Below are positions 1 through 64,000 of a stretch of DNA of 64,000 nt, piece by piece; positions within the stretch are counted from its first letter, which is position 1, and each line of letters begins with the position of its first letter. Source of the stretch: an uncultured Caulobacterales bacterium (GTDB lineage Bacteria; Pseudomonadota; Alphaproteobacteria; Caulobacterales; Caulobacteraceae); contig CAIMFV010000061.1 in the NCBI GenBank assembly GCA_903840435.1, positions 1 through 64,000 of the forward strand. The letters run 5' to 3'. Below the pieces are notes generated by a model that was not told the origin of the DNA, ran no database searches, and saw only the letters and a program-made list of their open reading frames with translations. Made by a program: the position numbers and the translations under genes.

Positions 1-120
1 ATGAACCGCCGACACGATCAAAACCCGAGGATCCTGAAAAATGAATTCGCCAAATGCGAGCGAAACACCGTGTTTCTCGCGGTTTGCAGCGTCTTTAGCG
101 GCATCAAATTCAATTTTCAC
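1..120 (-). CDS. brnT: BrnT family type II toxin, N-terminal part (runs off the left edge)
   Basis: The first 40 codons of a gene read leftwards off the window. The protein begins V/MKIEFDAAKDAANREKHGV and continues with a DPRVLIV segment. This matches the N-terminus of BrnT toxins (F-D-x-x-K-x-x-x-N-x-x-K-H-G-V), which are RelE-like ribonucleases paired with a downstream BrnA antitoxin that represses the operon. BrnA would lie beyond the window. The start is GTG at 120: no Shine-Dalgarno precedes it, and a good promoter ends so close to it that the mRNA is probably leaderless. The family call rests on motif recall over 40 residues only; toxin activity and the presence of BrnA are inferred. 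Confidence 0.72.
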   Translation of the reverse strand, partial: MKIEFDAAKDAANREKHGVSLAFGEFIFQDPRVLIVSAVH

Positions 121-127
121 AGTCGAA

Positions 128-156
128 ATTGTATGTGAATTACACACTTAATTCAA
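128..156 (-). promoter_or_regulatory. Promoter and likely operator of brnT
   Basis: Reading leftwards, TTGAAT (156-151) and TACAAT (133-128) are separated by exactly 17 nt, a near-consensus sigma-70 promoter. The spacer contains the near-palindrome TGTGAATTACACA (134-146). Toxin-antitoxin operons of this type are usually autorepressed, so this is a plausible BrnA operator. Predicted +1 falls within a few bases of the GTG at 120. Confidence 0.5.
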
Positions 157-198
157 GATCAGGTTTAGCGCCCTCGGCACCCGCTGCGTCCGAGACGA

Positions 199-219
199 CT
201 TCGCAGGTCATGAGCGGAT
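199..219 (+). repeat. Solo half-copy of the repeat family found at 58.1-58.6 kb
   Basis: These 21 nt (starting CTTCGCAGGTCATGAGC) are identical to the reverse complement of the left arm of the units at 58131-58568. The match stops abruptly upstream, so this is a truncated single arm in the intergenic space between brnT and the MDR oxidoreductase. Confidence 0.6.
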
Positions 220-248
220 ATAATTGAAATTACGCACCTTTCCGCCCC

Positions 249-1265
249 TCACACGACCTCGCCGACCTTGACCATCAGCTTGCCGTCATGGGCGCCGGAA
301 AAGAGCAGTTTCACGGCCTCGGCGGCGTTTTCCAGGCCGTCGACCACATGGGCCTTCCACTGCAACTCGCCCGATAGGACCAAGGGGGCCAGTTCGGCGA
401 AGGCTTCGCCGGCTCGGGGCAAATAGTCGATGATGATGAAGCCCTTGATGGTCAAACGCCGCATGAGGATACGGGCAAAGTCATCGAGGCCGGACGCTGG
501 GCCCTCACCATTATAGGTCGAGATCATACCGCACAGCGCCACCCGGCCAAAATTATTCATCCGGTTGATTACATCATTCATGATGGCGCCGCCGACATTC
601 TCAAAATTGCAGTCGATGCCATTCGGGCACAGCCGGTCCAGTTCGGTGCCTACATCTTGCGACTTATAGTCGATGACGCCGTCGAGCTTGAGGTCTTCAG
701 CCAGCCAACGGCACTTGTCCTTGCCGCCCGCAATGCCGATTACGCGCGCCCCGCGCCGTTTGGCCAGTTGGGCCGCCACCGATCCAACCGCGCCCGCGGC
801 GGCTGACACAACCACAGTTTCACCGGCCTCAGGTTTACAAATATCGACCATGCCGAACCAGGCCGTAAGACCCGTGGCCCCCAGCACGCTCATAAAGGCC
901 GTCAAGGGCACACCGGGAAGCGGCGGCAAATGGCTGAGCGTGTCCTGGTGGGCGAGCACATAGTCCTGCCAACCGCCGAGGCCGGTATTGACCAGAGCGC
1001 CGACCGGAAAGCGGTCAGATCCCGTAGCGACCACCTGGCCGATGCCGCCGCCCCGCATCACCTCGCCTACCTGCACAGGCGGCAGGTACTGGTCCATATC
1101 GCTCATCCAAATGCGATTGGTCGGGTCGAGCGACAGGTAAAGTGTGCGCACCACCACCTCGCCCGGCCCAGCCGTTGGAATGGGGCCCTCTACCAGTTCA
1201 AGGCACTCTGGACCAATTTCCCCGACCGGCCGCGTCCGCAGCACCCATTGACGATTATGGCTCAT
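249..1265 (-). CDS. NADP-dependent MDR oxidoreductase (PTGR/CurA/YfmJ type)
   Basis: A 338-aa zinc-independent medium-chain dehydrogenase/reductase of the leukotriene B4 12-hydroxydehydrogenase / prostaglandin reductase group, which reduces the C=C bond of alpha,beta-unsaturated ketones and aldehydes with NADPH. Visible hallmarks are an N-terminal GroES-like half with LSLDPTNRIWM near residue 45, a Rossmann nucleotide-binding stretch SAAAGAVGSVAAQLAK near 154-169, and a C-terminal HDGKLMVKV ending typical of the group. No catalytic zinc cysteines are present, as expected. It starts at ATG 1265, downstream of the suf operon on the same strand, and is probably transcribed separately or by readthrough. 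Physiological substrate unknown. Confidence 0.88.
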   Translation of the reverse strand: MSHNRQWVLRTRPVGEIGPECLELVEGPIPTAGPGEVVVRTLYLSLDPTNRIWMSDMDQYLPPVQVGEVMRGGGIGQVVATGSDRFPVGALVNTGLGGWQDYVLAHQDTLSHLPPLPGVPLTAFMSVLGATGLTAWFGMVDICKPEAGETVVVSAAAGAVGSVAAQLAKRRGARVIGIAGGKDKCRWLAEDLKLDGVIDYKSQDVGTELDRLCPNGIDCNFENVGGAIMNDVINRMNNFGRVALCGMISTYNGEGPASGLDDFARILMRRLTIKGFIIIDYLPRAGEAFAELAPLVLSGELQWKAHVVDGLENAAEAVKLLFSGAHDGKLMVKVGEVV

Positions 1266-1302
1266 CTCTTGTTTCTTCCCTTGGCTTTTCTCTCTTTAGG
1301 CC

Positions 1303-1321
1303 GAGGCGCTCACGGCGCCTC
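1303..1321 (-). terminator. Hairpin over the 3' end of the suf operon
   Basis: GAGGCGC-(5 nt)-GCGCCTC forms a perfect 7-bp stem spanning the stop codon of the last suf gene. No T-run follows on the minus strand, so it may act as a weak or Rho-assisted terminator or as a 3'-end stabiliser. It is not a clear intrinsic terminator. Confidence 0.35.
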
Positions 1322-1702
1322 AAGGCTGGCCGGGACAATGGTGACGCTTTCACCACAGCCGCAAGCATCGGTTTCATTGGGATTATTGAAGACAAACTTC
1401 GAGGCCAGCGCGCTCGATTGATAGTCGACCACAGTTCCGATGAGAAAGAGGACCGCCTTGGGTTCAATCAAGATCCGCACGCCCTTATCCTCGACCACTT
1501 CGTCAAACGGACCGGCTTCGCTGGCATATTCGATAATATATTCCTGGCCAGCACAGCCGCCATTGCGCACCCCGACCCTGAGACCCGCTACCGGGCCCTC
1601 CGCCTTGGCCATAATATCCCGCACGCGGGCAGCGGCGGCTTCGGTCAAGCTGACAACTTGCGGGCGTGCCCGACGGGGACGCGGCGCGACGACTGGGTCC
1701 AT
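1310..1702 (-). CDS. sufA: Iron-sulfur cluster assembly accessory protein, SufA/IscA/HesB type
   Basis: A 130-aa A-type carrier that takes Fe-S clusters from the SufBCD scaffold to apo-proteins. The three conserved cysteines are visible: NGGCAGQEYII near residue 50 and the C-terminal CGCG pair at about 114-116. The N-terminus carries about 15 basic, proline-rich residues before the HesB fold begins at VSLTEAAAARV. It is the last gene of the suf operon, 12 nt behind sufT. Length and motif spacing are normal for the family; assignment to SufA rather than IscA rests on operon context. Confidence 0.92.
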   Translation of the reverse strand: MDPVVAPRPRRARPQVVSLTEAAAARVRDIMAKAEGPVAGLRVGVRNGGCAGQEYIIEYASEAGPFDEVVEDKGVRILIEPKAVLFLIGTVVDYQSSALASKFVFNNPNETDACGCGESVTIVPASLEAP

Positions 1703-1714
1703 GTGCGTACTCCG

Positions 1715-2131
1715 CTAAAACATGTTCAGATTGAGCTTGGCCTCGTCCGACATGCGGGTCTGGTCCCAAGGCGGTTCAAAGATGAGATTGACGGTGCAGG
1801 ACTTCACGCCTGGGATGGACTCAACCGCAGTCTGAACCCAGCCCGGCATGTCGCCCGCGACCGGGCACCCCGGCGCGGTCAAGGTCATATCCACCACCAC
1901 ATCGCGATCATCGGACACATCGACCCGATAGATCAGGCCGAGCTCATAAATATCGACCGGGATTTCGGGATCATAAACCGTCTTCAAGGCAGCGATCAGG
2001 TCTTGGGTTAGACGCTCCAATTCTTCCGGCGGCAAGGCGGAAGCTATAGGGTCCACACCTTCTGTCGGTGCCTGGGCTTGGCGCGCGGCATCGGGGGCAA
2101 GATCGGGCGTGTCGTGTGGGCTCATGTCCAT
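1715..2131 (-). CDS. sufT: SUF system assembly protein SufT (DUF59/MIP18 family)
   Basis: A 138-aa protein of the DUF59 family used in Fe-S cluster maturation. Signature segments are DPEIPVDIYELGLIY and TLTAPGCP, the latter carrying the conserved cysteine. I place the start at ATG 2131 (MDMSPHD), 4 nt after the sufS stop. A longer reading from 2242 would overlap the conserved end of SufS by over 100 nt and add a low-complexity tail. An equally good ATG lies two codons later at 2125. The first ~40 residues are proline/acid-rich and probably disordered. Confidence 0.9.
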   Translation of the reverse strand: MDMSPHDTPDLAPDAARQAQAPTEGVDPIASALPPEELERLTQDLIAALKTVYDPEIPVDIYELGLIYRVDVSDDRDVVVDMTLTAPGCPVAGDMPGWVQTAVESIPGVKSCTVNLIFEPPWDQTRMSDEAKLNLNMF

Positions 2132-2135
2132 GGGA

Positions 2136-3353
2136 TCATCCGAAGAAGCGGCGGGCTTTGTCGAGGGCGGTGAGAAAGGCCTCAGCCTCCTCAACCGTAT
2201 TATAGGGCGCGAACGAAACGCGAGTTGACGAAGTGACGCCAAACCGGCGCATCAGGGGTTCAGCACAATGGGTGCCCGCCCGGACCGCGACGCCATACCG
2301 ATCCAGAATCTGGGCCAGATCGTGGGCATGGGCGCCGTCGAGCACAAAGGTGAGGATCGGGCCCTTCTCGGCGCTATCCCCCAGCACGCGCACCGTGTTG
2401 TCGCCACGCAAGGCTTCGCGCACATGGCGGTAAAGTGCCTGTTCGTGAGCTTCGGCGCCGTCGCGGTCGAGGGCTTCGATGAAATCCACAGCCGCACGAA
2501 AGCCAATGGCTTCCAAAATCGGCGGCGTGCCCGCCTCGAAGCGATGGGGCGGATCGGCAAAGGAGATGGTGTCTAGGCCGACACTGGCGATCATCTCGCC
2601 GCCGCCCTGATAGGGGGGCAGCGCCGCCAAGCGATCCGCCTTGCCATAAAGAAAGCCAAGACCTGTGGGTCCAAACAGCTTGTGGGAAGAAAAGACATAA
2701 TAGTCGATATCGAGCGCCGTCACATCAACCCTTTGATGCACCACGGCTTGGCAGCCATCGAGCAAGACTTGAGCGCCCACCGCCCGCGCCGCGGCGACCA
2801 CCCGTGCCACATCGGTCTTGGCCCCCGTCACATTCGACATATGGGTCAGGGTGATCAGCCGGGTTCGGGGCGTTACCAAGGCTTCGAGCCTGTCCATATC
2901 GATTTCGCCACGATCGGTGATCGGCGCAAAGCGCAACACCACCCCCCGCTCGCGCAAAAAATGCCACGGCACATAGTTTGCGTGGTGCTCAAGCTCTGAC
3001 AGCAGGATTTCGTCGCCTGGCGCGAACTGTCGGCCCAATCCTGCCGCGACCAGATTAATGGCTTCGGTAGCGCCCTTGGTGAAAACCATATTGTCAGGCG
3101 ACGCCGCCCCAACGAGCCGCGCCGCCGCCGCGCGCGCCGCTTCATAGGCGTCCGTCGTTTCATTGGCCAAGGTGTGCAAGCCCCGATGCACATTGGCGTA
3201 GGAATGGCGCATGGCATGGGTCATGGCCTCAATCACCGCCTCTGGCTTTTGGGCCGAGGCGGCGCTGTCGAGATAGACAAGCGGCTTGCCATGGATTTCG
3301 CGCGCCAGGATGGGAAAGGCGTTACGAAAAGCGGTGACGTCGAAGGGCTTCAT
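2136..3353 (-). CDS. sufS: Cysteine desulfurase SufS
   Basis: A 405-aa class-II cysteine desulfurase that takes sulfur from L-cysteine for Fe-S assembly. The PLP lysine lies in FSSHKLFGPTG (Lys225) and the persulfide cysteine in RAGTHCAEPLMRRF (Cys363). The HHANYVPW segment near 123-130 is typical of SufS. Its start overlaps the end of sufD by 4 nt (ATGA), so translation is probably coupled. No sufE or sufU, which usually activates SufS, lies in this operon; such a partner would have to be elsewhere. Confidence 0.95.
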   Translation of the reverse strand: MKPFDVTAFRNAFPILAREIHGKPLVYLDSAASAQKPEAVIEAMTHAMRHSYANVHRGLHTLANETTDAYEAARAAAARLVGAASPDNMVFTKGATEAINLVAAGLGRQFAPGDEILLSELEHHANYVPWHFLRERGVVLRFAPITDRGEIDMDRLEALVTPRTRLITLTHMSNVTGAKTDVARVVAAARAVGAQVLLDGCQAVVHQRVDVTALDIDYYVFSSHKLFGPTGLGFLYGKADRLAALPPYQGGGEMIASVGLDTISFADPPHRFEAGTPPILEAIGFRAAVDFIEALDRDGAEAHEQALYRHVREALRGDNTVRVLGDSAEKGPILTFVLDGAHAHDLAQILDRYGVAVRAGTHCAEPLMRRFGVTSSTRVSFAPYNTVEEAEAFLTALDKARRFFG

Positions 3354-4327
3354 CGTCCCTCCCCGTCAAACGCTTCGGCCTGAGCCGCGAGAAAAATCAG
3401 CGCTTGGTCCCGCAGGCCGGGATGGCGAATGCGCTCAGCCACCTCCCCGACAAAGGCGGTAATCAGCAAACGTCGCGCCTCAGCCTCGGGCAGGCCGCGC
3501 GACATGGCATAGAAGAGCGCGTCTTCATCCAGGGCGCCGATGGTATTGCCGTGCGCACAGGCGACATCGTCGGCATAGATTTCTAACTCGGGCTTTGAAT
3601 CAATCTCAGCCCGGTCGGACAGGATCAGGCCATTATGGGCAAGGCGCGCATCGGTGCCGTCGGCCCCTTGCAAGACCTCGATCCGCCCTTGGAAGACGCC
3701 GCGCGCCGCGCCTGCGACCACGCCGCGCACCAATTGCCGACTTTCGCCATCGCGGCCCAGGTGGCGCACAACCGTCGTCTGATCCGCGTGGCGAGCGCCT
3801 GCGAGGAGATAGGCGCCGTCGAGCCGCACCCGCCCCGCTCCGCCCGGATGGTCGACATGGGTTTCGACCCGCTGACGCCGCGCGCCCGAGGCGAGCACGG
3901 TCTGGGCAAAGTCGCAGCGCGCCTGCATCTGCACGTGGGTGGTTGCCACACTAACCGCGTCCGCGTCGTCGGCGATCATCACCAGACGCTCCAACGAGGC
4001 GCCGACACCAAGCGTGAAATCAAAGGCAAGGTCTCGGACATATCGACCTTGACCGGCCTCGATCAGGTCGAGCACGACCCGATGGTCTCCGGCCGGAACC
4101 TCCAACGTCACATGCTCAACACCGCCCTGGATCGGGGCGGCGAACCGACGCACCACCACGCCGTCAAGGGCTATGGGCACCGACCAAGACCCCAAGGCTT
4201 GGCGCTCAGGATTAAGTGGAGGCACGGTCGTCAATGCGCCAAAAAGGTCGGTCCAGCGCCACCCCTCATGGCGCCGCCCTGGCAATTTTGTCCGGTCTCC
4301 TGAGCGCAGAGCCTCAGCGAGCATCAC
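3350..4327 (-). CDS. sufD: Fe-S assembly scaffold subunit SufD
   Basis: A 325-aa SufD protein, partner of SufB in the SufBC2D scaffold. The right-handed beta-helix core is followed by the conserved C-terminal module containing ACAHGNTIGALDEDALFYAMSRGL, where the family's conserved histidine sits, and LLITAFVGEV. The N-terminal region (KLPGRRHEGWRWTDL) is the usual SufD signature. It is shorter than E. coli SufD, as is common for alphaproteobacterial forms. Overlaps sufC and sufS by 4 nt on each side. Confidence 0.93.
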   Translation of the reverse strand: MMLAEALRSGDRTKLPGRRHEGWRWTDLFGALTTVPPLNPERQALGSWSVPIALDGVVVRRFAAPIQGGVEHVTLEVPAGDHRVVLDLIEAGQGRYVRDLAFDFTLGVGASLERLVMIADDADAVSVATTHVQMQARCDFAQTVLASGARRQRVETHVDHPGGAGRVRLDGAYLLAGARHADQTTVVRHLGRDGESRQLVRGVVAGAARGVFQGRIEVLQGADGTDARLAHNGLILSDRAEIDSKPELEIYADDVACAHGNTIGALDEDALFYAMSRGLPEAEARRLLITAFVGEVAERIRHPGLRDQALIFLAAQAEAFDGEGR

Positions 4328-5070
4328 GCGGCCTTTCCATATTTGTCATAGCCATCGCGCTCGAGTTCGAGGGCAAGTTCCGGCCCACCCGACGCAACGA
4401 TGCGCCCTGCGGCCAGCACATGCACCCGGTCAGGGCGGATATGGTCCAAGAGGCGCTGATAGTGGGTAATGACCAGCATGGACCGGTCAGCCGCGCGCAA
4501 GGCGTTGACCCCTTCTGAGACGATCTTCAAGGCGTCAATATCAAGACCAGAATCGGTCTCGTCCAAGATGGCCAAACGCGGCGCCAACATGGCCATCTGG
4601 AAGATTTCCATGCGCTTCTTCTCGCCACCGGAAAAGCCGACATTCAGGCCTCGGCGCAGCATCTCGAAGTCCATCTTCAAATTGGCGGCTTCGGCCTTGG
4701 CCTTTTTCAGAAATTCCGGCGCTGAAATCTCCCCCTCGCCGCGGGCCTTGCGCTGCGCATTTAAGGCGGCGCGGACAAAGGTCAGGGCGGGAACGCCGGG
4801 AATTTCCAGCGGGTATTGGAAGGAGAGAAACACTCCCTTGGCGGCGCGCTCTGACGCATTGAGCGCCAAGAGATCATCGCCCAAAAGCTGGGCGGTTCCG
4901 TCCGTCACCTCATAGCCAGACCGACCGGCCAGCGTATAGGATAGGGTCGATTTTCCCGCACCATTGGGTCCCATCACCGCGTGGACTTCACCGGTCGGCA
5001 CGCTGAGGCTCAGGCCCTTCAAAATCTCGGCCTCCCCAACGCGGACGTGCAGGTTATCAATCTTGAGCAT
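4324..5070 (-). CDS. sufC: Fe-S assembly ATPase SufC
   Basis: A 248-aa ABC-type ATPase that powers the SufBCD scaffold in the cytoplasm. Motifs: Walker A GPNGAGKST near residue 34, ABC signature FSGGEKKR near 146, and Walker B LAILDETDSGLD near 167. The DETDSGLDIDAL segment is characteristic of SufC. I start it at ATG 5070 (MLKIDNLHV), where homology begins. A start at 5100 would add ten unconserved residues and overlap the end of sufB. Confidence 0.95.
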   Translation of the reverse strand: MLKIDNLHVRVGEAEILKGLSLSVPTGEVHAVMGPNGAGKSTLSYTLAGRSGYEVTDGTAQLLGDDLLALNASERAAKGVFLSFQYPLEIPGVPALTFVRAALNAQRKARGEGEISAPEFLKKAKAEAANLKMDFEMLRRGLNVGFSGGEKKRMEIFQMAMLAPRLAILDETDSGLDIDALKIVSEGVNALRAADRSMLVITHYQRLLDHIRPDRVHVLAAGRIVASGGPELALELERDGYDKYGKAA

Positions 5071-5096
5071 AGGCGACTTTCCAGGTGAAGGGAGGC

Positions 5097-6569
5097 TCAT
5101 CCGACGCTGCCTTCGAGGCTGACGGCGACCAGTTTTTGCGCTTCGACGGCAAATTCCATCGGCAGTTCTTGCAACACATCTTTCACGAAGCCGTTGACCA
5201 ACAGCTGCACCGCCTCTTCTTGCGAAAGGCCGCGCTGCATGGCGTAGAAGAGTTGATCTTCAGAGAGCCGCGTCGTGGTCGCTTCGTGCTCCAGCTTGGC
5301 CGAGCCGTTGCGCGCCTCGACATAGGGCACGGTGTGGGCGGCGCAGTCCTTGCCGATCAAAAGGCTGTCGCATTGGGTGAAATTGCGCGCGCCCTTGGCC
5401 TTGGGGTGCACCGAAACCAGCCCACGATAAGTGGAGGTCGAGCGCCCGGCGGAAATCCCCTTGGCAATGATGCGCGAGCGTGAACCCGGTCCCAGATGGA
5501 TCATCTTCGTGCCGGTATCGGCCTGTTGCCGATTATTGGTGATGGCGATCGAATAGAATTCGCCGACGCTATCAGCGCCGCGCAAAATGCAGGACGGATA
5601 TTTCCAGGTGATGGCCGAACCGGTCTCCACCTGGGTCCAGCTGACCTTAGAGCGATCCCCACGACAATCAGCCCGCTTGGTGACAAAGTTATAGATGCCG
5701 CCCCGGCCTTCGGCGTCGCCTGGGTACCAGTTCTGCACGGTTGAATATTTGATCTCGGCGTCTTCCAAGGCCACCAGTTCAACCACGGCCGCATGCAGTT
5801 GGTTTTCATCGCGCATCGGCGCGGTGCAGCCTTCCAGATAGGAAACGTAAGCGCCCTTATCGGCGATAATCAGGGTGCGCTCGAATTGGCCAGTGGAAGA
5901 GGCGTTGATGCGGAAATAGGTTGAAAGCTCCATCGGACAGCGCACGCCCGGCGGCACATAGACAAACGAGCCTTCGGAAAACACCGCCGAGTTTAGACAC
6001 GCAAAATAGTTGTCACTGGTGGGCACCACCGTGCCCAGATAGGCGCGCACCAAATCGGGATGCTCGCGCACCGCTTCGGACAGGGGACAGAAGATCACAC
6101 CCGCCTTGGCGAGCTCAGCCTTGAAGGTAGTGACCACCGAGACCGAATCAAACACCGCGTCGACGGCATAGCGCGACGCGCCCTCGACGCCCGCCAAGAT
6201 CTCTTGCTCCTTCAGCGGGATACCAAGCTTCTTGTAGGTCTCCAAGAGATCTGGATCGACCTCGTCGAGGCTTTTCGGACCGACCTTTTCCTTCGGCGCG
6301 GCATAGTAATAAAGCGCCTGATAATCGATCGGCGGATAGCTGATCTTGGCCCAATCGGGTTCGTCTAGCGCGAGCCAGCGGGCATAGGCCTCCAGCCGCC
6401 AGGCGAGCAACCAGTCCGGCTCGGCCTTTTTGGCGGAGATGAAGCGGATGACATCCGGATTGAGCCCCTTTTCGGAAAATTCCTGCTCAATATCGGTGAC
6501 GAAGCCATGGGCGTACTTTTCGCCCGCCAAGGCCTCGACCGTCGCCAGGGTTTCGACGTCCGCCGCCAT
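5097..6569 (-). CDS. sufB: Fe-S assembly scaffold subunit SufB
   Basis: A 490-aa SufB, the subunit on which the nascent cluster is built. Conserved segments include [23 protein letters not shown] (split here across the core), [20 protein letters not shown], and [10 protein letters not shown] with the cysteine thought to receive sulfur. The C-terminal [21 protein letters not shown] is typical. The start ATG 6569 ([11 protein letters not shown]) is chosen because the preceding eight codons overlap the stop of the upstream cysteine desulfurase. Only 1 nt separates the two genes. Confidence 0.96.
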
Positions 6570-6570
6570 C

Positions 6571-7713
6571 TTAATTGACCTCCGCAGGCGCACGCGACAG
6601 ATGTCGGGCGGCGCCGTCTCGATAGACTTCTAAAAAGCGTTTCCAGTCGTTGGGCTCGGTCGCCCACCCCGACGAGACGCGCAGCACGAAGGGGGCGAGG
6701 CGGCCAGCCCCCATGGCCTCCACCACGCGGGAAGGTCTGACCTTGCCTGAAGCGCAAGCCGCGCCTGCCGAGACCTGCACGCCGTCGAGATCAAGCCGCA
6801 TGACCTGGCGCATACTTTCCCAACCGGGACAGGCAAGGCAAAGCAGATTGGGCAGTCGCGGCGCGCCCTCGCCTAACACCACCGCACCCGAGGCCTTGGC
6901 GGCCAGAGCTGTTGCGTCCCTCGCCGCGGCGTGACCTTCAAAGCGGGCGAGGTCTTGATGGGCCATGTCGGCCGCGACGCCAAAGCCCCTAATCGCTGGC
7001 GTATTTTCCGTGCCGCTCCTCAGGCCAAATTCCTGGCCGCCGCCGCCCCACAAGGGCTTCGGTTTGACGCCCTCGGCGAAGGCCAGCGCGCCTGCACCTT
7101 GCGGGCCGCCAAGCTTGTGAGACGAGATGGCCAAGGTGTGAGCGCCCAGACCATCAATATCGACAGCGATCTTTCCTACAGCCTGTACCGCGTCGACATG
7201 TAAACGTCCGCCAAGCTGGCGCACCATGGCCGCAACTTCCGAGATGGGATGGATGACGCCGGTTTCATTATTGGCCAGCATCAGCGCAACCAAAGCCCGC
7301 CCGCCGGTTGCAAGTGCGTCCTGCAGGGCTTGCAGATCAACCACGCCGGTTGCCGTGACGGGCAGAATACGAACGGGTAGGCCAAGACGCAGAGCGGTCT
7401 CGCTGACCGCCTCATGCTCTGTCGCACCGACCAGGATCTGATCAATGTCCGCCAGATGGGCTGCGAGACCAAGCGCATTGGCCTCTGCCCCGCCGCTCGT
7501 GAAAATAAGTCTCTCCGTGGCCGCGCCGACCAAGGCGCTAACCCGCGTGCGCGCCGCCTCAACCCGCTCGCGCGCCTTGCGACCCGTGGCATGGACGGAC
7601 GATGGATTGCCGCCCGCTTCCAGCGCCGCCCGCACAGCCTCGCGCACCTCTGGCCTTACCGGCGCAGACGCGGCGTAATCGAGATAAACCGGCGGGCGAT
7701 GGGCGACAGGCAT
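6571..7713 (-). CDS. Cysteine desulfurase, NifS/IscS-like
   Basis: A 380-aa aminotransferase class-V enzyme, a second cysteine desulfurase in the same operon as sufS. The PLP lysine is in [14 protein letters not shown] and the active-site cysteine loop reads [13 protein letters not shown]. The loop lies near the C-terminus as in class-I (IscS/NifS) enzymes, unlike the sufS product. A NifS-like gene between iscR and sufB is common in alphaproteobacterial suf operons. Start taken at ATG 7713 ([15 protein letters not shown]), 4 nt behind iscR. Whether it acts in parallel with SufS or supplies sulfur elsewhere is not deducible from sequence. Confidence 0.92.
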
Positions 7714-7717
7714 CGGA

Positions 7718-8161
7718 TCAGGCCGCCTCAGTATGGTCAAACCCGGTTCTCAGCCGCCCCTTGGCCACGTCCTCTAAAGAGACACGGGCGAGAAACGAAT
7801 CGATTTCGGCGCTCAAGGCCTCCCAGAGATCATGGGTCAGGCATTTTTGGCCACTTTGCATGCAGCCCTTGGCAGAGGCGACGGTGCAGCGCGTTGCCCG
7901 GATCGGCTCGTCCACGGCGCGCACAATCGCGGCCACCGGCGTTGCAGCGGCTGTGGCGGCAAGCCGGTACCCGCCGCCCGGCCCGCGAACGCTGCGCACA
8001 AGGCCCTGGCGTCGCAGCCGCGCGAACAATTGCTCGAGATAGGAGAGGGAGATTTCTTGCCGGGTGGCGATTTCGGCCAGGGACACGGCCCGGCTTTCCC
8101 CATGTAAGGCGAGGTCGGTCATCGCCATCACCGCGTAGCGCCCCTTGGTGCTTAACCGCAT
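7718..8161 (-). CDS. iscR: Rrf2-family regulator, IscR type (suf operon repressor)
   Basis: A 147-aa winged-helix Rrf2 protein. The N-terminus MRLSTKGRYAVMAM and the wing GPGGGYRL are classic. Three cysteines in RCTVASAKGCMQSGQKCLTHDLW are positioned to bind an Fe-S cluster and are followed by the IscR-specific L-T-H-x-L-W. Spacing is C-x7-C-x6-C, slightly wider than C-x5-C-x5-C in E. coli IscR. As first gene of the suf operon it most likely senses cluster status and represses the operon. Confidence 0.92.
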   Translation of the reverse strand: MRLSTKGRYAVMAMTDLALHGESRAVSLAEIATRQEISLSYLEQLFARLRRQGLVRSVRGPGGGYRLAATAAATPVAAIVRAVDEPIRATRCTVASAKGCMQSGQKCLTHDLWEALSAEIDSFLARVSLEDVAKGRLRTGFDHTEAA

Positions 8162-8267
8162 GGCGATGTCACCTTTTTCCCAACACGACGACGTCGTCGA
8201 TGACGCCTCTGAAATTTTCCGCGCACGACGCAGACCTGTGCTACAAGCCGCGCTCCCGCTTGGGAGT

Positions 8268-8297
8268 GGACTTAGGAAGTCCTACCCCTGCGGTCAA
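8268..8297 (-). promoter_or_regulatory. Candidate suf operon promoter with IscR-like operator
   Basis: Reading leftwards, TTGACC (8297-8292) and TAAGTC (8274-8269) are 17 nt apart. The -10 lies inside the inverted repeat GGACTTAGGAAGTCC (8268-8282). The -35 sits in ATACTTGACC, which resembles the left half of an E. coli type-1 IscR site. The -10 is poor, which would fit a regulated promoter, but the assignment is tentative. Confidence 0.35.
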
Positions 8298-8348
8298 GTA
8301 TTTCGCATCACCGATCGCACGGCGAATTCAAGAAGGCTCGAAGATCAT

Positions 8349-8999
8349 ATGGCTGAAGTGATCCTGGCTGGCGCAGCTGGCCGTCTGGAAGGCGTCTATT
8401 CCCCCGGCAAGACGGAAAACGCGCCGACCGCGCTCATCCTTCATCCGCACCCCAAGGCGGGCGGCCAGATGAATAATGCAGTGACCATCCAACTCTATCG
8501 CGTCTTCATGAAGCGCGGCTTTGCCACCCTGCGCTTCAACTTTCGCGGCGTCGGCAAGAGCCAGGGTGAGTTTGATTCCGGCATTGGCGAATTGGCCGAT
8601 GCGGCGACGGCGCTGGATTGGCTGCAAACCATGAACCTGACCGCCTCCCAGTGCTGGGTGGCGGGGTATCAGTTCGGCGCCTGGATCGGGATGCAACTTC
8701 TGATGCGTCGGCCAGAAACCGATGGCTTTATCTCCGTCTCGCCGCCGACCAATGTCTATGATTTCAGCTTCTTGGCCCCTTGCCCGGCCTCTGGCCTGAT
8801 CTTGCACGGCAGCGCCGACGCGGTGGCGTCGCCCACCGAGGTGGAACGGGTCGTCGCCAAGCTCCGCACCCAAAAGGGCATTACCATCGCCTATGATCTG
8901 GTCGACGGCGCCAACCATTATTGGAGCGAGCATCTGCCCGCCGTCGAAGAGCGGGTCGGTGACTATCTCGACCGCCGTTTGGCAGGCGCAAAGTCCTAA
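8349..8999 (+). CDS. Alpha/beta hydrolase (COG2945-like) with altered nucleophile elbow
   Basis: A 216-aa alpha/beta-hydrolase-fold protein, divergent from iscR. The fold is clear: LILHPHPKAGGQMNN oxyanion strand, RFNFRGVGKSQG, a final SGLILHGSADAVASP acid-turn segment and a DGANHYW histidine. The nucleophile elbow, normally G-x-S-x-G, reads GYQFG: the serine is glutamine. If the sequence is correct the protein may lack esterase activity. Start is ATG 8349 (MAEVILAGAAGRL); readings starting further upstream pass through unconserved sequence and the suf promoter. It overlaps the convergent thioesterase gene by 4 nt. Confidence 0.85.
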   Translation: MAEVILAGAAGRLEGVYSPGKTENAPTALILHPHPKAGGQMNNAVTIQLYRVFMKRGFATLRFNFRGVGKSQGEFDSGIGELADAATALDWLQTMNLTASQCWVAGYQFGAWIGMQLLMRRPETDGFISVSPPTNVYDFSFLAPCPASGLILHGSADAVASPTEVERVVAKLRTQKGITIAYDLVDGANHYWSEHLPAVEERVGDYLDRRLAGAKS

Positions 9000-9820
9000 G
9001 GCGCTGGCGGCGGATGGATGCGGAGGATCAGCGACTGGCTGGCGCTGGCTAAAAGCCTGCCAGACGGCGCAAAAAGCCTGACGCCTCCATGGACAATGCC
9101 AGACACCACCGCATCAATGGCGATGTCGCACAGCACCCAGTCGGTGGCTTCTAAAGGCCCGAAGCGGATCGTATTATCAAGGCTATTGCCGCCTGCGTGA
9201 GAACCGAGCGCGTTGGAAATGCCAGACGGCACAAAATCGGCCAGGATTGCCAGGACAGCGATCCCCACCCTTTGCCCGTTTTTCGCCCGCACCCAGAGCG
9301 CCAAACGTCCATCGTCGCTGCGCCCCGCTGACATATTGCTGCCCGGATAGCGGCCATGCGCCAAGCGCATCTCAAAGTGGGCATTGATCCCGTCAGAGCG
9401 ACCGCGCCAATGCGCCACGGGAGGACACGCCTCGGCCTCAGGAACATCGAGCGGGGCGGCCCATTGATCGCTCTGGCCCTCGCGGGCGCCTAGGGCTGCG
9501 GTCAGGTTTAAGATTTGGCGCGCGCCTACTGTAGCCCGCACACGGGCTTGACTGATGGTCTTACCCTGAGCGCCCGACTCAACCTCAAACACGACCTCGT
9601 CACCCGCTCGCGCGTAGTCGAGATATTGGGCGGTGGCCCAGATCGGCGGTCGCTGCAGCGCGCCTTGCAAGGCCGCAAGCCCGGCGCCAAGGCCCGCCCC
9701 GCCAAACAAAAACCGCCGCCCATCCGGCCCCACGGTCAAGCTGTCTGTCACTGGCAGACGCCAGCGCATCGGGTCGTCAGTCGGCAGGAGGCCGAGAAAA
9801 TCAAGATCAGAAGGCGACAC
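8996..9820 (-). CDS. Acyl-CoA thioesterase-like protein (double hotdog, TesB/4HBT_3 group)
   Basis: A 274-aa protein that resembles TesB-type double-hotdog acyl-CoA thioesterases. The N-terminal half contains GPDGRRFLFGGAGLGAG and PIWATAQYLDYARAGDEV, the C-terminal half SDDGRLALWVRAK and LADFVPSGI. A catalytic Asp in the LADF region is plausible. It starts at GTG 9820, preceded by GGAG at 8-nt spacing. It lies 42 nt downstream of the SMP-30 gene on the same strand. Substrate unknown; family call by motif recall, moderately sure. Confidence 0.7.
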   Translation of the reverse strand: MSPSDLDFLGLLPTDDPMRWRLPVTDSLTVGPDGRRFLFGGAGLGAGLAALQGALQRPPIWATAQYLDYARAGDEVVFEVESGAQGKTISQARVRATVGARQILNLTAALGAREGQSDQWAAPLDVPEAEACPPVAHWRGRSDGINAHFEMRLAHGRYPGSNMSAGRSDDGRLALWVRAKNGQRVGIAVLAILADFVPSGISNALGSHAGGNSLDNTIRFGPLEATDWVLCDIAIDAVVSGIVHGGVRLFAPSGRLLASASQSLILRIHPPPAP

Positions 9821-9862
9821 CCAGGAGGCTCCAAAATAAGGGCAGGAAGAATTTTCGTCTGA

Positions 9863-10738
9863 CTAGCCTGCGAAATCGACTTCGCTTAGCCCTGGAACAG
9901 CGACCGCAAAACTAAACAGCCCCCCCGCCAGCGGTTGCAAGGCAAGGGCTTCGGCATCGAGATTTTGTCGTGCCGAGGTGACATAGGCGGTTTTAAGATC
10001 GGGTCCGCCCAAAGAAATCATGGTCGGGCGGGTTACGGGCAGGACCACTGTCTCTAAAATCTCGCCCACGGGAGACAGCCGCACCACGCGCCCCCCGTCA
10101 TACATCGCCGTCCAATAGCACCCTTCACGGTCAACCGATGCGCCATCAGGACGCCCTTCCCCAAATGGGAACTGGTGGAAGACGCGCTTGTTGGAAATTT
10201 CACCCATCGTCGGTTCGAAATCGAAGGCATAGATTGCGTGCTGCGGCGTATCGGAGTGGTAGAGGGTTCGACCGTCCGGACTAAAGGCTGTGCCATTGCA
10301 GGTCAGGGCGCCCGTGGTCAATTGCGTCACCGCGCCTTCGGGCGTCAGACGATAAAGCCCCGCGTCAGAAGCGCTTTTTTGCGTATTGACGGTTCCTGCG
10401 AAAAAACGTCCGGCGGCGTCGGTACGTCCGTCATTGAAGCGGATATCGGCCCGCCCTTCTGTCACCTGCGCTCCGAACGGCATGACAGGCCCCTCAAAAC
10501 TATCGATCAAAGCAAACCCGTCGGCCATGGCCAGCACGAAGCCACCGCCGCGTCGAAAGGCAAAACAGCCAACAGGACTATCGAATAACCGCCGCCGCGT
10601 CTGTCCGGTTGTCGGATCAAACCGCACCAGCGCATGCTTGGCGATGTCAACGAGGTAGAGGACTTGCTCGCGCTCCGACCAGCGGGGGCCTTCGCCGAGG
10701 GTCAGTTGCAGGTCGGCGACGAGGCGGGCTTGGCGCAT
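9863..10738 (-). CDS. SMP-30/gluconolactonase/LRE family protein
   Basis: A 291-aa six-bladed beta-propeller of the SMP-30 family, Ca/Zn-dependent lactonases that open sugar lactones. Metal-site segments are visible in order: LGEGPRWSEREQVLYLVDI with the N-terminal Glu, FNDGRTDAAGRFFAGT, CNGTAFSPDGRTLYHSDT and PDGASVDREGCYWTAMYDGG. ATG 10738 is preferred to the TTG one codon before it. It has no signal peptide and probably acts in the cytoplasm. A second member of the family is at 47337-48257. Confidence 0.87.
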   Translation of the reverse strand: MRQARLVADLQLTLGEGPRWSEREQVLYLVDIAKHALVRFDPTTGQTRRRLFDSPVGCFAFRRGGGFVLAMADGFALIDSFEGPVMPFGAQVTEGRADIRFNDGRTDAAGRFFAGTVNTQKSASDAGLYRLTPEGAVTQLTTGALTCNGTAFSPDGRTLYHSDTPQHAIYAFDFEPTMGEISNKRVFHQFPFGEGRPDGASVDREGCYWTAMYDGGRVVRLSPVGEILETVVLPVTRPTMISLGGPDLKTAYVTSARQNLDAEALALQPLAGGLFSFAVAVPGLSEVDFAG

Positions 10739-10875
10739 CAATCCTATCCTTCAAGATCGCAAGACGGGGCGGAAGCGGTTGCCCCTGCCCTCATCGCCCC
10801 TGTGTGGCCAAAGCACGCCTTAGGGGTCAAGCCAGATATTGACTTTGCACCTTCGCTCTGGCGACAACCGCGCCC

Positions 10876-11583
10876 ATGGTTCCGTCACACCCCTTGGATC
10901 GGCCCGTCTGGGCGGCGCTGTTCGGACGGCAAGCGTCTTTGTCGGTTGGCGATGACCGGGCGCGGCGTATGCATCCTGATTATGGGCCCTTTGCCGCAGC
11001 GGCGAGCTATAGCGCCCACGACCTCGCGGGCCTGTCCCACCTTAGCGACGGTACCGAAGGCCTTGCTCTGGTTGAGCCAGAAGGCGCACCCCTGCCTGAA
11101 GCGATTGAGGTGCTCGGCCAAGCGCCTTGCTGGCAAATGCAACTCCAAACCCTGACAGCCGATGCGCGCCCCCCGCCTGAGATCTTGCCGCTCGGCGACG
11201 CGGACGCGGCTGACATGCTGGCGCTCGCCACGCTCACCCGGCCTGGACCCTTCGCCGCCCGCACCCATAGGCTCGGACGCTTCCTTGGGGTCAGACGCGA
11301 CGGACAGCTTATCGCCATGGCCGGAGAACGGATGCAGCCCGAAGGCTTTACCGAGGTCAGTGGCGTTTGCGCCCTGCCAGAGGCCCGCGGAAAGGGCTTG
11401 GCAGGCGCGCTGATGCGGGCGGTGATCGCCAATATCCTCATGCGGGGTGAGGTGCCCATCCTACACGCCTATGCGGACAACCAAGGTGCGATTGAGCTTT
11501 ATCAGCGCCTTGGCTTCACCTATCGCCGCACGCTGATCCTGACCCGCATCCGGCCTCAATCGCCGGGCGTGTCAACCCGATAG
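10876..11583 (+). CDS. GNAT family N-acetyltransferase
   Basis: A 235-aa protein with a GNAT domain in its C-terminal half: SGVCALPEARGKGLAGALMRAVI is the acetyl-CoA binding motif A (R-x-x-G-x-G/A pattern), and LHAYADNQGAIELYQRLGFTYRRTL is the usual last motif. The N-terminal ~100 residues form the FR47-like extension. Substrate cannot be predicted. Its 3' end overlaps the convergent traB-like gene by 28 nt. Confidence 0.85.
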   Translation: MVPSHPLDRPVWAALFGRQASLSVGDDRARRMHPDYGPFAAAASYSAHDLAGLSHLSDGTEGLALVEPEGAPLPEAIEVLGQAPCWQMQLQTLTADARPPPEILPLGDADAADMLALATLTRPGPFAARTHRLGRFLGVRRDGQLIAMAGERMQPEGFTEVSGVCALPEARGKGLAGALMRAVIANILMRGEVPILHAYADNQGAIELYQRLGFTYRRTLILTRIRPQSPGVSTR

Positions 11584-12557
11584 CCCTCGGCGCGTAACCT
11601 TGCCAGCACGCCGTCTTGCCGGAGCAAGGGCGTCAGCGAGAGGACAAAAAACGCTTTTTCGTTGCGGGCCAAGGCGGATGTGATGTCGTGCATCGTGTCG
11701 GCTACGCTCCGTTGGGCAAGCCCGTCAATATGCGCTGCGGACGCGATGCACATATAGGGGTTTTGCGCCGAGATCGTGCGCTCAAGCGTGCGCAAGTCCC
11801 CGTTCGCAAACGCTTTTGTCACCCGCGGCAGGTTCTGGCGTTGGTCGCGCAACACATCCACCATCACGCCCAAGCACGGAACCATTGCAGTATCCGGAGT
11901 CCGCGCAATGACGGTAATCAGTTGTGCGCCGGGATAGACCGCTGCGGGTTTGGTCTTGATATGCAGATGGGTTGCAAGTTCGACCACCTTGTCCTCTGGG
12001 TCGGCGAGATGCTGTGTCTTGTCCGCTCCCCTATCCAAGAAAAAGGCGGCAAAAAATGGCCGGAAGTGATGCAGGTCTTTGGGCGAAACGCCGGAAAAAC
12101 TGGCTTCCGTTAAGGTGCGCGACCAAAGGTCAGGTCCCGCCAAGCGCTCCAAATCCTCACCATGCCTGAGATTGTAGTCCTGAAAAATCAAAAGGCCGAC
12201 GCCTAGGCCCCAGGCTTGAGGGCTGAGCAGGTTCACACGCGTGATCGGACGCGTATAGACGATGTTGACCTCGCGCAGCGCCTTTTCGACCCCGTGCGTG
12301 TCCCAGCCATTGTTTTCAATCGACCCCGGAACACCCAAGATCCACACCTCTTGCCCGTCTTTCTCCACGCGCCACATGGCAGGGCCATGGTGCGACGCCG
12401 AAACGGTCACCCCTTCGAGGGTCCAGGGTATTTGCGTTTCGGGGGCTTGGGCCTCAGGTTTCGCCGATTGGGCGAGCACGTTTGGTGCAGGGGTCAGGCT
12501 CAGAAGGCCAAGGCCTACCAAACCCATTAATCGACCCAGCTTAGAAGACAGCATCAT
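11556..12557 (-). CDS. TraB/GumN family protein, exported
   Basis: A 333-aa protein with an N-terminal signal peptide (hydrophobic LMGLVGLGLLSLTP, cleavage likely after VLA-QSA). The mature part fits the TraB/GumN family: WRVEKDGQEVWILGVPGSIE at the start and a C-terminal NEKAFFVLSLTPLLRQDGVLARLRAEGYRV, the H-x-x-G..L..GY-type end of the fold. Members are thought to be metalloprotease-like, but this copy shows V-P-G where many have the GxxH motif, so activity is uncertain. It lies 111 nt downstream of kdpE on the same strand; a functional link is not evident. Confidence 0.75.
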   Translation of the reverse strand: MMLSSKLGRLMGLVGLGLLSLTPAPNVLAQSAKPEAQAPETQIPWTLEGVTVSASHHGPAMWRVEKDGQEVWILGVPGSIENNGWDTHGVEKALREVNIVYTRPITRVNLLSPQAWGLGVGLLIFQDYNLRHGEDLERLAGPDLWSRTLTEASFSGVSPKDLHHFRPFFAAFFLDRGADKTQHLADPEDKVVELATHLHIKTKPAAVYPGAQLITVIARTPDTAMVPCLGVMVDVLRDQRQNLPRVTKAFANGDLRTLERTISAQNPYMCIASAAHIDGLAQRSVADTMHDITSALARNEKAFFVLSLTPLLRQDGVLARLRAEGYRVDTPGD

Positions 12558-12668
12558 GCGGCGCGCCCGACCCGTTTTAGAATGACGGGGAATAGGGAGG
12601 ATGATCTTGGCTGAATTGAGCCGCTTCTGAGGCGAAAAGCGCGACCGCTCGCCGCATCGCCCTTACTC

Positions 12669-13361
12669 TCAATCGCCAACAAACCGGTATCCGACACCCG
12701 GCTCGGTGATCAGGTGCTTTGGCGTTGCGGGATCGGCTTCTAGCTTTTGGCGCAGATGGCCGACAAAGACGCGCAGATATTGCACATCCTCGACATTGGC
12801 CGGCCCCCAAACGGCGGTGAGCAATTGGCGATGGGTGAGGACCCGACCATTGCCTTCCGCCAATGCGGCGAGCAGGTCATATTCTCGCGGTGACAGCTTG
12901 ACGGGCTCGCCCCGCAAACTGACCATCCGCCGCACCAGATCGATTTGGATATCGCCAGCGCGGATTAACGGCTCGCTGCGATCTCGCATCAAACGATGAC
13001 GGAGCGCCGCCCGCAGTCTGGCGAGCAATTCACCAACGCCGAACGGCTTTTCCACATAGTCGTCCGCACCATTATCAAGGGCGTCGATCTTTTCGACCTC
13101 GCGATCCCGAGCCGACAAGATGATGATCGGGCCATCATAAAAGGCCCGGGCTTTTTGCAACACGTCCTGGCCATCCATGTCGGGTAAGCCAAGATCGAGG
13201 ATTACCGCATCTGGAGCTTTGCGGGCCAATTCGCTCAAGCCCGCCACAGCGGTCTCGGCGCGGACCGGCTCATAGCCCGCCGCATCCAAGGCCGGCGTCA
13301 GAAAGCGGTGGATCTGCGGTTCGTCGTCAATAACAAGGATGCGTGGGCGGGATGCGGACAG
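12669..13361 (-). CDS. kdpE: Response regulator KdpE (apparent CTG start)
   Basis: An OmpR/PhoB-type regulator of kdp expression. Receiver: RILVIDDEPQIHRFL acidic pocket, phospho-Asp56 in AVILDLGLPDMDG, Lys in DYVEKPFG; C-terminal winged helix contains LSPREYDLLAALAEGNGRVLTHRQLL and the YLRVFVGHLRQKLE recognition region. The acidic pocket lies upstream of the first usable TTG (13289), so a start there would delete it. Between the kdpD stop (13392) and 13289 the frame contains no ATG, GTG or TTG. CTG 13361, with AGGAG ending 9 nt before it, gives 230 aa, normal for KdpE. ATT 13370 directly abuts the AGGAG and is less likely. kdpD and kdpE share a reading frame, separated by a single TGA. Confidence 0.9.
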   Translation of the reverse strand: MSASRPRILVIDDEPQIHRFLTPALDAAGYEPVRAETAVAGLSELARKAPDAVILDLGLPDMDGQDVLQKARAFYDGPIIILSARDREVEKIDALDNGADDYVEKPFGVGELLARLRAALRHRLMRDRSEPLIRAGDIQIDLVRRMVSLRGEPVKLSPREYDLLAALAEGNGRVLTHRQLLTAVWGPANVEDVQYLRVFVGHLRQKLEADPATPKHLITEPGVGYRFVGD

Positions 13362-13391
13362 TGGCGCAATCTCCTGACGCGACCGATTAGG

Positions 13392-16094
13392 TCAAAGCAG
13401 CATAGGATGGGTTTCGGTCGTTTTCGGCAAGCTGATTAAGATGCGCGTGCCATAAAAGCCTGTGGCGGCATCGCCGTGGGTCGGGCTGGCGGCGGCGATC
13501 CTGCCCCCCATGGCTTCGACAAATCCCTTGGCGATGGAGAGCCCAAGTCCGACGCCCTTACTCCGGTCCGAGGCCGCGCCGAGCCTGCGAAACTTATCAA
13601 ACACCCGTTCCAGCTCTTCGGTGGGGATACCTTGACCCTCATCCTCGACACTGATGACAATATTGGCCCGATCCTCATAGGCGGCCACCTCAATGGGATG
13701 GTCGGCTGGACTATAGGCCACGGCATTTTCGAGGATATTGACCAGTGCCTGCTCCAACAGGGCGGGGTCGGCCTCGACCATGGACAGTTGCGGCGGGAAA
13801 TCCCTCTGAATGGTGCGTTCGGCTGGGCGGCGGGCAACTCGCGCAATCGCCGCTGCAATCACGTCGCGAACATCGGTCCATTGGCTGCGGGTCTTCAAGC
13901 CCCCGCCCTCAAGCCGTGTCATGTCGAGGAGGTCGCCGACATAGCGATTGAGCCGTTCCGCCTCCTCGCGGATCGAAACGAGCAGATCATCGCGCACCGA
14001 GGGTTTCAGCGCCGGACCATAATCGATCAAGGTGGTCGCGGCGCCGAGGACGGTGGAAAGCGGCGTGCGCAGGTCATGGCTGATCGAATTCAGCAAGGCG
14101 GCGCGCAACTGATCCGACCGTTTGAGGGTTTCATGTTCGACGGCGCCCGCCGCGAGTTCAGCCCGCTCAAGCGCGACGGCGCCCTGACCTAGAAGGGCGA
14201 GCAACAAACGCTCCTCTTCCGATCCCCTTCGCAAGCCGCCCGATTCAACGCCGGCAACGCCAGCCCGGGCGCGCAGGCCTTGTAGGGGAAAGAAGGTCCA
14301 ATCGAGTTGTGGCAAGGTGCCGGTTCCGGCGCCTGCGGCCTCGCCCTTTTCCCAGGCCCATCGGGCGGCGGTCATGGCTGCGGCGTCGAGATTAGGCGGA
14401 GCGGGCGCCCCCGCTGCAATGACCAAATCCTCGCCGTGCGGCAACAACACAACCGAGCCGCCCGATGCCGCAGCACTCGTCTGCTCAGCCAGGGCTTTGG
14501 CGGCCTCGTCACGCTCGGCGACTGCCGACAAACGGCGACTTGCCACCAAAAGCGATGTGACCGCACTCGCCCGACGCGCGGCCGCGGCGGCCTGGTCCCG
14601 GACCCTTCCTGCAAGCCCGCCCGTGACCACAGCCACGCCAAAAAACACCGCGAAGGTGAAGAGATCAGCGGGATTACCAATGACGATGGAGAGTCGCGGT
14701 TCTAAGAAAAAGAAATTGTAGGTAAAGGCCGCCAATGCTGCGGCCAAGAGCGCTGGCCACAGTCCATAGCCAATCCCCGCTGCGAGCACGCTGACCAAAA
14801 AGATCATGGCGAGGTTGGCGCCGCGCGATACCTGATCCACGGCCCCTGCCAACAGATTAGCCAAGGTCACGGCGGTGACTGCTGCCAAGGCGCCGCGCCA
14901 ATCCGCCTTTAGCTGTCGAGGTCGCCGCAAGCGCGTCTCAACGCTCGGTTGGGAATGGTCGGTGATGATGTGAAGCGCGGCACCTGAGCTCTGCCGAAGT
15001 AAGGCGCCTGCCAAGCTCGGTCTCAAGAGGCTGCGCCACATGGATCGTCTTTGGCCGCCAAGGACGATCTGGGTGACGTTTTGCCGTTTGGCATAGTCGA
15101 GGATGGTGAAGACCAGATCTTCTCCGCTCAAGATCGTCGTTGCCGCCCCCAACTGTTCCGCCAATCTCAGCGCTTCCGCCCGATGGTTGAGCTGTTGCGC
15201 CGCCAAGGTCGGATGGCTGGGGCGCTCCACATGGGCGACCGTCCAGGGCGCATCGCCGATCATGTCGGACAATCGCCGTCCACTGCGCACCAGACCGGGC
15301 GCCAAGGGGTCGGCCCCGATCAGCACGAGGATGCGCTCCCCCGCTGCCCACGGACCGGTTATGCCTTGCCGACGCATGGCACCGACCAGCTGGTCATCGA
15401 CCGTTTCCGCCGCGCGTCTGAGCGCCAGTTCCCGCAATGCGGTGAGGTTTTCCAGCCGAAAGAACCGCTCCGCCGCCAAGCTCGCGGTTTCGGGCACATA
15501 GACCTTGCCCTGAGCCAGCCGCTCTCGCAGCTCTTTTGGTGTAATATCGACAAGCTCAATCTCGTCGGCGGCCGAGAGGACTGAGTCCGGCACCGTCTCG
15601 CGCTGCAAGACACCAGTGATCTTAAAAACCAGATCGACGAGACTTTCTAAGTGCTGGACATTCAGCGTTGTCCACACATCGACGCCCGCCGCCAGGATTT
15701 CCTCGACATCTTGCCAGCGCTTGGGATGGCGAGATCCTGGCGCATTGGAGTGGGCATATTCGTCGACCAGCAATAGGCTAGGTTTCCGCGCCAGCGCGCC
15801 GTCGAGATCGAATTCCAGGAGGAGCCGACCGCGATGGTCGACGCTGCGCCGGGGCAGAACCTCCAGCCCGTCAAGGAGAGCCGAGGTCTCGGCGCGACCG
15901 TGGGTCTCCACCAGTCCGACCGCCACATCCACACCTTCAGCCTGCTTGCGGGCTGCCGCAATCAGCATTTCGGAGGTTTTACCCACGCCCGGCGCCATGC
16001 CGAGATAGACCTTCAACCGCCCCCGCTCAGCCCGATTGGCTTCAGCGAGCAGGGCGTCTGGATCGGGTCGGCGGTCGTCTGGGTCGGCGTTCAC
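13392..16094 (-). CDS. kdpD: Potassium/turgor sensor histidine kinase KdpD
   Basis: A 900-aa full-length KdpD. Order of parts: N-terminal KdpD domain with Walker A GMAPGVGKTSEM (about 32-43) and LLLVDEYAHSN; a USP-like domain; four membrane segments around residues 400-500 (LAMIFLVSVLAAGIGYGLW, LFTFAVFFGVAVVTGGLAG among them); a GAF-like region; then the kinase core with ISHDLRTPLSTVLG (H box), NILENAVAY (N box), DEGQGIP and GVGLGLSIAKGFVEAMGG. It phosphorylates KdpE when external K+ is low. It begins 12 nt after kdpC, so structural and regulatory genes form one operon. Confidence 0.97.
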   Translation of the reverse strand: MNADPDDRRPDPDALLAEANRAERGRLKVYLGMAPGVGKTSEMLIAAARKQAEGVDVAVGLVETHGRAETSALLDGLEVLPRRSVDHRGRLLLEFDLDGALARKPSLLLVDEYAHSNAPGSRHPKRWQDVEEILAAGVDVWTTLNVQHLESLVDLVFKITGVLQRETVPDSVLSAADEIELVDITPKELRERLAQGKVYVPETASLAAERFFRLENLTALRELALRRAAETVDDQLVGAMRRQGITGPWAAGERILVLIGADPLAPGLVRSGRRLSDMIGDAPWTVAHVERPSHPTLAAQQLNHRAEALRLAEQLGAATTILSGEDLVFTILDYAKRQNVTQIVLGGQRRSMWRSLLRPSLAGALLRQSSGAALHIITDHSQPSVETRLRRPRQLKADWRGALAAVTAVTLANLLAGAVDQVSRGANLAMIFLVSVLAAGIGYGLWPALLAAALAAFTYNFFFLEPRLSIVIGNPADLFTFAVFFGVAVVTGGLAGRVRDQAAAAARRASAVTSLLVASRRLSAVAERDEAAKALAEQTSAAASGGSVVLLPHGEDLVIAAGAPAPPNLDAAAMTAARWAWEKGEAAGAGTGTLPQLDWTFFPLQGLRARAGVAGVESGGLRRGSEEERLLLALLGQGAVALERAELAAGAVEHETLKRSDQLRAALLNSISHDLRTPLSTVLGAATTLIDYGPALKPSVRDDLLVSIREEAERLNRYVGDLLDMTRLEGGGLKTRSQWTDVRDVIAAAIARVARRPAERTIQRDFPPQLSMVEADPALLEQALVNILENAVAYSPADHPIEVAAYEDRANIVISVEDEGQGIPTEELERVFDKFRRLGAASDRSKGVGLGLSIAKGFVEAMGGRIAAASPTHGDAATGFYGTRILISLPKTTETHPMLL

Positions 16095-16106
16095 TTTGGC
16101 GAGGGC

Positions 16107-16679
16107 CTATCGAGGCATGGGACCAAAACGCTGATCCAGTGCGAGGTTGGTTTCAAGCACATTTACCCGAGGTTCGCCGATCACGCCGAGAAACCGGCCC
16201 CGAACATGACTTTCGACGAGGCTAGCCACAGCCCGGGGTGCCGCGTTGCGTGCTTTAGCGATCCGGTCGATTTGCAGCCGCGCAAATTCCGGTGAGATGT
16301 CTGGGTCGAGACCCGAGGCGGAGGCCGTCACGGCGTCGACCGGTACTGAGGCCCCCGCAACACCGAGCGCCTTTACCGAAGCCGCGATGCGCGTCTCAAG
16401 CTTCGGGTCGAGAGGCCCAAGATTGGCGCCTCCTGATTGGGTGGGGTCATAGCCGTCTCCCGCCGCCGACGGGCGAGGATGCAGATATTCTGGGCGAACA
16501 AAATTTTGGCCGATCAGAGCGGAACCGACCGGGCCGCGGGCCGTCGCGACCAGCGAGCCTTTCGCGCCATTCGGTGCGAGCCCAGCGGCGAGTGCTGTGA
16601 TGGCGAGCGGATAGATCAGGCCCAATAAGAGCGTGAAGGCGATCAGGGCGGTGATGGCGGGGCGAAAATGGCGAAGCAT
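16107..16679 (-). CDS. kdpC: Potassium-transporting ATPase subunit KdpC
   Basis: A 190-aa KdpC with a single N-terminal membrane segment (PAITALIAFTLLLGLIYPLA) and the conserved SALIGQNF, SGGANLGP-type and DPDISPEFA/RVNVLETN segments. KdpC bridges KdpA and KdpB in the high-affinity K+ pump. Length is typical. The gene is 40 nt downstream of kdpB and 12 nt before kdpD. Confidence 0.96.
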   Translation of the reverse strand: MLRHFRPAITALIAFTLLLGLIYPLAITALAAGLAPNGAKGSLVATARGPVGSALIGQNFVRPEYLHPRPSAAGDGYDPTQSGGANLGPLDPKLETRIAASVKALGVAGASVPVDAVTASASGLDPDISPEFARLQIDRIAKARNAAPRAVASLVESHVRGRFLGVIGEPRVNVLETNLALDQRFGPMPR

Positions 16680-16719
16680 GGGGTCAATCCTCTCAACTCG
16701 AAGGGCGTGGCGCTGACGG

Positions 16720-18753
16720 TTAGGCGAGGCCGACGCTGCGGACTAAAAGATCGATCAGCTTGATGCCAATGAAGGGTGCGACCACCCCGCCAAGGCCATA
16801 GACGGCCAGATTGCGCGCCAACAAAGCATCAGCGCCAATGGGCTTATAGGCGACCCCCCGCAGGGCGAGCGGGATCAGGGCCACGATGACCAAGGCGTTG
16901 AAAATGACAGCCGAGAGGATGGCACTCTGCGGACTGCCCAGTCCCATAATGTTAAGCGCACCCAAAGCAGGTAAGGAGACCACGAACAGGGCCGGAATAA
17001 TGGCGAAATATTTGGCCACGTCATTGGCGATCGAGAAGGTGGTCAAGGCACCGCGTGTGATCAGCATTTGCTTGCCCACCTCAACAATCTCGATCACCTT
17101 GGTTGGGTCACTGTCGAGATCGACCATATTGCCAGCTTCGCGGGCGGCTTGGGCCCCGGTCTGCATGGCGACGCCGACATCGGCCTGGGCCAGGGCTGGT
17201 GCGTCATTGGCCCCGTCGCCGCACATGGCGACCAATCGGCCCTTGGCCTGTTCGTCGCGGATCAGGCGCAGCTTATCTTCAGGCGTCGCCTCGGCTAAAA
17301 AGTCATCAACTCCGGCTTCCGAAGCAATCGCCGCCGCCGTCACTGGATTGTCGCCGGTGATCATCACGGTGCGCAGACCCATGCGCCGCAAATCAGCGAA
17401 GCGCGCCTTCACGTTCGGCTTGACCACGTCTTTCAAGTGAATGACGCCCACGAGCCGCACGCCATCTGAGACCGCCAAGGGCGTCCCGCCGGATCGGGCG
17501 ATGCGATCCACGGCTGCGGACAATTCCGCCGGAGCCTGATGGCGCTCCAAGCCAATGTGGCGCAGGACTGCATCGACCGCGCCCTTGCGCCAAGAGCGCT
17601 CCCCGCGATCCAGGCCAGACAGCCGCGTTGCGGCGGAAAAGGGAATGGGGGTGGCGTCGGCGGGAATTTCAGCTGTGACGCCCTGGGCCTTGGCCAAATC
17701 GACAATCGAGCGCCCCTCCGGCGTCTCGTCGGCAAGCGAGGCCATCAAGGCTGCCAACAGGGCGGCCTCGGCGGGCATGCCGGGTGCGGCGATCACTTCC
17801 GTCGCCATACGGTTGCCAAAGGTGATGGTGCCGGTCTTGTCGAGCAGCAGCGTATCGACATCCCCTGCCGCCTCCACCGCCCGCCCCGATGTCGCCAAGA
17901 CATTGAATTTTAGCAGGCGGTCCATCCCGGCAATGCCGATGGCTGAAAGCAGCCCGCCAATGGTTGTCGGAATCAGACAGACGAAGAGCGCCCCCAAGAC
18001 GACCGGATCAAGGGTCACGCCCGAATAGGCTCCCAGACCCAAGAGGCTCGCCACCGCAATCAGGAAGATCAGACTGAGCCCGGCGAGGAGCACCGCCAGC
18101 GCCAGCTCATTGGGGGTTTTGCGGCGATCCGCGCCCTCGACCATGGCAATCATCCGGTCAAGAAAGCTCGAGCCCTGCTCAGCCGTCACCCGCACCTTGA
18201 TCCAGTCTGAGACTACGGTCGTGCCGCCGGTCACTGCTGAGCGGTCGCCGCCAGACTCGCGGATGACTGGAGCGCTTTCGCCGGTAATGGCGGCCTCGTT
18301 GACCGAAGCGACGCCTTCGATGATCTCGCCATCAGCGGGCACCATGTCGCCGGCCTCGACCAGCACGATATCGCCGATGGCAAGCTTATAGGCCGAGGTC
18401 GGGACCGTGGTTCCCGTCGCGGCGTCGATAATGAGTTTTGCCTTGGTGTCGACCCGTGCAGCGCGCAGAGCGTCGGCTGCTGCCTTGCCGCGCCCTTCGG
18501 CAACGCTTTCGGCAAAATTGGCGAAGAGGACAGTGACCCAGAGCCATCCGGCAATCTGGGCGCTGAACAGCACCGGACGATGGGCAATGCCGTCGGCAAT
18601 GGTGGAGAGGGTGGCGAGGACCGCGACCCCTTCCGTGGCAAGGATGACCGGATTGCCGGTCAAGCGGCGCGGATCAAGCTTGATGACCGACTCGGCCAAG
18701 GCCCGACCGATAAGGTCAAGGCGCGAACCGGAAGATGTAAAAAGGGTCGACAT
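16720..18753 (-). CDS. kdpB: Potassium-transporting P-type ATPase catalytic subunit KdpB
   Basis: A 677-aa type-IA P-type ATPase. Motifs: ITGESAPV in the actuator domain (the serine here is the inhibitory phosphorylation site known in E. coli), [11 protein letters not shown] with the phosphorylated Asp, [16 protein letters not shown] and [19 protein letters not shown] in the P domain. Membrane segments flank the actuator loop and close the C-terminus. It hydrolyses ATP to drive K+ uptake through KdpA. Start ATG 18753 (MSTLFTSSG) is 58 nt after kdpA. Confidence 0.97.
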
Positions 18754-18811
18754 CGATGTCAGCCTTTCAGGGTGACGGAAGGGTTAGCCGCAAGCGCTCA
18801 GCACAGGCGCT

Positions 18812-20515
18812 TCAGCGTAGGGCGTTGAGCATTTGGAAGTGCTCGACCAAGGGTCCGAGCGCTAAGGCCGGGAAGAATTGCAGGCCACCCAAGATCAAGA
18901 TGACGCCGAGCAACAGGCCGACGAACAGCGGTGTATCGCTTCTCAATGTGCCAGCACTTTGGGCAAGTCTTGGCTTTTGCACCACGGCGCCCGCCAGGGC
19001 GATGACCGGGATGAGATAGCCGAACCGCCCGAGCATCATGTCGATGCCAAGGGTGAGGTTCCACCAGGGCGTATTGGCGTTCAGCCCCGCAAAGGCCGAG
19101 CCGTTATTCCCCGCGCCCGACGAATAGGCATAGAGGATCTCCGTCAAGCCATGCGGACCCGAAGCCGAAAGTCCTTTAAGCGCCATCGGCAGCACGGCGG
19201 CGACCGCTGTGAAGCCTAAGATCGCCAAGGGCAGGATGAGGACCGCCAGCATGGCGAACTTGATCTCGCGCGCCTCGACCTTTTTGCCGAGATATTCCGG
19301 CGTCCGACCTACCATGAGACCGGAGACAAACACCGCCAGCAAGGCCATGACCACAATGCCATAAAGCCCCGATCCGACCCCACCGGGCAGGATTTCACCG
19401 AGCTGGATCAAGAAGAGCGAGACGCCCCCGCCAAGCGGCGTAAAGCTCTCCATCAAGGCGTTGGTGGCCCCACAGGACGCGCCTGTGGTCATGGCGGCGA
19501 AGACGGCCGAGGCCGCCGTCCCAAATCGCACCTCCTTGCCCTCAAGATTGACAGCATGGGCAAGTCCTGAATGGACCAGAGCAGGTGTTGGCGAGGTTTC
19601 AGCCACATAGATCAGCCCAGCGGCAACTGAAAGCAAAACGCCCATGGCGACCACGAGCGCGGCCGCTTCCCGCTTCGCACCCGCCATGCGGCCAAAGGCG
19701 ATGACACAGCCAAAGGCCAGGGCGTTCATCGCCACCATGGCGATCAGATTGGTCAGCGGCGAGGGGTTCTCGAAAGGGTGGGCCGAATTGGCGTTGAAGA
19801 AGCCGCCGCCATTGGTGCCGATCTGCTTGATCGCTTCTTGGCTGGCGATGGGGCCAAGGGTCAGGGTTTGCTTGGCGCCTTCGAGGGTGGTGAGGTCGAG
19901 CCTCTGGACCAGGGTCTGCGGCACGCCTTGCAGGATGAGCGCAATCGCCATGACAATTGAGAGCGGCAAGAGGACGTAGAGGCTGACGCGCACCAGATCT
20001 CGCCAGAAATTGCCGAGCGCCTCGCCGCGATGGGCGCGAAAGGCGCGCGCCAGTACGCCGACCACAACAATGCCTGTCGCACCCGACATAAAGTTCTGCA
20101 CCGTCAAGCCAGTCATCTGGGTGAGATTGGTCAGGGCGGTCTCGCCCGAATAGGCCTGCCAGTTGGTGTTGGTGACGAAGCTAATCGCGGTATTAAAGGC
20201 AAGGTCAGGGGACAGGCCTGCCAATTTTAGGGGGTTCAACGGCAGCACACCCTGCCCGATCAAAATCAGAAACAGCAAAAGAAACCCAAGGCCGTTGAAG
20301 ACGAGCAGCGAGGCGGTATAGGCGAGCCACCCCTGTTCGGTTTCCGTCTCAGGTCCAAGCCCTTTCAATATCCCACGCTCAAGCGGGGCCAGACTTCGTA
20401 ACCCCGCCACGGGTTTCCCCTCCAGCGCTTGGGCGATCACCCACCCAAGCGGCCAGGCGAGCCCAATCGCCAATGCGAGCGTTAGGGCGATCTCCGCCCA
20501 ACCTTGCCATGTCAT
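18812..20515 (-). CDS. kdpA: Potassium-transporting ATPase channel subunit KdpA
   Basis: A 567-aa member of the superfamily of K+ transporters that forms the selectivity filter of the Kdp pump. The four filter-like repeats are visible: [54 protein letters not shown] and [14 protein letters not shown]. About ten membrane segments are expected and consistent with the hydrophobic pattern. Start ATG 20515 ([11 protein letters not shown]) lies 15 nt after the kdpF stop. Confidence 0.97.
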
Positions 20516-20530
20516 GGAGATGTTTCCGGT

Positions 20531-20617
20531 TCAGAACCGCTCGGGACGCAGCAGCGCCCAGAGCAAATAGACGGCAAGCCCAAGCGCCGCCGCCGCATAG
20601 ATGAGGTGCAAGGCCAT
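20531..20617 (-). CDS. kdpF: Potassium-transporting ATPase subunit KdpF
   Basis: A 28-aa single-span peptide, MALHLIYAAAALGLAVYLL followed by WALLRPERF. The L-L-R-P-E-R-F ending is the family signature of KdpF, the small lipid-like stabiliser of KdpABC. It starts one nucleotide after the stop of the upstream 26-aa ORF (TGACATG), implying translational re-initiation, and has no strong ribosome binding site of its own. Placed immediately before kdpA, as usual. Confidence 0.9.
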   Translation of the reverse strand: MALHLIYAAAALGLAVYLLWALLRPERF

Positions 20618-20618
20618 G

Positions 20619-20699
20619 TCAGACGCGCCGCAACAGGGACGCGTAGAGCCCAAAGGCCGCGAACAGCGCCAAGCCTCCGACGAGATACGCAAAAACCAT
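20619..20699 (-). CDS. 26-aa hydrophobic peptide preceding kdpF
   Basis: A short ORF beginning MVFAYLVGGLALFAAFGLY and ending ASLLRRV: one predicted membrane span with a basic C-terminus. It has the best ribosome binding site of the operon (GGAGG, 6 nt before ATG 20699), while kdpF has none. It ends 1 nt before the kdpF ATG, so its translation probably feeds kdpF. The pattern G-L-x(2 or 3)-Y-x-x-x-L-L-R recalls KdpF itself, so it may be a diverged KdpF duplicate. Alternatively it is a leader peptide whose role is coupling. No family name is known to me. Confidence 0.6.
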   Translation of the reverse strand: MVFAYLVGGLALFAAFGLYASLLRRV

Positions 20700-20704
20700 A
20701 GCAA

Positions 20705-20726
20705 GCCTCCAGGATCGAGGTCCTGG
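20705..20726 (-). promoter_or_regulatory. Shine-Dalgarno of the kdp leader ORF, overlapped by a hairpin
   Basis: The minus strand carries CCAGGA-(6 nt)-TCCTGG (20726-20709) immediately before GGAGG (20710-20706). The last two bases of the stem are the first two of the Shine-Dalgarno, so the 6-bp hairpin could limit ribosome access. Function is inferred only. Confidence 0.4.
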
Positions 20727-20775
20727 GATTAGGCGCTCACGGCATAAAGGCGCTACCGGCGCTTAGGCGCACGGA

Positions 20776-20792
20776 CATAAACGGGTTATAAA
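20776..20792 (-). promoter_or_regulatory. Putative KdpE operator
   Basis: The minus strand reads TTTATA-ACCCG-TTTATG. Two T-rich hexamers in direct repeat with a 5-nt gap have the same layout as the KdpE site upstream of E. coli kdpFABC as I recall it. A third TTTATG is at 20748-20743. It lies about 80 nt upstream of the leader ORF start, suitable for an activator. Confidence 0.45.
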
Positions 20793-20846
20793 GATGCCCC
20801 CCGACTCGTAGCCCGGGACACTGCGCCGCAGGTTTCAAGTTTGGGG

Positions 20847-22358
20847 TTAGACCGCGCCGGTCGGCGTGACGGTTGGGGCGGGCGCCCCCGGATCTCCGGC
20901 TGGATTTCGGCCCTTGGCAAAACGCATCACACCATCTTCGAGCTTGCCAAACCGGAAGGCCAAAAGATCCAGCGCGTAGTTCTGGTAAACCTTCCACGGC
21001 GCGGTCGTGCCCTGCTTGGGCCAGGCCGCCATGGCACGTTGGACATAGCCTGAGGAGAAGTCGAGCCAGGGCGCGGGCGCCAGATTGGGGTCGTCATTGA
21101 CCGGGCGACATTCGCGCAAGCCATGGCGATCCATATGGCGCATCAAGCGGCAAATATATTCCGCCGTCAGGTCCGCCTTCAGGGTCCACGAGGCGTTGGT
21201 ATAGCCAAAGGTTGAGGACAGGTTGGGCACGCCCGAATACATGATGCCCTTATAGCTAAAGGTGTCGCTCAAGATCAGCGGCACGCCATCCATGGACAAT
21301 TGGACACCGTGCATCAGTTTCATATCAAGCCCTGTGGCCGTGACCACCACATCGGCCTCTAAGGTCGCGCCAGATTTCAATACCAGTCCGGTTTCGTTGA
21401 AGCTGGCAATCTCATCCGTGACAATGGACGCTGTGCCCTTTGACAGGGCTTCAAACATATCTGCGTCGGGGACGAGGCAAAGCCGCTGGTCCCAAGGATT
21501 GTAGCGGGGCGTGAGATGGGTCGCGACGTCAAAATCTGGCGGAAGCAAGGGCCGCAGCCGCTCGAGCAAGGCCTCCTTGGTCTTTTGCGGATGTTTGCGC
21601 GTCACATTGTAGAAATAGAGCTGGAGAAAGACGTTGCGCCAGCGGATCAAGTCATAAGCGAGCTTGCTCGGCAGAATCTTGCGCAACACATTGGCGAACC
21701 GATCCTCTGCCGGGCGCGACACCATATAGGTCGGCGAGCGTTGCAACATGGTCACGTGGGCGGCGCTCTGGGCCATGGCGGGCACGAGCGTCACCGCCGT
21801 GGCGCCTGAGCCGATCACCACAACCCGTTTGCCGCTATAGTCGAGGTCTTGCGGCCAGTGCTGCGGATGGATGATGCGCCCGCGAAACTGCGCCTCGCCG
21901 GGGAATTCGGGGCGATAGCCCTGCTCATAATTATAATAGCCGGAGCACATGTGCAGGAAGTTGCAGGCGACTTGGCGCGCCTCCGCCTCGCCCTCGACCC
22001 GATAGGTGACAATCCATTGGGAGCGTCGACTATCCCAGGCCGCTGCTTCGACGCGATGGCCGGTACGAATGTGGCGGTCGATCTTGTAGGCCTTGGCCGT
22101 GTCTTGCAGGTAGCGCAAGATGTCTGGACCGTCAGCAATGGCCTTGGCCTCTTTCCAGGGACGAAATGCAAAGCCCAAGGTGTACATGTCCGAATCGGAC
22201 CGAACGCCGGGATAGCGAAACAGGTCCCACGTCCCCCCCAGTTGCGACCGCCCTTCAAAAATGGCGTAGGTGCGACCAGGGCACTGGGCTTGCAAATAAT
22301 AGCCCGCGCCAATTCCAGACAGGCCTGCGCCGACAACGAGAACGTCCAACTCTTCCAT
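20847..22358 (-). CDS. Flavin-containing monooxygenase, Baeyer-Villiger type
   Basis: A 503-aa NAD(P)H/FAD monooxygenase. The FAD Rossmann motif is VVGAGLSGIGAGYYL near residue 8, the NADP motif VVIGSGATAVTLVPAMA near 180, and between them the Baeyer-Villiger fingerprint F-x-G-x3-H-x3-W-P is intact as FRGRIIHPQHWP. Such enzymes insert oxygen next to ketones or oxidise soft heteroatoms. The substrate is unknown. It is transcribed away from kdp's promoter region (same strand, upstream) and has no obvious metabolic partner beside it. Confidence 0.88.
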   Translation of the reverse strand: MEELDVLVVGAGLSGIGAGYYLQAQCPGRTYAIFEGRSQLGGTWDLFRYPGVRSDSDMYTLGFAFRPWKEAKAIADGPDILRYLQDTAKAYKIDRHIRTGHRVEAAAWDSRRSQWIVTYRVEGEAEARQVACNFLHMCSGYYNYEQGYRPEFPGEAQFRGRIIHPQHWPQDLDYSGKRVVVIGSGATAVTLVPAMAQSAAHVTMLQRSPTYMVSRPAEDRFANVLRKILPSKLAYDLIRWRNVFLQLYFYNVTRKHPQKTKEALLERLRPLLPPDFDVATHLTPRYNPWDQRLCLVPDADMFEALSKGTASIVTDEIASFNETGLVLKSGATLEADVVVTATGLDMKLMHGVQLSMDGVPLILSDTFSYKGIMYSGVPNLSSTFGYTNASWTLKADLTAEYICRLMRHMDRHGLRECRPVNDDPNLAPAPWLDFSSGYVQRAMAAWPKQGTTAPWKVYQNYALDLLAFRFGKLEDGVMRFAKGRNPAGDPGAPAPTVTPTGAV

Positions 22359-22400
22359 TCGGTGTTCCGCCCTGGCTTTTTAGCTTATCGGCGATCACCT

Positions 22401-22425
22401 TAGCAGCGCCTTCTTCGGCGCGCTA
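22401..22425 (-). terminator. Hairpin between the hybrid kinase and the monooxygenase gene
   Basis: TAGC-A-GCGCC / GGCGC-GCTA forms a 9-bp stem with one bulged A and a 6-nt loop, 22 nt past the hybrid-kinase stop. No T-run follows on the minus strand, so termination is only a possibility. Confidence 0.35.
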
Positions 22426-22447
22426 CCGTGCAGCGTCTCAAGGTGGG

Positions 22448-25027
22448 TTAGCCCGCGACACCGCGTTCAACGGGCTCTGCGTCCGTGTCGCTATAGGTCC
22501 ATTTTGTCAGGGCCTCAGCGAGCGCAATGATTGTCACCGGCTTAGCCACATGGTCGCTCATCCCAGCGGCGAGGCAGCGATGGATGTCGTCTTGCGATGC
22601 GTCGGCGGTAATGGCGATAATGGGAATATTGGCGTTCGGGCCGCCGCCCCGCCGGATCAGGCCTGTGGCTTGCAGTCCATCGACCTCGGGCATTTGAACG
22701 TCCATCAGGATCAAATCAAATCGCCGAACCGTAGCCAATTCGACAGCATGGGCACCGCCGCGCGCCTCGGTACACTCAAAGCCAAGCGCTTTGAGGAGGG
22801 TGCGGAACAGGTCGCGGTTTTCCTGCCGGTCATCGACGAGCAAGATCTGCAGGTCGCCAGAGTCGATATGGGTCGGCGGAACGGAGGCCGGCGCCGTTGT
22901 CGCTTCCGGTGCATCTTCAGAGGCGGGCGCGGCAACTTCAAAGCTGAACTCCGCCCCTTGGCCGAGTTGAGAGACCACCCGCACCTCACCGCCCATGCGT
23001 TCGACCAGACTTTTGACGATGGCAAGGCCAAGTCCAGTGCCGCCAAAGCGGCGATTGACCGCACCGTCAGCTTGGGTAAAGCGCTCGAACAACCGATCGA
23101 TCTTGTCAGGCGCGATGCCGCAACCCGAATCCTTAACGGCAATGGCCAAGCGACCCGCCTCGCTCAGATAGCGCACGGTCACCCTGACCTCGCCCTCCGA
23201 CGTGAATTTGACGGCATTGTTGAGGAGGTTGAGCAAGACCTGAACCAAACGCGAGCTATCGCCCAGCACCGCACGCGGCAAGACGCCATCGACCGAGAGA
23301 TGGAGGTCGAGCCCCTTGGCCTTGGCCGAAACCTCTGCCAGTCCGACCGCTCGCGCCGTCACCTCCATCGGATCGTAGGGGTGCGGGTCAAGGACGACCT
23401 GGCCCGCTTCAAGCTTGGAGAAATCCAAGATCTCATTGACCACCCACAAAAGCGCTTCGCCGCCATCGCGGATACGCCGGATCTGTCCGCGAATTTCATC
23501 GGAAAGTTCGCCCCTCGCCGATAACAGATCGGCATAGCCGATGACGGTCGTCAAAGGCGTGCGAATTTCGTGGCTCATATTGGAAAGAAACTCGGCCTTG
23601 GCGACGCTGGCGGCTTCCGCCTTGGCTTGGGCCGAACGGAGCTTCACCACCAAGCGCCGCTGGAGGAAGATCATAATCCCCGCGCCGAGCACCAAGAGCG
23701 CAGCAAGTCCGATGACAAAGGTTTGGCCCCGCTCCACCTGCTCGCGCAGTTCCAGATTGCGCCCAAACTCGTCAGAGACCTCTCTCACAGCGGCGCGCAC
23801 GCGCTGGGCGGAATCGATGGAGGTGGCATTGACGAGCTTGTCGATTTTGGCGGCAGCTTCCGCCACCTTGCCTTGGTCGGACAGCACAGCGGCTTCGAGC
23901 ACCGGAAGTCTGCGGAACGCGTTGGGTGGAATATCGCCCTTCGCCTTCATGCGCTGCAAAATCTCAAGGTCACGGCGAGCGAGGTCCATGTGGCCCAGCT
24001 CAGCATTGGCGATGCCTCGAACGAAAAACAGCTCAGTGCTCGGCTTTCCGAGCGCTTCAAGGTCCTTCGGCAATTGCGGATTATCAAAGCACTTCAAGGC
24101 CGATTGTGGCGTGCCGAAGACGTTTTCCACCCGCGCGCAAAGTCGGGCAGCATAGATGACAGAGGTAAGGTCCCCCTCCCGCTGTGCCATAGCGAGGTAG
24201 CGCTCTTCGATTTCGCGCGCCACTTTTTCGTCGCCAACCGCGATCTCGACCCAGGACATGTCAAAGACGTCTTGGCTGTCTGCCAAGGGAAAGCCCAAGG
24301 AGAGATAGCTATCAGTTTCGCGCTTCAGCATGCGCGCTGCGTTGACCACTTCCGAGTGATAGAGAAGTTCAAAGGCCCTTACGTCATCGACAGTGGCAAG
24401 GGTCATCATGCCTTCAATGTCGTGATTGGGGACCAGGGCTTCGGCCTTGGCGGCATAGGTCATGGCGTCGACCATGTTCCCGTGCGCCACAAACACCTCG
24501 GCGCGCCATAATAGGGCGTGGGCCTTCAAGTACCAATCTGAATTCACCGCCTCCATCGCCTTCAGGCGCCCATCGGCGGCCGGGTCGCCATGGAGCCACT
24601 TGACGACATCGCGATCATATTTGGCCACCGCGACGTATCGGGCTGAACCTTCGGCCGTGGCGACCTTCAAAAGAGCGTCATTCCACCGCCCAAAACCAGC
24701 AGCGTCTTCACGCTGAAGATAAACCTCTGCGGCATATTGCAGCCGCACATATTTGGAAATTCCCGACAGGGTCAGGGCCTTGGCGCCAAATTCTTCGACG
24801 GCCTTGGGGAAGGGAGTCGCCTCATTCGTGGCGATCAGCTTGTCGACAATGTCGGTAATTTCTTTGTCGGAGGTGTCCTGGGGCGCCGTTTGAGGGGCGG
24901 CCGCAAAAGCTGGCCCGTGAAGGCTAATGGCCAGCGTGCACGCGCAGATCATCACGGAGCTTCGCAAGACATTGCCCGCAATAAGCGCTTGGAATTTAGA
25001 CGCAGCGCGCGGACCGAATACCGGCAT
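22448..25027 (-). CDS. Hybrid histidine kinase/response regulator with periplasmic TPR-like sensor
   Basis: An 859-aa membrane kinase. Residues 1-45 carry a signal/anchor (VMICACTLAISLHGPAFAAA). Residues ~50-410 are an all-helical repeat region of TPR character facing the periplasm. A membrane span FVIGLAALLVLGAGIMIFL lies near 435-455. The HisKA site is SNMSHEIRTPLTTVIGYADL (His near 485), followed by a HATPase with NLLNNAVKF, DSGCGIAPDKI and GTGLGLAIVKSLVERMGG. The C-terminal receiver has LLVDDRQENRDL and LILMDVQMPEVDG. No output regulator is adjacent, so it is an orphan kinase. Stimulus unknown. Confidence 0.9.
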   Translation of the reverse strand: MPVFGPRAASKFQALIAGNVLRSSVMICACTLAISLHGPAFAAAPQTAPQDTSDKEITDIVDKLIATNEATPFPKAVEEFGAKALTLSGISKYVRLQYAAEVYLQREDAAGFGRWNDALLKVATAEGSARYVAVAKYDRDVVKWLHGDPAADGRLKAMEAVNSDWYLKAHALLWRAEVFVAHGNMVDAMTYAAKAEALVPNHDIEGMMTLATVDDVRAFELLYHSEVVNAARMLKRETDSYLSLGFPLADSQDVFDMSWVEIAVGDEKVAREIEERYLAMAQREGDLTSVIYAARLCARVENVFGTPQSALKCFDNPQLPKDLEALGKPSTELFFVRGIANAELGHMDLARRDLEILQRMKAKGDIPPNAFRRLPVLEAAVLSDQGKVAEAAAKIDKLVNATSIDSAQRVRAAVREVSDEFGRNLELREQVERGQTFVIGLAALLVLGAGIMIFLQRRLVVKLRSAQAKAEAASVAKAEFLSNMSHEIRTPLTTVIGYADLLSARGELSDEIRGQIRRIRDGGEALLWVVNEILDFSKLEAGQVVLDPHPYDPMEVTARAVGLAEVSAKAKGLDLHLSVDGVLPRAVLGDSSRLVQVLLNLLNNAVKFTSEGEVRVTVRYLSEAGRLAIAVKDSGCGIAPDKIDRLFERFTQADGAVNRRFGGTGLGLAIVKSLVERMGGEVRVVSQLGQGAEFSFEVAAPASEDAPEATTAPASVPPTHIDSGDLQILLVDDRQENRDLFRTLLKALGFECTEARGGAHAVELATVRRFDLILMDVQMPEVDGLQATGLIRRGGGPNANIPIIAITADASQDDIHRCLAAGMSDHVAKPVTIIALAEALTKWTYSDTDAEPVERGVAG

Positions 25028-25064
25028 GGCCCATCCTCTTGACCTAGTCGAGGCAGAGCCTCCG

Positions 25065-25104
25065 AACCGCGACTTTTCCCAGGTCGCGGTTAAGCTTTAG
25101 CTTA
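25065..25104. terminator. Two adjacent inverted repeats between the hybrid kinase and tRNA-Leu
   Basis: AACCGCGAC/GTCGCGGTT (25065-25073 with 25083-25091) is a perfect 9-bp stem with a 9-nt loop. It is followed directly by the palindrome TAAGCTTTAGCTTA (25091-25104). A short TTTT lies beyond on the plus strand; no T-run lies on the minus strand. They may end the tRNA transcript or lie in the kinase leader. Confidence 0.4.
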
Positions 25105-25186
25105 TTTTGGTCAGTTGGAGGCGATTCCGCGTTATCCTCAAACCTTTTGGTCGAGCCGAGGGGACCTAGGTCAGATAAAACTGCGT

Positions 25187-25271
25187 TGGTACGGGCGGTC
25201 GGGGTCGAACCGACACTCCTTTCGGAACCGGATTTTGAGTCCGGCGCGTCTGCCAATTCCGCCACGCCCGC
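25187..25271 (-). tRNA. tRNA-Leu, anticodon CAA
   Basis: An 85-nt tRNA with encoded CCA (25189-25187). The 7-bp acceptor stem is GCGGGCG with CGCCCGT (G-U at the first pair). The anticodon stem CCGGA/TCCGG encloses CTCAAAA, giving anticodon CAA for UUG codons. The long variable arm TTCCGAAAGGAGTG is expected for leucine, and the T arm is GTCGG-TTCGACC-CCGAC. All elements fold without gaps. Confidence 0.97.
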
Positions 25272-25343
25272 ACAGCCGTTGACGACAGAGCCCCCTCCCC
25301 TAATGGCTCTCATGACGAAGATCAAGCGCTCTGCACGAAGTCC

Positions 25344-27022
<1,679 letters not shown>

Positions 27023-27035
<13 letters not shown>

Positions 27036-28036
27036 GGGCTCACCCGCTGTTCGATGGCGCCAAACACGGATCGGCCTTTTGGCCCCCGCATTTCGATCCG
27101 GACTTCGTCGCCATATTTGAGGAAGGGCGTTTTTGGCGCCCCATGGTCTAGGGTCTCGACCATGCGCTGCTCCGCAATACAGGCATAGCCAAGCCCGCCC
27201 TGGGAGATGGGTTTGCCCGCGCCGCCGTCTGCGCCCCGATTGGACACTGTGCCCGATCCGATGATCGAGCCCGCACATAAGGCCCGTGTCTTGGCTGCAT
27301 GGGCGATAAGGGTTGGGAAGTCGAAGGTCATGTCGACGCCCGCATCCGGCGCACCAAAGGGCTTGCCATTGAGAAAGACCTCCAAGGGTCCGTTCAACCT
27401 CGCCCCATCCCACATGCCTGTCAGGTCGTCGGGCGTTACCACGACGGGTGCAAAGCTTGAGGCCGGCTTGGATTGGAAAAAGCCAAAGCCTTTCGCCAGT
27501 TCATTCGGGATCAGGTTGCGCAACGAGACGTCATTGACCAAGGTGACCAGCCGGATGGCTTTTGCTGCCTCCTCACGGCTCGCGCCCTGACGCACATCGC
27601 CGACAATGACTGCAACCTCGGCCTCAAAGTCGCAGCCATAGTCCTCCGACGCCAAGGGGATTGGATCACGAGCGCCCAAAAACCCGTCGGAACCGCCCTG
27701 ATAGATCAGGGGATCGGTCCAGAAACTATCTGGCAGTTCGGCGCCGCGCGCCTTGCGCACTAGGGCGACGTGATTGACATAGGCTGATCCATCCGCCCAC
27801 TGAAACGCGCGCGGTAAGGGAGCGGCGGCATCGTGTTCGTGAAACCGCTCTCGCAGCGCCCCTCCGGTCTCGAGGCTGAGGGCAAGGGCGCGTAACGGCC
27901 CCTCGACCTCCTCCCAATTGTCCAACGCCACTTGCAAGGTCGGCGCAATGGTATGGGCTGAGGTGGCCCAGGCGAGGTCGGCGGAAACAATGGCCAAGCG
28001 ACCATCACGACCGCCCTTGAGGGAAGCGAGTTTCAT
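27023..28036 (-). CDS. Fumarylacetoacetate hydrolase (FAH) family protein
   Basis: A 337-aa FAH-fold hydrolase. The metal-binding acidic residues are visible in EDYGCDFEAEVAVIVGDVRQGAS, and the core includes VNDVSLRNLIPNELAKGFGFFQSKPASSFAPV and AGSIIGSGTVSNRGADGG. The N-terminal domain resembles fumarylacetoacetase-type proteins of proteobacteria. It probably cleaves a C-C bond in a beta-diketo or oxo-acid substrate, as in aromatic degradation. No tyrosine-pathway genes are adjacent, so the substrate is open. It is co-transcribed with the amidohydrolase. Confidence 0.87.
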
Positions 28037-28173
28037 GCCGAAAACTTAATCATGCCAAAGCGGCTCTGCACAAGAGGCGGCGCGCAGCCTCTCGCCGTTC
28101 GGCACGAAGCCTGATAGAGCCCGATCGCTCTAAGATTTCACCTGACCAAAATTCGGAGCGGGGGCTGCGACGC

Positions 28174-28743
28174 GTGCTGCGAAAATCCTATGACACCCTG
28201 ATGCGCCTTGCCGAGAGCCGTTTCGCTCTGGCTTGGCTTGCCTTAGAAGCCTTTTGCGAAGGCGTTTTCTTTCCGATCCCTCCCGACCTGATGCTGATGC
28301 CCATGGTGCTGGCAAATCGGAAAAAGGCTTTTCTTTATGCGAGCGTGACGCTGATCTTTTCCTTGGCCGGAGGTTCGACCGGCTATGCTTTGGGCTATTT
28401 TCTCGTGCCCGTGGGTCAGGCCATTTTGACGGCAACCGGCTCGCCGCATGGCTTAGAGAGCTTTCAACGCATTTTCGGCCAGATCGGCCTGATCATTCTC
28501 GCCCTGCCCATCCCCTTCAAGCTGGTTGCCATCGCCTCCGGCTTGGCCCGCTACCCCTATCCGATCTTCCTCACCGCAGCGGCGGTGATGCGGGGCGCGC
28601 GGTTTTTCGCCGTGGCAGCCTTGCTCCGCCGATTTGGCGAACCCATTCGCACCTTTGTTGAAAAGCGCTTGGCGCTAGTGATCTCAGCCCTGGCGGTGGC
28701 TTTGGTTGCGATGTTGGTGGTCTTTCGGACGCTGTTCCACTAG
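28174..28743 (+). CDS. VTT-domain membrane protein, YqaA/DedA-like
   Basis: A 189-aa inner-membrane protein starting at GTG 28174. The segment EAFCEGVFFPIPPDLMLMPMVL is the E-x(6-9)-P-x-P-x-x motif of small VTT/DedA proteins, followed by GGSTGYALGYFL and a C-terminal span ALVISALAVALVAMLVVF. Family members are linked to membrane homeostasis and lipid carrier flipping. It precedes dsbB by 12 nt, suggesting an operon VTT-dsbB-coq7. Confidence 0.85.
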   Translation: MLRKSYDTLMRLAESRFALAWLALEAFCEGVFFPIPPDLMLMPMVLANRKKAFLYASVTLIFSLAGGSTGYALGYFLVPVGQAILTATGSPHGLESFQRIFGQIGLIILALPIPFKLVAIASGLARYPYPIFLTAAAVMRGARFFAVAALLRRFGEPIRTFVEKRLALVISALAVALVAMLVVFRTLFH

Positions 28744-28755
28744 AAGCCTCCTGAT

Positions 28756-29298
28756 ATGGACGGATCCCCCCTCACTCCGGCGCGCTGGCCCCTGATCGCA
28801 TTGCTCGCGAGCTTGGGTCTGCTTGGCGCCGCACACGCCTTTGAGACCTTTGGCCATCTGGCCCCTTGCGACCTCTGCCTCGATCAGAGGAAAATCTACT
28901 GGGCCATTGCCTGGCTAAGCATTGCCGCCTTGGTCGCGTTACGGGTTGCAGCCCTTTCCGACCGCGTGGCGCGGGTGGCGGTCTTGCTGATTGCGCTGGC
29001 CTTTGCGGCTGAAGCCGCCCTCGCCGCCTATCATGCGGGCGTCGAGTGGAAATGGTGGGCAGGACCTTCGGCCTGTACGGGCGGCGGCGTGCATCACCTG
29101 ACGGTGGCCGACCTGAAGGCGTTCGCAGCTCAAACCCATGTAAAACTGATCCGCTGCGATGAAGCCGCCTGGCGGCTATTCGGCATTTCGATGGCGGGGT
29201 ATAATGCTCTCTTGGCGGCAGGCCTGTGTATCCTCAGCCTCATTGCAAGCCGCCTTCGCCCGCCATCAAGCCTCCCCTTACGTGGAGACAGAAGATGA
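28756..29298 (+). CDS. dsbB: Disulfide bond formation protein, DsbB family
   Basis: A 180-aa four-span membrane protein that reoxidises DsbA with quinone. The first periplasmic loop carries the CDLC (C-x-x-C) pair in LAPCDLCLDQRKIYW. The second loop has Cys in GPSACTGGGVH and LIRCDEAAWRLFGISMAGYN, the alphaproteobacterial DsbB pattern. A DsbA-like partner candidate lies at 46117-46896. Its stop overlaps the coq7 start (ATGA). Confidence 0.9.
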   Translation: MDGSPLTPARWPLIALLASLGLLGAAHAFETFGHLAPCDLCLDQRKIYWAIAWLSIAALVALRVAALSDRVARVAVLLIALAFAAEAALAAYHAGVEWKWWAGPSACTGGGVHHLTVADLKAFAAQTHVKLIRCDEAAWRLFGISMAGYNALLAAGLCILSLIASRLRPPSSLPLRGDRR

Positions 29299-29876
29299 CA
29301 TTCACCGCCTCCGCCCCGCGAGCGACAAGCGCAGGTCCCAAAAGCGCAGGTCCAGGAGCGTACAAATCCCGCCTTGCCGAAATTTTGCGGGTCGACCACG
29401 CCGGGGAACTGGGTGCGGTCTATATTTATCGCGGCCAAAGAGCCGTGCTCGACCGTCGCTCGCCCGAAACCCAAGCGACCCTGGCCAATATGGAAGCCCA
29501 GGAACGCCACCACCTGGAAACCTTCGAAACCCTGCTCACCGAACGTGGCGTTCGGCCGACCCTGATGTCACCGCTGTGGCGCCTCGCAGCCTTCGGCATG
29601 GGGGCTGCGACCGCATTGATATCCGAGCGCGCTGCCCATGCCTGTACCGAGGCGGTGGAAACGGTGATTGAAGCCCACTATGCCGACCAGATCGCCGAAT
29701 TGCGCACGCGCGAGCCTGAACTTGTTGAGACAATTCAGCGATTTCGCGCCGAGGAAATCGAACACCTGGACGAGGCGGTTGACAAGGGTGCCCGCGACGC
29801 GCCCGGCTATACAGCCTTGTTCGCCATCATTACCGCGGCCTGTAAGACGGCGATCAAGGTGTCTGAAAAGGTCTGA
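29295..29876 (+). CDS. coq7: Demethoxyubiquinone hydroxylase Coq7
   Basis: A 193-aa di-iron hydroxylase of ubiquinone biosynthesis. The two ferritin-like halves are RVDHAGELGAVYIYRGQ ... MEAQERHHLETF and TEAVETVIEAHY ... RAEEIEHLDEA, giving the E/ExxH ... E/ExxH ligand set. It is the compact type found in alphaproteobacteria and mitochondria. I start it at ATG 29295, overlapping dsbB by 4 nt. Pairing with DsbB, which uses ubiquinone as electron acceptor, makes metabolic sense. Confidence 0.94.
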   Translation: MTFTASAPRATSAGPKSAGPGAYKSRLAEILRVDHAGELGAVYIYRGQRAVLDRRSPETQATLANMEAQERHHLETFETLLTERGVRPTLMSPLWRLAAFGMGAATALISERAAHACTEAVETVIEAHYADQIAELRTREPELVETIQRFRAEEIEHLDEAVDKGARDAPGYTALFAIITAACKTAIKVSEKV

Positions 29877-29934
29877 GGCCAGGGCGCGCAAACCCGCCTT
29901 GCCCACCCCCTAAACCTCGGAGAGGGCCTATCCC

Positions 29935-30573
29935 ATGCGCGACGATCTTGACGCCATAAGACGTGGAGCCGAGGCGCCGATCAAAGCAACGCTTGCCATG
30001 GTCGATGATGTGGCGCGCGACTTGTCAGCCGCGTTTGTCGACGACCCTATCCTCAGTTGGTTCATGGCCGAAGGGCCAGGGCGCGATGCAGCTCGGCTGC
30101 GGTTCTTCAAGGTGCTGTTGCGCGAAAACGGCATGATCGAGGGCGAGGTTGAGCGGCCCGAGGCTGGAGGCGCGGCGGCGGTATGGATGCCGTCAGAAAA
30201 CATGGGCCCCTTGCCGCTGATGCGAGAACTGCGCGCTCTGCCAGCGCTGTTGAACGCCGCAGGTCTAGCTCGGTTTCCTCGGCTAGCCCGGTTGCGCACG
30301 GCCATGGACACACACCACCCCACTGACCGACCGCACGACTATTTATTCTTCCTCGGCGTCCACCCATCAGCCCAGGGGGCAGGGGTTGGGTCGCGTTTGA
30401 TCCGGGCACGCACCGCCCGGCTCGACGCCCAAGGGCGCGCCGCATGGCTCGAGACGGCCACACCCCGCAATGTGCCGCTCTATCAACGCCACGGCTTTCA
30501 AATCACCTGCGAGTATCGCCCGGACAAGGACGGGCCGCTGATTTGGGGCATGTGGCGCGAGCCGCAAGCCTGA
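29935..30573 (+). CDS. GNAT family N-acetyltransferase
   Basis: A 212-aa GNAT protein. The acetyl-CoA motif is LFFLGVHPSAQGAGVGSRLIRART near residues 140-163, followed by WLETATPRNVPLYQRHGFQIT, the usual final motif. The N-terminal AFVDDPILSWFM segment is typical of the subgroup often seen in bacteria and fungi. Acceptor substrate unknown. It stands alone, 58 nt after coq7. Confidence 0.87.
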   Translation: MRDDLDAIRRGAEAPIKATLAMVDDVARDLSAAFVDDPILSWFMAEGPGRDAARLRFFKVLLRENGMIEGEVERPEAGGAAAVWMPSENMGPLPLMRELRALPALLNAAGLARFPRLARLRTAMDTHHPTDRPHDYLFFLGVHPSAQGAGVGSRLIRARTARLDAQGRAAWLETATPRNVPLYQRHGFQITCEYRPDKDGPLIWGMWREPQA

Positions 30574-30667
30574 CCGCAGAGCGGCACTTTCGGGCGCCAA
30601 GCTTTCGCTCTATGTGTTGAAATAATTTCGGATGGGATCGCGCTTGGCGCGCTGGGAGAAGTGAACC

Positions 30668-32713
30668 ATGGCCGCACGACACTGGGTTTGGGGACTGGCG
30701 CTTGGTGCACTCGTGGCCGGTTCAGGTTCCGTCCTGGCCGACACACCTGCGGATGCGACACTTGCCCCCCATTACGGAAGCTGGGGTTTTGATCTTGCCG
30801 GTGAAGACTTGGCGGTGAAGCCCGGCGATGACTTCTTCGCCTATACCAACGGCACGGCGGTCAAGGCCCTGGTCATCCCGCCTGATCGGACGCGGTTTGG
30901 CGCATTCGACACCCTTTCCGTCCTGTCGGAAAATCGCGTCCACGCGATTTTGGAGGCCGCCTCCCACGCTCAGGATCATAGCGGGCCACAAAAAAAAATC
31001 GGTGATTTCTACGCCGCTTTCATGGATGAAGCGCGGATCAACCGACTGGGGGCCACGCCGCTCAAACCGCTTTTGGCCAAGGTCAAGGCGGTAACCAATC
31101 GGCGCGCCATGGCCAAGCTCATGGGATCGCGCCAGACCGGATTTGGTGCGTCCTTGATCGGGCTCAGCATTTATGCTGACGCCAAAGACCCTGACCATTA
31201 CGCGGTTTATGCGAGCCAGTCCGGTCTTAACCTGCCGGATCGCGACTACTATCTGACGCCAGGATTGGCGGAGAAAAAGAAGGCCTACCAGGCCTATGTG
31301 GCCAAGATGCTGAAGTTGATCGGCTGGGCCAATCCTGACGCGGCGGCCGCCGATGTGGTTGCCTATGAGACGGCTTTGGCGGAAGTCAGCTGGGCGCGGG
31401 CTGACCGGCGAGATCGCGACAAGACCTATAATGCCATGCGCGTGGCCGAATTTGCCGCAGCAACACCTGGTCTAGACGTAGCCGCTCTGCTCGAGGGCGC
31501 AGAGCTAAAGGACCTGAAGCGTATCATCGTGCGCGAAAACACCGCCCTGCCAAAGCTCGCGGCGGTCTTCGCCAAGACCAAGCTTTCGACCTTGAAGGCG
31601 TGGGAAGCCTTTGCCATTGCCGATGAGGCGGCCCCCTATTTGTCGACGGACTTTGTCACCACCCGGTTTGCCTTCCGCAATCAGGTGCTGCAAGGCCAAC
31701 CCGAACTGGCCAGCCGGTGGAAACGGGCTGTCGCTTCGACCAACCGGGCCTTGGGAGAAGATGTCGGTCAAGTCTATGTGGCGCGTTATTTTCCGCCCGA
31801 AGCCAAGGCGCAGATGGAAGCGCTGGTGGGAAACCTGAAAGCCGCCTTCAAGGTCCGGATCGAAAACCTGACCTGGATGTCACCGGAAACCAAGGCCAAG
31901 GCTTTGGAAAAACTGGCCGCGTTCAACGTCAAAATCGGCTATCCGGCCACTTGGCGGTCCTATGATTTCAAGGTGGTTCGCACGGACCTCCTCGGCGATG
32001 TTCAGCGCGCCTCCGCCTCTGACTGGCGCCGGGATGTGCGCCGCAAGGACGGCCCTGTCGACCGCACCGAATGGGGCATGACGCCGCAAACGGTCAATGC
32101 CTATTACGATCCCTCATTCAACGAGATCGTCTTCCCGGCGGCGATTTTGCAACCGCCGTTTTTCGATCCAAAAGCCGATCCTGCCATCAACTATGGCGGC
32201 ATTGGCGGCGTGATTGGCCATGAAATGAGCCACGGCTTTGACGACCAAGGTCGAAAGTCAGACGGAACCGGCCGCCTGAAAGACTGGTGGACGGCCGAGG
32301 ATGCGGCGAAGTTCAAAATTGAAGCGAAAAAGCTTGCAGATCAATATTCGGCCTTCGAACCGCTGCCGGGCGTGCACGTCAATGGTCAACTGACCCTGGG
32401 AGAAAATATCGGCGACATGGGCGGGATCAATCTGGCCCTCGACGCCTATCGACACTCTCTGAATGGCGCGGCGGCGCCCATGGTCGATGGACTGACCGGC
32501 GATCAAAGAGTGTTCCTCGGCTGGGCCCAGGTCTGGCGCGGAAAGGCGCGGGAAGATGCATTGCACCAGCAACTTGTGGTCGACCCCCATTCGCCGCCAG
32601 AAGAGCGTGTCAATGCCGTCGTGCGCAATGTCGACGCGTGGTATGAGGCTTTTGGGGTCAAGCCCGGCGACAAGCTCTATATCCCCCCCCAAGACCGGGT
32701 GAAGATCTGGTAG
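30668..32713 (+). CDS. M13 family zinc metallopeptidase (neprilysin/PepO-like), exported
   Basis: A 681-aa secreted endopeptidase. A signal peptide (WVWGLALGALVAGSGSVLADT) precedes the M13 N-terminal domain (KPGDDFFAYTNGTAVKALVIPPDRTRFG). The zinc site is GVIGHEMSHGFDDQG (H-E-x-x-H) with the third ligand in GENIGDMGGINLALDAY. The C-terminus carries the expected VVRNVDAWYEAFGVKPGDKLYI block. It starts at ATG 30668 with GGGAG upstream. It degrades oligopeptides in the periplasm or outside. Confidence 0.94.
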   Translation: MAARHWVWGLALGALVAGSGSVLADTPADATLAPHYGSWGFDLAGEDLAVKPGDDFFAYTNGTAVKALVIPPDRTRFGAFDTLSVLSENRVHAILEAASHAQDHSGPQKKIGDFYAAFMDEARINRLGATPLKPLLAKVKAVTNRRAMAKLMGSRQTGFGASLIGLSIYADAKDPDHYAVYASQSGLNLPDRDYYLTPGLAEKKKAYQAYVAKMLKLIGWANPDAAAADVVAYETALAEVSWARADRRDRDKTYNAMRVAEFAAATPGLDVAALLEGAELKDLKRIIVRENTALPKLAAVFAKTKLSTLKAWEAFAIADEAAPYLSTDFVTTRFAFRNQVLQGQPELASRWKRAVASTNRALGEDVGQVYVARYFPPEAKAQMEALVGNLKAAFKVRIENLTWMSPETKAKALEKLAAFNVKIGYPATWRSYDFKVVRTDLLGDVQRASASDWRRDVRRKDGPVDRTEWGMTPQTVNAYYDPSFNEIVFPAAILQPPFFDPKADPAINYGGIGGVIGHEMSHGFDDQGRKSDGTGRLKDWWTAEDAAKFKIEAKKLADQYSAFEPLPGVHVNGQLTLGENIGDMGGINLALDAYRHSLNGAAAPMVDGLTGDQRVFLGWAQVWRGKAREDALHQQLVVDPHSPPEERVNAVVRNVDAWYEAFGVKPGDKLYIPPQDRVKIW

Positions 32714-32747
32714 GGCGGCATTAGAGTAACGGTTCGGGTCACTAACC

Positions 32748-33953
32748 ATGATAACACAAGCGGTCATCCTTGCCGGTGGACTGGGTCAGCGCCTTGGCGA
32801 GTTGACGCGCGCCACGCCGAAGCCTTTGTTGGAGGTCGGCGGCAAGCCGTTCCTCCTCTATTTATTCGATGAGCTTCGCCGCCAGGGCGTGACAAATATC
32901 TTAGTCTTGGCGGGGCGCTATGGCGAACAGGTGGAGGCCCTTTGCCAGGACTTGGCCGATGTGCGGGTGGTGGTGGAGGAGGCCCCTCTGGGAACCGGAG
33001 GCGCCTTGCGCGATGCAGCCCCCCACCTAGCCGACGCTTTTTATTTTCTGAACGGCGATAGTCTGTTTGACATCAATATTCTGGCGCTCGGGGCGCGGCT
33101 CGCGACCTCCGACGCGACCTTGGGCGTCCTCTCCTTGCGCCCGGTCGCCGATGGGAGCCGGTTCGGGGCGGTGGAGATTTCAGGCGAGACCATTACCGCT
33201 TTTCTGCCCCGTCCCCTTCGCCCCGGCCCGTCGCTGATCAATGGTGGCGTTGCGGCGTTGCGCAAGGCTGTGGTCGACGCCATGCCAGGAGATGGAGCGG
33301 TCTCGATGGAGGCCGAAGTCTATCCCAAACTGGTGGCGCTTGGGGCGCTCAAGGGGCAAGTATTTGACCGACCCTTTATCGATATCGGTGTCCCAGACGA
33401 CTTTGCGCGGGCGCAAAGGGCGGTGCCAGCCATGCTGCATCGCGGGGCAGTGATTTTCGACCGTGATGGTGTGTTAAACGAAGATGTCGGTTATGCGCAC
33501 CGTCCCGACCAGATTGTCTGGGTCGCAGGCGCGCGCGACGCCATCCGCGCCGTCAATGATGCTGGCCTCCTCGCCATGGTCGCCACCAATCAAGCCGGTG
33601 TCGCGCGCGGCTTTTACAGCGAAGCCGATGTTCGCGCCCTTCACGCCTGGATGAACCAAGACCTGGCCAAATCCGGCGCCCATATCGATGCGTTTGAATA
33701 TTCGCCTTTCCACATCGATGGCGTGGTCGAAGCCTATCGCCGCGACAGTCCGTGTCGGAAACCCGGCCCACAAATGATCGAAAAGCTGCTCGCCCGCTAT
33801 TCTGTGGATGCCTCGCGGGTGCTGATGGTGGGGGATAAGGAAACCGATTTGGCAGCCGCACGGGCGGCCCAAATCTCTGGCCATCTCTTTTCAGGCGGCG
33901 ATTTGCACGCCTTTTTGGCGCCACTCCTGCCCCGATTAGCGGAACCGCTCTAG
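32748..33953 (+). CDS. Fused sugar-phosphate nucleotidyltransferase / HAD-IIIA phosphatase
   Basis: A 401-aa two-domain protein. Residues 1-~225 form a nucleotidyltransferase with AVILAGGLGQRLGELTRATPKP and LNGDSLFD, as in HddC/GlmU-type enzymes that activate heptose or hexose 1-phosphates. Residues ~230-400 are a HAD-IIIA phosphatase of the GmhB type with IFDRDGVLNEDVGY (Asp238/240), ATNQAGVARG, CRKPGPQMI and MVGDKETDL. The GmhB zinc loop (C-P-H-H ... C-D-C in E. coli) reads S-P-F-H ... S-P-C, so zinc is probably lost. Together the domains would dephosphorylate and nucleotidylate a sugar for LPS or surface polysaccharide. Specific sugar not deducible. Confidence 0.85.
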   Translation: MITQAVILAGGLGQRLGELTRATPKPLLEVGGKPFLLYLFDELRRQGVTNILVLAGRYGEQVEALCQDLADVRVVVEEAPLGTGGALRDAAPHLADAFYFLNGDSLFDINILALGARLATSDATLGVLSLRPVADGSRFGAVEISGETITAFLPRPLRPGPSLINGGVAALRKAVVDAMPGDGAVSMEAEVYPKLVALGALKGQVFDRPFIDIGVPDDFARAQRAVPAMLHRGAVIFDRDGVLNEDVGYAHRPDQIVWVAGARDAIRAVNDAGLLAMVATNQAGVARGFYSEADVRALHAWMNQDLAKSGAHIDAFEYSPFHIDGVVEAYRRDSPCRKPGPQMIEKLLARYSVDASRVLMVGDKETDLAAARAAQISGHLFSGGDLHAFLAPLLPRLAEPL

Positions 33954-34077
33954 CCAAGCGTCGCCGCCCAAGCTGCGCGCTTGTCTTTGACTTGCGAAGC
34001 GCCAACGAATATGGCGAGGTGTCTCAGCAACAGCGGCAGGCCTTGGGCCTGCGCTCTGCTGGAATTGGAAACGCGCA

Positions 34078-36600
34078 TTGACCGCTGACGACTTGCCGCT
34101 TGAGACCTTGGCCCCAGAGGCGGCAGCGAGGCTATCTCAGTGGTTGCGCGATTATGCGCCACCGCCGGGCGCGCCCGACGAATTGTTCGATGCGAGCGGC
34201 AGACCCAGCCTGGCCTGGCTCAAGCTCCTTAGTCATTATGCCGAGTACCCCGTCGAAGAATTCAATCGGCGGTTTGGCCTCGCCACCCGCCACATTCGCG
34301 AGACCGGCGTCTCCTATCGCATCTTTGGCGAGGAGAATGAGCGCATCTGGCCGTTGAATTCATTGCCTTTGATCCTGACGCCGAAAGACTGGCGCCAAAT
34401 CGTCGAGGGCGTCACCCAGAGGTTCCAGTTGATGGAGGCCCTGCTCGCCGACCTCTACGGCGAGGCAAAGGTGGTGACGGAGGGCTTGCTGCCTGCCGCC
34501 GCCATTGCGGGCGCTCGCGACTACATCCGGGCCATGCGGGGTGTAAAACCTCCGGGCGGTCGGCATCTGCATCATTTCGCCGTTGATCTCGGTCGCGGTC
34601 CCGATGGGCGCTGGTGGGTGTTGAATGACCGCAGCCAGTCCCCGTCCGGCGCAGGCTATGCGCTCGAAAATCGTTTGGTGTTGTCACGCGCCTTTTCCAA
34701 CCTCTATGACGCCATGCAGGTGCAACGGCTTGCCAGCTTTTTTGACGGGTTTCGCGCCAGCCTTTCCGCCACCTCCGGTCGAGCCGACCCGCGCATGTGT
34801 CTTTTGACGGCCGGGCGGTTCAGCGAGACCTATTTCGAACAAGCCCACATCGCCCGCTACCTTGGCCTTTTACTGGTCGAAGGGGATGATTTGGTGGTGC
34901 GCCAGGGGCGCGTCTATGTTCGCACCATCGAGGGGCTGAAGCGGGCCGACGTCATCTTGCGCCGTGTCGACGCCGACTTTATCGACCCGCTCGAGCTGAA
35001 CAACAGCTCGCGCCTAGGAACGCCTGGCATGATGGAGGCGATCCGCAGCGGCGGCGTGGCGGTGGTCAATATTCTAGGCTCCGGCGTGCTCGAATCCCGC
35101 GCTTTACTCGGCTTTCTGCCACGCATCTGCAGCCACTTTTTGGGCGAAGAGCTAAAGTTGCCGCATGTGGCGACCTGGTGGTGCGGCCAGCCGGGTGCGC
35201 GGGCCTTTGTTAAGGAGCGTTTGCACGAACTCGTCATCGCCCCTTCGTTTCCAGGGCTTGGACAGGCCGATGCGCTAAAGGCGCCATCCCTGCTCAGCGA
35301 TATGAGCGAGGCGAACCGCGCCGACACCTTGGCGCGGTTGGAAGATCGTCCCTTTGATCTGGTAGGACAGGAATGGGTGCGCTTGTCGACCATGCCCGCC
35401 CTGCGCGGCGGCAAGCTGGTGGCCGCCCCCTTTGTCTTGCGGGTCTACGCATGCGCCGGGCCAGACGGGATCAAGGTCATGCCCGGCGGCTTTTGCCGCA
35501 CCTCGGAACGCTCTGACGCGCGGGCCATCTTTATGGGTGAAGACGCTGAAACCGCTGATGTTTGGGTGCTGTCAGACGGCCCCGTTGAGCGGGTGACCCT
35601 GCTCGCCGACAAGGACGAGGTCGCGGTTCGCCGCCTTGCCGGACGCTTGCCCTCCCGCGCCGCCGACAACCTCTTTTGGCTCGGACGCTATTTGGAGCGG
35701 GCCGAGGCCACCTTGCGGCTGGTGCGTAGCCTCCGCGCCAGTCTGATGGACCCGGAACAAGGCGCACATGCCGCTGGCCTGACCTTAACCGCCCTCGAAG
35801 AATTGTTGATCGAATGGGGCGCACTTGATGCCAGCACCTTGGGCGCGGGCGCGGCTGAAGCCGCCCATCGGGCGCTCTATAACCGCGACACCTATGGCTC
35901 GGTGATTTCCCTCATCTTGGCGGCACAGCGCACGGCGTCTGGCATGCGAGAACGCTTGTCGCCCGACTTTTGGACCCTGCTCGGTCGGTTGGAGGAGCAA
36001 TTAAGTGAAAATGCCGCTAGCTCCACCACACCTGATGACGCCCTGACCCAAACTGAGGCCGTACTTCGCGTGCTCGCCGCCCTATCAGGTCTGGCACAGG
36101 AAAATATGAACCGCAGCGCCGGGTGGCGGTTTCTCGACCTTGGCCGGCGCTTGGAGCGCGGCATCAATACCTGCCAGTGGGTGAGAATTTTAGGCATTGA
36201 AGCGGCGACGACGGATGATCTGGATCTACTGCTCGACCTGATTGACAGCCAAATTACCTACCGCGCCCGCTATCTGGTCGGATTGGCCCTGACGCCTGTG
36301 CGTGACATGGCCATGCTCGACCCGTTCAACACGCGTTCAGTGGCGTTTCAAATCCTGAAGGTGAAGGAGCATCTTGAGGCGCTCCCGTCGTTGGCCGAGG
36401 ACGGCATGATCGAAGCCCCGCGGCGGTTAGCCATTGCGCTGGCCGCCGAAATCGAGATCGCCGACGCCAAGGCCATGACGCCGGAGACGGTCAACCGGCT
36501 TGAGGGCGAGCTCGAAAGCCTGTCATTAGCCCTGGCTGACCGCTATTTCCAGCAAGGCGCCCAGGCGACGCCGAAGGTGAAGATGACGGGGTTGGCGTGA
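34078..36600 (+). CDS. Circularly permuted ATP-grasp protein fused to an alpha-E domain
   Basis: An 840-aa fusion. Residues ~30-510 are a type-2 circularly permuted ATP-grasp (DUF404/DUF407) with WWVLNDRSQSPSGAGYALENR, DPLELNNSSRLGTPGMMEAIR, VNILGSGVLESRALLGFLP and GGFCRTSERSDARA. From ~523 the alpha-helical alpha-E (DUF403) domain begins at LPSRAADNLFWLGRYLERAE. In many genomes these are two genes. Such clusters are predicted to make or modify peptides with a transglutaminase partner, present here downstream with a GTGA overlap. The start is TTG 34078 with a weak GGAA upstream; no better start is in frame nearby. Biochemical role unproven. Confidence 0.9.
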   Translation: MTADDLPLETLAPEAAARLSQWLRDYAPPPGAPDELFDASGRPSLAWLKLLSHYAEYPVEEFNRRFGLATRHIRETGVSYRIFGEENERIWPLNSLPLILTPKDWRQIVEGVTQRFQLMEALLADLYGEAKVVTEGLLPAAAIAGARDYIRAMRGVKPPGGRHLHHFAVDLGRGPDGRWWVLNDRSQSPSGAGYALENRLVLSRAFSNLYDAMQVQRLASFFDGFRASLSATSGRADPRMCLLTAGRFSETYFEQAHIARYLGLLLVEGDDLVVRQGRVYVRTIEGLKRADVILRRVDADFIDPLELNNSSRLGTPGMMEAIRSGGVAVVNILGSGVLESRALLGFLPRICSHFLGEELKLPHVATWWCGQPGARAFVKERLHELVIAPSFPGLGQADALKAPSLLSDMSEANRADTLARLEDRPFDLVGQEWVRLSTMPALRGGKLVAAPFVLRVYACAGPDGIKVMPGGFCRTSERSDARAIFMGEDAETADVWVLSDGPVERVTLLADKDEVAVRRLAGRLPSRAADNLFWLGRYLERAEATLRLVRSLRASLMDPEQGAHAAGLTLTALEELLIEWGALDASTLGAGAAEAAHRALYNRDTYGSVISLILAAQRTASGMRERLSPDFWTLLGRLEEQLSENAASSTTPDDALTQTEAVLRVLAALSGLAQENMNRSAGWRFLDLGRRLERGINTCQWVRILGIEAATTDDLDLLLDLIDSQITYRARYLVGLALTPVRDMAMLDPFNTRSVAFQILKVKEHLEALPSLAEDGMIEAPRRLAIALAAEIEIADAKAMTPETVNRLEGELESLSLALADRYFQQGAQATPKVKMTGLA

Positions 36601-37475
36601 TCTACAGCGTCCGACACACAACGACCTACACCTACGAAGACGGCGCGCGCTTCGCCCAGTGCGTCTTGCGGCTTCGCCCGCGCGACACGGCGCGTCAAAC
36701 CGTGCTGTCCTCCCAAGTGGAAATCTCACCGGAACCGGCCCAGGCCCTTCGTCAGCTCGGCCCGTTTGGCGAGGAGGTGGTGCGGGTCCTGATTGATCAA
36801 CCACACCATCAATTGGTCATTTCCGCCCGCTCGCGTGTGCTGCTGGCGCCTGAGCCGGGCATGGGCTTGTTTGCCTCGCCAAGGCTCGCCGATGTTCGCG
36901 ATCAGGCGAGCCGTAGTGATGATCTTGGCCCCGATGGCCCAGCCACCTTCCTCTATCCGACCAGCTCAACCCCACTCGTCAAAGCCATTACCGCCTATGC
37001 CCGGGAGAGCTTTGCCGATCAGCGCCCGATCTATGACGCAGCCCATGAGCTGATGAGCCGGATCCATGGCGACTTCGCTTATGATGTCACTGCCACCGAT
37101 GTCGCCACGCCCGCCGCCGTCGCCTTTGCCCATCGGCGAGGTGTCTGCCAAGACTTCGCCAATGTCATGGTCTCGGGTCTCAGAGGACTTGGCGTGCCCG
37201 CCGCCTATGTCAGCGGCTATTTGCGCACCGAGCCGCCACCGGGGGAAGCGCGCCTGCAAGGGGCCGACGCCACCCATGCCTGGGTGCGGGTCTGGTGCGG
37301 GATTGACCTCGGCTGGGTCGGCTTTGACCCCACCAATGCGGTGGTGCCCAATTCCGATCACATCGTCCTAGCGGTCGGTCGGGACTATGCCGATGTCGCG
37401 CCGATCGAGGGTGTAATTCTGACCGAGGGTCGCCAGTCCCTCAAGGTCGAGGTCGACGTCACGCCTGAGCTTTGA
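36597..37475 (+). CDS. Transglutaminase-like cysteine peptidase family protein
   Basis: A 292-aa protein with an N-terminal bacterial transglutaminase-like domain (YSVRHTTTYTYEDGARFAQ) and the catalytic core: Cys184 in RRGVCQDFANVM, His near 225 in ATHAWVRVW, Asp near 243 in GWVGFDPTNAV. The triad is intact, so it is probably a protease or amidase/transpeptidase acting with the upstream ATP-grasp/alpha-E protein. It starts at GTG 36597 within the stop of that gene, so expression is coupled. It has no signal peptide. Confidence 0.92.
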   Translation: MIYSVRHTTTYTYEDGARFAQCVLRLRPRDTARQTVLSSQVEISPEPAQALRQLGPFGEEVVRVLIDQPHHQLVISARSRVLLAPEPGMGLFASPRLADVRDQASRSDDLGPDGPATFLYPTSSTPLVKAITAYARESFADQRPIYDAAHELMSRIHGDFAYDVTATDVATPAAVAFAHRRGVCQDFANVMVSGLRGLGVPAAYVSGYLRTEPPPGEARLQGADATHAWVRVWCGIDLGWVGFDPTNAVVPNSDHIVLAVGRDYADVAPIEGVILTEGRQSLKVEVDVTPEL

Positions 37476-37481
37476 GGGTCA

Positions 37482-39854
37482 CTAAGGCTTGGTGCGCGGT
37501 GTCGGTGGCGCATCCCCCGACATCAAGGGGTGCTCGGCAAGCGAGGTCGCCGCCGGAGGTGCAAGCACCGGGTCAGGCGCGGCCGGGGTCTTGGTCGGGT
37601 CGGCGGGAGCCGGGCCCTTGGGTTCGGTTCCCGGTTGGAAGGCTTCGACGTGGCCGCCAATATTGACCAGCTTGGCCATCTTCGGGGCTTTGAAATCTTC
37701 GGCAGGCATAGACTTGAGTGCGTCGCGCATGAAGTCGATAAAGATTGGCACAGCGGCATGGGCGCCGGTTTCGCCTTCGCCGAGGCTGCGATTGTCGTCA
37801 AACCCGACAAAGACGCCGACAACAAGGCTTGGCGTATAGCCAACAAACCAAGCCGAACGATAATCATTGGTCGTGCCGGTCTTTCCGGCAATATGGCGGC
37901 CCAAGGTGGCCACAGCGGCTGCCGTCCCATTGGTCGTGACGCCTTCCAACATCAAGGTGATTTGGTAGGCGGTCACCGGGTCCATGATTTGCGCGCCATT
38001 GGGCGTCAGCCGAGGCGATTCGTCGCCAGTATAGGGGTTGGCGCAGCGCGGACAGTCGCGTTTGTCGGCCTGCCAGATGGGCTGGCCTTGACGATCTTCA
38101 ATCAACTCAACCAGATGGGGATCAATGCGCCGCCCACCATTGGCAAAGGCCGCATAGGCCGCTGTCATCCGGTAGGGCGTTGTTTCGCCCGCGCCAAGTG
38201 ACATGGCCAGCACTGGGGCCAGATCATCGACGACGCCCGCCCTGACCGCCATGTCGCGGATCTTCTTCATGCCAATCTTCTGGGCGATCCGGACCGTCAT
38301 CTGGTTTCGTGAATAGACAAGGCCAGAGCGGAAAATCGACGGCCCCGCTGATCCGCCCTCATAGTTTTCTGGCGCCCAGACCTTGCCGGTCGAATCGGTA
38401 AAGGTGATCGGCGCATCGAGCACGACCGAGGCGGGCGTAAAGCCGTTTTCCAACGCACTGGCATAGACAAAGGGCTTGAACGACGAACCCGGTTGCCTCT
38501 GGGCTTGGGTGGCGCGGTTGAATTTCGACACCGAGAAGCTGTAGCCGCCGACAAGCGCCAAAACCCGGCCAGATCGTGGATCCAGCGCGACGAGGGCGCC
38601 ATTGACCAGGGGCGCTTGACGCAAACCAAACAGGCGGCCCGCCCCGCTATGTTCGACAAAGACGAGATCGCCAGGGGCTAACCCCTTCCCGGCCTTGGCC
38701 CAGGCCGCATCGGCAGGCTCGAGCTCGCCTTCAGAACCATCCGTCAGCTTCAACCGCACGCCACCTTGCACACGGGTAAGGAGCGCGACCTGCCAGGTTG
38801 AGCGCTCGGCGGGTGGCGCATGGGTCGCGGCCGCCTTGGTCCACTGGGCGTCATTTGGATCAATATGCTCAAGCGGCCCACGCCAGCCATGACGATGGTC
38901 ATAGCTTTCAAGGCCCTTCATCAAGGCGACACGGGCCGCCGTTTGCAGCCGGGAATCGAGTGTGGTGCGCATGTAAAGGCCGCCATCTTCGACCTTTTTT
39001 CCGACATTGGCGAAGGCGCGTTGGCGCACCTCTTCCATGAAATAATCGGCGTCGAGATAATGGGTGCGTTCCGGCCTTATCTGGACCTTGAGGTCCTCGT
39101 GCATCGCAGCGTCAGCTTGGGCACGGGTGACGAAGCCCTCGTCGGCCATGGTACCTAGCACCCAGTTTCGCCGTCTGATTGCCTCGGACCGGCGACGGAT
39201 CGGGTCATAGTTGGACGGTCCCTTGGGCAGGCTGGCCAGATAGGCCATTTCAGCAAGCGACAACTCGCCCATGGGCTTGCCAAAGTAGTTATAGGCCGCT
39301 GCGCCGACGCCAAACGAGCGATAGCCAAGCCAGATTTCGTTCAGATAGAGCTCGAGGATTCGGGTCTTGGGCAGGGTTTCTTCGATGCGCCGGGCCAGAA
39401 TGGCTTCTTTGATCTTACGGCCAAAACTGTGCTCGCCGGACAGGAGGATGTTTTTGGCCACCTGTTGGGTGATGGTCGAGCCGCCTTGTAACCTGCGCCC
39501 TCGCACCACATTGAAGGCGTCTCGCGTGACCGCGCGGCCCAGACCCGACAGATCAATTCCGCCATGCTCAAAAAATTTGCGGTCCTCTGCGGCTAAAAAG
39601 GCACGCGCCAGCAAGGGAGGAATTTGGTCATAGGGCGCAAAAATCCGCCGCTCCTTGCCCACCTCACCAATTAAGGTGCCGTCCCAGGCATAGACGCGCG
39701 TCGAGGTGGGCGGCCGATATTCGGCCAACTGGTTGGCGTCTGGCAGATCGTGAAAAAGCCAAGCTGCGTACACCGCCAGGGTGAAGCCCGCGACCGCGAT
39801 GAGGCTGAGGCAGACGACGCCTGCAATCGCCACCCATCGTCCCGCTGCTTTCAA
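37482..39854 (-). CDS. Penicillin-binding protein 1A (class A bifunctional PBP)
   Basis: A 790-aa peptidoglycan synthase. An N-terminal membrane span (WVAIAGVVCLSLIAVAGFTL) is followed by the GT51 glycosyltransferase: AAEDRKFFEHGGIDL, GGSTITQQVAKNILL, EAILARRIEETLPK. The transpeptidase has SxxK in QPGSSFKPFVYASAL (near 457), SRN in YSRNQMTV and KTGTTNDYRSAWFVGYTP. The tail after ~740 is rich in Pro/Ala. Start TTG 39854 is preceded by AAGGGGA at 6-nt spacing; an ATG nearby is out of frame. It lies downstream of amiC on the same strand. Ends 6 nt from the convergent transglutaminase. Confidence 0.95.
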   Translation of the reverse strand: MKAAGRWVAIAGVVCLSLIAVAGFTLAVYAAWLFHDLPDANQLAEYRPPTSTRVYAWDGTLIGEVGKERRIFAPYDQIPPLLARAFLAAEDRKFFEHGGIDLSGLGRAVTRDAFNVVRGRRLQGGSTITQQVAKNILLSGEHSFGRKIKEAILARRIEETLPKTRILELYLNEIWLGYRSFGVGAAAYNYFGKPMGELSLAEMAYLASLPKGPSNYDPIRRRSEAIRRRNWVLGTMADEGFVTRAQADAAMHEDLKVQIRPERTHYLDADYFMEEVRQRAFANVGKKVEDGGLYMRTTLDSRLQTAARVALMKGLESYDHRHGWRGPLEHIDPNDAQWTKAAATHAPPAERSTWQVALLTRVQGGVRLKLTDGSEGELEPADAAWAKAGKGLAPGDLVFVEHSGAGRLFGLRQAPLVNGALVALDPRSGRVLALVGGYSFSVSKFNRATQAQRQPGSSFKPFVYASALENGFTPASVVLDAPITFTDSTGKVWAPENYEGGSAGPSIFRSGLVYSRNQMTVRIAQKIGMKKIRDMAVRAGVVDDLAPVLAMSLGAGETTPYRMTAAYAAFANGGRRIDPHLVELIEDRQGQPIWQADKRDCPRCANPYTGDESPRLTPNGAQIMDPVTAYQITLMLEGVTTNGTAAAVATLGRHIAGKTGTTNDYRSAWFVGYTPSLVVGVFVGFDDNRSLGEGETGAHAAVPIFIDFMRDALKSMPAEDFKAPKMAKLVNIGGHVEAFQPGTEPKGPAPADPTKTPAAPDPVLAPPAATSLAEHPLMSGDAPPTPRTKP

Positions 39855-40056
39855 ACCACATCCCCTTCACCGACGCCGATTCAGCCTGGAAGCGCTGATG
39901 ACGCCCGCACGCACTACCCCTCCCGCGCGCCCCGCGAAAGGGTTAAGACGAATCCCGTCTGGCGTGGCGTGCGTCAAGTCCCTTTCCGCTTTGCGGCCTG
40001 GGAAAGCGTGGCTTGGAGAAATAGGTATCGGGACGAAGTCTGGGCTCGGGGCGTAT

Positions 40057-41319
40057 TTAACGCAGGGCGATACGCGTTTGTCGCGAGAAATAGGCGTCGA
40101 TGGATTCGGCCACGGCATCGGCCAGCTTCTTGCGCGCTTCCGGCGAGGACAGCCTTTGCTCGTCAAGTGGATTGGAGATAAAGCCCATCTCCAACAGCAC
40201 GGCAGGAACGTCTGGGGCCAACAAGACCATATAGTTGGCGTCGCGATGGCTGCGGCGCAAAAGGTCAACCCGCCCGCTCAGCCGGTCGAGCAAGATATTG
40301 GCAAAGCCTGAGGACTGGTTGGTGGTTTCCCGCTGGGTCAAGTCCAAGAGGATGCGATTGACCGACGGATCGCGCCCAGGAAGGTCAACATTGATGAACC
40401 AATCGGAGTGCGAAATCACCTTACGCGCCACGCGGTCAACGCCCTTATCCGACAGGGTATAGACCGTGGCGCCGTGCAGGTTCGGGTCTTGGATCGAATC
40501 GGCGTGCAGCGAGATGAACAGGTCAGCGTTTTCGCGCCGCGCAATTTGGACCCGCTGTTCGAGGGGGATGAAGGTGTCGTCAGTCCGCGTCATGACCACC
40601 TGATACCGACCTGTCGCCATGAGACGGTCGCGCAGGGCGCGCGCCGCCGCAAGGCTGACGTCTTTTTCACGATCTTCAGTACCCGACGCGCCGGGGTCCT
40701 TGCCGCCGTGGCCCGCGTCAATGACGATCACCTTGCGCGAAGACACTTGATTACGGGCGGCAAATCGCGCCGCAGCGGCGTTAAGCTTTTGGGTGGCGAG
40801 CGCGGAGGGCGCGTCATCGGGTTGCGGTGCGCGAGGGGCGGTTTGCCCGGCGCTCGGCTCAAGGTTTGGGGTCACCGCACCGTCCGCGGGTCCAAAGTCG
40901 ATCACATAGCGATAGACCTTCACGCCATCGTCTGGCGGCAGCAGGAAACGGCGCTTGACCACTGAGGGTCGATCAAAGTCGAGGTCAAGCTTGGCGCTGT
41001 CCGCCCCTGGGCTCGACCGCCACTGACGCAAGAGCCCAACAGCCCGACCGCTCTGATCGCTTGAGGTGCGTGCATGGGACAAGACGACGCTGAGATGCTT
41101 TTGCCCAACACCTTTTGGATCTTCAACCACGACGCGGGCCATGGCTGGCTGGTCTAGCTCCAGCACCATTCGGGTTTCGGTGGCGCCATTACCGACGCGC
41201 ACATGCAAAAGCTCGCTCGTCGCTTGGCGGTACGCGACCGCCGCCGTCGAGGCTCCGCCAATGGCGACCAGCCCCAAGGCCAGCCAACCCCAAGTCAACT
41301 TCCGTTCAAGCAGACGCAA
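40057..41319 (-). CDS. amiC: N-acetylmuramoyl-L-alanine amidase, AmiC type
   Basis: A 420-aa exported amidase that splits daughter-cell peptidoglycan. After a signal anchor (WGWLALGLVAIGGASTAAVAY) comes an AMIN-like beta domain (residues ~35-150), then Amidase_3 with zinc ligands in VIVIDAGHGGKDPGASG (near 198), the Glu in EKDVSLAAARALRD, His in LFISLHADSI and VLLEMGFISNPLDEQ. Start is TTG 41319 with GAGGAG at 8-nt spacing, a convincing site. A divergent rne and downstream PBP1A make a gene order common in alphaproteobacteria. A 202-nt gap precedes the PBP gene; no gene was seen in it. Confidence 0.94.
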   Translation of the reverse strand: MRLLERKLTWGWLALGLVAIGGASTAAVAYRQATSELLHVRVGNGATETRMVLELDQPAMARVVVEDPKGVGQKHLSVVLSHARTSSDQSGRAVGLLRQWRSSPGADSAKLDLDFDRPSVVKRRFLLPPDDGVKVYRYVIDFGPADGAVTPNLEPSAGQTAPRAPQPDDAPSALATQKLNAAAARFAARNQVSSRKVIVIDAGHGGKDPGASGTEDREKDVSLAAARALRDRLMATGRYQVVMTRTDDTFIPLEQRVQIARRENADLFISLHADSIQDPNLHGATVYTLSDKGVDRVARKVISHSDWFINVDLPGRDPSVNRILLDLTQRETTNQSSGFANILLDRLSGRVDLLRRSHRDANYMVLLAPDVPAVLLEMGFISNPLDEQRLSSPEARKKLADAVAESIDAYFSRQTRIALR

Positions 41320-41792
41320 ATCCGTCGCTCCTCAGCCCACCACTTCACCGTGCCTCCCCCTTTTTGGGAAGGCGTTTTTTTTAGGCCTTATCGTCTGAGT
41401 CCGAATGAGATTCAGCCGTAGCCTTATGACCTCACCTTGCACGGTTTCAGAAAAAAAAACCTTAACCTTGGCGCTGTTACCGCAGTGCTTTCCTTTTTTT
41501 CCATCTGATGCAATGGTAGGGCTGCGCAAGAGGGTAACTTGCCTGATCCTTGGAGACGGCCTTTTTTCGCCCGCGCGTCCCAGCTGATTTCATGTTTGCG
41601 TGAAATTGGCGCCCAAACTCGTTTCGCGCCCTTTGGCGCGTCTTAGGAAGCAACCCATGGCCTGCCTCGCCTGCGCCAGTTCTCACCCCCTCATCGCGTG
41701 GCCTATGCCGCGCCGAGGTGAGTTCGCGCGGCCGAGCGCCGTTCACCGGCCCCCCGCATCAGTGTCGGGCGCGCGCCGCAAGGAAAATTTTG
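41320..41792. other. Intergenic region between divergent amiC and rne (long rne leader)
   Basis: This 473-nt stretch holds no convincing gene. It is richer in A/T runs than its surroundings (A9 near 41451, T8 near 41375, T-runs near 41490 and 41565). It holds the terminator-like hairpin at 41352-41382 and a perfect CGCGCC-CTTT-GGCGCG hairpin at 41625-41640. A long structured leader fits RNase E, whose mRNA is autoregulated through its 5' UTR in enterics. No clear -35/-10 pair for rne was found. Confidence 0.5.
41352..41382 (+). terminator. Intrinsic terminator-like hairpin upstream of rne
   Basis: GCCT-C-CCC / GGG-A-AGGC (one mismatch) closes a CTTTTT loop and is followed by G and eight Ts at 41375-41382. 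Orientation is plus, although the genes to its left are on the minus strand. It could block antisense transcription into rne or act as an attenuator if transcription starts before it. Confidence 0.5.
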
Positions 41793-44588
41793 ATGACCAA
41801 AAGAATGTTGATCGACGCCGCCCACGCGGAAGAAACCCGCGTCGTGGTGGTGGATGGAACGCGTATCGAAGAACTTGATTTCGAGAGCCAGTCCCGCAAA
41901 CAGCTGCGGGGCAATATCTATCTCGCCAAGGTCACCCGCGTCGAACCGAGCTTGCAAGCCGCCTTTGTGGAATATGGCGGCAATCGGCACGGCTTCTTGG
42001 CCTTTAACGAAATTCATCCCGACTACTACCAAATCCCACTCGCCGACCGCGAAGCCCTTATGCGCGAAGAGGCCGAGGAGGAGGAGGAAGAGCGCCCGCA
42101 GCGCCGGGGCCGTCGCGCCCCTGCCCGCAATGAGGCCGAGCCAGATTCAGAAAGCGCCGGCGCCGAGGACGAAGACCTAAACGCCATCGATGACGACGAT
42201 GACGTGATGGAGGAGGAGCTCGAGCGCCGCCGCCGTCGGTTGATGCGGCGCTACAAGATCCAAGAAGTGATCAAACGCCGCCAGATCATGCTGATCCAGG
42301 TGGTCAAGGAAGAGCGTGGCAATAAGGGGGCGGCTCTGACCACCTATTTGTCGCTTGCGGGACGCTACTGCGTCTTGATGCCCAACACCGCGCGTGGTGG
42401 CGGCATTAGCCGCAAGATCACCAATGCTGCCGACCGCAAACGCCTGAAGGCCGCCGCCCAATCGCTCGATGTGCCCAATGGCATGGGCCTGATCGTCCGA
42501 ACCGCAGGCGCGGCGCGGACCAAGACCGAGATCAAGCGCGACTATGATTATTTGTTGCGTCTGTGGGAAAGCATTCGCGAGCTGACGCTGAAATCCATCG
42601 CGCCTGCCTTGATCTATGAGGAAGAGGACCTCGTCAAACGCGCCCTGCGCGACATGTACGACAAAGATATCGAATCGATCATGGTCGAAGGGGAGAGCGG
42701 CTACCGCGAGGCCCGCGACTTCATGCGGATGATCATGCCGTCCCAGGCCAAAAAGATCATTCAGCACAAGGAAGCCACGCCACTCTTCGTGCGTCACCGC
42801 ATCGAAGACCAGCTGGCGCAGTTGCACTCGACCACGGCGCCGTTGAAATCGGGCGGTTATCTGGTCATCAACCAGACCGAAGCCCTGGTCGCTATCGACG
42901 TCAACTCCGGCAAGGCAACCCGCGAGCGCAATATCGAAGCGACAGCGCTCAAAACCAATATGGAGGCGGCCGAAGAGGCAGCGCGCCAGATGCGTCTGCG
43001 CGATCTGGCAGGTCTGGTCGTCATCGACTTCATCGACATGGACGAGGGCAAGAACAATCGCGCCGTCGAAAAGAAGATGAAGGACTGCCTCAAGGATGAC
43101 CGCGCGCGCATCCAGATGGGCAAGATTTCTAGCTTTGGCCTGATGGAAATTTCCCGCCAACGCCGTCGCTCGGGGGTTTTGGAGGGCGCGACCCATGTCT
43201 GCGCACACTGCCAAGGCTCGGGGCGGATTCGTACCGTCGAGTCGAGTGCGCTGGCGGCCCTTCGTGCGGTCGAGATGGAGGCCGTGCGCGGCGGCGGCGG
43301 CTCGATCAATCTGCGGCTGCCAACGGCGGTGGCGCTCTATGTGCTGAACGAAAAGCGCGCCTATCTGGCGCGGCTGGAGACCAGCCAGGGCCTGTTCGTC
43401 ACCATTCAAATCGACGACAGCCTCGCGCCCGCCGAACAGTATATCGAACGGGTGACCCGCGAAGAAACTCGCGAGCGGGTGATCGAACCGCCGAAAGACC
43501 TACGTCCCGAACCCGCCGAACCTGACTTCATCGACGAGGTGGAGGAAGACGAGGACGAGAGCGAGGCCGAAGACGAAGATCGTGGCGGATCTGAGGGCCA
43601 AGCCGATCGGCCAACCTCGGCACGCTCTGAGCAAGACGCAGACGCCCGCGGCAAACGTCGGCGGCGGAGGCGGCGGGGCGGTCGGCGTGACGACGGGGGT
43701 GAGCGTGACGGTGGGCCAAGAGATGGCGCTGAGCGTGAGGCTGGCCAAACCGACGCTGACGACGATGAGGACGAGGGTGAGGACGGCACTGACGGTGCGC
43801 GTACTCCGGGCCGCGACCAGGACGCCGAGGCCAAACGCCGCCGCCGCCGTCGCGGGCGTCGGGGCGGACGGCGCACCCATGAGGACGAACGTCGCGATGT
43901 CTATCAATGGCGCGCGCCGCACGAGGAGCGTCAAAGCTTTGGTGAAGACGTCTATGCGTGGCGGGATGGCCTTGGACGTAAACCCTTGCCAGAAGGCGCC
44001 CGTCGCCCTGACGACGCAGGGCCGCGCCCTGTGGCCACCCATGCGCCGCCGCCTCGCAGCGATGGGGCGCTTGAAGGGGGCCGGGAAGGTGGACGCAGGC
44101 GTCGGGGTCGGCGCGGCGGTCGCGATCAGACCGATCTCGCCGGAGCGCCGCAGCCTGACATTGCCGACCTGAATGACGTCATGCCCATGACGGCGGAAGC
44201 GGTGCCGCCCGAGATGGACATCGCCGCACCGGTGCCGGAGGCGGACGCGCCAGAGGTGGGTGTGCCAGCCGTGGACGCGCCGGAATTGGTTGCGCCGGAA
44301 TTGGTCGCGCCAGAGTTCGTCGCGCCGGAAAAACCCAAGCGGGTCCGCGCCTCGCGCGCACGTAAGCCGAAGGCGGAGGCGGAGGCGGTCGAGACATCGG
44401 AAGCGCAGGCCTCAGACGCAAACGAAGCCTCCGTCGTGCCGCCGGTGGTCGACGCGCCGGCCGAGGCACCAGCGGCGATGCCTGAGCTCACCGTTTCACC
44501 GCCGCCCGCCGCACCTGGCGCGCCGGATCCGGCAGAAATCGGTACGCCGCCGGTGCAACCGAAGCGCGGGTGGTGGCGGAGATCGTGA
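41793..44588 (+). CDS. rne: Ribonuclease E
   Basis: A 931-aa endoribonuclease that starts RNA decay and rRNA/tRNA maturation. It begins MTKRMLIDAAHAEETRVVVV, with AGGA 8 nt upstream. The S1 domain (GNIYLAKVTRVEPSLQAAFVE) is interrupted after HPDYYQIP by an acidic, low-complexity insert of about 60 residues (EEAEEEEEERPQRRGRR...DDDDDVMEEELERRR), common in alphaproteobacterial RNase E. The DNase-I-like site has VAIDVNSGKATRE and VVIDFIDMDEGKNNR. The zinc link is CAHC. The C-terminal ~390 residues alternate acidic and Arg-rich blocks, a degradosome/RNA-binding scaffold, and include tandem VAPEL/F repeats near 44277-44331. Confidence 0.96.
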   Translation: MTKRMLIDAAHAEETRVVVVDGTRIEELDFESQSRKQLRGNIYLAKVTRVEPSLQAAFVEYGGNRHGFLAFNEIHPDYYQIPLADREALMREEAEEEEEERPQRRGRRAPARNEAEPDSESAGAEDEDLNAIDDDDDVMEEELERRRRRLMRRYKIQEVIKRRQIMLIQVVKEERGNKGAALTTYLSLAGRYCVLMPNTARGGGISRKITNAADRKRLKAAAQSLDVPNGMGLIVRTAGAARTKTEIKRDYDYLLRLWESIRELTLKSIAPALIYEEEDLVKRALRDMYDKDIESIMVEGESGYREARDFMRMIMPSQAKKIIQHKEATPLFVRHRIEDQLAQLHSTTAPLKSGGYLVINQTEALVAIDVNSGKATRERNIEATALKTNMEAAEEAARQMRLRDLAGLVVIDFIDMDEGKNNRAVEKKMKDCLKDDRARIQMGKISSFGLMEISRQRRRSGVLEGATHVCAHCQGSGRIRTVESSALAALRAVEMEAVRGGGGSINLRLPTAVALYVLNEKRAYLARLETSQGLFVTIQIDDSLAPAEQYIERVTREETRERVIEPPKDLRPEPAEPDFIDEVEEDEDESEAEDEDRGGSEGQADRPTSARSEQDADARGKRRRRRRRGGRRDDGGERDGGPRDGAEREAGQTDADDDEDEGEDGTDGARTPGRDQDAEAKRRRRRRGRRGGRRTHEDERRDVYQWRAPHEERQSFGEDVYAWRDGLGRKPLPEGARRPDDAGPRPVATHAPPPRSDGALEGGREGGRRRRGRRGGRDQTDLAGAPQPDIADLNDVMPMTAEAVPPEMDIAAPVPEADAPEVGVPAVDAPELVAPELVAPEFVAPEKPKRVRASRARKPKAEAEAVETSEAQASDANEASVVPPVVDAPAEAPAAMPELTVSPPPAAPGAPDPAEIGTPPVQPKRGWWRRS

Positions 44589-44610
44589 TTTCGCACTATG
44601 TTGGTTGGGG

Positions 44611-44641
44611 CAGCCTGTTCGATCGGCGATTGAACAGGCTG
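44611..44641 (+). terminator. Hairpin after rne
   Basis: CAGCCTGTTC-(11 nt)-GAACAGGCTG is a perfect 10-bp stem, 22 nt past the rne stop. It is followed by G/C-rich sequence rather than Ts, so it may protect the 3' end or terminate only partly before the M48 gene. Confidence 0.45.
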
Positions 44642-44676
44642 GGGCGCGGGGCTTGTTACGAGGAGTTGTCACCCGC

Positions 44677-46104
44677 ATGGCCTTTTCCGATCTCGCCCAG
44701 ACCTTGAGCCGGGCACGCCCCCCTTTAGCACTTCGCGGCGGTGCCTGGGCGCTGAGCGTCTTCGCGATTGGCCTGATCGCGGTGCAGACGCCTGTGCGAG
44801 CGCAAGACGCTGGCATCAGCCTTCTTCGTGACACGGAGATCGAAGAGACCCTGCACGCCGATGCGGACCCTGTCTTTGTCGCCGCGGGCCTTAACCCGAA
44901 GGATGTCACCATCCTGCTCATCGGCGATAAGGAACTGAACGCCGTCACTATGAACGGCCAGTTGATCGGCATTAATACGGGCCTGATCACCGAAACCGCC
45001 AATCCGAACCAACTGATCGGCGTCATCGCCCACGAAACCGGCCATGCCGCCGGTGGCCATACGGTCAGATCGGGTGAGATGGAAAAGGCTGCAATGAAGC
45101 CCTTTCTGATCAGCCTTGGGCTGGGCGTATTGGCAGCCGCGGCGGGCGCGCCCGACGCAGGTATTGCGCTCTTGGGCAGTTCCCAATATTTCGGCGAGCT
45201 TGGCGCCCTCACCTATTCTCGGGGACAAGAGGCCGCCGCCGACCAGGCCGCCGTTACCTATTTGGAACGGGCCGGTCTTTCCTCGCGCGGGCTGGTCGAG
45301 TTTTTCGACAATTTCCGCTACGAGGAGGTCTTCTCCCAAGCGCGGCGTTTCCCGTTCTTTCAAAGCCATCCCTTGTCAGGCGACCGGATTGAACTGTTGC
45401 GCCGTCGCGCCTCGGAGCAGCCGCACTTCACCGAGGTCGATACCCCCGAAGCCCTGGCGCGACACGAAGTTATGAAGGCCAAGCTGTTCGCCTTCATCAA
45501 TCCGCCGCAGCAAACCTATATCAAGTACTCAGAAACCGATAAGAGCTTCCCGGCCCGCTATGCGCGCGCCATCGCCTATTATCGCGCGCTCGAAACCGAA
45601 CACGCCATCGCCGCGATTGACAGCCTGCTGCACGACCATCCCGACAATCCCTATCTGTGGGAGCTCAAGGGACAGGTCTATTTCGAAGTCGCCAAACCCG
45701 CCGACGCTGAAGCCGCCCATCGTCGCTCGGTGGAGCTGAAACCCAAGGCGGCGCTTTTGCGCATCAATCTGGCGCAAGCCATTCTCGCCCAGAACGATCC
45801 GAAGCGGGCTGATGAGGCGATTGGCGAGTTGAAGGCGGCGCTGACAATAGAAAATGACAACGGGTTTGCGTGGCGCCTGATGGCCCAGGCCTATGACAGC
45901 AAGGGCGATGGCGGCGACGCACGCCTCGCCTCAGCCGAAGAGCGCTATGCCGTTGGCGACTTCACCTATGCGCGCATCTTTGCGCTCAGGGCACGCGAAA
46001 TGTTGAAAAAGGATTCGCCCGAATGGCGACGGGCGACCGATATCGTGCTCGTTTCCAATCCGACCCGCGACGACTTGCGGGCCATGGCGGGCCAGAAGGG
46101 ATAG
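44677..46104 (+). CDS. M48 family metalloprotease with TPR repeats (BepA/YfgC-like)
   Basis: A 475-aa periplasmic protease. Signal peptide: LRGGAWALSVFAIGLIAVQT, cleaved near VRA-QDA. The zinc site is VIAHETGHAAGGHTVR (near residue 119) with the third ligand in SRGQEAAADQAAVTYL. From ~300 on, TPR repeats follow (NPYLWELKGQVYFEVAKPADAEAAH...). In E. coli the related BepA controls outer-membrane protein assembly. Start ATG 44677 has AGGAG upstream; readings that start further left overlap rne and are not supported. The gene ends flush with the next one. Confidence 0.92.
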   Translation: MAFSDLAQTLSRARPPLALRGGAWALSVFAIGLIAVQTPVRAQDAGISLLRDTEIEETLHADADPVFVAAGLNPKDVTILLIGDKELNAVTMNGQLIGINTGLITETANPNQLIGVIAHETGHAAGGHTVRSGEMEKAAMKPFLISLGLGVLAAAAGAPDAGIALLGSSQYFGELGALTYSRGQEAAADQAAVTYLERAGLSSRGLVEFFDNFRYEEVFSQARRFPFFQSHPLSGDRIELLRRRASEQPHFTEVDTPEALARHEVMKAKLFAFINPPQQTYIKYSETDKSFPARYARAIAYYRALETEHAIAAIDSLLHDHPDNPYLWELKGQVYFEVAKPADAEAAHRRSVELKPKAALLRINLAQAILAQNDPKRADEAIGELKAALTIENDNGFAWRLMAQAYDSKGDGGDARLASAEERYAVGDFTYARIFALRAREMLKKDSPEWRRATDIVLVSNPTRDDLRAMAGQKG

Positions 46105-46116
46105 GTGGGGACTAAG

Positions 46117-46896
46117 ATGGGGTGGTTAGAGTTGAAGTCGCGCTCGAAGACCTTTGCCGCTTTCGCAACCATGGGGGTGATCGTGGTGGTCTCGGCCTTC
46201 ACGGCCGCTCGCTGTGCTGAGCCCGCCAAACCGGTCGAGGTCGATGAAGCCTTTGGCCAGAAGGTTCGCGCCTATCTCCTGTCCCACCCTGAGGTGATTG
46301 AAGAGGCGGTCGAGGCGCTGAAAGTCAAGGAACAGCATCAGGCCGAGCTCGACGCGTCGAAGGCGATTGGCCAAAACCGCGACAAGCTTAATCATACGGC
46401 GGGCGACCCAAGTCTTGGGGCCGGACCTGTCACCCTGGTCGAGTTTTTCGATTATCGCTGTGCCTATTGCAAGGCGGCTGCGCCGCGCATTCCCGGCCTT
46501 GTGGCGGAAAATCCAAATATACGCATCGTCTTTAAAGAATTTCCCATCCTGACCGAAGTGTCCGAACACGCCGCCCGCGCCGCACTCGCCGCTGAGGCCC
46601 AAGGAAAATATATGCCTGTGCATCTCGCCTTTATGGCGGAGAAGGCCTTGGACGATGCGGCCATTGATCGGATTTTGCGCGAAAAAGGCGTCGACCTTGA
46701 TCGGGCCCATGCCGATATGAAATCGGCGGCAATTGCAAAGAAGATCGAGGACAATAAGGCGCTGGCCCATGCGGTGGGCGTCGATGGAACACCGGGCTTT
46801 GTCGTCGGTGACAAACTGATCGGCGGCTTTGTCGAAACTGACATTCTGGCTGCGGTGAAAGCCCAATCTGACACGACGCCGAAAACAGGATCCTAA
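46117..46896 (+). CDS. DsbA-family thiol:disulfide oxidoreductase, exported
   Basis: A 259-aa thioredoxin-fold protein. An N-terminal signal (FAAFATMGVIVVVSAFTAA) is followed by a helical segment (residues ~35-85) and the DsbA-like fold with FFDYRCAYCKAAAPRI, the C-A-Y-C redox pair at about 115/118. The cis-Pro loop is GVDGTPGFVVGDKLIGG. This resembles the BdbD/Com1 group. ATG 46117 is preferred over GTG 46105, which touches the stop of the preceding gene. It is a likely client-facing partner for DsbB at 28756-29298. Confidence 0.9.
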   Translation: MGWLELKSRSKTFAAFATMGVIVVVSAFTAARCAEPAKPVEVDEAFGQKVRAYLLSHPEVIEEAVEALKVKEQHQAELDASKAIGQNRDKLNHTAGDPSLGAGPVTLVEFFDYRCAYCKAAAPRIPGLVAENPNIRIVFKEFPILTEVSEHAARAALAAEAQGKYMPVHLAFMAEKALDDAAIDRILREKGVDLDRAHADMKSAAIAKKIEDNKALAHAVGVDGTPGFVVGDKLIGGFVETDILAAVKAQSDTTPKTGS

Positions 46897-46926
46897 GCCC
46901 CCTCCCCTTCAGATAGGTAAATCGCC

Positions 46927-47325
46927 ATGACGCTGCTGTTGAATATCTTGTGGTTCATTTGCGGCGGCTGGCTCGCCGGGTGTTTGTGGTTATTGGGTGG
47001 CGCCGTACTCGCACTAACCGTCGTCGGCCTGCCCTGGACCTTTGCAGCCTGGCGCATCGCGGGCTTCGCCTTCGCCCCCTTCGGCAAACGGATTGTCGAC
47101 CGCGAGGCGGTAACCGGTGTGCCCGATATCGGCACCGGCGATATCGGGTTCTTGATGAACATTATCTGGTTCATCTTTGGTGGCTGGCACATTGCGCTGG
47201 CCCACCTGGTGATTGCGTTTCTCGAAGGCATCACCATCATCGGCCTGCCCTTCGCCTTTAAAGACCTGCAATTGGCGGGTCTCGCCCTGGCCCCGGTCGG
47301 CAAATATGTCGAGCGGATTGATTAG
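46927..47325 (+). CDS. YccF domain-containing inner-membrane protein
   Basis: A 132-aa protein made of two YccF-type repeats. Each contains a hydrophobic N-L/I-I-W-F-I-x-G-G-W stretch (LLNILWFICGGWLAG and IIWFIFGGWHIALAH) and a GLP(W/F) turn followed by A-x-x-x-x-A-G-x-A-x-A-P-x-G-K. Four membrane spans are expected. Function unknown across the family. It follows the DsbA-like gene by 30 nt. Confidence 0.88.
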   Translation: MTLLLNILWFICGGWLAGCLWLLGGAVLALTVVGLPWTFAAWRIAGFAFAPFGKRIVDREAVTGVPDIGTGDIGFLMNIIWFIFGGWHIALAHLVIAFLEGITIIGLPFAFKDLQLAGLALAPVGKYVERID

Positions 47326-47336
47326 GTTGAACCGCC

Positions 47337-48257
47337 CTAGCTGAAGTTTAACTTCAGCCCCGGACGTGGCCAACGGGTCTTGTAGAGTTTGCCGGTGCCG
47401 GAGGCGGTAATCCAGGCGTCACGCATATCGGCGCCGCCAAAACAGATATTGGTGACGATCAGGTCGGGCACGGCGAAATGCTCGACCGAGCCATCCGGAT
47501 CAAAGGCGGTAATCCCGCCATTAATAATGGTCGCGACACAGACCTTGCCGCTTGCCTCCACCGCCAAGCTGTCGAGCAATTGATATTCGGGCAGGGTCGC
47601 AATGACACGCCCCGGAATCGCGGCCAGCTGCGGTTCGGCGAGCACGCCGGGGCTGACAATATCAAAGCCCCATAGGCGTCCGGTCTGGGTGTCGGCCATA
47701 TAAACCACCCGCTCGTCCGGCGACAGGCCAACTCCGTTTGGCGACAGAAGGTGGTCCCGCGCGCAGGTGATCTGATCCCCTTTTGGCGAGGCGTAGAAAA
47801 GGCCGCCATAGGTCTTGTGATCAGGCTTTGAGGTGCCGTGATCGGTAAACCACATCTGGCCCTGGCGGTCGAAGACGAGATCATTGGGGCCGTTCAATCG
47901 CCGTTCGCCGCAATGGGTATAGAGCGTGGTCACCTTGCCGGTCGCCAAGTCCAGCCTTTGGATTGAACCGCCCTGGTGGTCTGGCGGCGTCGGACCCGGA
48001 ATCATCAGGCCATTGACATCGTGGAAATGGAAAGACCCGCCATTATTGGTGATATAGACGGCCCCATCGGGGCCGATGGCGGCTCCGTTTGGACCCCCGC
48101 CCACCTCGGCCACCACAGACACCGCGCCGTCAGGGCTGACCCGCGTCAAAGTCCCCCGAGCGATTTCGACCAACAGGATCGACCCGTCGGCCATGGCAAT
48201 TGGGCCTTCGGGGAATTGCAGCCCTTCCGCCACACATTCAAGTTCAAGCTCAGCCAC
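47337..48257 (-). CDS. SMP-30/gluconolactonase/LRE family protein
   Basis: A 306-aa six-bladed propeller. Metal-site segments are EGLQFPEGPIAMADGSILLVE, LNGPNDLVFDRQGQMWFTDHG, LLSPNGVGLSPDERVVYMAD and the late FGGADMRDAWITASGTGKLY. It is closer to gluconolactonase/drp35-like lactonases than the copy at 9863-10738, to which it is only distantly similar. No signal peptide. It ends 11 nt from the convergent YccF gene; the substrate is open. Confidence 0.87.
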   Translation of the reverse strand: MAELELECVAEGLQFPEGPIAMADGSILLVEIARGTLTRVSPDGAVSVVAEVGGGPNGAAIGPDGAVYITNNGGSFHFHDVNGLMIPGPTPPDHQGGSIQRLDLATGKVTTLYTHCGERRLNGPNDLVFDRQGQMWFTDHGTSKPDHKTYGGLFYASPKGDQITCARDHLLSPNGVGLSPDERVVYMADTQTGRLWGFDIVSPGVLAEPQLAAIPGRVIATLPEYQLLDSLAVEASGKVCVATIINGGITAFDPDGSVEHFAVPDLIVTNICFGGADMRDAWITASGTGKLYKTRWPRPGLKLNFS

Positions 48258-48358
48258 GCGCCGCTCCTCCCAATGCCGCCGGTTCTTCCGGTCTGACGAC
48301 CACTATAGGCGCGCAGCGGCTTTCGGGAAGACCGGTTTCCACTTTTCCCTTACAAACT

Positions 48359-48880
48359 TTAGTCCTTGCGTTCTAGGACCAGAAACACCGAGGCCGCTTC
48401 GTCCTTGGGGCCTTGAGGCACGGCCTCACGACTAATTTCTCGCCACCCATCGGTCGCGTCAAAATCAAAGCGCGCATCCCCTTCGGGCTCGAGCGCCACT
48501 TCGGTCAAATAGATCCGGCGGGCCCTCGGCATGGCGATGCGATAGATTTCAGCCCCGCCAATGACGCAGATTTCGGAGGCGCCGTCCTCTTCAGCCTGTT
48601 CCCGCGCAATCGAGACAGCATCGGCGAAGCTGTCACACACAACCGCACCCGTGGGCTCCAAAGACTGATCGCGGGTCAGGACAATGTTCAACCTGCCGGG
48701 CAAGGGCCGCAGCGGAAGACTGTCCCAGGTGCGCCTGCCCATCAATATGGGCTTGCCCAGCGTCAGGGCCTTGAACCTTTGCAGATCCGACGACAACCGC
48801 CAGGGAAGTGCGCCTTGCCGGCCAATGACGCCATTGCGCGCCCGGGCCACGACCAAAACCAGATCAGCGCTCTTTCCCAT
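48359..48880 (-). CDS. folA: Dihydrofolate reductase
   Basis: A 173-aa DHFR that regenerates tetrahydrofolate with NADPH. Motifs: ARARNGVIGRQGALPWRLSSDLQRFKALT (Met20-loop equivalent and catalytic acidic Asp in SSDL), ILMGRRTWDSLPLRPLPGRLNIVLTRD and VIGGAEIYRIAMPRARRIYLTEV. It is 7 nt behind thyA, the enzyme that consumes methylene-THF and makes dihydrofolate, a classic operon. Confidence 0.96.
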   Translation of the reverse strand: MGKSADLVLVVARARNGVIGRQGALPWRLSSDLQRFKALTLGKPILMGRRTWDSLPLRPLPGRLNIVLTRDQSLEPTGAVVCDSFADAVSIAREQAEEDGASEICVIGGAEIYRIAMPRARRIYLTEVALEPEGDARFDFDATDGWREISREAVPQGPKDEAASVFLVLERKD

Positions 48881-48887
48881 GCCGCGC

Positions 48888-49724
48888 CTAGACCGCGACA
48901 GGCGCGCGGATCAGCGGATGGGGGTCATAGTCCTCCAACCGAAAATCCTCGTAAGTGAACGCAAAAAGGTCGTTACGGTCGGCGAGCCGGAGGTGCGGCC
49001 AGGGCTTGGGTTGGCGCGCCAACTGGGTTTTGGCCTGCTCGACATGGTTGGCGTAAAGGTGGACATCACCAAAACTGTGGACGAATTCGCCCGGCTCAAG
49101 CCCCAAAACCTTGGCCAGCATCAGGGTCAAAAGCGCATAGCTGGCAATATTGAACGGGACGCCCAAAAAGATATCGGCTGAGCGTTGGTAAAGCTGGCAC
49201 GACAACCTGCCCTTGGCGACAAAGAACTGGAATAGGCAATGGCACGGGGGCAGGGCCATCTGGTCCACATCGGCAGGGTTCCAGGCGCTTATCACATGCC
49301 GACGGCTATAGGGGTTTTGTCGCAAGGCCGTGACCAGATTTTGCATCTGATCAATCACCCGCCCATCCGGCGCGGCCCAGGACCGCCATTGTTTGCCATA
49401 GACAGGGCCAAGCTCGCCATCCGCATCGGCCCACTCATCCCAGATGCTGACGCCGTTTTCCTTTAGCCAGGCAATATTGGTCTCGCCGCGCAGGAACCAT
49501 AAGAGTTCGATCACCACCGATTTAAAGTGGATGCGTTTGGTGGTCAGGAGCGGAAACCCGTTCGCCAAATCAAAGCGAATTTGGCGACCAAACAGACTTC
49601 TTGCGCCGGTGCCTGTGCGGTCTTCACGGTCATCGCCATCGGCCATCACCTCCGCCATGAGGTCGAGATAGGCCTGCTCTGGCAGGGCCGCAGCGCTAGG
49701 GGCGATTCGGGCGAGCGTCGACAT
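48888..49724 (-). CDS. thyA: Thymidylate synthase ThyA
   Basis: A 278-aa ThyA converting dUMP to dTMP. The [22 protein letters not shown] loop, [21 protein letters not shown], the catalytic cysteine in [13 protein letters not shown] and the dUMP site [22 protein letters not shown] are all intact. The C-terminus ends IRAPVAV, as usual. First gene of the thyA-folA pair. Confidence 0.97.
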
Positions 49725-49813
49725 GTGGCGACACTATCACGCTTGCGGGGCACGACCAGTGGCGCTGTCGCTTTCGCGCGCGCCAGCGATTGTCCATCTC
49801 GCCAGACCAGCCT

Positions 49814-51058
49814 ATGAGCCGATGGACCATGGCCTCTCCCGACCGACTTCTCCCCGAACCGAAACCGCAATCACCACCCGATGCCGCCCTGTCGGTTCTG
49901 TTGGTTGTGGTGTTCATGAACCTCTTAGGGTTTGGTATCGTCATTCCCCTGCTGCCATTTTACGGGCGGTCATTTCACGCACCGCCCTGGCAGATTGGCT
50001 TGATCTTTTCGGCCTATGCCATGGGGGGATTTGTTGGCGAACCCTTTTGGGGACGCTTGTCAGACCGGATTGGCCGCAGGCCAGTGCTGATCTCGACACT
50101 GGCCTGTAACTGTATCTGCTATGCGGGCATGGCCTTTGCGCCCAACCTGATCGCCGCCTTTTTTATTCGCTTTTTCGGCGGCATGCTCGCGGGCAATGGC
50201 TCAGTCGTGCAGGGCTACATTACCGACGTCACGCCGCCCGACGAGCGGGCGGGGAAGCTCGCCAGACTGGGCGTCGCATTCAATATCGGTTTTATCGTCG
50301 GTCCGACACTCGGCGGCTGGCTGGCCCAGCCCGGCTTGGGTCCGGCGGGATTTCGCGCGCCTTTTCTGGTGGCTTCGGCGCTCGGCGGACTCTCTGCCCT
50401 CGGCGTGGCGCTCTTTGTGCGCGAGAGCCGCCACCGGGTGACCGGGCTTCGGCAATTGAACCGGTTTGCCATGTTTGCCCGGGGCGTGCGCCATCCGGTG
50501 ATCGGTCCTTTGTTATTTCTGACGCTCGCGGCCGGTTTCGCCTTCACCGGCATTGAATCGACCTTTGGCTTTTGGGGCCAGTCCCGCTTTTCATGGGGGG
50601 CACGACAAACGGCGCTGGTTTTTGCCTGTGTCGGGGTGACCAATGCGCTGGCCCAATGGTTTGCCACGGGCAGACTGTCGCGCCGATTTGGGGAGGCGCC
50701 GATGCTGGCCTGCGGCATGGCCCTGACCGTCGTCGCCCAATTGGCCCTGCCCTTGGCGAGCGGCTTCTTCGCTGTGGCGACCTTGATGTCGCTGATGGCC
50801 TTTGGCCAGTCAGTGGCCTTTCCCAATGTTGCGGCCCTGATCAGCCGGGTGACCGATCCGGAGCGCCAGGGTCAGGCGCTTGGGCTCAACAACGCCATGG
50901 GCGCCTTGTCACGATTTTTAGGCCCGGTCTGTGCTTCGGAAACAAGCTCGCTCGTCTCGGTCAATGCCCCCTTCTGGTTGGCAAGCCTTGTGATGACACC
51001 CACCATCTTGCTTGCCTTACGCGCCGGCCGGGCCGTGCGACGGGCGCCGCTGCTCTAA
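49814..51058 (+). CDS. MFS transporter, TetA-like drug/metabolite exporter
   Basis: A 414-aa major facilitator with twelve predicted membrane spans. Motif A in loop 2-3 is GEPFWGRLSDRIGRRPVLI, and the first span NLLGFGIVIPLLPFYG is typical of the DHA1/TetA group. The loop 8-9 repeat reads FATGRLSRRFGEAPML. Substrate cannot be called. I prefer ATG 49814 (MSRWTMASPDRL) over TTG 49790. It lies 61 nt before the Rrf2 gene and may be co-transcribed with it or separated by the FNR-like site. Confidence 0.88.
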   Translation: MSRWTMASPDRLLPEPKPQSPPDAALSVLLVVVFMNLLGFGIVIPLLPFYGRSFHAPPWQIGLIFSAYAMGGFVGEPFWGRLSDRIGRRPVLISTLACNCICYAGMAFAPNLIAAFFIRFFGGMLAGNGSVVQGYITDVTPPDERAGKLARLGVAFNIGFIVGPTLGGWLAQPGLGPAGFRAPFLVASALGGLSALGVALFVRESRHRVTGLRQLNRFAMFARGVRHPVIGPLLFLTLAAGFAFTGIESTFGFWGQSRFSWGARQTALVFACVGVTNALAQWFATGRLSRRFGEAPMLACGMALTVVAQLALPLASGFFAVATLMSLMAFGQSVAFPNVAALISRVTDPERQGQALGLNNAMGALSRFLGPVCASETSSLVSVNAPFWLASLVMTPTILLALRAGRAVRRAPLL

Positions 51059-51071
51059 CCCCACCAAGAAC

Positions 51072-51085
51072 TTGACCCACCTCAA
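51072..51085 (+). promoter_or_regulatory. FNR/FixK-like box upstream of the Rrf2 gene
   Basis: TTGACCCACCTCAA matches TTGA-N6-TCAA, the core recognised by FNR/FixK/Dnr-type regulators, and extends to CTTGA...TCAAG. It is 35 nt before the GTG start of the Rrf2 gene. The inner bases fit FixK only partly, and a 14-nt pattern can arise by chance. Confidence 0.35.
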
Positions 51086-51119
51086 GGCACGACGCGGCAG
51101 ATTTGCCAAGCTCAGCCTC

Positions 51120-51521
51120 GTGAAACTGACCCGCTACACCGATTATGCCTTGCGCATCCTGATCCAACTGGCTCGGGCCCCTGATCGCTTGCAATCTATT
51201 CGCGAGCTATCCCTGGCCTGCGATGCGCCGGAAAACCACGTGATGAAGGTCACGCCGACCTTGGTGCGCGGTCGGCTGGTGGCCAGCGCGCGCGGGCGCG
51301 GAGGCGGCATGAAACTGGCCAAGTCCGCCGATCAAATTCGCATTGGCGATGTCGTGCGGCTGACCGAAGGCGTCTTGAACATTGGCGCCTGTGAGGCCTG
51401 CACCCCTTGCGTGGGCTGCGGCCTGCCAAATCTGCTTGCTGAGGCGGGCGAAGCCTTTCTGACCACGCTAAACCGACAAAGCCTAGCCGATCTTTTGCAA
51501 GATCAGACCCCCAGCACCTAA
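51120..51521 (+). CDS. Rrf2-family regulator, NsrR-like with four evenly spaced cysteines
   Basis: A 133-aa winged-helix protein; N-terminus VKLTRYTDYALRILIQLA and wing GRGGGMKLAK are typical of NsrR/RsrR-type Rrf2 regulators that sense NO or redox state through an Fe-S cluster. The cluster region reads GACEACTPCVGCGLPNLL: cysteines 91, 94, 97 and 100 in a strict C-x2-C-x2-C-x2-C run. Known NsrR proteins have three cysteines with wider gaps. The start is GTG 51120; the homology begins exactly there and a longer frame overlaps the MFS gene. Confidence 0.88.
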   Translation: MKLTRYTDYALRILIQLARAPDRLQSIRELSLACDAPENHVMKVTPTLVRGRLVASARGRGGGMKLAKSADQIRIGDVVRLTEGVLNIGACEACTPCVGCGLPNLLAEAGEAFLTTLNRQSLADLLQDQTPST

Positions 51522-51549
51522 CAATCGACGCGTGAACGAACAGGCGGGG

Positions 51550-51577
51550 TTGACCTTCTGCTGGTCTCGACTATTTT
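51550..51577 (+). promoter_or_regulatory. Candidate promoter of the charged coiled-coil gene
   Basis: TTGACC (51550-51555) and TATTTT (51572-51577) with a 16-nt spacer, leaving a leader of about 65 nt before ATG 51649. Both hexamers match sigma-70 at four of six positions. Confidence 0.4.
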
Positions 51578-51648
51578 CCGCCCGCGCCTGGACCTTTACA
51601 CATGTCGAATAGGTCGGCGTTCCCGGTTGCAACAAAACCCGCTGGATC

Positions 51649-52011
51649 ATGAAAGATAAGACTCGTTCCGGCTTCTCCGACCGCCTCACGGCGCAGGCGG
51701 AAGCACGCAAGGCCCAATTGGCCAAGTTTAAGCCGAAACCCATGGTTCAGGCGACCGAACTGAAAACCCGCGAACAGGAAAAAGCTGAACAGCGCGAAGC
51801 GCTGCGGCTCGCCCGTGTCGAGGCGAAGGAAGCCGCGCGGCAAACCGAACTCGCCCGTCAGCAAGCCTTGCTGGAAGCCAAGCGCAGCGAGCGCAAGGAA
51901 CGCAAGGCCGCCGAGAAGGCCGATCAAAAGGCCCGCAAGAGCGCCCGCTATACCACGCTCGACGCCCTGGCCAGCCTGCAACTCAGCCGTCGCGAAGACG
52001 CCGAAGTTTAA
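51649..52011 (+). CDS. Small charged coiled-coil protein (DUF6481-like)
   Basis: A 120-aa protein almost entirely of Lys, Arg, Glu, Ala and Gln. After RSGFSDRLTAQAEARKAQLAKFK it forms a long uninterrupted predicted helix (residues ~35-100), then ends YTTLDALASLQLSRREDAEV. The N-terminal F-x-D-R-L-x-x-A-x-x-A-K-x-A-x-L-x-K-F pattern is what I recall of DUF6481 proteins in alphaproteobacteria. Function unknown; the composition suggests nucleic-acid or ribosome association. It has its own promoter candidate and an ATG start at 51649. Confidence 0.75.
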   Translation: MKDKTRSGFSDRLTAQAEARKAQLAKFKPKPMVQATELKTREQEKAEQREALRLARVEAKEAARQTELARQQALLEAKRSERKERKAAEKADQKARKSARYTTLDALASLQLSRREDAEV

Positions 52012-52028
52012 GGCGAAAATCGAGACAG

Positions 52029-52049
52029 CGGACCGCAGCGTTTGGTCCG
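52029..52049. terminator. Hairpin between convergent genes
   Basis: CGGACC-(9 nt)-GGTCCG forms a perfect 6-bp stem in the 52-nt gap between the coiled-coil gene and queE. No T-run on either side; weak candidate bidirectional terminator. Confidence 0.3.
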
Positions 52050-52063
52050 GTGTTGAAGTGCGC

Positions 52064-52693
52064 CTAAGCGAAGCCCAAATATTTATGCGTTTGGACGCTT
52101 AGGTGCCATTTCGGATGGGCGAGACAATAGGCAATCGCGGCGCGCGTATTGGCTTCGCGCGCGGGCCCGTCCATGGGCTGGAGATAAAACCGCTCGAAAT
52201 CAAGCGCCGCAAACTGTTCGGGGAGCGCCCCAACCTGCGGATAGACAAGTTTGAGCTCAGCCCCGGCCCGTTGCACCAGCTCAGCCCCGGCCTTGGGACT
52301 GACGCATACCCAATCTAGGTCAGAAGGTGCCTGCAAGGTGCCATTGGTCTCCACCGCCACCTCAAAGCCCTCCGCATGAAATGCAGCGATCAGGGCATCA
52401 TCCAGTTGCAGCAAGGGTTCCCCGCCTGTGCAAACCACAAGCCGGCGCGCGTCGCCTTGCCACAGTTTGGCGGCTGAGGCGGCAAGGTCCTCTGGCGTCG
52501 CGAAGCGCCCGCCGCCCGGCCCATCCATGCCGACAAAATCGGTGTCGCAGAATTGGCAAACGGCTGTCGCCCGGTCCTCTTCGCGCCCGGTCCAAAGATT
52601 GCACCCGGCGAACCGGCAAAATACCGCTGCCCGGCCCGCCTGCCCGCCCTCGCCTTGCAAGGTCAGGAATAGCTCCTTCACCGCATAGCTCAT
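52064..52693 (-). CDS. queE: 7-carboxy-7-deazaguanine synthase QueE
   Basis: A 209-aa radical-SAM enzyme that forms the 7-deazaguanine ring of queuosine. The cluster motif is FCRFAGCNLWTG(R)...VCQFCDTDF, the QueE-specific C-x14-C-x2-C spacing. LFLTLQGEGGQAGRAAVF precedes it and VVCTGGEPLLQLD follows. The C-terminus LAHPKWHLSVQTHKYLGF is typical. Start overlaps the queC stop by 4 nt, so the two are co-translated. Confidence 0.95.
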   Translation of the reverse strand: MSYAVKELFLTLQGEGGQAGRAAVFCRFAGCNLWTGREEDRATAVCQFCDTDFVGMDGPGGGRFATPEDLAASAAKLWQGDARRLVVCTGGEPLLQLDDALIAAFHAEGFEVAVETNGTLQAPSDLDWVCVSPKAGAELVQRAGAELKLVYPQVGALPEQFAALDFERFYLQPMDGPAREANTRAAIAYCLAHPKWHLSVQTHKYLGFA

Positions 52694-53409
52694 TGGGCGG
52701 CCTTCCAGGCGAAATAGCCCTTGGCGCGCAGATCACAGGCAGGGCAGTCGTCGCAGCCATAGCCCCAGGGGTGCAGATGCGTTCGGTCGCCGCGATAACA
52801 GGTGTGGCTTTCGCCAACAATGAGCTCGACCAGGGCGTCGCCGCCCAGCTCGTAGCCCAAGGCCCACACGCCTTGCTTATCGAGGGCCATCAAGGGCGCT
52901 TCCATGACATAGGGTCGCTCTATCCCCAGTCGCAGCGCCGCAATCTGGGCGTCTAGGGTGCTGGCGCGGCAATCGGGATAACCGGAATAGTCCGCCTCGC
53001 CCATGCCCCCCACCAAGATGTCGATATCGCGCCGATCCGCCAGCGCCGCCGCATAGACGAGAAAGGCCAGGTTGCGGCCAGGAACGAAGGTCGAGGGCAA
53101 GCCCGTTTCCGTCATCTCGATCGCCCGGTCCTCGGTGAGGGCCGACTGGGCCACTGCGCCAAAGCCTTTCAGATCGAGAACATGGTCCTCACCCAAGCGT
53201 CCTGCGAAGGGAGGCAAGGCCGCCGCCATACCATCGCGAACCTTTAGCCGCGCCACCAATTCGACACTGTGGCGTTGGCCATAGTCAAACCCCACCGTCT
53301 CAACCCGCTCATAGCGATGCAAGGCCCAGGCGAGACAGACGGTCGAATCCTGCCCGCCGGAAAAGAGCACAAGCGCGCGGTCAGCATGGGGTTGGCGTAG
53401 CGGGGGCAT
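52690..53409 (-). CDS. queC: 7-cyano-7-deazaguanine (preQ0) synthase QueC
   Basis: A 239-aa ATP-dependent amidoligase acting after QueE. The PP-loop is LVLFSGGQDSTVCLAWAL near residue 13. Zinc cysteines lie in ESHTCYRGDRTHLHPWGYGCDDCPACDLRAKGY, here split as T-C-Y and G-C-D-D-C-P-A-C. Length is normal. queD and queF are not in this window. No preQ1 riboswitch pattern was recognised upstream. Confidence 0.95.
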   Translation of the reverse strand: MPPLRQPHADRALVLFSGGQDSTVCLAWALHRYERVETVGFDYGQRHSVELVARLKVRDGMAAALPPFAGRLGEDHVLDLKGFGAVAQSALTEDRAIEMTETGLPSTFVPGRNLAFLVYAAALADRRDIDILVGGMGEADYSGYPDCRASTLDAQIAALRLGIERPYVMEAPLMALDKQGVWALGYELGGDALVELIVGESHTCYRGDRTHLHPWGYGCDDCPACDLRAKGYFAWKAAQ

Positions 53410-53765
53410 GGGGAGCGCTCAAATACCAAGGGTGAATAGAAAGCCCCTTCCCCACCCCACGTCCAGGCGAAGACCAGGTTGGGCAGGCGCGGGAAGCAGG
53501 ACGCGCCCCCTTTTCCCACATGGCGAACAAAGTCGCCACATTTCAAGGCAGTCCCGCCCGTCGTGCCGCAAAAAGGACGCTAAATTGCAACGCTCGGAAA
53601 AAAATATGGCCGTCGTCTGCCGAATGTGAATCGCAATCAGTTGACACGTCGGACGCGCACGTGCCCAATCGGCCTTCACGCTCGCTCAGTTGTCGACGGG
53701 CACTTGGATTCAGAATTCCGGCAGAGACCCGATCAAGAGGCGGGCCGGAAAATTGGGAGGAACGA
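53410..53765. other. Intergenic region between queC and the TonB-dependent receptor
   Basis: No gene is supported in these 356 nt. A perfect hairpin TGGCGA-ACAAAG-TCGCCA lies at 53521-53538. TTGACA at 53641-53646 is a consensus -35, but the matching -10 (CCCAAT, 17 nt on) is poor. GGAGG is just upstream of the receptor start. Metal or substrate control cannot be read from it. Confidence 0.45.
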
Positions 53766-56690
53766 ATGAGAGATCATCTGTCTTTGCGCACCTTGTTGGC
53801 CGTCGGCGCGTCTTTGACGACGCTGAGCTTGGCCGCGCCAGTCTTCGCCGACGAAGCGGCCGCACCTGCGGCAAACGATTCGAGCAATGTCGTCCAGACC
53901 CTGGTGGTGACGGCCCAGCGCAAAGAAGAAGCGATCCAAGACGTGCCTGTCGCGGTGTCGGCCTTCTCGGCGGATAGCCTGAAGAAAGAAAACATCGTCG
54001 GCGCCCAAGACCTTTTGCATGCCATTCCGAACGTCAATTATGCCCGTGGCAACTTCGGCGGCTACAACTTCCAAATTCGCGGCGTCGGCACGAAAAGTGT
54101 CGGAACCAGCGCTGATGCGGGTATTTCGGTACACGAAAACGATGTGCCCCTGATCCTGAATAATCTCGGAGACTCAGACTTCTTCGACGTGGAACGGGTC
54201 GAGGTTTTGCGCGGCCCACAAGGAACACTGTTTGGCCGTAACGCCACCGGCGGCGTGGTCAATGTAATCTCGAATAAGCCGACTGATCGCTACCAATCTG
54301 AATTGACTGCTGATTTTGGCAATTATTCCTCAGAGCGCGTCAAAGGCTACGTCAATCTCCCTCTTACAGACACCTTCGCGATTCGCGCCGCTGGCACCTA
54401 TTTGAAGCGTGACGGGTTTGCCCAAAACACCTACCTGAACACCCCAGAAGATGGCCGCGACCTCTGGTCGAGCCGGGTGACGGCGCAGTGGAAGCCAACC
54501 GAAAACTTCCGCACCTATGTGCTGTGGGAGCACTTCAACGAGAATGACGACCGCGACCGCGTCGGCAAGCAACTCTGTATCCACGATCCCGGCCCGACCT
54601 CGGTGGGCGGCGTGCCAACCAACCCCGGAACGCAAGGCAATCTGAGCCAAGGCTGCGCTAACGGTTCGGTCTATGGCACGAACGCGCTTGGCGTGACCAA
54701 TACGCTGGCGACGCTGGCGGGGCAGTTCGCCGCCATTCCCTCGATCGGTTTGGCATCGGGCGACTTGAACGCCAATTCCTCCACGCCTGCTAACCTTCGT
54801 CAGTGGCAATCCTATGTGAAGCCCATTTACCGGTCAAAGAGCGACCTTTTGACCTGGAACACCCAGTTTGATGTCACCCCGTCGATCACCGCGACGAATG
54901 AAACCTCTTACAATCAAGGACACTATTTCACCCGGGCGGATTATGACCGCGCGATTCCAGCTGGCACCTACAATTCGTCGTTTAGCCTGCCCGCCGTACC
55001 TGGCATTGTCGGCGCTCCGGTGGCCAATGGCGTTGTCAGCGACCCTCAAACTGGCACGGCCAACACGCTTTTAACCGTCGACCAGTCCTCAAACCATTCT
55101 CGTGAATTCAACGAAGAATTGAGAGTGCAGTCGTCTTTCAAAGGACCGCTAAATTTCTCGGGCGGCGTCAACTTCCTCGATTATAACGAGACGTCAGACT
55201 ACTACGTCATTTCAAACGGCCTGACCGTCCCTGCGGAAGCCATCAACCTAAGCACTATTCTGAAAGGCGGAAGCGCTCCGATTAGCCCGGTAAACTTCTC
55301 GCCCAATGGTGCAGGCCCGACCTATGCGAATTATTATGACAATCGCCAGCAGTATCGCTTGCGGAGCTATTCCGCCTTTGGCGAGATCTATTACCAAATT
55401 CGCAGTGATCTAAAACTCACCGTCGGTGCACGCTATAATGAAGACCGTAAGTGGGAGATTGCCAGCCCCGTTGACCTTTACACGCCGCTGCTTGGACCTG
55501 CTGGCACACCCTTTCCTCAAGTCGGGTATTGGTCTGAAGTCACTGGTCGGGTGAACCTGGAATGGTCGCCGCAATTGTCGTTTACCGACAAGACCATCGT
55601 CTATGCGACCCTGTCGCGCGGCTACAAACCAGGCGGCATCAACCCTGGCATTATTGCAGGCTCGGGAACGCCAACGACCTTCCAACCGGAATTCGTCACC
55701 TCCTTCGAGGCGGGAACAAAGAATGCCCTGCTTGGCAATTCTCTGATTTTGAACGCCACAGCCTTCTACTACGACTATAAAGGCTACCAAATTTCGGAGA
55801 TCGTGAACAAAAGCTCGGTCAATGTGAACGTGGACGCTAAGGTGTCCGGCCTTGAACTGGAAGGCCTGTGGGAGCCGGTAAAGCACCTTCGGGTCAATGG
55901 CACGATGGGGCTTTTGCATACGGAGATCACCAGCGGGTCGTCTCCCGACCAGCTCAACCTCACCAATGGCGATCCGACCTTGACGGTGGTGAAGTCCATT
56001 GGCGGCGCAAACTGTGTTCAAAAGACCCAGGACGTGGCGACGATCCAAGCCTTGATCAATCTCAACAATTCGACTCCAACCAATGTGCAAACAGCGACGG
56101 CCAAGGCCTATGCGAACGCGGTGGTTGGGAATGGCGTCAACGCCCTGTTCAACAGCCCCAACTACTTCATTACCTGTCAAGGTATCAAAGGGCTAACGCA
56201 GGCGGACACCAAGGGCTCGGCTCTGTATAGCGTTCTCGCGGGCCTGGGCCTGCCGCAGTTGACCGGTTTTGCCACTGGAACGGGTTGGATTGGATCCACC
56301 TACACTGATGGTGGAAATGCAGTTAGCTTTAGCGGCAAGCAACTGCCGGATTCACCTGAGTTTACTGCGAATATCGGTGTGCAGTATGTCTTTGCGATTG
56401 GTGACAAGTGGGTCCTCACGCCACGCGCCGACTACTACTATCAAGCGCAATCCTATGCCCGCGCCTTCAATACAGACCATGATTTGCTTAAGGCCTATGA
56501 TGTCACCAATGCGAGCATCGAGTTGAACAATCGCGAATGGGGTCTGAATATCCAAGCCTATGTCCGTAACGTCTTCGACAAGGTTTATATTCAAGACCAA
56601 TACCTGACCGACGCGTCGTCAGGCCTCTATACCAACGTCTTCCTTGGCGATCCGCGCACCTACGGCGTGTCGGTGACCAAGAAGTTCTAA
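53766..56690 (+). CDS. TonB-dependent outer-membrane receptor
   Basis: A 974-aa outer-membrane transporter. A signal peptide (LLAVGASLTTLSLAAPVFA) is followed by a TonB-box-like VVQTLVVTAQRKEEAIQDVPV. The plug (residues ~55-170) has NFQIRGVGTK and RVEVLRGPQGTLFGRNATGGVVNVIS. A 22-stranded barrel follows, with NAFDKVYIQD-type and terminal GVSVTKKF signatures. Two extracellular regions each hold a cysteine pair (QLCIHDPG...QGCANGS; GANCVQK...FITCQGI). Start ATG 53766 with GGGAGG upstream; the frame extends further 5' without a credible start. Substrate unknown. Confidence 0.93.
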   Translation: MRDHLSLRTLLAVGASLTTLSLAAPVFADEAAAPAANDSSNVVQTLVVTAQRKEEAIQDVPVAVSAFSADSLKKENIVGAQDLLHAIPNVNYARGNFGGYNFQIRGVGTKSVGTSADAGISVHENDVPLILNNLGDSDFFDVERVEVLRGPQGTLFGRNATGGVVNVISNKPTDRYQSELTADFGNYSSERVKGYVNLPLTDTFAIRAAGTYLKRDGFAQNTYLNTPEDGRDLWSSRVTAQWKPTENFRTYVLWEHFNENDDRDRVGKQLCIHDPGPTSVGGVPTNPGTQGNLSQGCANGSVYGTNALGVTNTLATLAGQFAAIPSIGLASGDLNANSSTPANLRQWQSYVKPIYRSKSDLLTWNTQFDVTPSITATNETSYNQGHYFTRADYDRAIPAGTYNSSFSLPAVPGIVGAPVANGVVSDPQTGTANTLLTVDQSSNHSREFNEELRVQSSFKGPLNFSGGVNFLDYNETSDYYVISNGLTVPAEAINLSTILKGGSAPISPVNFSPNGAGPTYANYYDNRQQYRLRSYSAFGEIYYQIRSDLKLTVGARYNEDRKWEIASPVDLYTPLLGPAGTPFPQVGYWSEVTGRVNLEWSPQLSFTDKTIVYATLSRGYKPGGINPGIIAGSGTPTTFQPEFVTSFEAGTKNALLGNSLILNATAFYYDYKGYQISEIVNKSSVNVNVDAKVSGLELEGLWEPVKHLRVNGTMGLLHTEITSGSSPDQLNLTNGDPTLTVVKSIGGANCVQKTQDVATIQALINLNNSTPTNVQTATAKAYANAVVGNGVNALFNSPNYFITCQGIKGLTQADTKGSALYSVLAGLGLPQLTGFATGTGWIGSTYTDGGNAVSFSGKQLPDSPEFTANIGVQYVFAIGDKWVLTPRADYYYQAQSYARAFNTDHDLLKAYDVTNASIELNNREWGLNIQAYVRNVFDKVYIQDQYLTDASSGLYTNVFLGDPRTYGVSVTKKF

Positions 56691-56714
56691 ACCGACCCAT
56701 CAGGTCTGAAATCG

Positions 56715-56748
56715 GAGCGGTGGGAGGTTTCCCGCCGCTCTTTTTTTT
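56715..56748 (+). terminator. Intrinsic terminator of the TonB receptor gene
   Basis: GAGCGGTGGGA / TCCCGCCGCTC form an 11-bp stem (one G-T pair) with a GGTT loop, followed by eight Ts at 56741-56748. It is 24 nt past the stop. This is the clearest intrinsic terminator in the window. Confidence 0.9.
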
Positions 56749-56828
56749 GGCGGCAAAGGCCCTCAAAAAGACCTTTGGCCTGAGGTAGAAAAAGTCGCCA
56801 TAAGGGCTCGTCCTTTTGGAGGTTTCCC

Positions 56829-57071
56829 ATGTTGCTCGCCGTCCTGGCGCTGCTCGCCGCCGACCCGCCCGAGGCCTCGACAGCCGACAAACTTGGTGAG
56901 GTGAAACTCGTTTACGAAAAAACCTGCCGTCAGCGGGCCTACGGCGCGTATGATGATCTCTGCGACAATCTGAAGCGACAAATCCGCGACTATGAGAAGG
57001 ACCTAAAACGTGAGGCGGCGGAGAAGGCGGCGGGTACCGCTAAACCCACGCCAAAGCCGCCTTCGCCCTGA
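56829..57071 (+). CDS. Small exported protein, function unknown
   Basis: An 80-aa ORF with a short hydrophobic N-terminus (MLLAVLALLAADPPEAST) that looks like a signal peptide. The mature part, KLGEVKLVYEKTCRQRAY through DDLCDNLKRQIRDYEKDLKR, is helical and has two cysteines 17 apart that could pair in the periplasm. The C-terminus is Ala/Pro/Lys-rich. TTTTGGAGG directly precedes ATG 56829. Codon use resembles its neighbours. I do not recognise a family. Confidence 0.65.
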   Translation: MLLAVLALLAADPPEASTADKLGEVKLVYEKTCRQRAYGAYDDLCDNLKRQIRDYEKDLKREAAEKAAGTAKPTPKPPSP

Positions 57072-57158
57072 TTTTCAGACGGAAATTCCGCCATCCAGCC
57101 CCCTAAGCCGCGTCGGGTGAAAACGAGCGGTTTCGCATCTCAACGGACCTTGATCCTT

Positions 57159-58085
57159 ATGTCTGCGCTATATTCTCGAATGACCGTCCTGGGCTGCGGG
57201 TTAATTGGCTCGTCGCTGCTTCGCGCCGCCCGGCGCGCCGATTTGGCGACAGAGTTGGTGGCCTACGACCTTTCCCCGTCGGTACGCACCCGCGTGAGCG
57301 AGCTCAACCTGGTCAACCGTGTCGAGGCGACGCTTGAGGCTGCCGTTGCGGGGGCCGATCTCGTTATCATTGCAACGCCACCGGCGGCCATCGGCGTCAC
57401 CGCAGAGGCCATCGCGCCCAATCTCGCGCCCGGCGCGACCTTGACCGACGTCGGCTCCGCCAAGCAGGCGGTCTTGGAGGCCTTTAGCGCTGCGGTTCCC
57501 GTTAGCGTTTTCGCCATTCCTGGCCATCCGATTGCCGGTACCGAGCAATCCGGCCCCGATGCGGGCTTTGCCGACCTCTTCGTTGGACGTTGGGCCATCC
57601 TTTGCCCGCTTGATCGTCCGGACGCGGCCTATGGCGAGGCGACGGAACGGCTGGCTGAATTTTGGCGCCGCTTGGGCAGTCAGGTCGAGACCATGGATGC
57701 GCGCCATCATGATCTGGTGCTCGCGGTCACCAGCCACCTGCCCCACCTGATCGCCTACAATATTGTCGGTACCGCCGCCGATCTCGAAGAGGTGACGGAA
57801 AGCGAAGTGATGAAATTCTCTGCCGGCGGCTTTCGCGATTTTACCCGGATCGCGGCCTCTGACCCGATCATGTGGCGCGATGTGTTTTTGCTGAATAAGG
57901 ACGCGGTGCTCGAGATATTGGCCCGGTTCACCGAAGACCTCCAGGCCCTGTCCCGCGCCATCCGCTGGGGTGAAGGCGACAAGCTCGAAGCCCTCTTCAC
58001 CCGCACCCGCGCCTTGCGCAAAGGCATCGTCGAAGCGGGCCAAGAAAGCGCCGAACCGAATTTCGGCCGAAATCGCCAGCCCTGA
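57159..58085 (+). CDS. Prephenate/arogenate dehydrogenase family protein
   Basis: A 308-aa NAD(P)-dependent enzyme of tyrosine biosynthesis. The Rossmann motif VLGCGLIGSSLLRAARRA lies near residue 10, then ATPPAAIG and DVGSAKQAVLEAF. The catalytic GHPIAGTEQSGPDAGFADLF contains the conserved His-Pro-x-Ala-G. DARHHDLVLAVTSHLPHLIAY and FRDFTRIAASDPIMWRDVF complete the family pattern. No ACT or chorismate-mutase domain is fused. Start ATG 57159 (MSALYSRMTVLG) fits the usual distance to the Rossmann motif; ATG 57180 is possible. Substrate preference cannot be told by eye. Confidence 0.92.
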   Translation: MSALYSRMTVLGCGLIGSSLLRAARRADLATELVAYDLSPSVRTRVSELNLVNRVEATLEAAVAGADLVIIATPPAAIGVTAEAIAPNLAPGATLTDVGSAKQAVLEAFSAAVPVSVFAIPGHPIAGTEQSGPDAGFADLFVGRWAILCPLDRPDAAYGEATERLAEFWRRLGSQVETMDARHHDLVLAVTSHLPHLIAYNIVGTAADLEEVTESEVMKFSAGGFRDFTRIAASDPIMWRDVFLLNKDAVLEILARFTEDLQALSRAIRWGEGDKLEALFTRTRALRKGIVEAGQESAEPNFGRNRQP

Positions 58086-58130
58086 AGGGGGCGCGGGGTC
58101 GAGCGGCTTAGAGATATGTTTCAATCCCAT

Positions 58131-58568
58131 CCGCTCATGACCTGCGAAGGCCGGTATCCAGGGGTTCATCTGCAAACGTTGGCTGGCCTGTCCCTGGACC
58201 CCGGCCTACGCCGGGGTGAGCGGCTGAAAAGTGTGTGTTTTCAATTAAATCCGCTCATGACCTGCGAAGGCCGGTATCCAAGGGGTTCAGCTGCAACCGA
58301 CTGCAGGCCTGTCCCTGGACCCCGGCCTACGCCGGGGGGAGCGGCGGAAAGGTGCGTATTTTCAATATCTTCCGCTCATACCTGCGAAGGCCGGTATCCA
58401 GGGGATCCTCTACAAACCTTAGCAGGCCTGTCCCTGGACCCCGGCCTGCGCCGGGGGGAGCGGTGTTTAGGTGGCACCTCAATCCCATCCGCTCATGACC
58501 TGCGAAGGCCGGTATCCAGGGGATCCTCCCAACCATCTGCGGGCCTGTCGCTGGGTCTCGAGGAGCGG
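58131..58568. repeat. Tandem array of four ~120-bp units, each an inverted pair of REP-like elements
   Basis: Units start at 58131, 58251, 58372 and 58489. Each has a left arm starting CCGCTCATGACCTGCGAAGG, about 32 nt of variable spacer, then a right arm starting CTGGACCCCGGCCTACGCC (58194, 58315, 58434). The right arm is the same element as the left arm in inverse orientation and contains the 7-bp hairpin CCCCGGC-CTAC-GCCGGGG. Unit 4 has a right arm with the core deleted (58551-58568), and a degenerate right arm precedes unit 1 (58090-58106). The array fills the gap between convergent tyrosine and lpd genes and may end both transcripts. It is not CRISPR. Confidence 0.88.
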
Positions 58569-58594
58569 TTTGGATGTGACTGCTCAATTCCCCT

Positions 58595-59998
58595 TCAGAT
58601 ATGAATGGCGTGGCCCAAGGCCTTCAAAGCGGCTTCATGAAAGCCTTCTGACAGGGTGGGGTGGGCGAAGATCATGCTGGCCAGGTCTTCGAGAACCGCG
58701 CCCATCTCAAGGGCAGTGACAAAGGTCGCCGAAAGTTCGGAAACATGGGCGCCCACGGCCTGGGCGCCCAATAGCCGATGATCGTCGCGCCGGGCCGTCA
58801 GGCGCACAAAGCCTTCGGTTGCATCCATAGAGAGCGCCCGTCCGCTGGCGGCGAAGGGAAATTGGCCAACCAGAACCGGATGGCCTTGCGCTTCTGCTTC
58901 GGTCGGTGAAAGTCCCACACTGACGATTTCGGGATCGGTGAAGCAGACGGCGGGCATGGCGATGGGCTCAAATCGCCGCTTCAGACCGGCAATGATTTCA
59001 GCCGCCACCTCGCCCTGCGCCGAGGCCCGATGGGCGAGCATGGGTTCCCCCGTCACGTCACCAATGGCATAGACGCCGCGCATCGAGGTCCGCAGCGCCG
59101 AATCGACGGCGATAAAGGGGCCAGCCATGGCAACGCCCATGGTCTCAAGGCCAAATCCCTCGGTGACCGGGCGCCTGCCGACCGTGACGAGGATCTTGTC
59201 AGCGGCAAGGCTGTGTTCCGAACCGTCTGTATCAAGGATCAGGAGCGCGCCATCCGCTCCGCGTCCCGTCGCCTTGGCGCCGAGGTGCAGCGCAATGCCC
59301 TGGCGGATCAGACTGCGGCGGACCGGTTCGGTCAGTTCCGCATCGTACTGGGGCAGGATGCGCGGGCCCGCCTCGACCACCGTCACCTGCGCCCCCAGTT
59401 TGCAAAAAGCCATCCCGAGCTCGAGGCCAATATAGCCCCCGCCCACAACCACCAAATGTTTGGGCACTTCGGTCAGGGCCAAGGCCTCGGTGGAGGAAAG
59501 CACATCGCCGCCGAAGGGTAGACAGGCGAGTTCGACCGGTGTGGAACCTGTGGCCAAAATCACCGCCTCGGCCGAAATCTGCACCGGGCCCTCGCCCGTC
59601 TCCACCTGACAGGTCTTGGCATCGGTAAACTGGGCGGCACCGGTGACGACCTGAACCTTGGCGCGCTTCAAAAGCGCCGCCACCCCGCCGTTCAGCTTCG
59701 CCACCACGCCGTCCTTCCAGGCGATGGTCTCCGCAAAATCAAGCTTTGGCGCGCTGGACAGGCTTAGCCCCATATGCGGCGCCTCAAAGCGATCGCGCAT
59801 CTGCGCATAGGACCCCGCCGCATGGATCAGGGCTTTTGACGGGATGCAGCCGCGATTGAGGCACGCGCCGCCGAGCACGGCCTTTTCAACCAACACGGTC
59901 TCGAGACCAAGCTGGCCCGCGCGAATGGCGGCGACATAGCCCCCTGGCCCGCCACCAACGACCAGCACCTTTGGAGTGAGCTCTTTTGCGCGCGCCAT
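58595..59998 (-). CDS. lpdA: Dihydrolipoyl dehydrogenase (E3 of branched-chain 2-oxoacid dehydrogenase)
   Basis: A 467-aa FAD disulfide oxidoreductase that reoxidises the E2 lipoyl arms. FAD motif [19 protein letters not shown]; redox disulfide in [22 protein letters not shown] motif [21 protein letters not shown]; and the C-terminal catalytic base in [15 protein letters not shown]. It is last in the four-gene operon, 4 nt behind the E2 gene, which marks it as the branched-chain-specific E3. Confidence 0.95.
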
Positions 59999-60002
59999 GG
60001 GT

Positions 60003-61253
60003 TTAACTCATGAACAGGGTGGCGGGATGCTCAAGCCTGCCTTTGATGTTTTGCACAAAGCGCGCGGCATCCCATCCATCGACGATGCGATGGTCAAAGG
60101 ATGAGGAGAGGTTCATCATTTTCCGCACCTCGATCTTGCCGTCGCGCACAACCGGCCGCTCGACAATTCGATTGGGTCCGACAATGGCAACCTCTGGCCA
60201 ATTGATCACCGGGGTATGCACAAGGCCGCCCAGTGTACCCAGCGAGGTCAAGGTCAAGGTTGAGCCCGAGAGTTCGGACTTCGCGGCTTTTCCCTCGCGG
60301 GCGGCCTGGGTAACACGCTGAATTTCCGCTGCGCAGTCGAACAGGTCGAGCGCTTCGGCATGGCGCACCACCGGAACCATCAGCCCCCCCGGCGTCTGGG
60401 TGGCGATGCCGAGGTGCAGCGCGTCATATTCGGTCAAGACGCCCGCCTCATCATCATACCGGGCATTGATCTGAGGATGGTCGCAGATGGCCTGGGCCAA
60501 GGCCCGGACGAAAAATGGTAAGAGGGTGAGCCGAGGCGCGCCGTCCAACTTTTGGCTGTTCAAATATTGCCGCAAGGCTTCCAACTCGGTGACGTCGATT
60601 TCCTCCACATAGGTGATGTGAGGGATGTGGCGCTTGGCGGCCTGCATCTTCTCGGCGATCTTGCGCCGCAAGCCGATAATCTTCACTTCGCGCACACCGT
60701 CGCGGGTCTTTAGGCGCGGCTCGCCCGTTGCCGCGGGCCTGACCGGCTGAAAGCCCTCAATGTCGGCGCGCTCAATGCGACCGGCGGGGCCAGAGCCTGC
60801 GATTTGGCGAAGATCAAGCCCAAGCTCACGGGCCTTTTGCCGAACCGCGGGCGAGGCGAGCGGGCGTTCGCCGGCGGCGAGCGGCTTGGGCGCAGGCCTC
60901 CTGATAAAGTCCGGTGGCGGCGGCGTGCGCGAATGCATACGAACCGGGTCGGGACGGGGTGCAGGGGCCTGGACGGCGTCCACCTCTCGCTCGGCGTCCA
61001 CAGCTTCACCCTCGGTGTCGATTTCGACCAGAGCTGAACCGACAGCCGCCGTGTCGCCCGCTTGGCCGAACAGCTTCGCCACCCGACCGGCCACTGGCGA
61101 GGTAATTTCAACCGTCGCCTTATCGGTCATCACATCGACAAGCGGTTGATCTTCTCCAATGGCAGCGCCTTCAGCCACCCGCCAGGCGACGATCTCCGCG
61201 CCGGTTGTACCTTCGCCAAGGTCTGGCAGTTTGAACACATAGAGGCCCATCAA
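60003..61253 (-). CDS. bkdB: Dihydrolipoamide acyltransferase E2 (branched-chain type)
   Basis: A 416-aa E2 core protein. The lipoyl domain has the lipoylated Lys in [16 protein letters not shown] (near residue 43). A Pro/Arg-rich linker precedes the E1/E3-binding domain [28 protein letters not shown]. The acyltransferase domain ends with [17 protein letters not shown], containing the catalytic His and Asp. Start overlaps the E1beta stop by 4 nt. Assignment to the branched-chain complex follows from the E1 genes. Confidence 0.94.
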
Positions 61254-62272
61254 ACGCCCTCCCCTTCGACCACGGCGCGCAAGGCCTCAGCGATCCGCTC
61301 GGGTCCTGGAAAATAGTCCCACTCCAAGGCGTGGGGATAGGGCGTGTCCCACCCCGCCACCCGCCGGATCGGCGCCTCCAAATGATAGAAGCAGTGCTCC
61401 TGCACCAATGCGGCCAGCTCTGCGCCATAGCCGGAAGTCAAAGGCGCTTCATGGACAATGACGCAGCGCCCGGTTTTCTTCACGCTCAAGGTAATCGTCT
61501 CAAGATCAAGCGGCACCAAGGTGCGCAGGTCAATGACCTCTGCGTCGATTCCGGCGTGATGGGCGGCGGCCAGAGCCACGTGGACCATGGTGCCATAGGC
61601 GAGCACGGTGACGGCTGCCCCGCCTTGCACGACGGCTGCTTCGCCAAGCGGCACAGAATAGTGGCCCATCGGCGTCTCGGCCATCGGATGACCCGCCCAG
61701 GGCGAAGACGGGCGGTCTCGCCAGCCTTCGAATGGCCCATTATAGAGCCGCTTCGGTTCAAGAAACAGCACCGGGTCATCATCCTCGATTGCCGCGATCA
61801 ACAAGCCTTTGGCGTCGTGCGGATTGGAGGGAATGACCGTCTTCAATCCGGCAATATGGGTGAAGAGGCTTTCTGGGCTCTGAGAATGGGTCTGGCCGCC
61901 AAAAATACCGCCGCCATAGGGCGTACGCACGGTCAAGGGGGCACTGAACTGGCCCGCGGAGCGGTAGCGCAGTTTGGCGGCTTCAGAGACCAACTGGTCA
62001 TAGGCCGGATAGATATAGTCAGCGAACTGAATCTCCACCACCGGACGAAGCCCATAGGCGCCCATGCCGATGGCCGTGCCGACAAGGCCATTTTCCGAGA
62101 TCGGCGCGTCAAAACAGCGGGTTCGGCCATATTTGGATTGCAAACCGTCGGTGACGCGAAACACGCCACCGAAATAGCCGACATCCTGGCCAAAGATCAG
62201 CACCTTCGGATCGCGCGCCAGCATCACGTCAAGGGCGGAGTTGAGCGCCTGGATCATGTTCATGGCGGGCAT
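61250..62272 (-). CDS. 2-oxoisovalerate dehydrogenase E1 subunit beta
   Basis: A 340-aa E1beta. Family features: MIQALNSALDVMLARDPKVLIFGQDVGYFGGVFRVT (broken here for length), EVQFADYIYPAYDQLV-type EIQFADYIYPAYDQLV, and RTPYGGGIFGGQTHSQSPES, which distinguish branched-chain from pyruvate E1. With E1alpha it decarboxylates 2-oxo acids of Val, Leu and Ile using thiamine diphosphate. Overlaps E2 by 4 nt and follows E1alpha by 3 nt. Confidence 0.94.
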   Translation of the reverse strand: MPAMNMIQALNSALDVMLARDPKVLIFGQDVGYFGGVFRVTDGLQSKYGRTRCFDAPISENGLVGTAIGMGAYGLRPVVEIQFADYIYPAYDQLVSEAAKLRYRSAGQFSAPLTVRTPYGGGIFGGQTHSQSPESLFTHIAGLKTVIPSNPHDAKGLLIAAIEDDDPVLFLEPKRLYNGPFEGWRDRPSSPWAGHPMAETPMGHYSVPLGEAAVVQGGAAVTVLAYGTMVHVALAAAHHAGIDAEVIDLRTLVPLDLETITLSVKKTGRCVIVHEAPLTSGYGAELAALVQEHCFYHLEAPIRRVAGWDTPYPHALEWDYFPGPERIAEALRAVVEGEGV

Positions 62273-62275
62273 GGT

Positions 62276-63900
<1,625 letters not shown>

Positions 63901-64000
63901 ATGTTAGCCCATCAGGATGTGGTGCTGTCGAGCGACCACGCCGCCACCAAGCTTCGTCGGCTCATCTATGACCACATCGCCGCGCAAGGCTGGCGCGCGG
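63901..64000 (+). CDS. Ribose-5-phosphate isomerase B-like protein, N-terminal part
   Basis: The first 33 codons of a gene cut by the right edge. MLAHQDVVLSSDHAATKL followed by RRLIYDHIAAQGW resembles the RpiB/LacAB N-terminus (I-x-S-D-H-A-x-x-x-L-K ... L-x-x-x-G), where the SDHA segment binds the sugar phosphate. RpiB interconverts ribose- and ribulose-5-phosphate. The call rests on about 30 residues. Confidence 0.65.
   Translation, partial: MLAHQDVVLSSDHAATKLRRLIYDHIAAQGWRA

Follow-up and report, generated by a model that had tools for sequence, protein, structure and literature searches.

A small open reading frame in front of kdpF probably encodes a second single-pass membrane peptide of the Kdp pump

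Kdp is the textbook high-affinity K+ uptake system and a P-type ATPase, described as the four-subunit complex KdpFABC. Among other P-type ATPases, phospholamban and sarcolipin are known as single-helix partners (PMC10654040). They resemble the peptide reported here in being one-helix peptides dedicated to a P-type pump; the comparison is an analogy only, in which sequence relation plays no part, and their partners are animal P2A pumps. For Kdp itself, the entries found in the PDB through the KdpA sequence all contained KdpA chains of 557 residues that fall into three nearly identical versions; we take these entries to be the E. coli complex (PMC10654040; PMC6255902). Upstream of kdpF, a 5' UTR of 120 nt in Mycobacterium smegmatis (PMC5401905) and a leader of about 100 nt in Caulobacter crescentus (PMC8552747) were both treated as untranslated. 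A literature search, outside which many subscription papers lay, found no paper reporting an additional Kdp gene or a small ORF.

The window analyzed here is a stretch of 64,000 nt from an uncultured member of the Caulobacteraceae. On its minus strand, a kdp operon is preceded by a further tiny ORF:

20619..20699, minus strand: small ORF, 26 aa, MVFAYLVGGLALFAAFGLYASLLRRV, proposed as a second Kdp protein with one helix (ORF reading, homologues upstream of kdpF in relatives, pN/pS 0.35)
20706..20710, minus strand: Shine-Dalgarno sequence GGAGG, 6 nt 5' of the small-ORF ATG
20531..20617, minus strand: kdpF, 28 aa, MALHLIYAAAALGLAVYLLWALLRPERF (PF09604 35 bits, cut-off 21.2; TIGR02115 31.4 bits)
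18812..20515, minus strand: kdpA, K+-channel-like subunit (PF03814 733 bits, TIGR00680 684 bits)
16720..18753, minus strand: kdpB, P-type ATPase subunit (TIGR01497 963 bits)
16107..16679, minus strand: kdpC, start ATG CTT CGC CAT (read by eye; family from the position after kdpB and inspection)

The span 20531-20699 thus consists of two tiny ORFs, the small ORF and kdpF. The initial annotation had described a 26-codon ORF with GGAGG-N6-ATG that ends TGA-C-ATG into kdpF, and this was borne out by the sequence and by the Pfam KdpF match. The start context is CCTGGAGGCTTGCT followed by ATG, and the end reads ...CGCGTC TGA C ATG, where the ATG at 20617 is the kdpF start after a gap of 1 nt. At this kdpF start, no stretch of at least three bases between -18 and -4 matched the Shine-Dalgarno core. 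A sigma-70 promoter scan yielded nothing useful.

KdpA was present in 208 of 390 Caulobacteraceae genomes (KdpA search), and all 68 kdp loci examined in this family carried an ORF of 26-28 residues directly 5' of kdpF, at a spacing of -4 to +5 nt. Across these loci, pN/pS was 0.35 for the small ORF (Nei-Gojobori counts over its 24 C-terminal codons) and 0.40 for kdpF; the column-shuffled null averaged 0.91 and never fell below 0.64 (60 draws). In 22 non-overlapping pairs, pN/pS was 0.27, and the differences at codon positions 1, 2 and 3 numbered 53, 31 and 106, respectively (p 6e-11). Selection acts on the small-ORF peptide itself. The initial annotation had allowed that frame and amino-acid pattern might be unconserved in relatives, and the opposite was found. 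Because frame and amino-acid pattern are kept in relatives, substitution is biased by codon position and the placement is retained, the small ORF is not a chance reading frame. What is selected has the character of a membrane-spanning protein, with a hydrophobic stretch of about 17 residues in family members, in agreement with the single hydrophobic span noted at first.

The members, mostly 26-34 aa in size, share the 27-residue pattern M-x-D-h6-G-x3-F-x5-Y-x3-C-[DE]-R-L. The consensus of 152 members was M-[ML]-D-L-I-F-L-A-L-G-L-G-F-F-A-L-L-A-A-Y-A-R-A-C-[DE]-R-L, with Asp3 in 134, Phe14 in 118 and Arg/Lys26 in 125 of them; the window copy is without the common Asp (consensus position 3) and Cys (24). 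Charge was biased along the peptide, with a K/R count of 0.05 in the first six residues versus 1.85 beyond residue 20. The conserved residues showed no significant helical face or periodicity (permutation p 0.24).

Among 80 named kdpA loci, mostly from Hyphomicrobiales, Caulobacterales, Acetobacteraceae and Sphingomonadales, an automated adjacency scan placed the small ORF 5' of kdpF in 78. The scan missed it in L060, where it sits farther upstream (MWDFIVVAIGVVSFGLFYAYTLGCDRL, 44.5 bits), and in L047, where the matching frame is intact with the start codon ATA (AGAAGGA-ACCATTC-ATA TTT GAC), which could be a rare start codon or a base error in the MAG. For L110, which is among the 78, the scan picked up a chance ORF, and the true copy lies farther upstream. 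In this Thermomicrobiales MAG (L110 / L272), the family member (MDDVVLLTLTVGSFVLMLLYVAACERLR, 37 bits) is located about 300 nt 5' of kdpF, with other sequence between. A 50-member profile searched against 398 Pseudomonadota genomes gave 50 matches at E<=1e-3, and in all 50 cases a kdpA match began 51-401 nt downstream; significant matches hence occurred only beside kdp structural genes.

Reading upstream of KdpA also revealed the small ORF in many beta- and gammaproteobacterial groups, in a form of the MDxxYLxLxxxFF...LRRR type. A loose scan of other phyla found an ORF in 28 of 30 loci of one phylum and 19 of 24 of another, counts that include chance ORFs at L289 and L290 (phylum of L107) and at L272 (phylum of L110; true copy about 300 nt farther upstream). 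The small ORF is thereby present in the phylum of a Thermomicrobiales MAG and in that of a Coriobacteriia MAG. The ORFs picked by the scan in L154, L272, L289 and L290 were not trusted, and a 'Verrucomicrobia' MAG (L059), whose phylum search gave the Pseudomonadota set, was counted under Pseudomonadota. Since the loose positional scan had a false rate of 16% on shuffled sequence, the case rests on HMM scores and selection. Several Chloroflexota- and Actinomycetota-type ORFs scored 25-40 bits with an HMM built almost wholly from alphaproteobacterial members; for the shortest members (e.g. Mycobacterium-like, about 9 bits), deep-phylum homology rests mainly on position. Judged from these sequences, the range takes in Alphaproteobacteria, beta- and gammaproteobacteria, a Thermomicrobiota/Chloroflexota-type phylum, Actinomycetota and Deinococcus. 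Named carriers were Streptomyces, Rhodococcus, Deinococcus radiodurans, Azospirillum and Sinorhizobium fredii, together with plasmid records of Mycetohabitans and Caballeronia. In the upstream regions examined, the small ORF was absent from E. coli, Halobacterium and Lactiplantibacillus, as well as from groups with Enterobacterales-like KdpF (f49, 0/5) and Pseudomonas-like KdpF (f44, 0/7) and from group f46 (0/2). A tblastn search of plasmids with a rhizobial 27-mer gave zero matches, which indicates that short BLAST queries are too insensitive.

No family in Pfam, NCBIfam or PHROGs corresponded to the small ORF, and solved structures in the PDB contained no homologue, only weak chance matches. 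In RefSeq, a few Burkholderiaceae copies (e.g. WP_191287747.1, Mycetohabitans rhizoxinica) bear the label 'potassium ABC transporter ATPase'. These microproteins, too, lie directly 5' of kdpF and have about 70% identity to a small-ORF family member, and on this likeness we assign them to the family. The label is a misnomer, since no peptide of 34 residues can be an ABC transporter or an ATPase, and the records attach only this wrong name, with no function or family model. The statement that such ORFs are usually missed by gene callers held for most of the records examined, which omit the small ORF, but not for some Mycetohabitans records, which annotate it under the wrong name. A model of the family would allow simple annotation of many missed genes. 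In relatives, the small ORF starts about 80-86 nt before kdpF and would fill the published 5' UTRs of M. smegmatis and C. crescentus; from this position we infer that it occupies both and that a gene may lie in each of these supposedly untranslated stretches.

We consider it probable that the small ORF is a real protein-coding gene and that its product is a second membrane microprotein dedicated to the Kdp K+ pump, crossing the membrane once and most likely packing against KdpA/KdpB, where it would stabilize or tune the pump. Of the three readings offered by the initial annotation, a new Kdp accessory subunit was the best supported, as frame and residues are kept, every significant match is linked to kdp and several phyla are represented; we infer its association with the complex, as we do its translation, membrane topology and effect on the pump. 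The small ORF would be translated first on the kdp mRNA, and in Caulobacteraceae kdpF translation would be coupled to it. Its peptide would insert as one helix, probably with the N-terminus out and the C-terminus in, as suggested by the acidic N-end and basic C-end, and would pack there in the manner of KdpF, as a second accessory helix serving the pump either as a subunit or as a regulator. The peptide is not mechanistically essential in general, since E. coli Kdp works without a counterpart; E. coli KdpFABC would be a reduced version from which it was lost. If this reading is true, an extra conserved membrane peptide exists in several phyla and the E. coli complex is not representative, and the peptide would offer a fresh way to study what holds or tunes the channel-like KdpA and the pump KdpB together.

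A different account makes the peptide irrelevant, with the Shine-Dalgarno sequence and frame serving only to recruit ribosomes for re-initiation at kdpF by translational coupling. The window fits it well, as the Shine-Dalgarno sequence is on the first ORF alone and the ORFs are 1 nt apart; overlap or tight spacing is also common elsewhere, the commonest arrangement being a 4-nt overlap of the small ORF with kdpF (41 of about 154). However, among 159 loci a Shine-Dalgarno core of at least four bases preceded 126 small ORFs and 128 kdpF genes. Because most kdpF genes have their own core, the window case is a local arrangement, and the remark that kdpF lacks a Shine-Dalgarno sequence holds in the window but not generally. 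In two genomes of one group, L172 (G470) and L182 (G582), whose small ORFs score 21.8 and 31 bits with the profile, the order is kdpF - small ORF - kdpA, so the small ORF is not merely the leader of kdpF. Separations from kdpF of 30-50 nt in several Chloroflexota-type loci and of about 300 nt in the Thermomicrobiales locus, purifying selection at the amino-acid level and a residue pattern retained across several phyla likewise argue against an irrelevant peptide, and we regard that account as unlikely. The initial claim that the ORF is at minimum a coupling leader was therefore contradicted as a sole role; coupling of the window type is plausible, yet not the reason that the gene exists; in Caulobacteraceae it may well be a further function of the small ORF. 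An RNA element or riboswitch was rejected as a candidate: an Rfam search gave no match at the small ORF and the RNA fold z-score was only -0.97, so that there is no sign of an RNA element in its place. Taken with the conservation of the peptide, the same two results do not fit a leader peptide or attenuator.

Tiny membrane peptides such as MgrB and MgtR act as regulators, and regulators of this style are often tiny, single-helix products of a first gene. The small ORF, as the first gene of its operon and the source of a tiny, single-helix peptide, could accordingly be thought to act elsewhere in the kdp regulon, on the sensor KdpD or on a protease acting on Kdp, instead of being a pump subunit. 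The strict linkage to kdpFA fits a partner of the pump better, and we hold such a regulator to be improbable, to the same degree as a bare leader.

The small ORF resembles KdpF in several respects: the same operon, a similar size (KdpF is about 29 aa), one hydrophobic span, an acidic N-end and basic C-end, and frequent omission from annotation. It differs in its conserved residues, M-x-D ... G ... F ... Y ... C-[DE]-R-L versus ... Y-L-x2-A-L-x-[RK]-P-E-[RK]-F in KdpF, in the lack of a profile match in either direction and in being a separate gene beside kdpF that E. coli does not have. The initial annotation had proposed a diverged KdpF duplicate, that is, a tandem paralogue occupying a second similar site in the pump. 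Matching size, helix number and charge-based orientation in a neighboring gene agree with this, as did an hhalign probability of 46% with small alignments, which none of 60 permuted controls reached. This weak signal vanished with broad alignments (152 and 180 sequences), for which the probability was 3% and 64 of 150 column-permuted controls were equally good, and KdpF paralogy is thus not supported. Neither PF09604 nor TIGR02115 matched the window small ORF at E<=10 or 50 family members at E<=1, loci that have only KdpF scored no higher than about 4.5 bits against the small-ORF HMM, and the peptide ends in C-[DE]-[RK]-L without the RPE(R/K)F end. On this evidence the small ORF does not appear to be a KdpF duplicate, an origin we judge very unlikely.

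The history of the small ORF was followed on a KdpA tree of 135 rows, a quick tree under a simple model with the root not inferred. Presence and absence required 6 changes, compared with 30.7 when labels were shuffled. Enterobacterales-type rows, including E. coli, were nested inside the carrier clade, which under this unrooted arrangement suggests that the E. coli lineage lost the small ORF. In 20 genomes without the small ORF, a search for a relocated or second copy reaching about 6 kb from kdp gave only noise (<=7.7 bits). The KdpA proteins of L172 and L182 grouped with Deinococcus, which suggests operon transfer for these two loci. A more far-reaching reading is that the ancestral bacterial Kdp had five subunits, among them two distinct single-helix peptides, one of which was lost by E. 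coli and Pseudomonas types, so that structural and mechanistic work would all have addressed a reduced complex; we put this forward tentatively, as falling somewhat short of an even chance.

Directly 5' of the kdp operon and on the same strand, the window contains a gene for a flavin-dependent (FMO / Baeyer-Villiger-like) monooxygenase (20847-22358, minus strand). At 22448-25027 (minus strand) there is a gene for a hybrid histidine kinase of 859 aa, which carries a receiver domain at its C-terminus and has weak TPR-like matches at its N-terminus. Just before the small-ORF GGAGG and overlapping it, an inverted repeat, CCAGGA-CCTCGA-TCCTGG, spans 20708-20728 (minus strand) and could hide the ribosome site of the small ORF in the mRNA.
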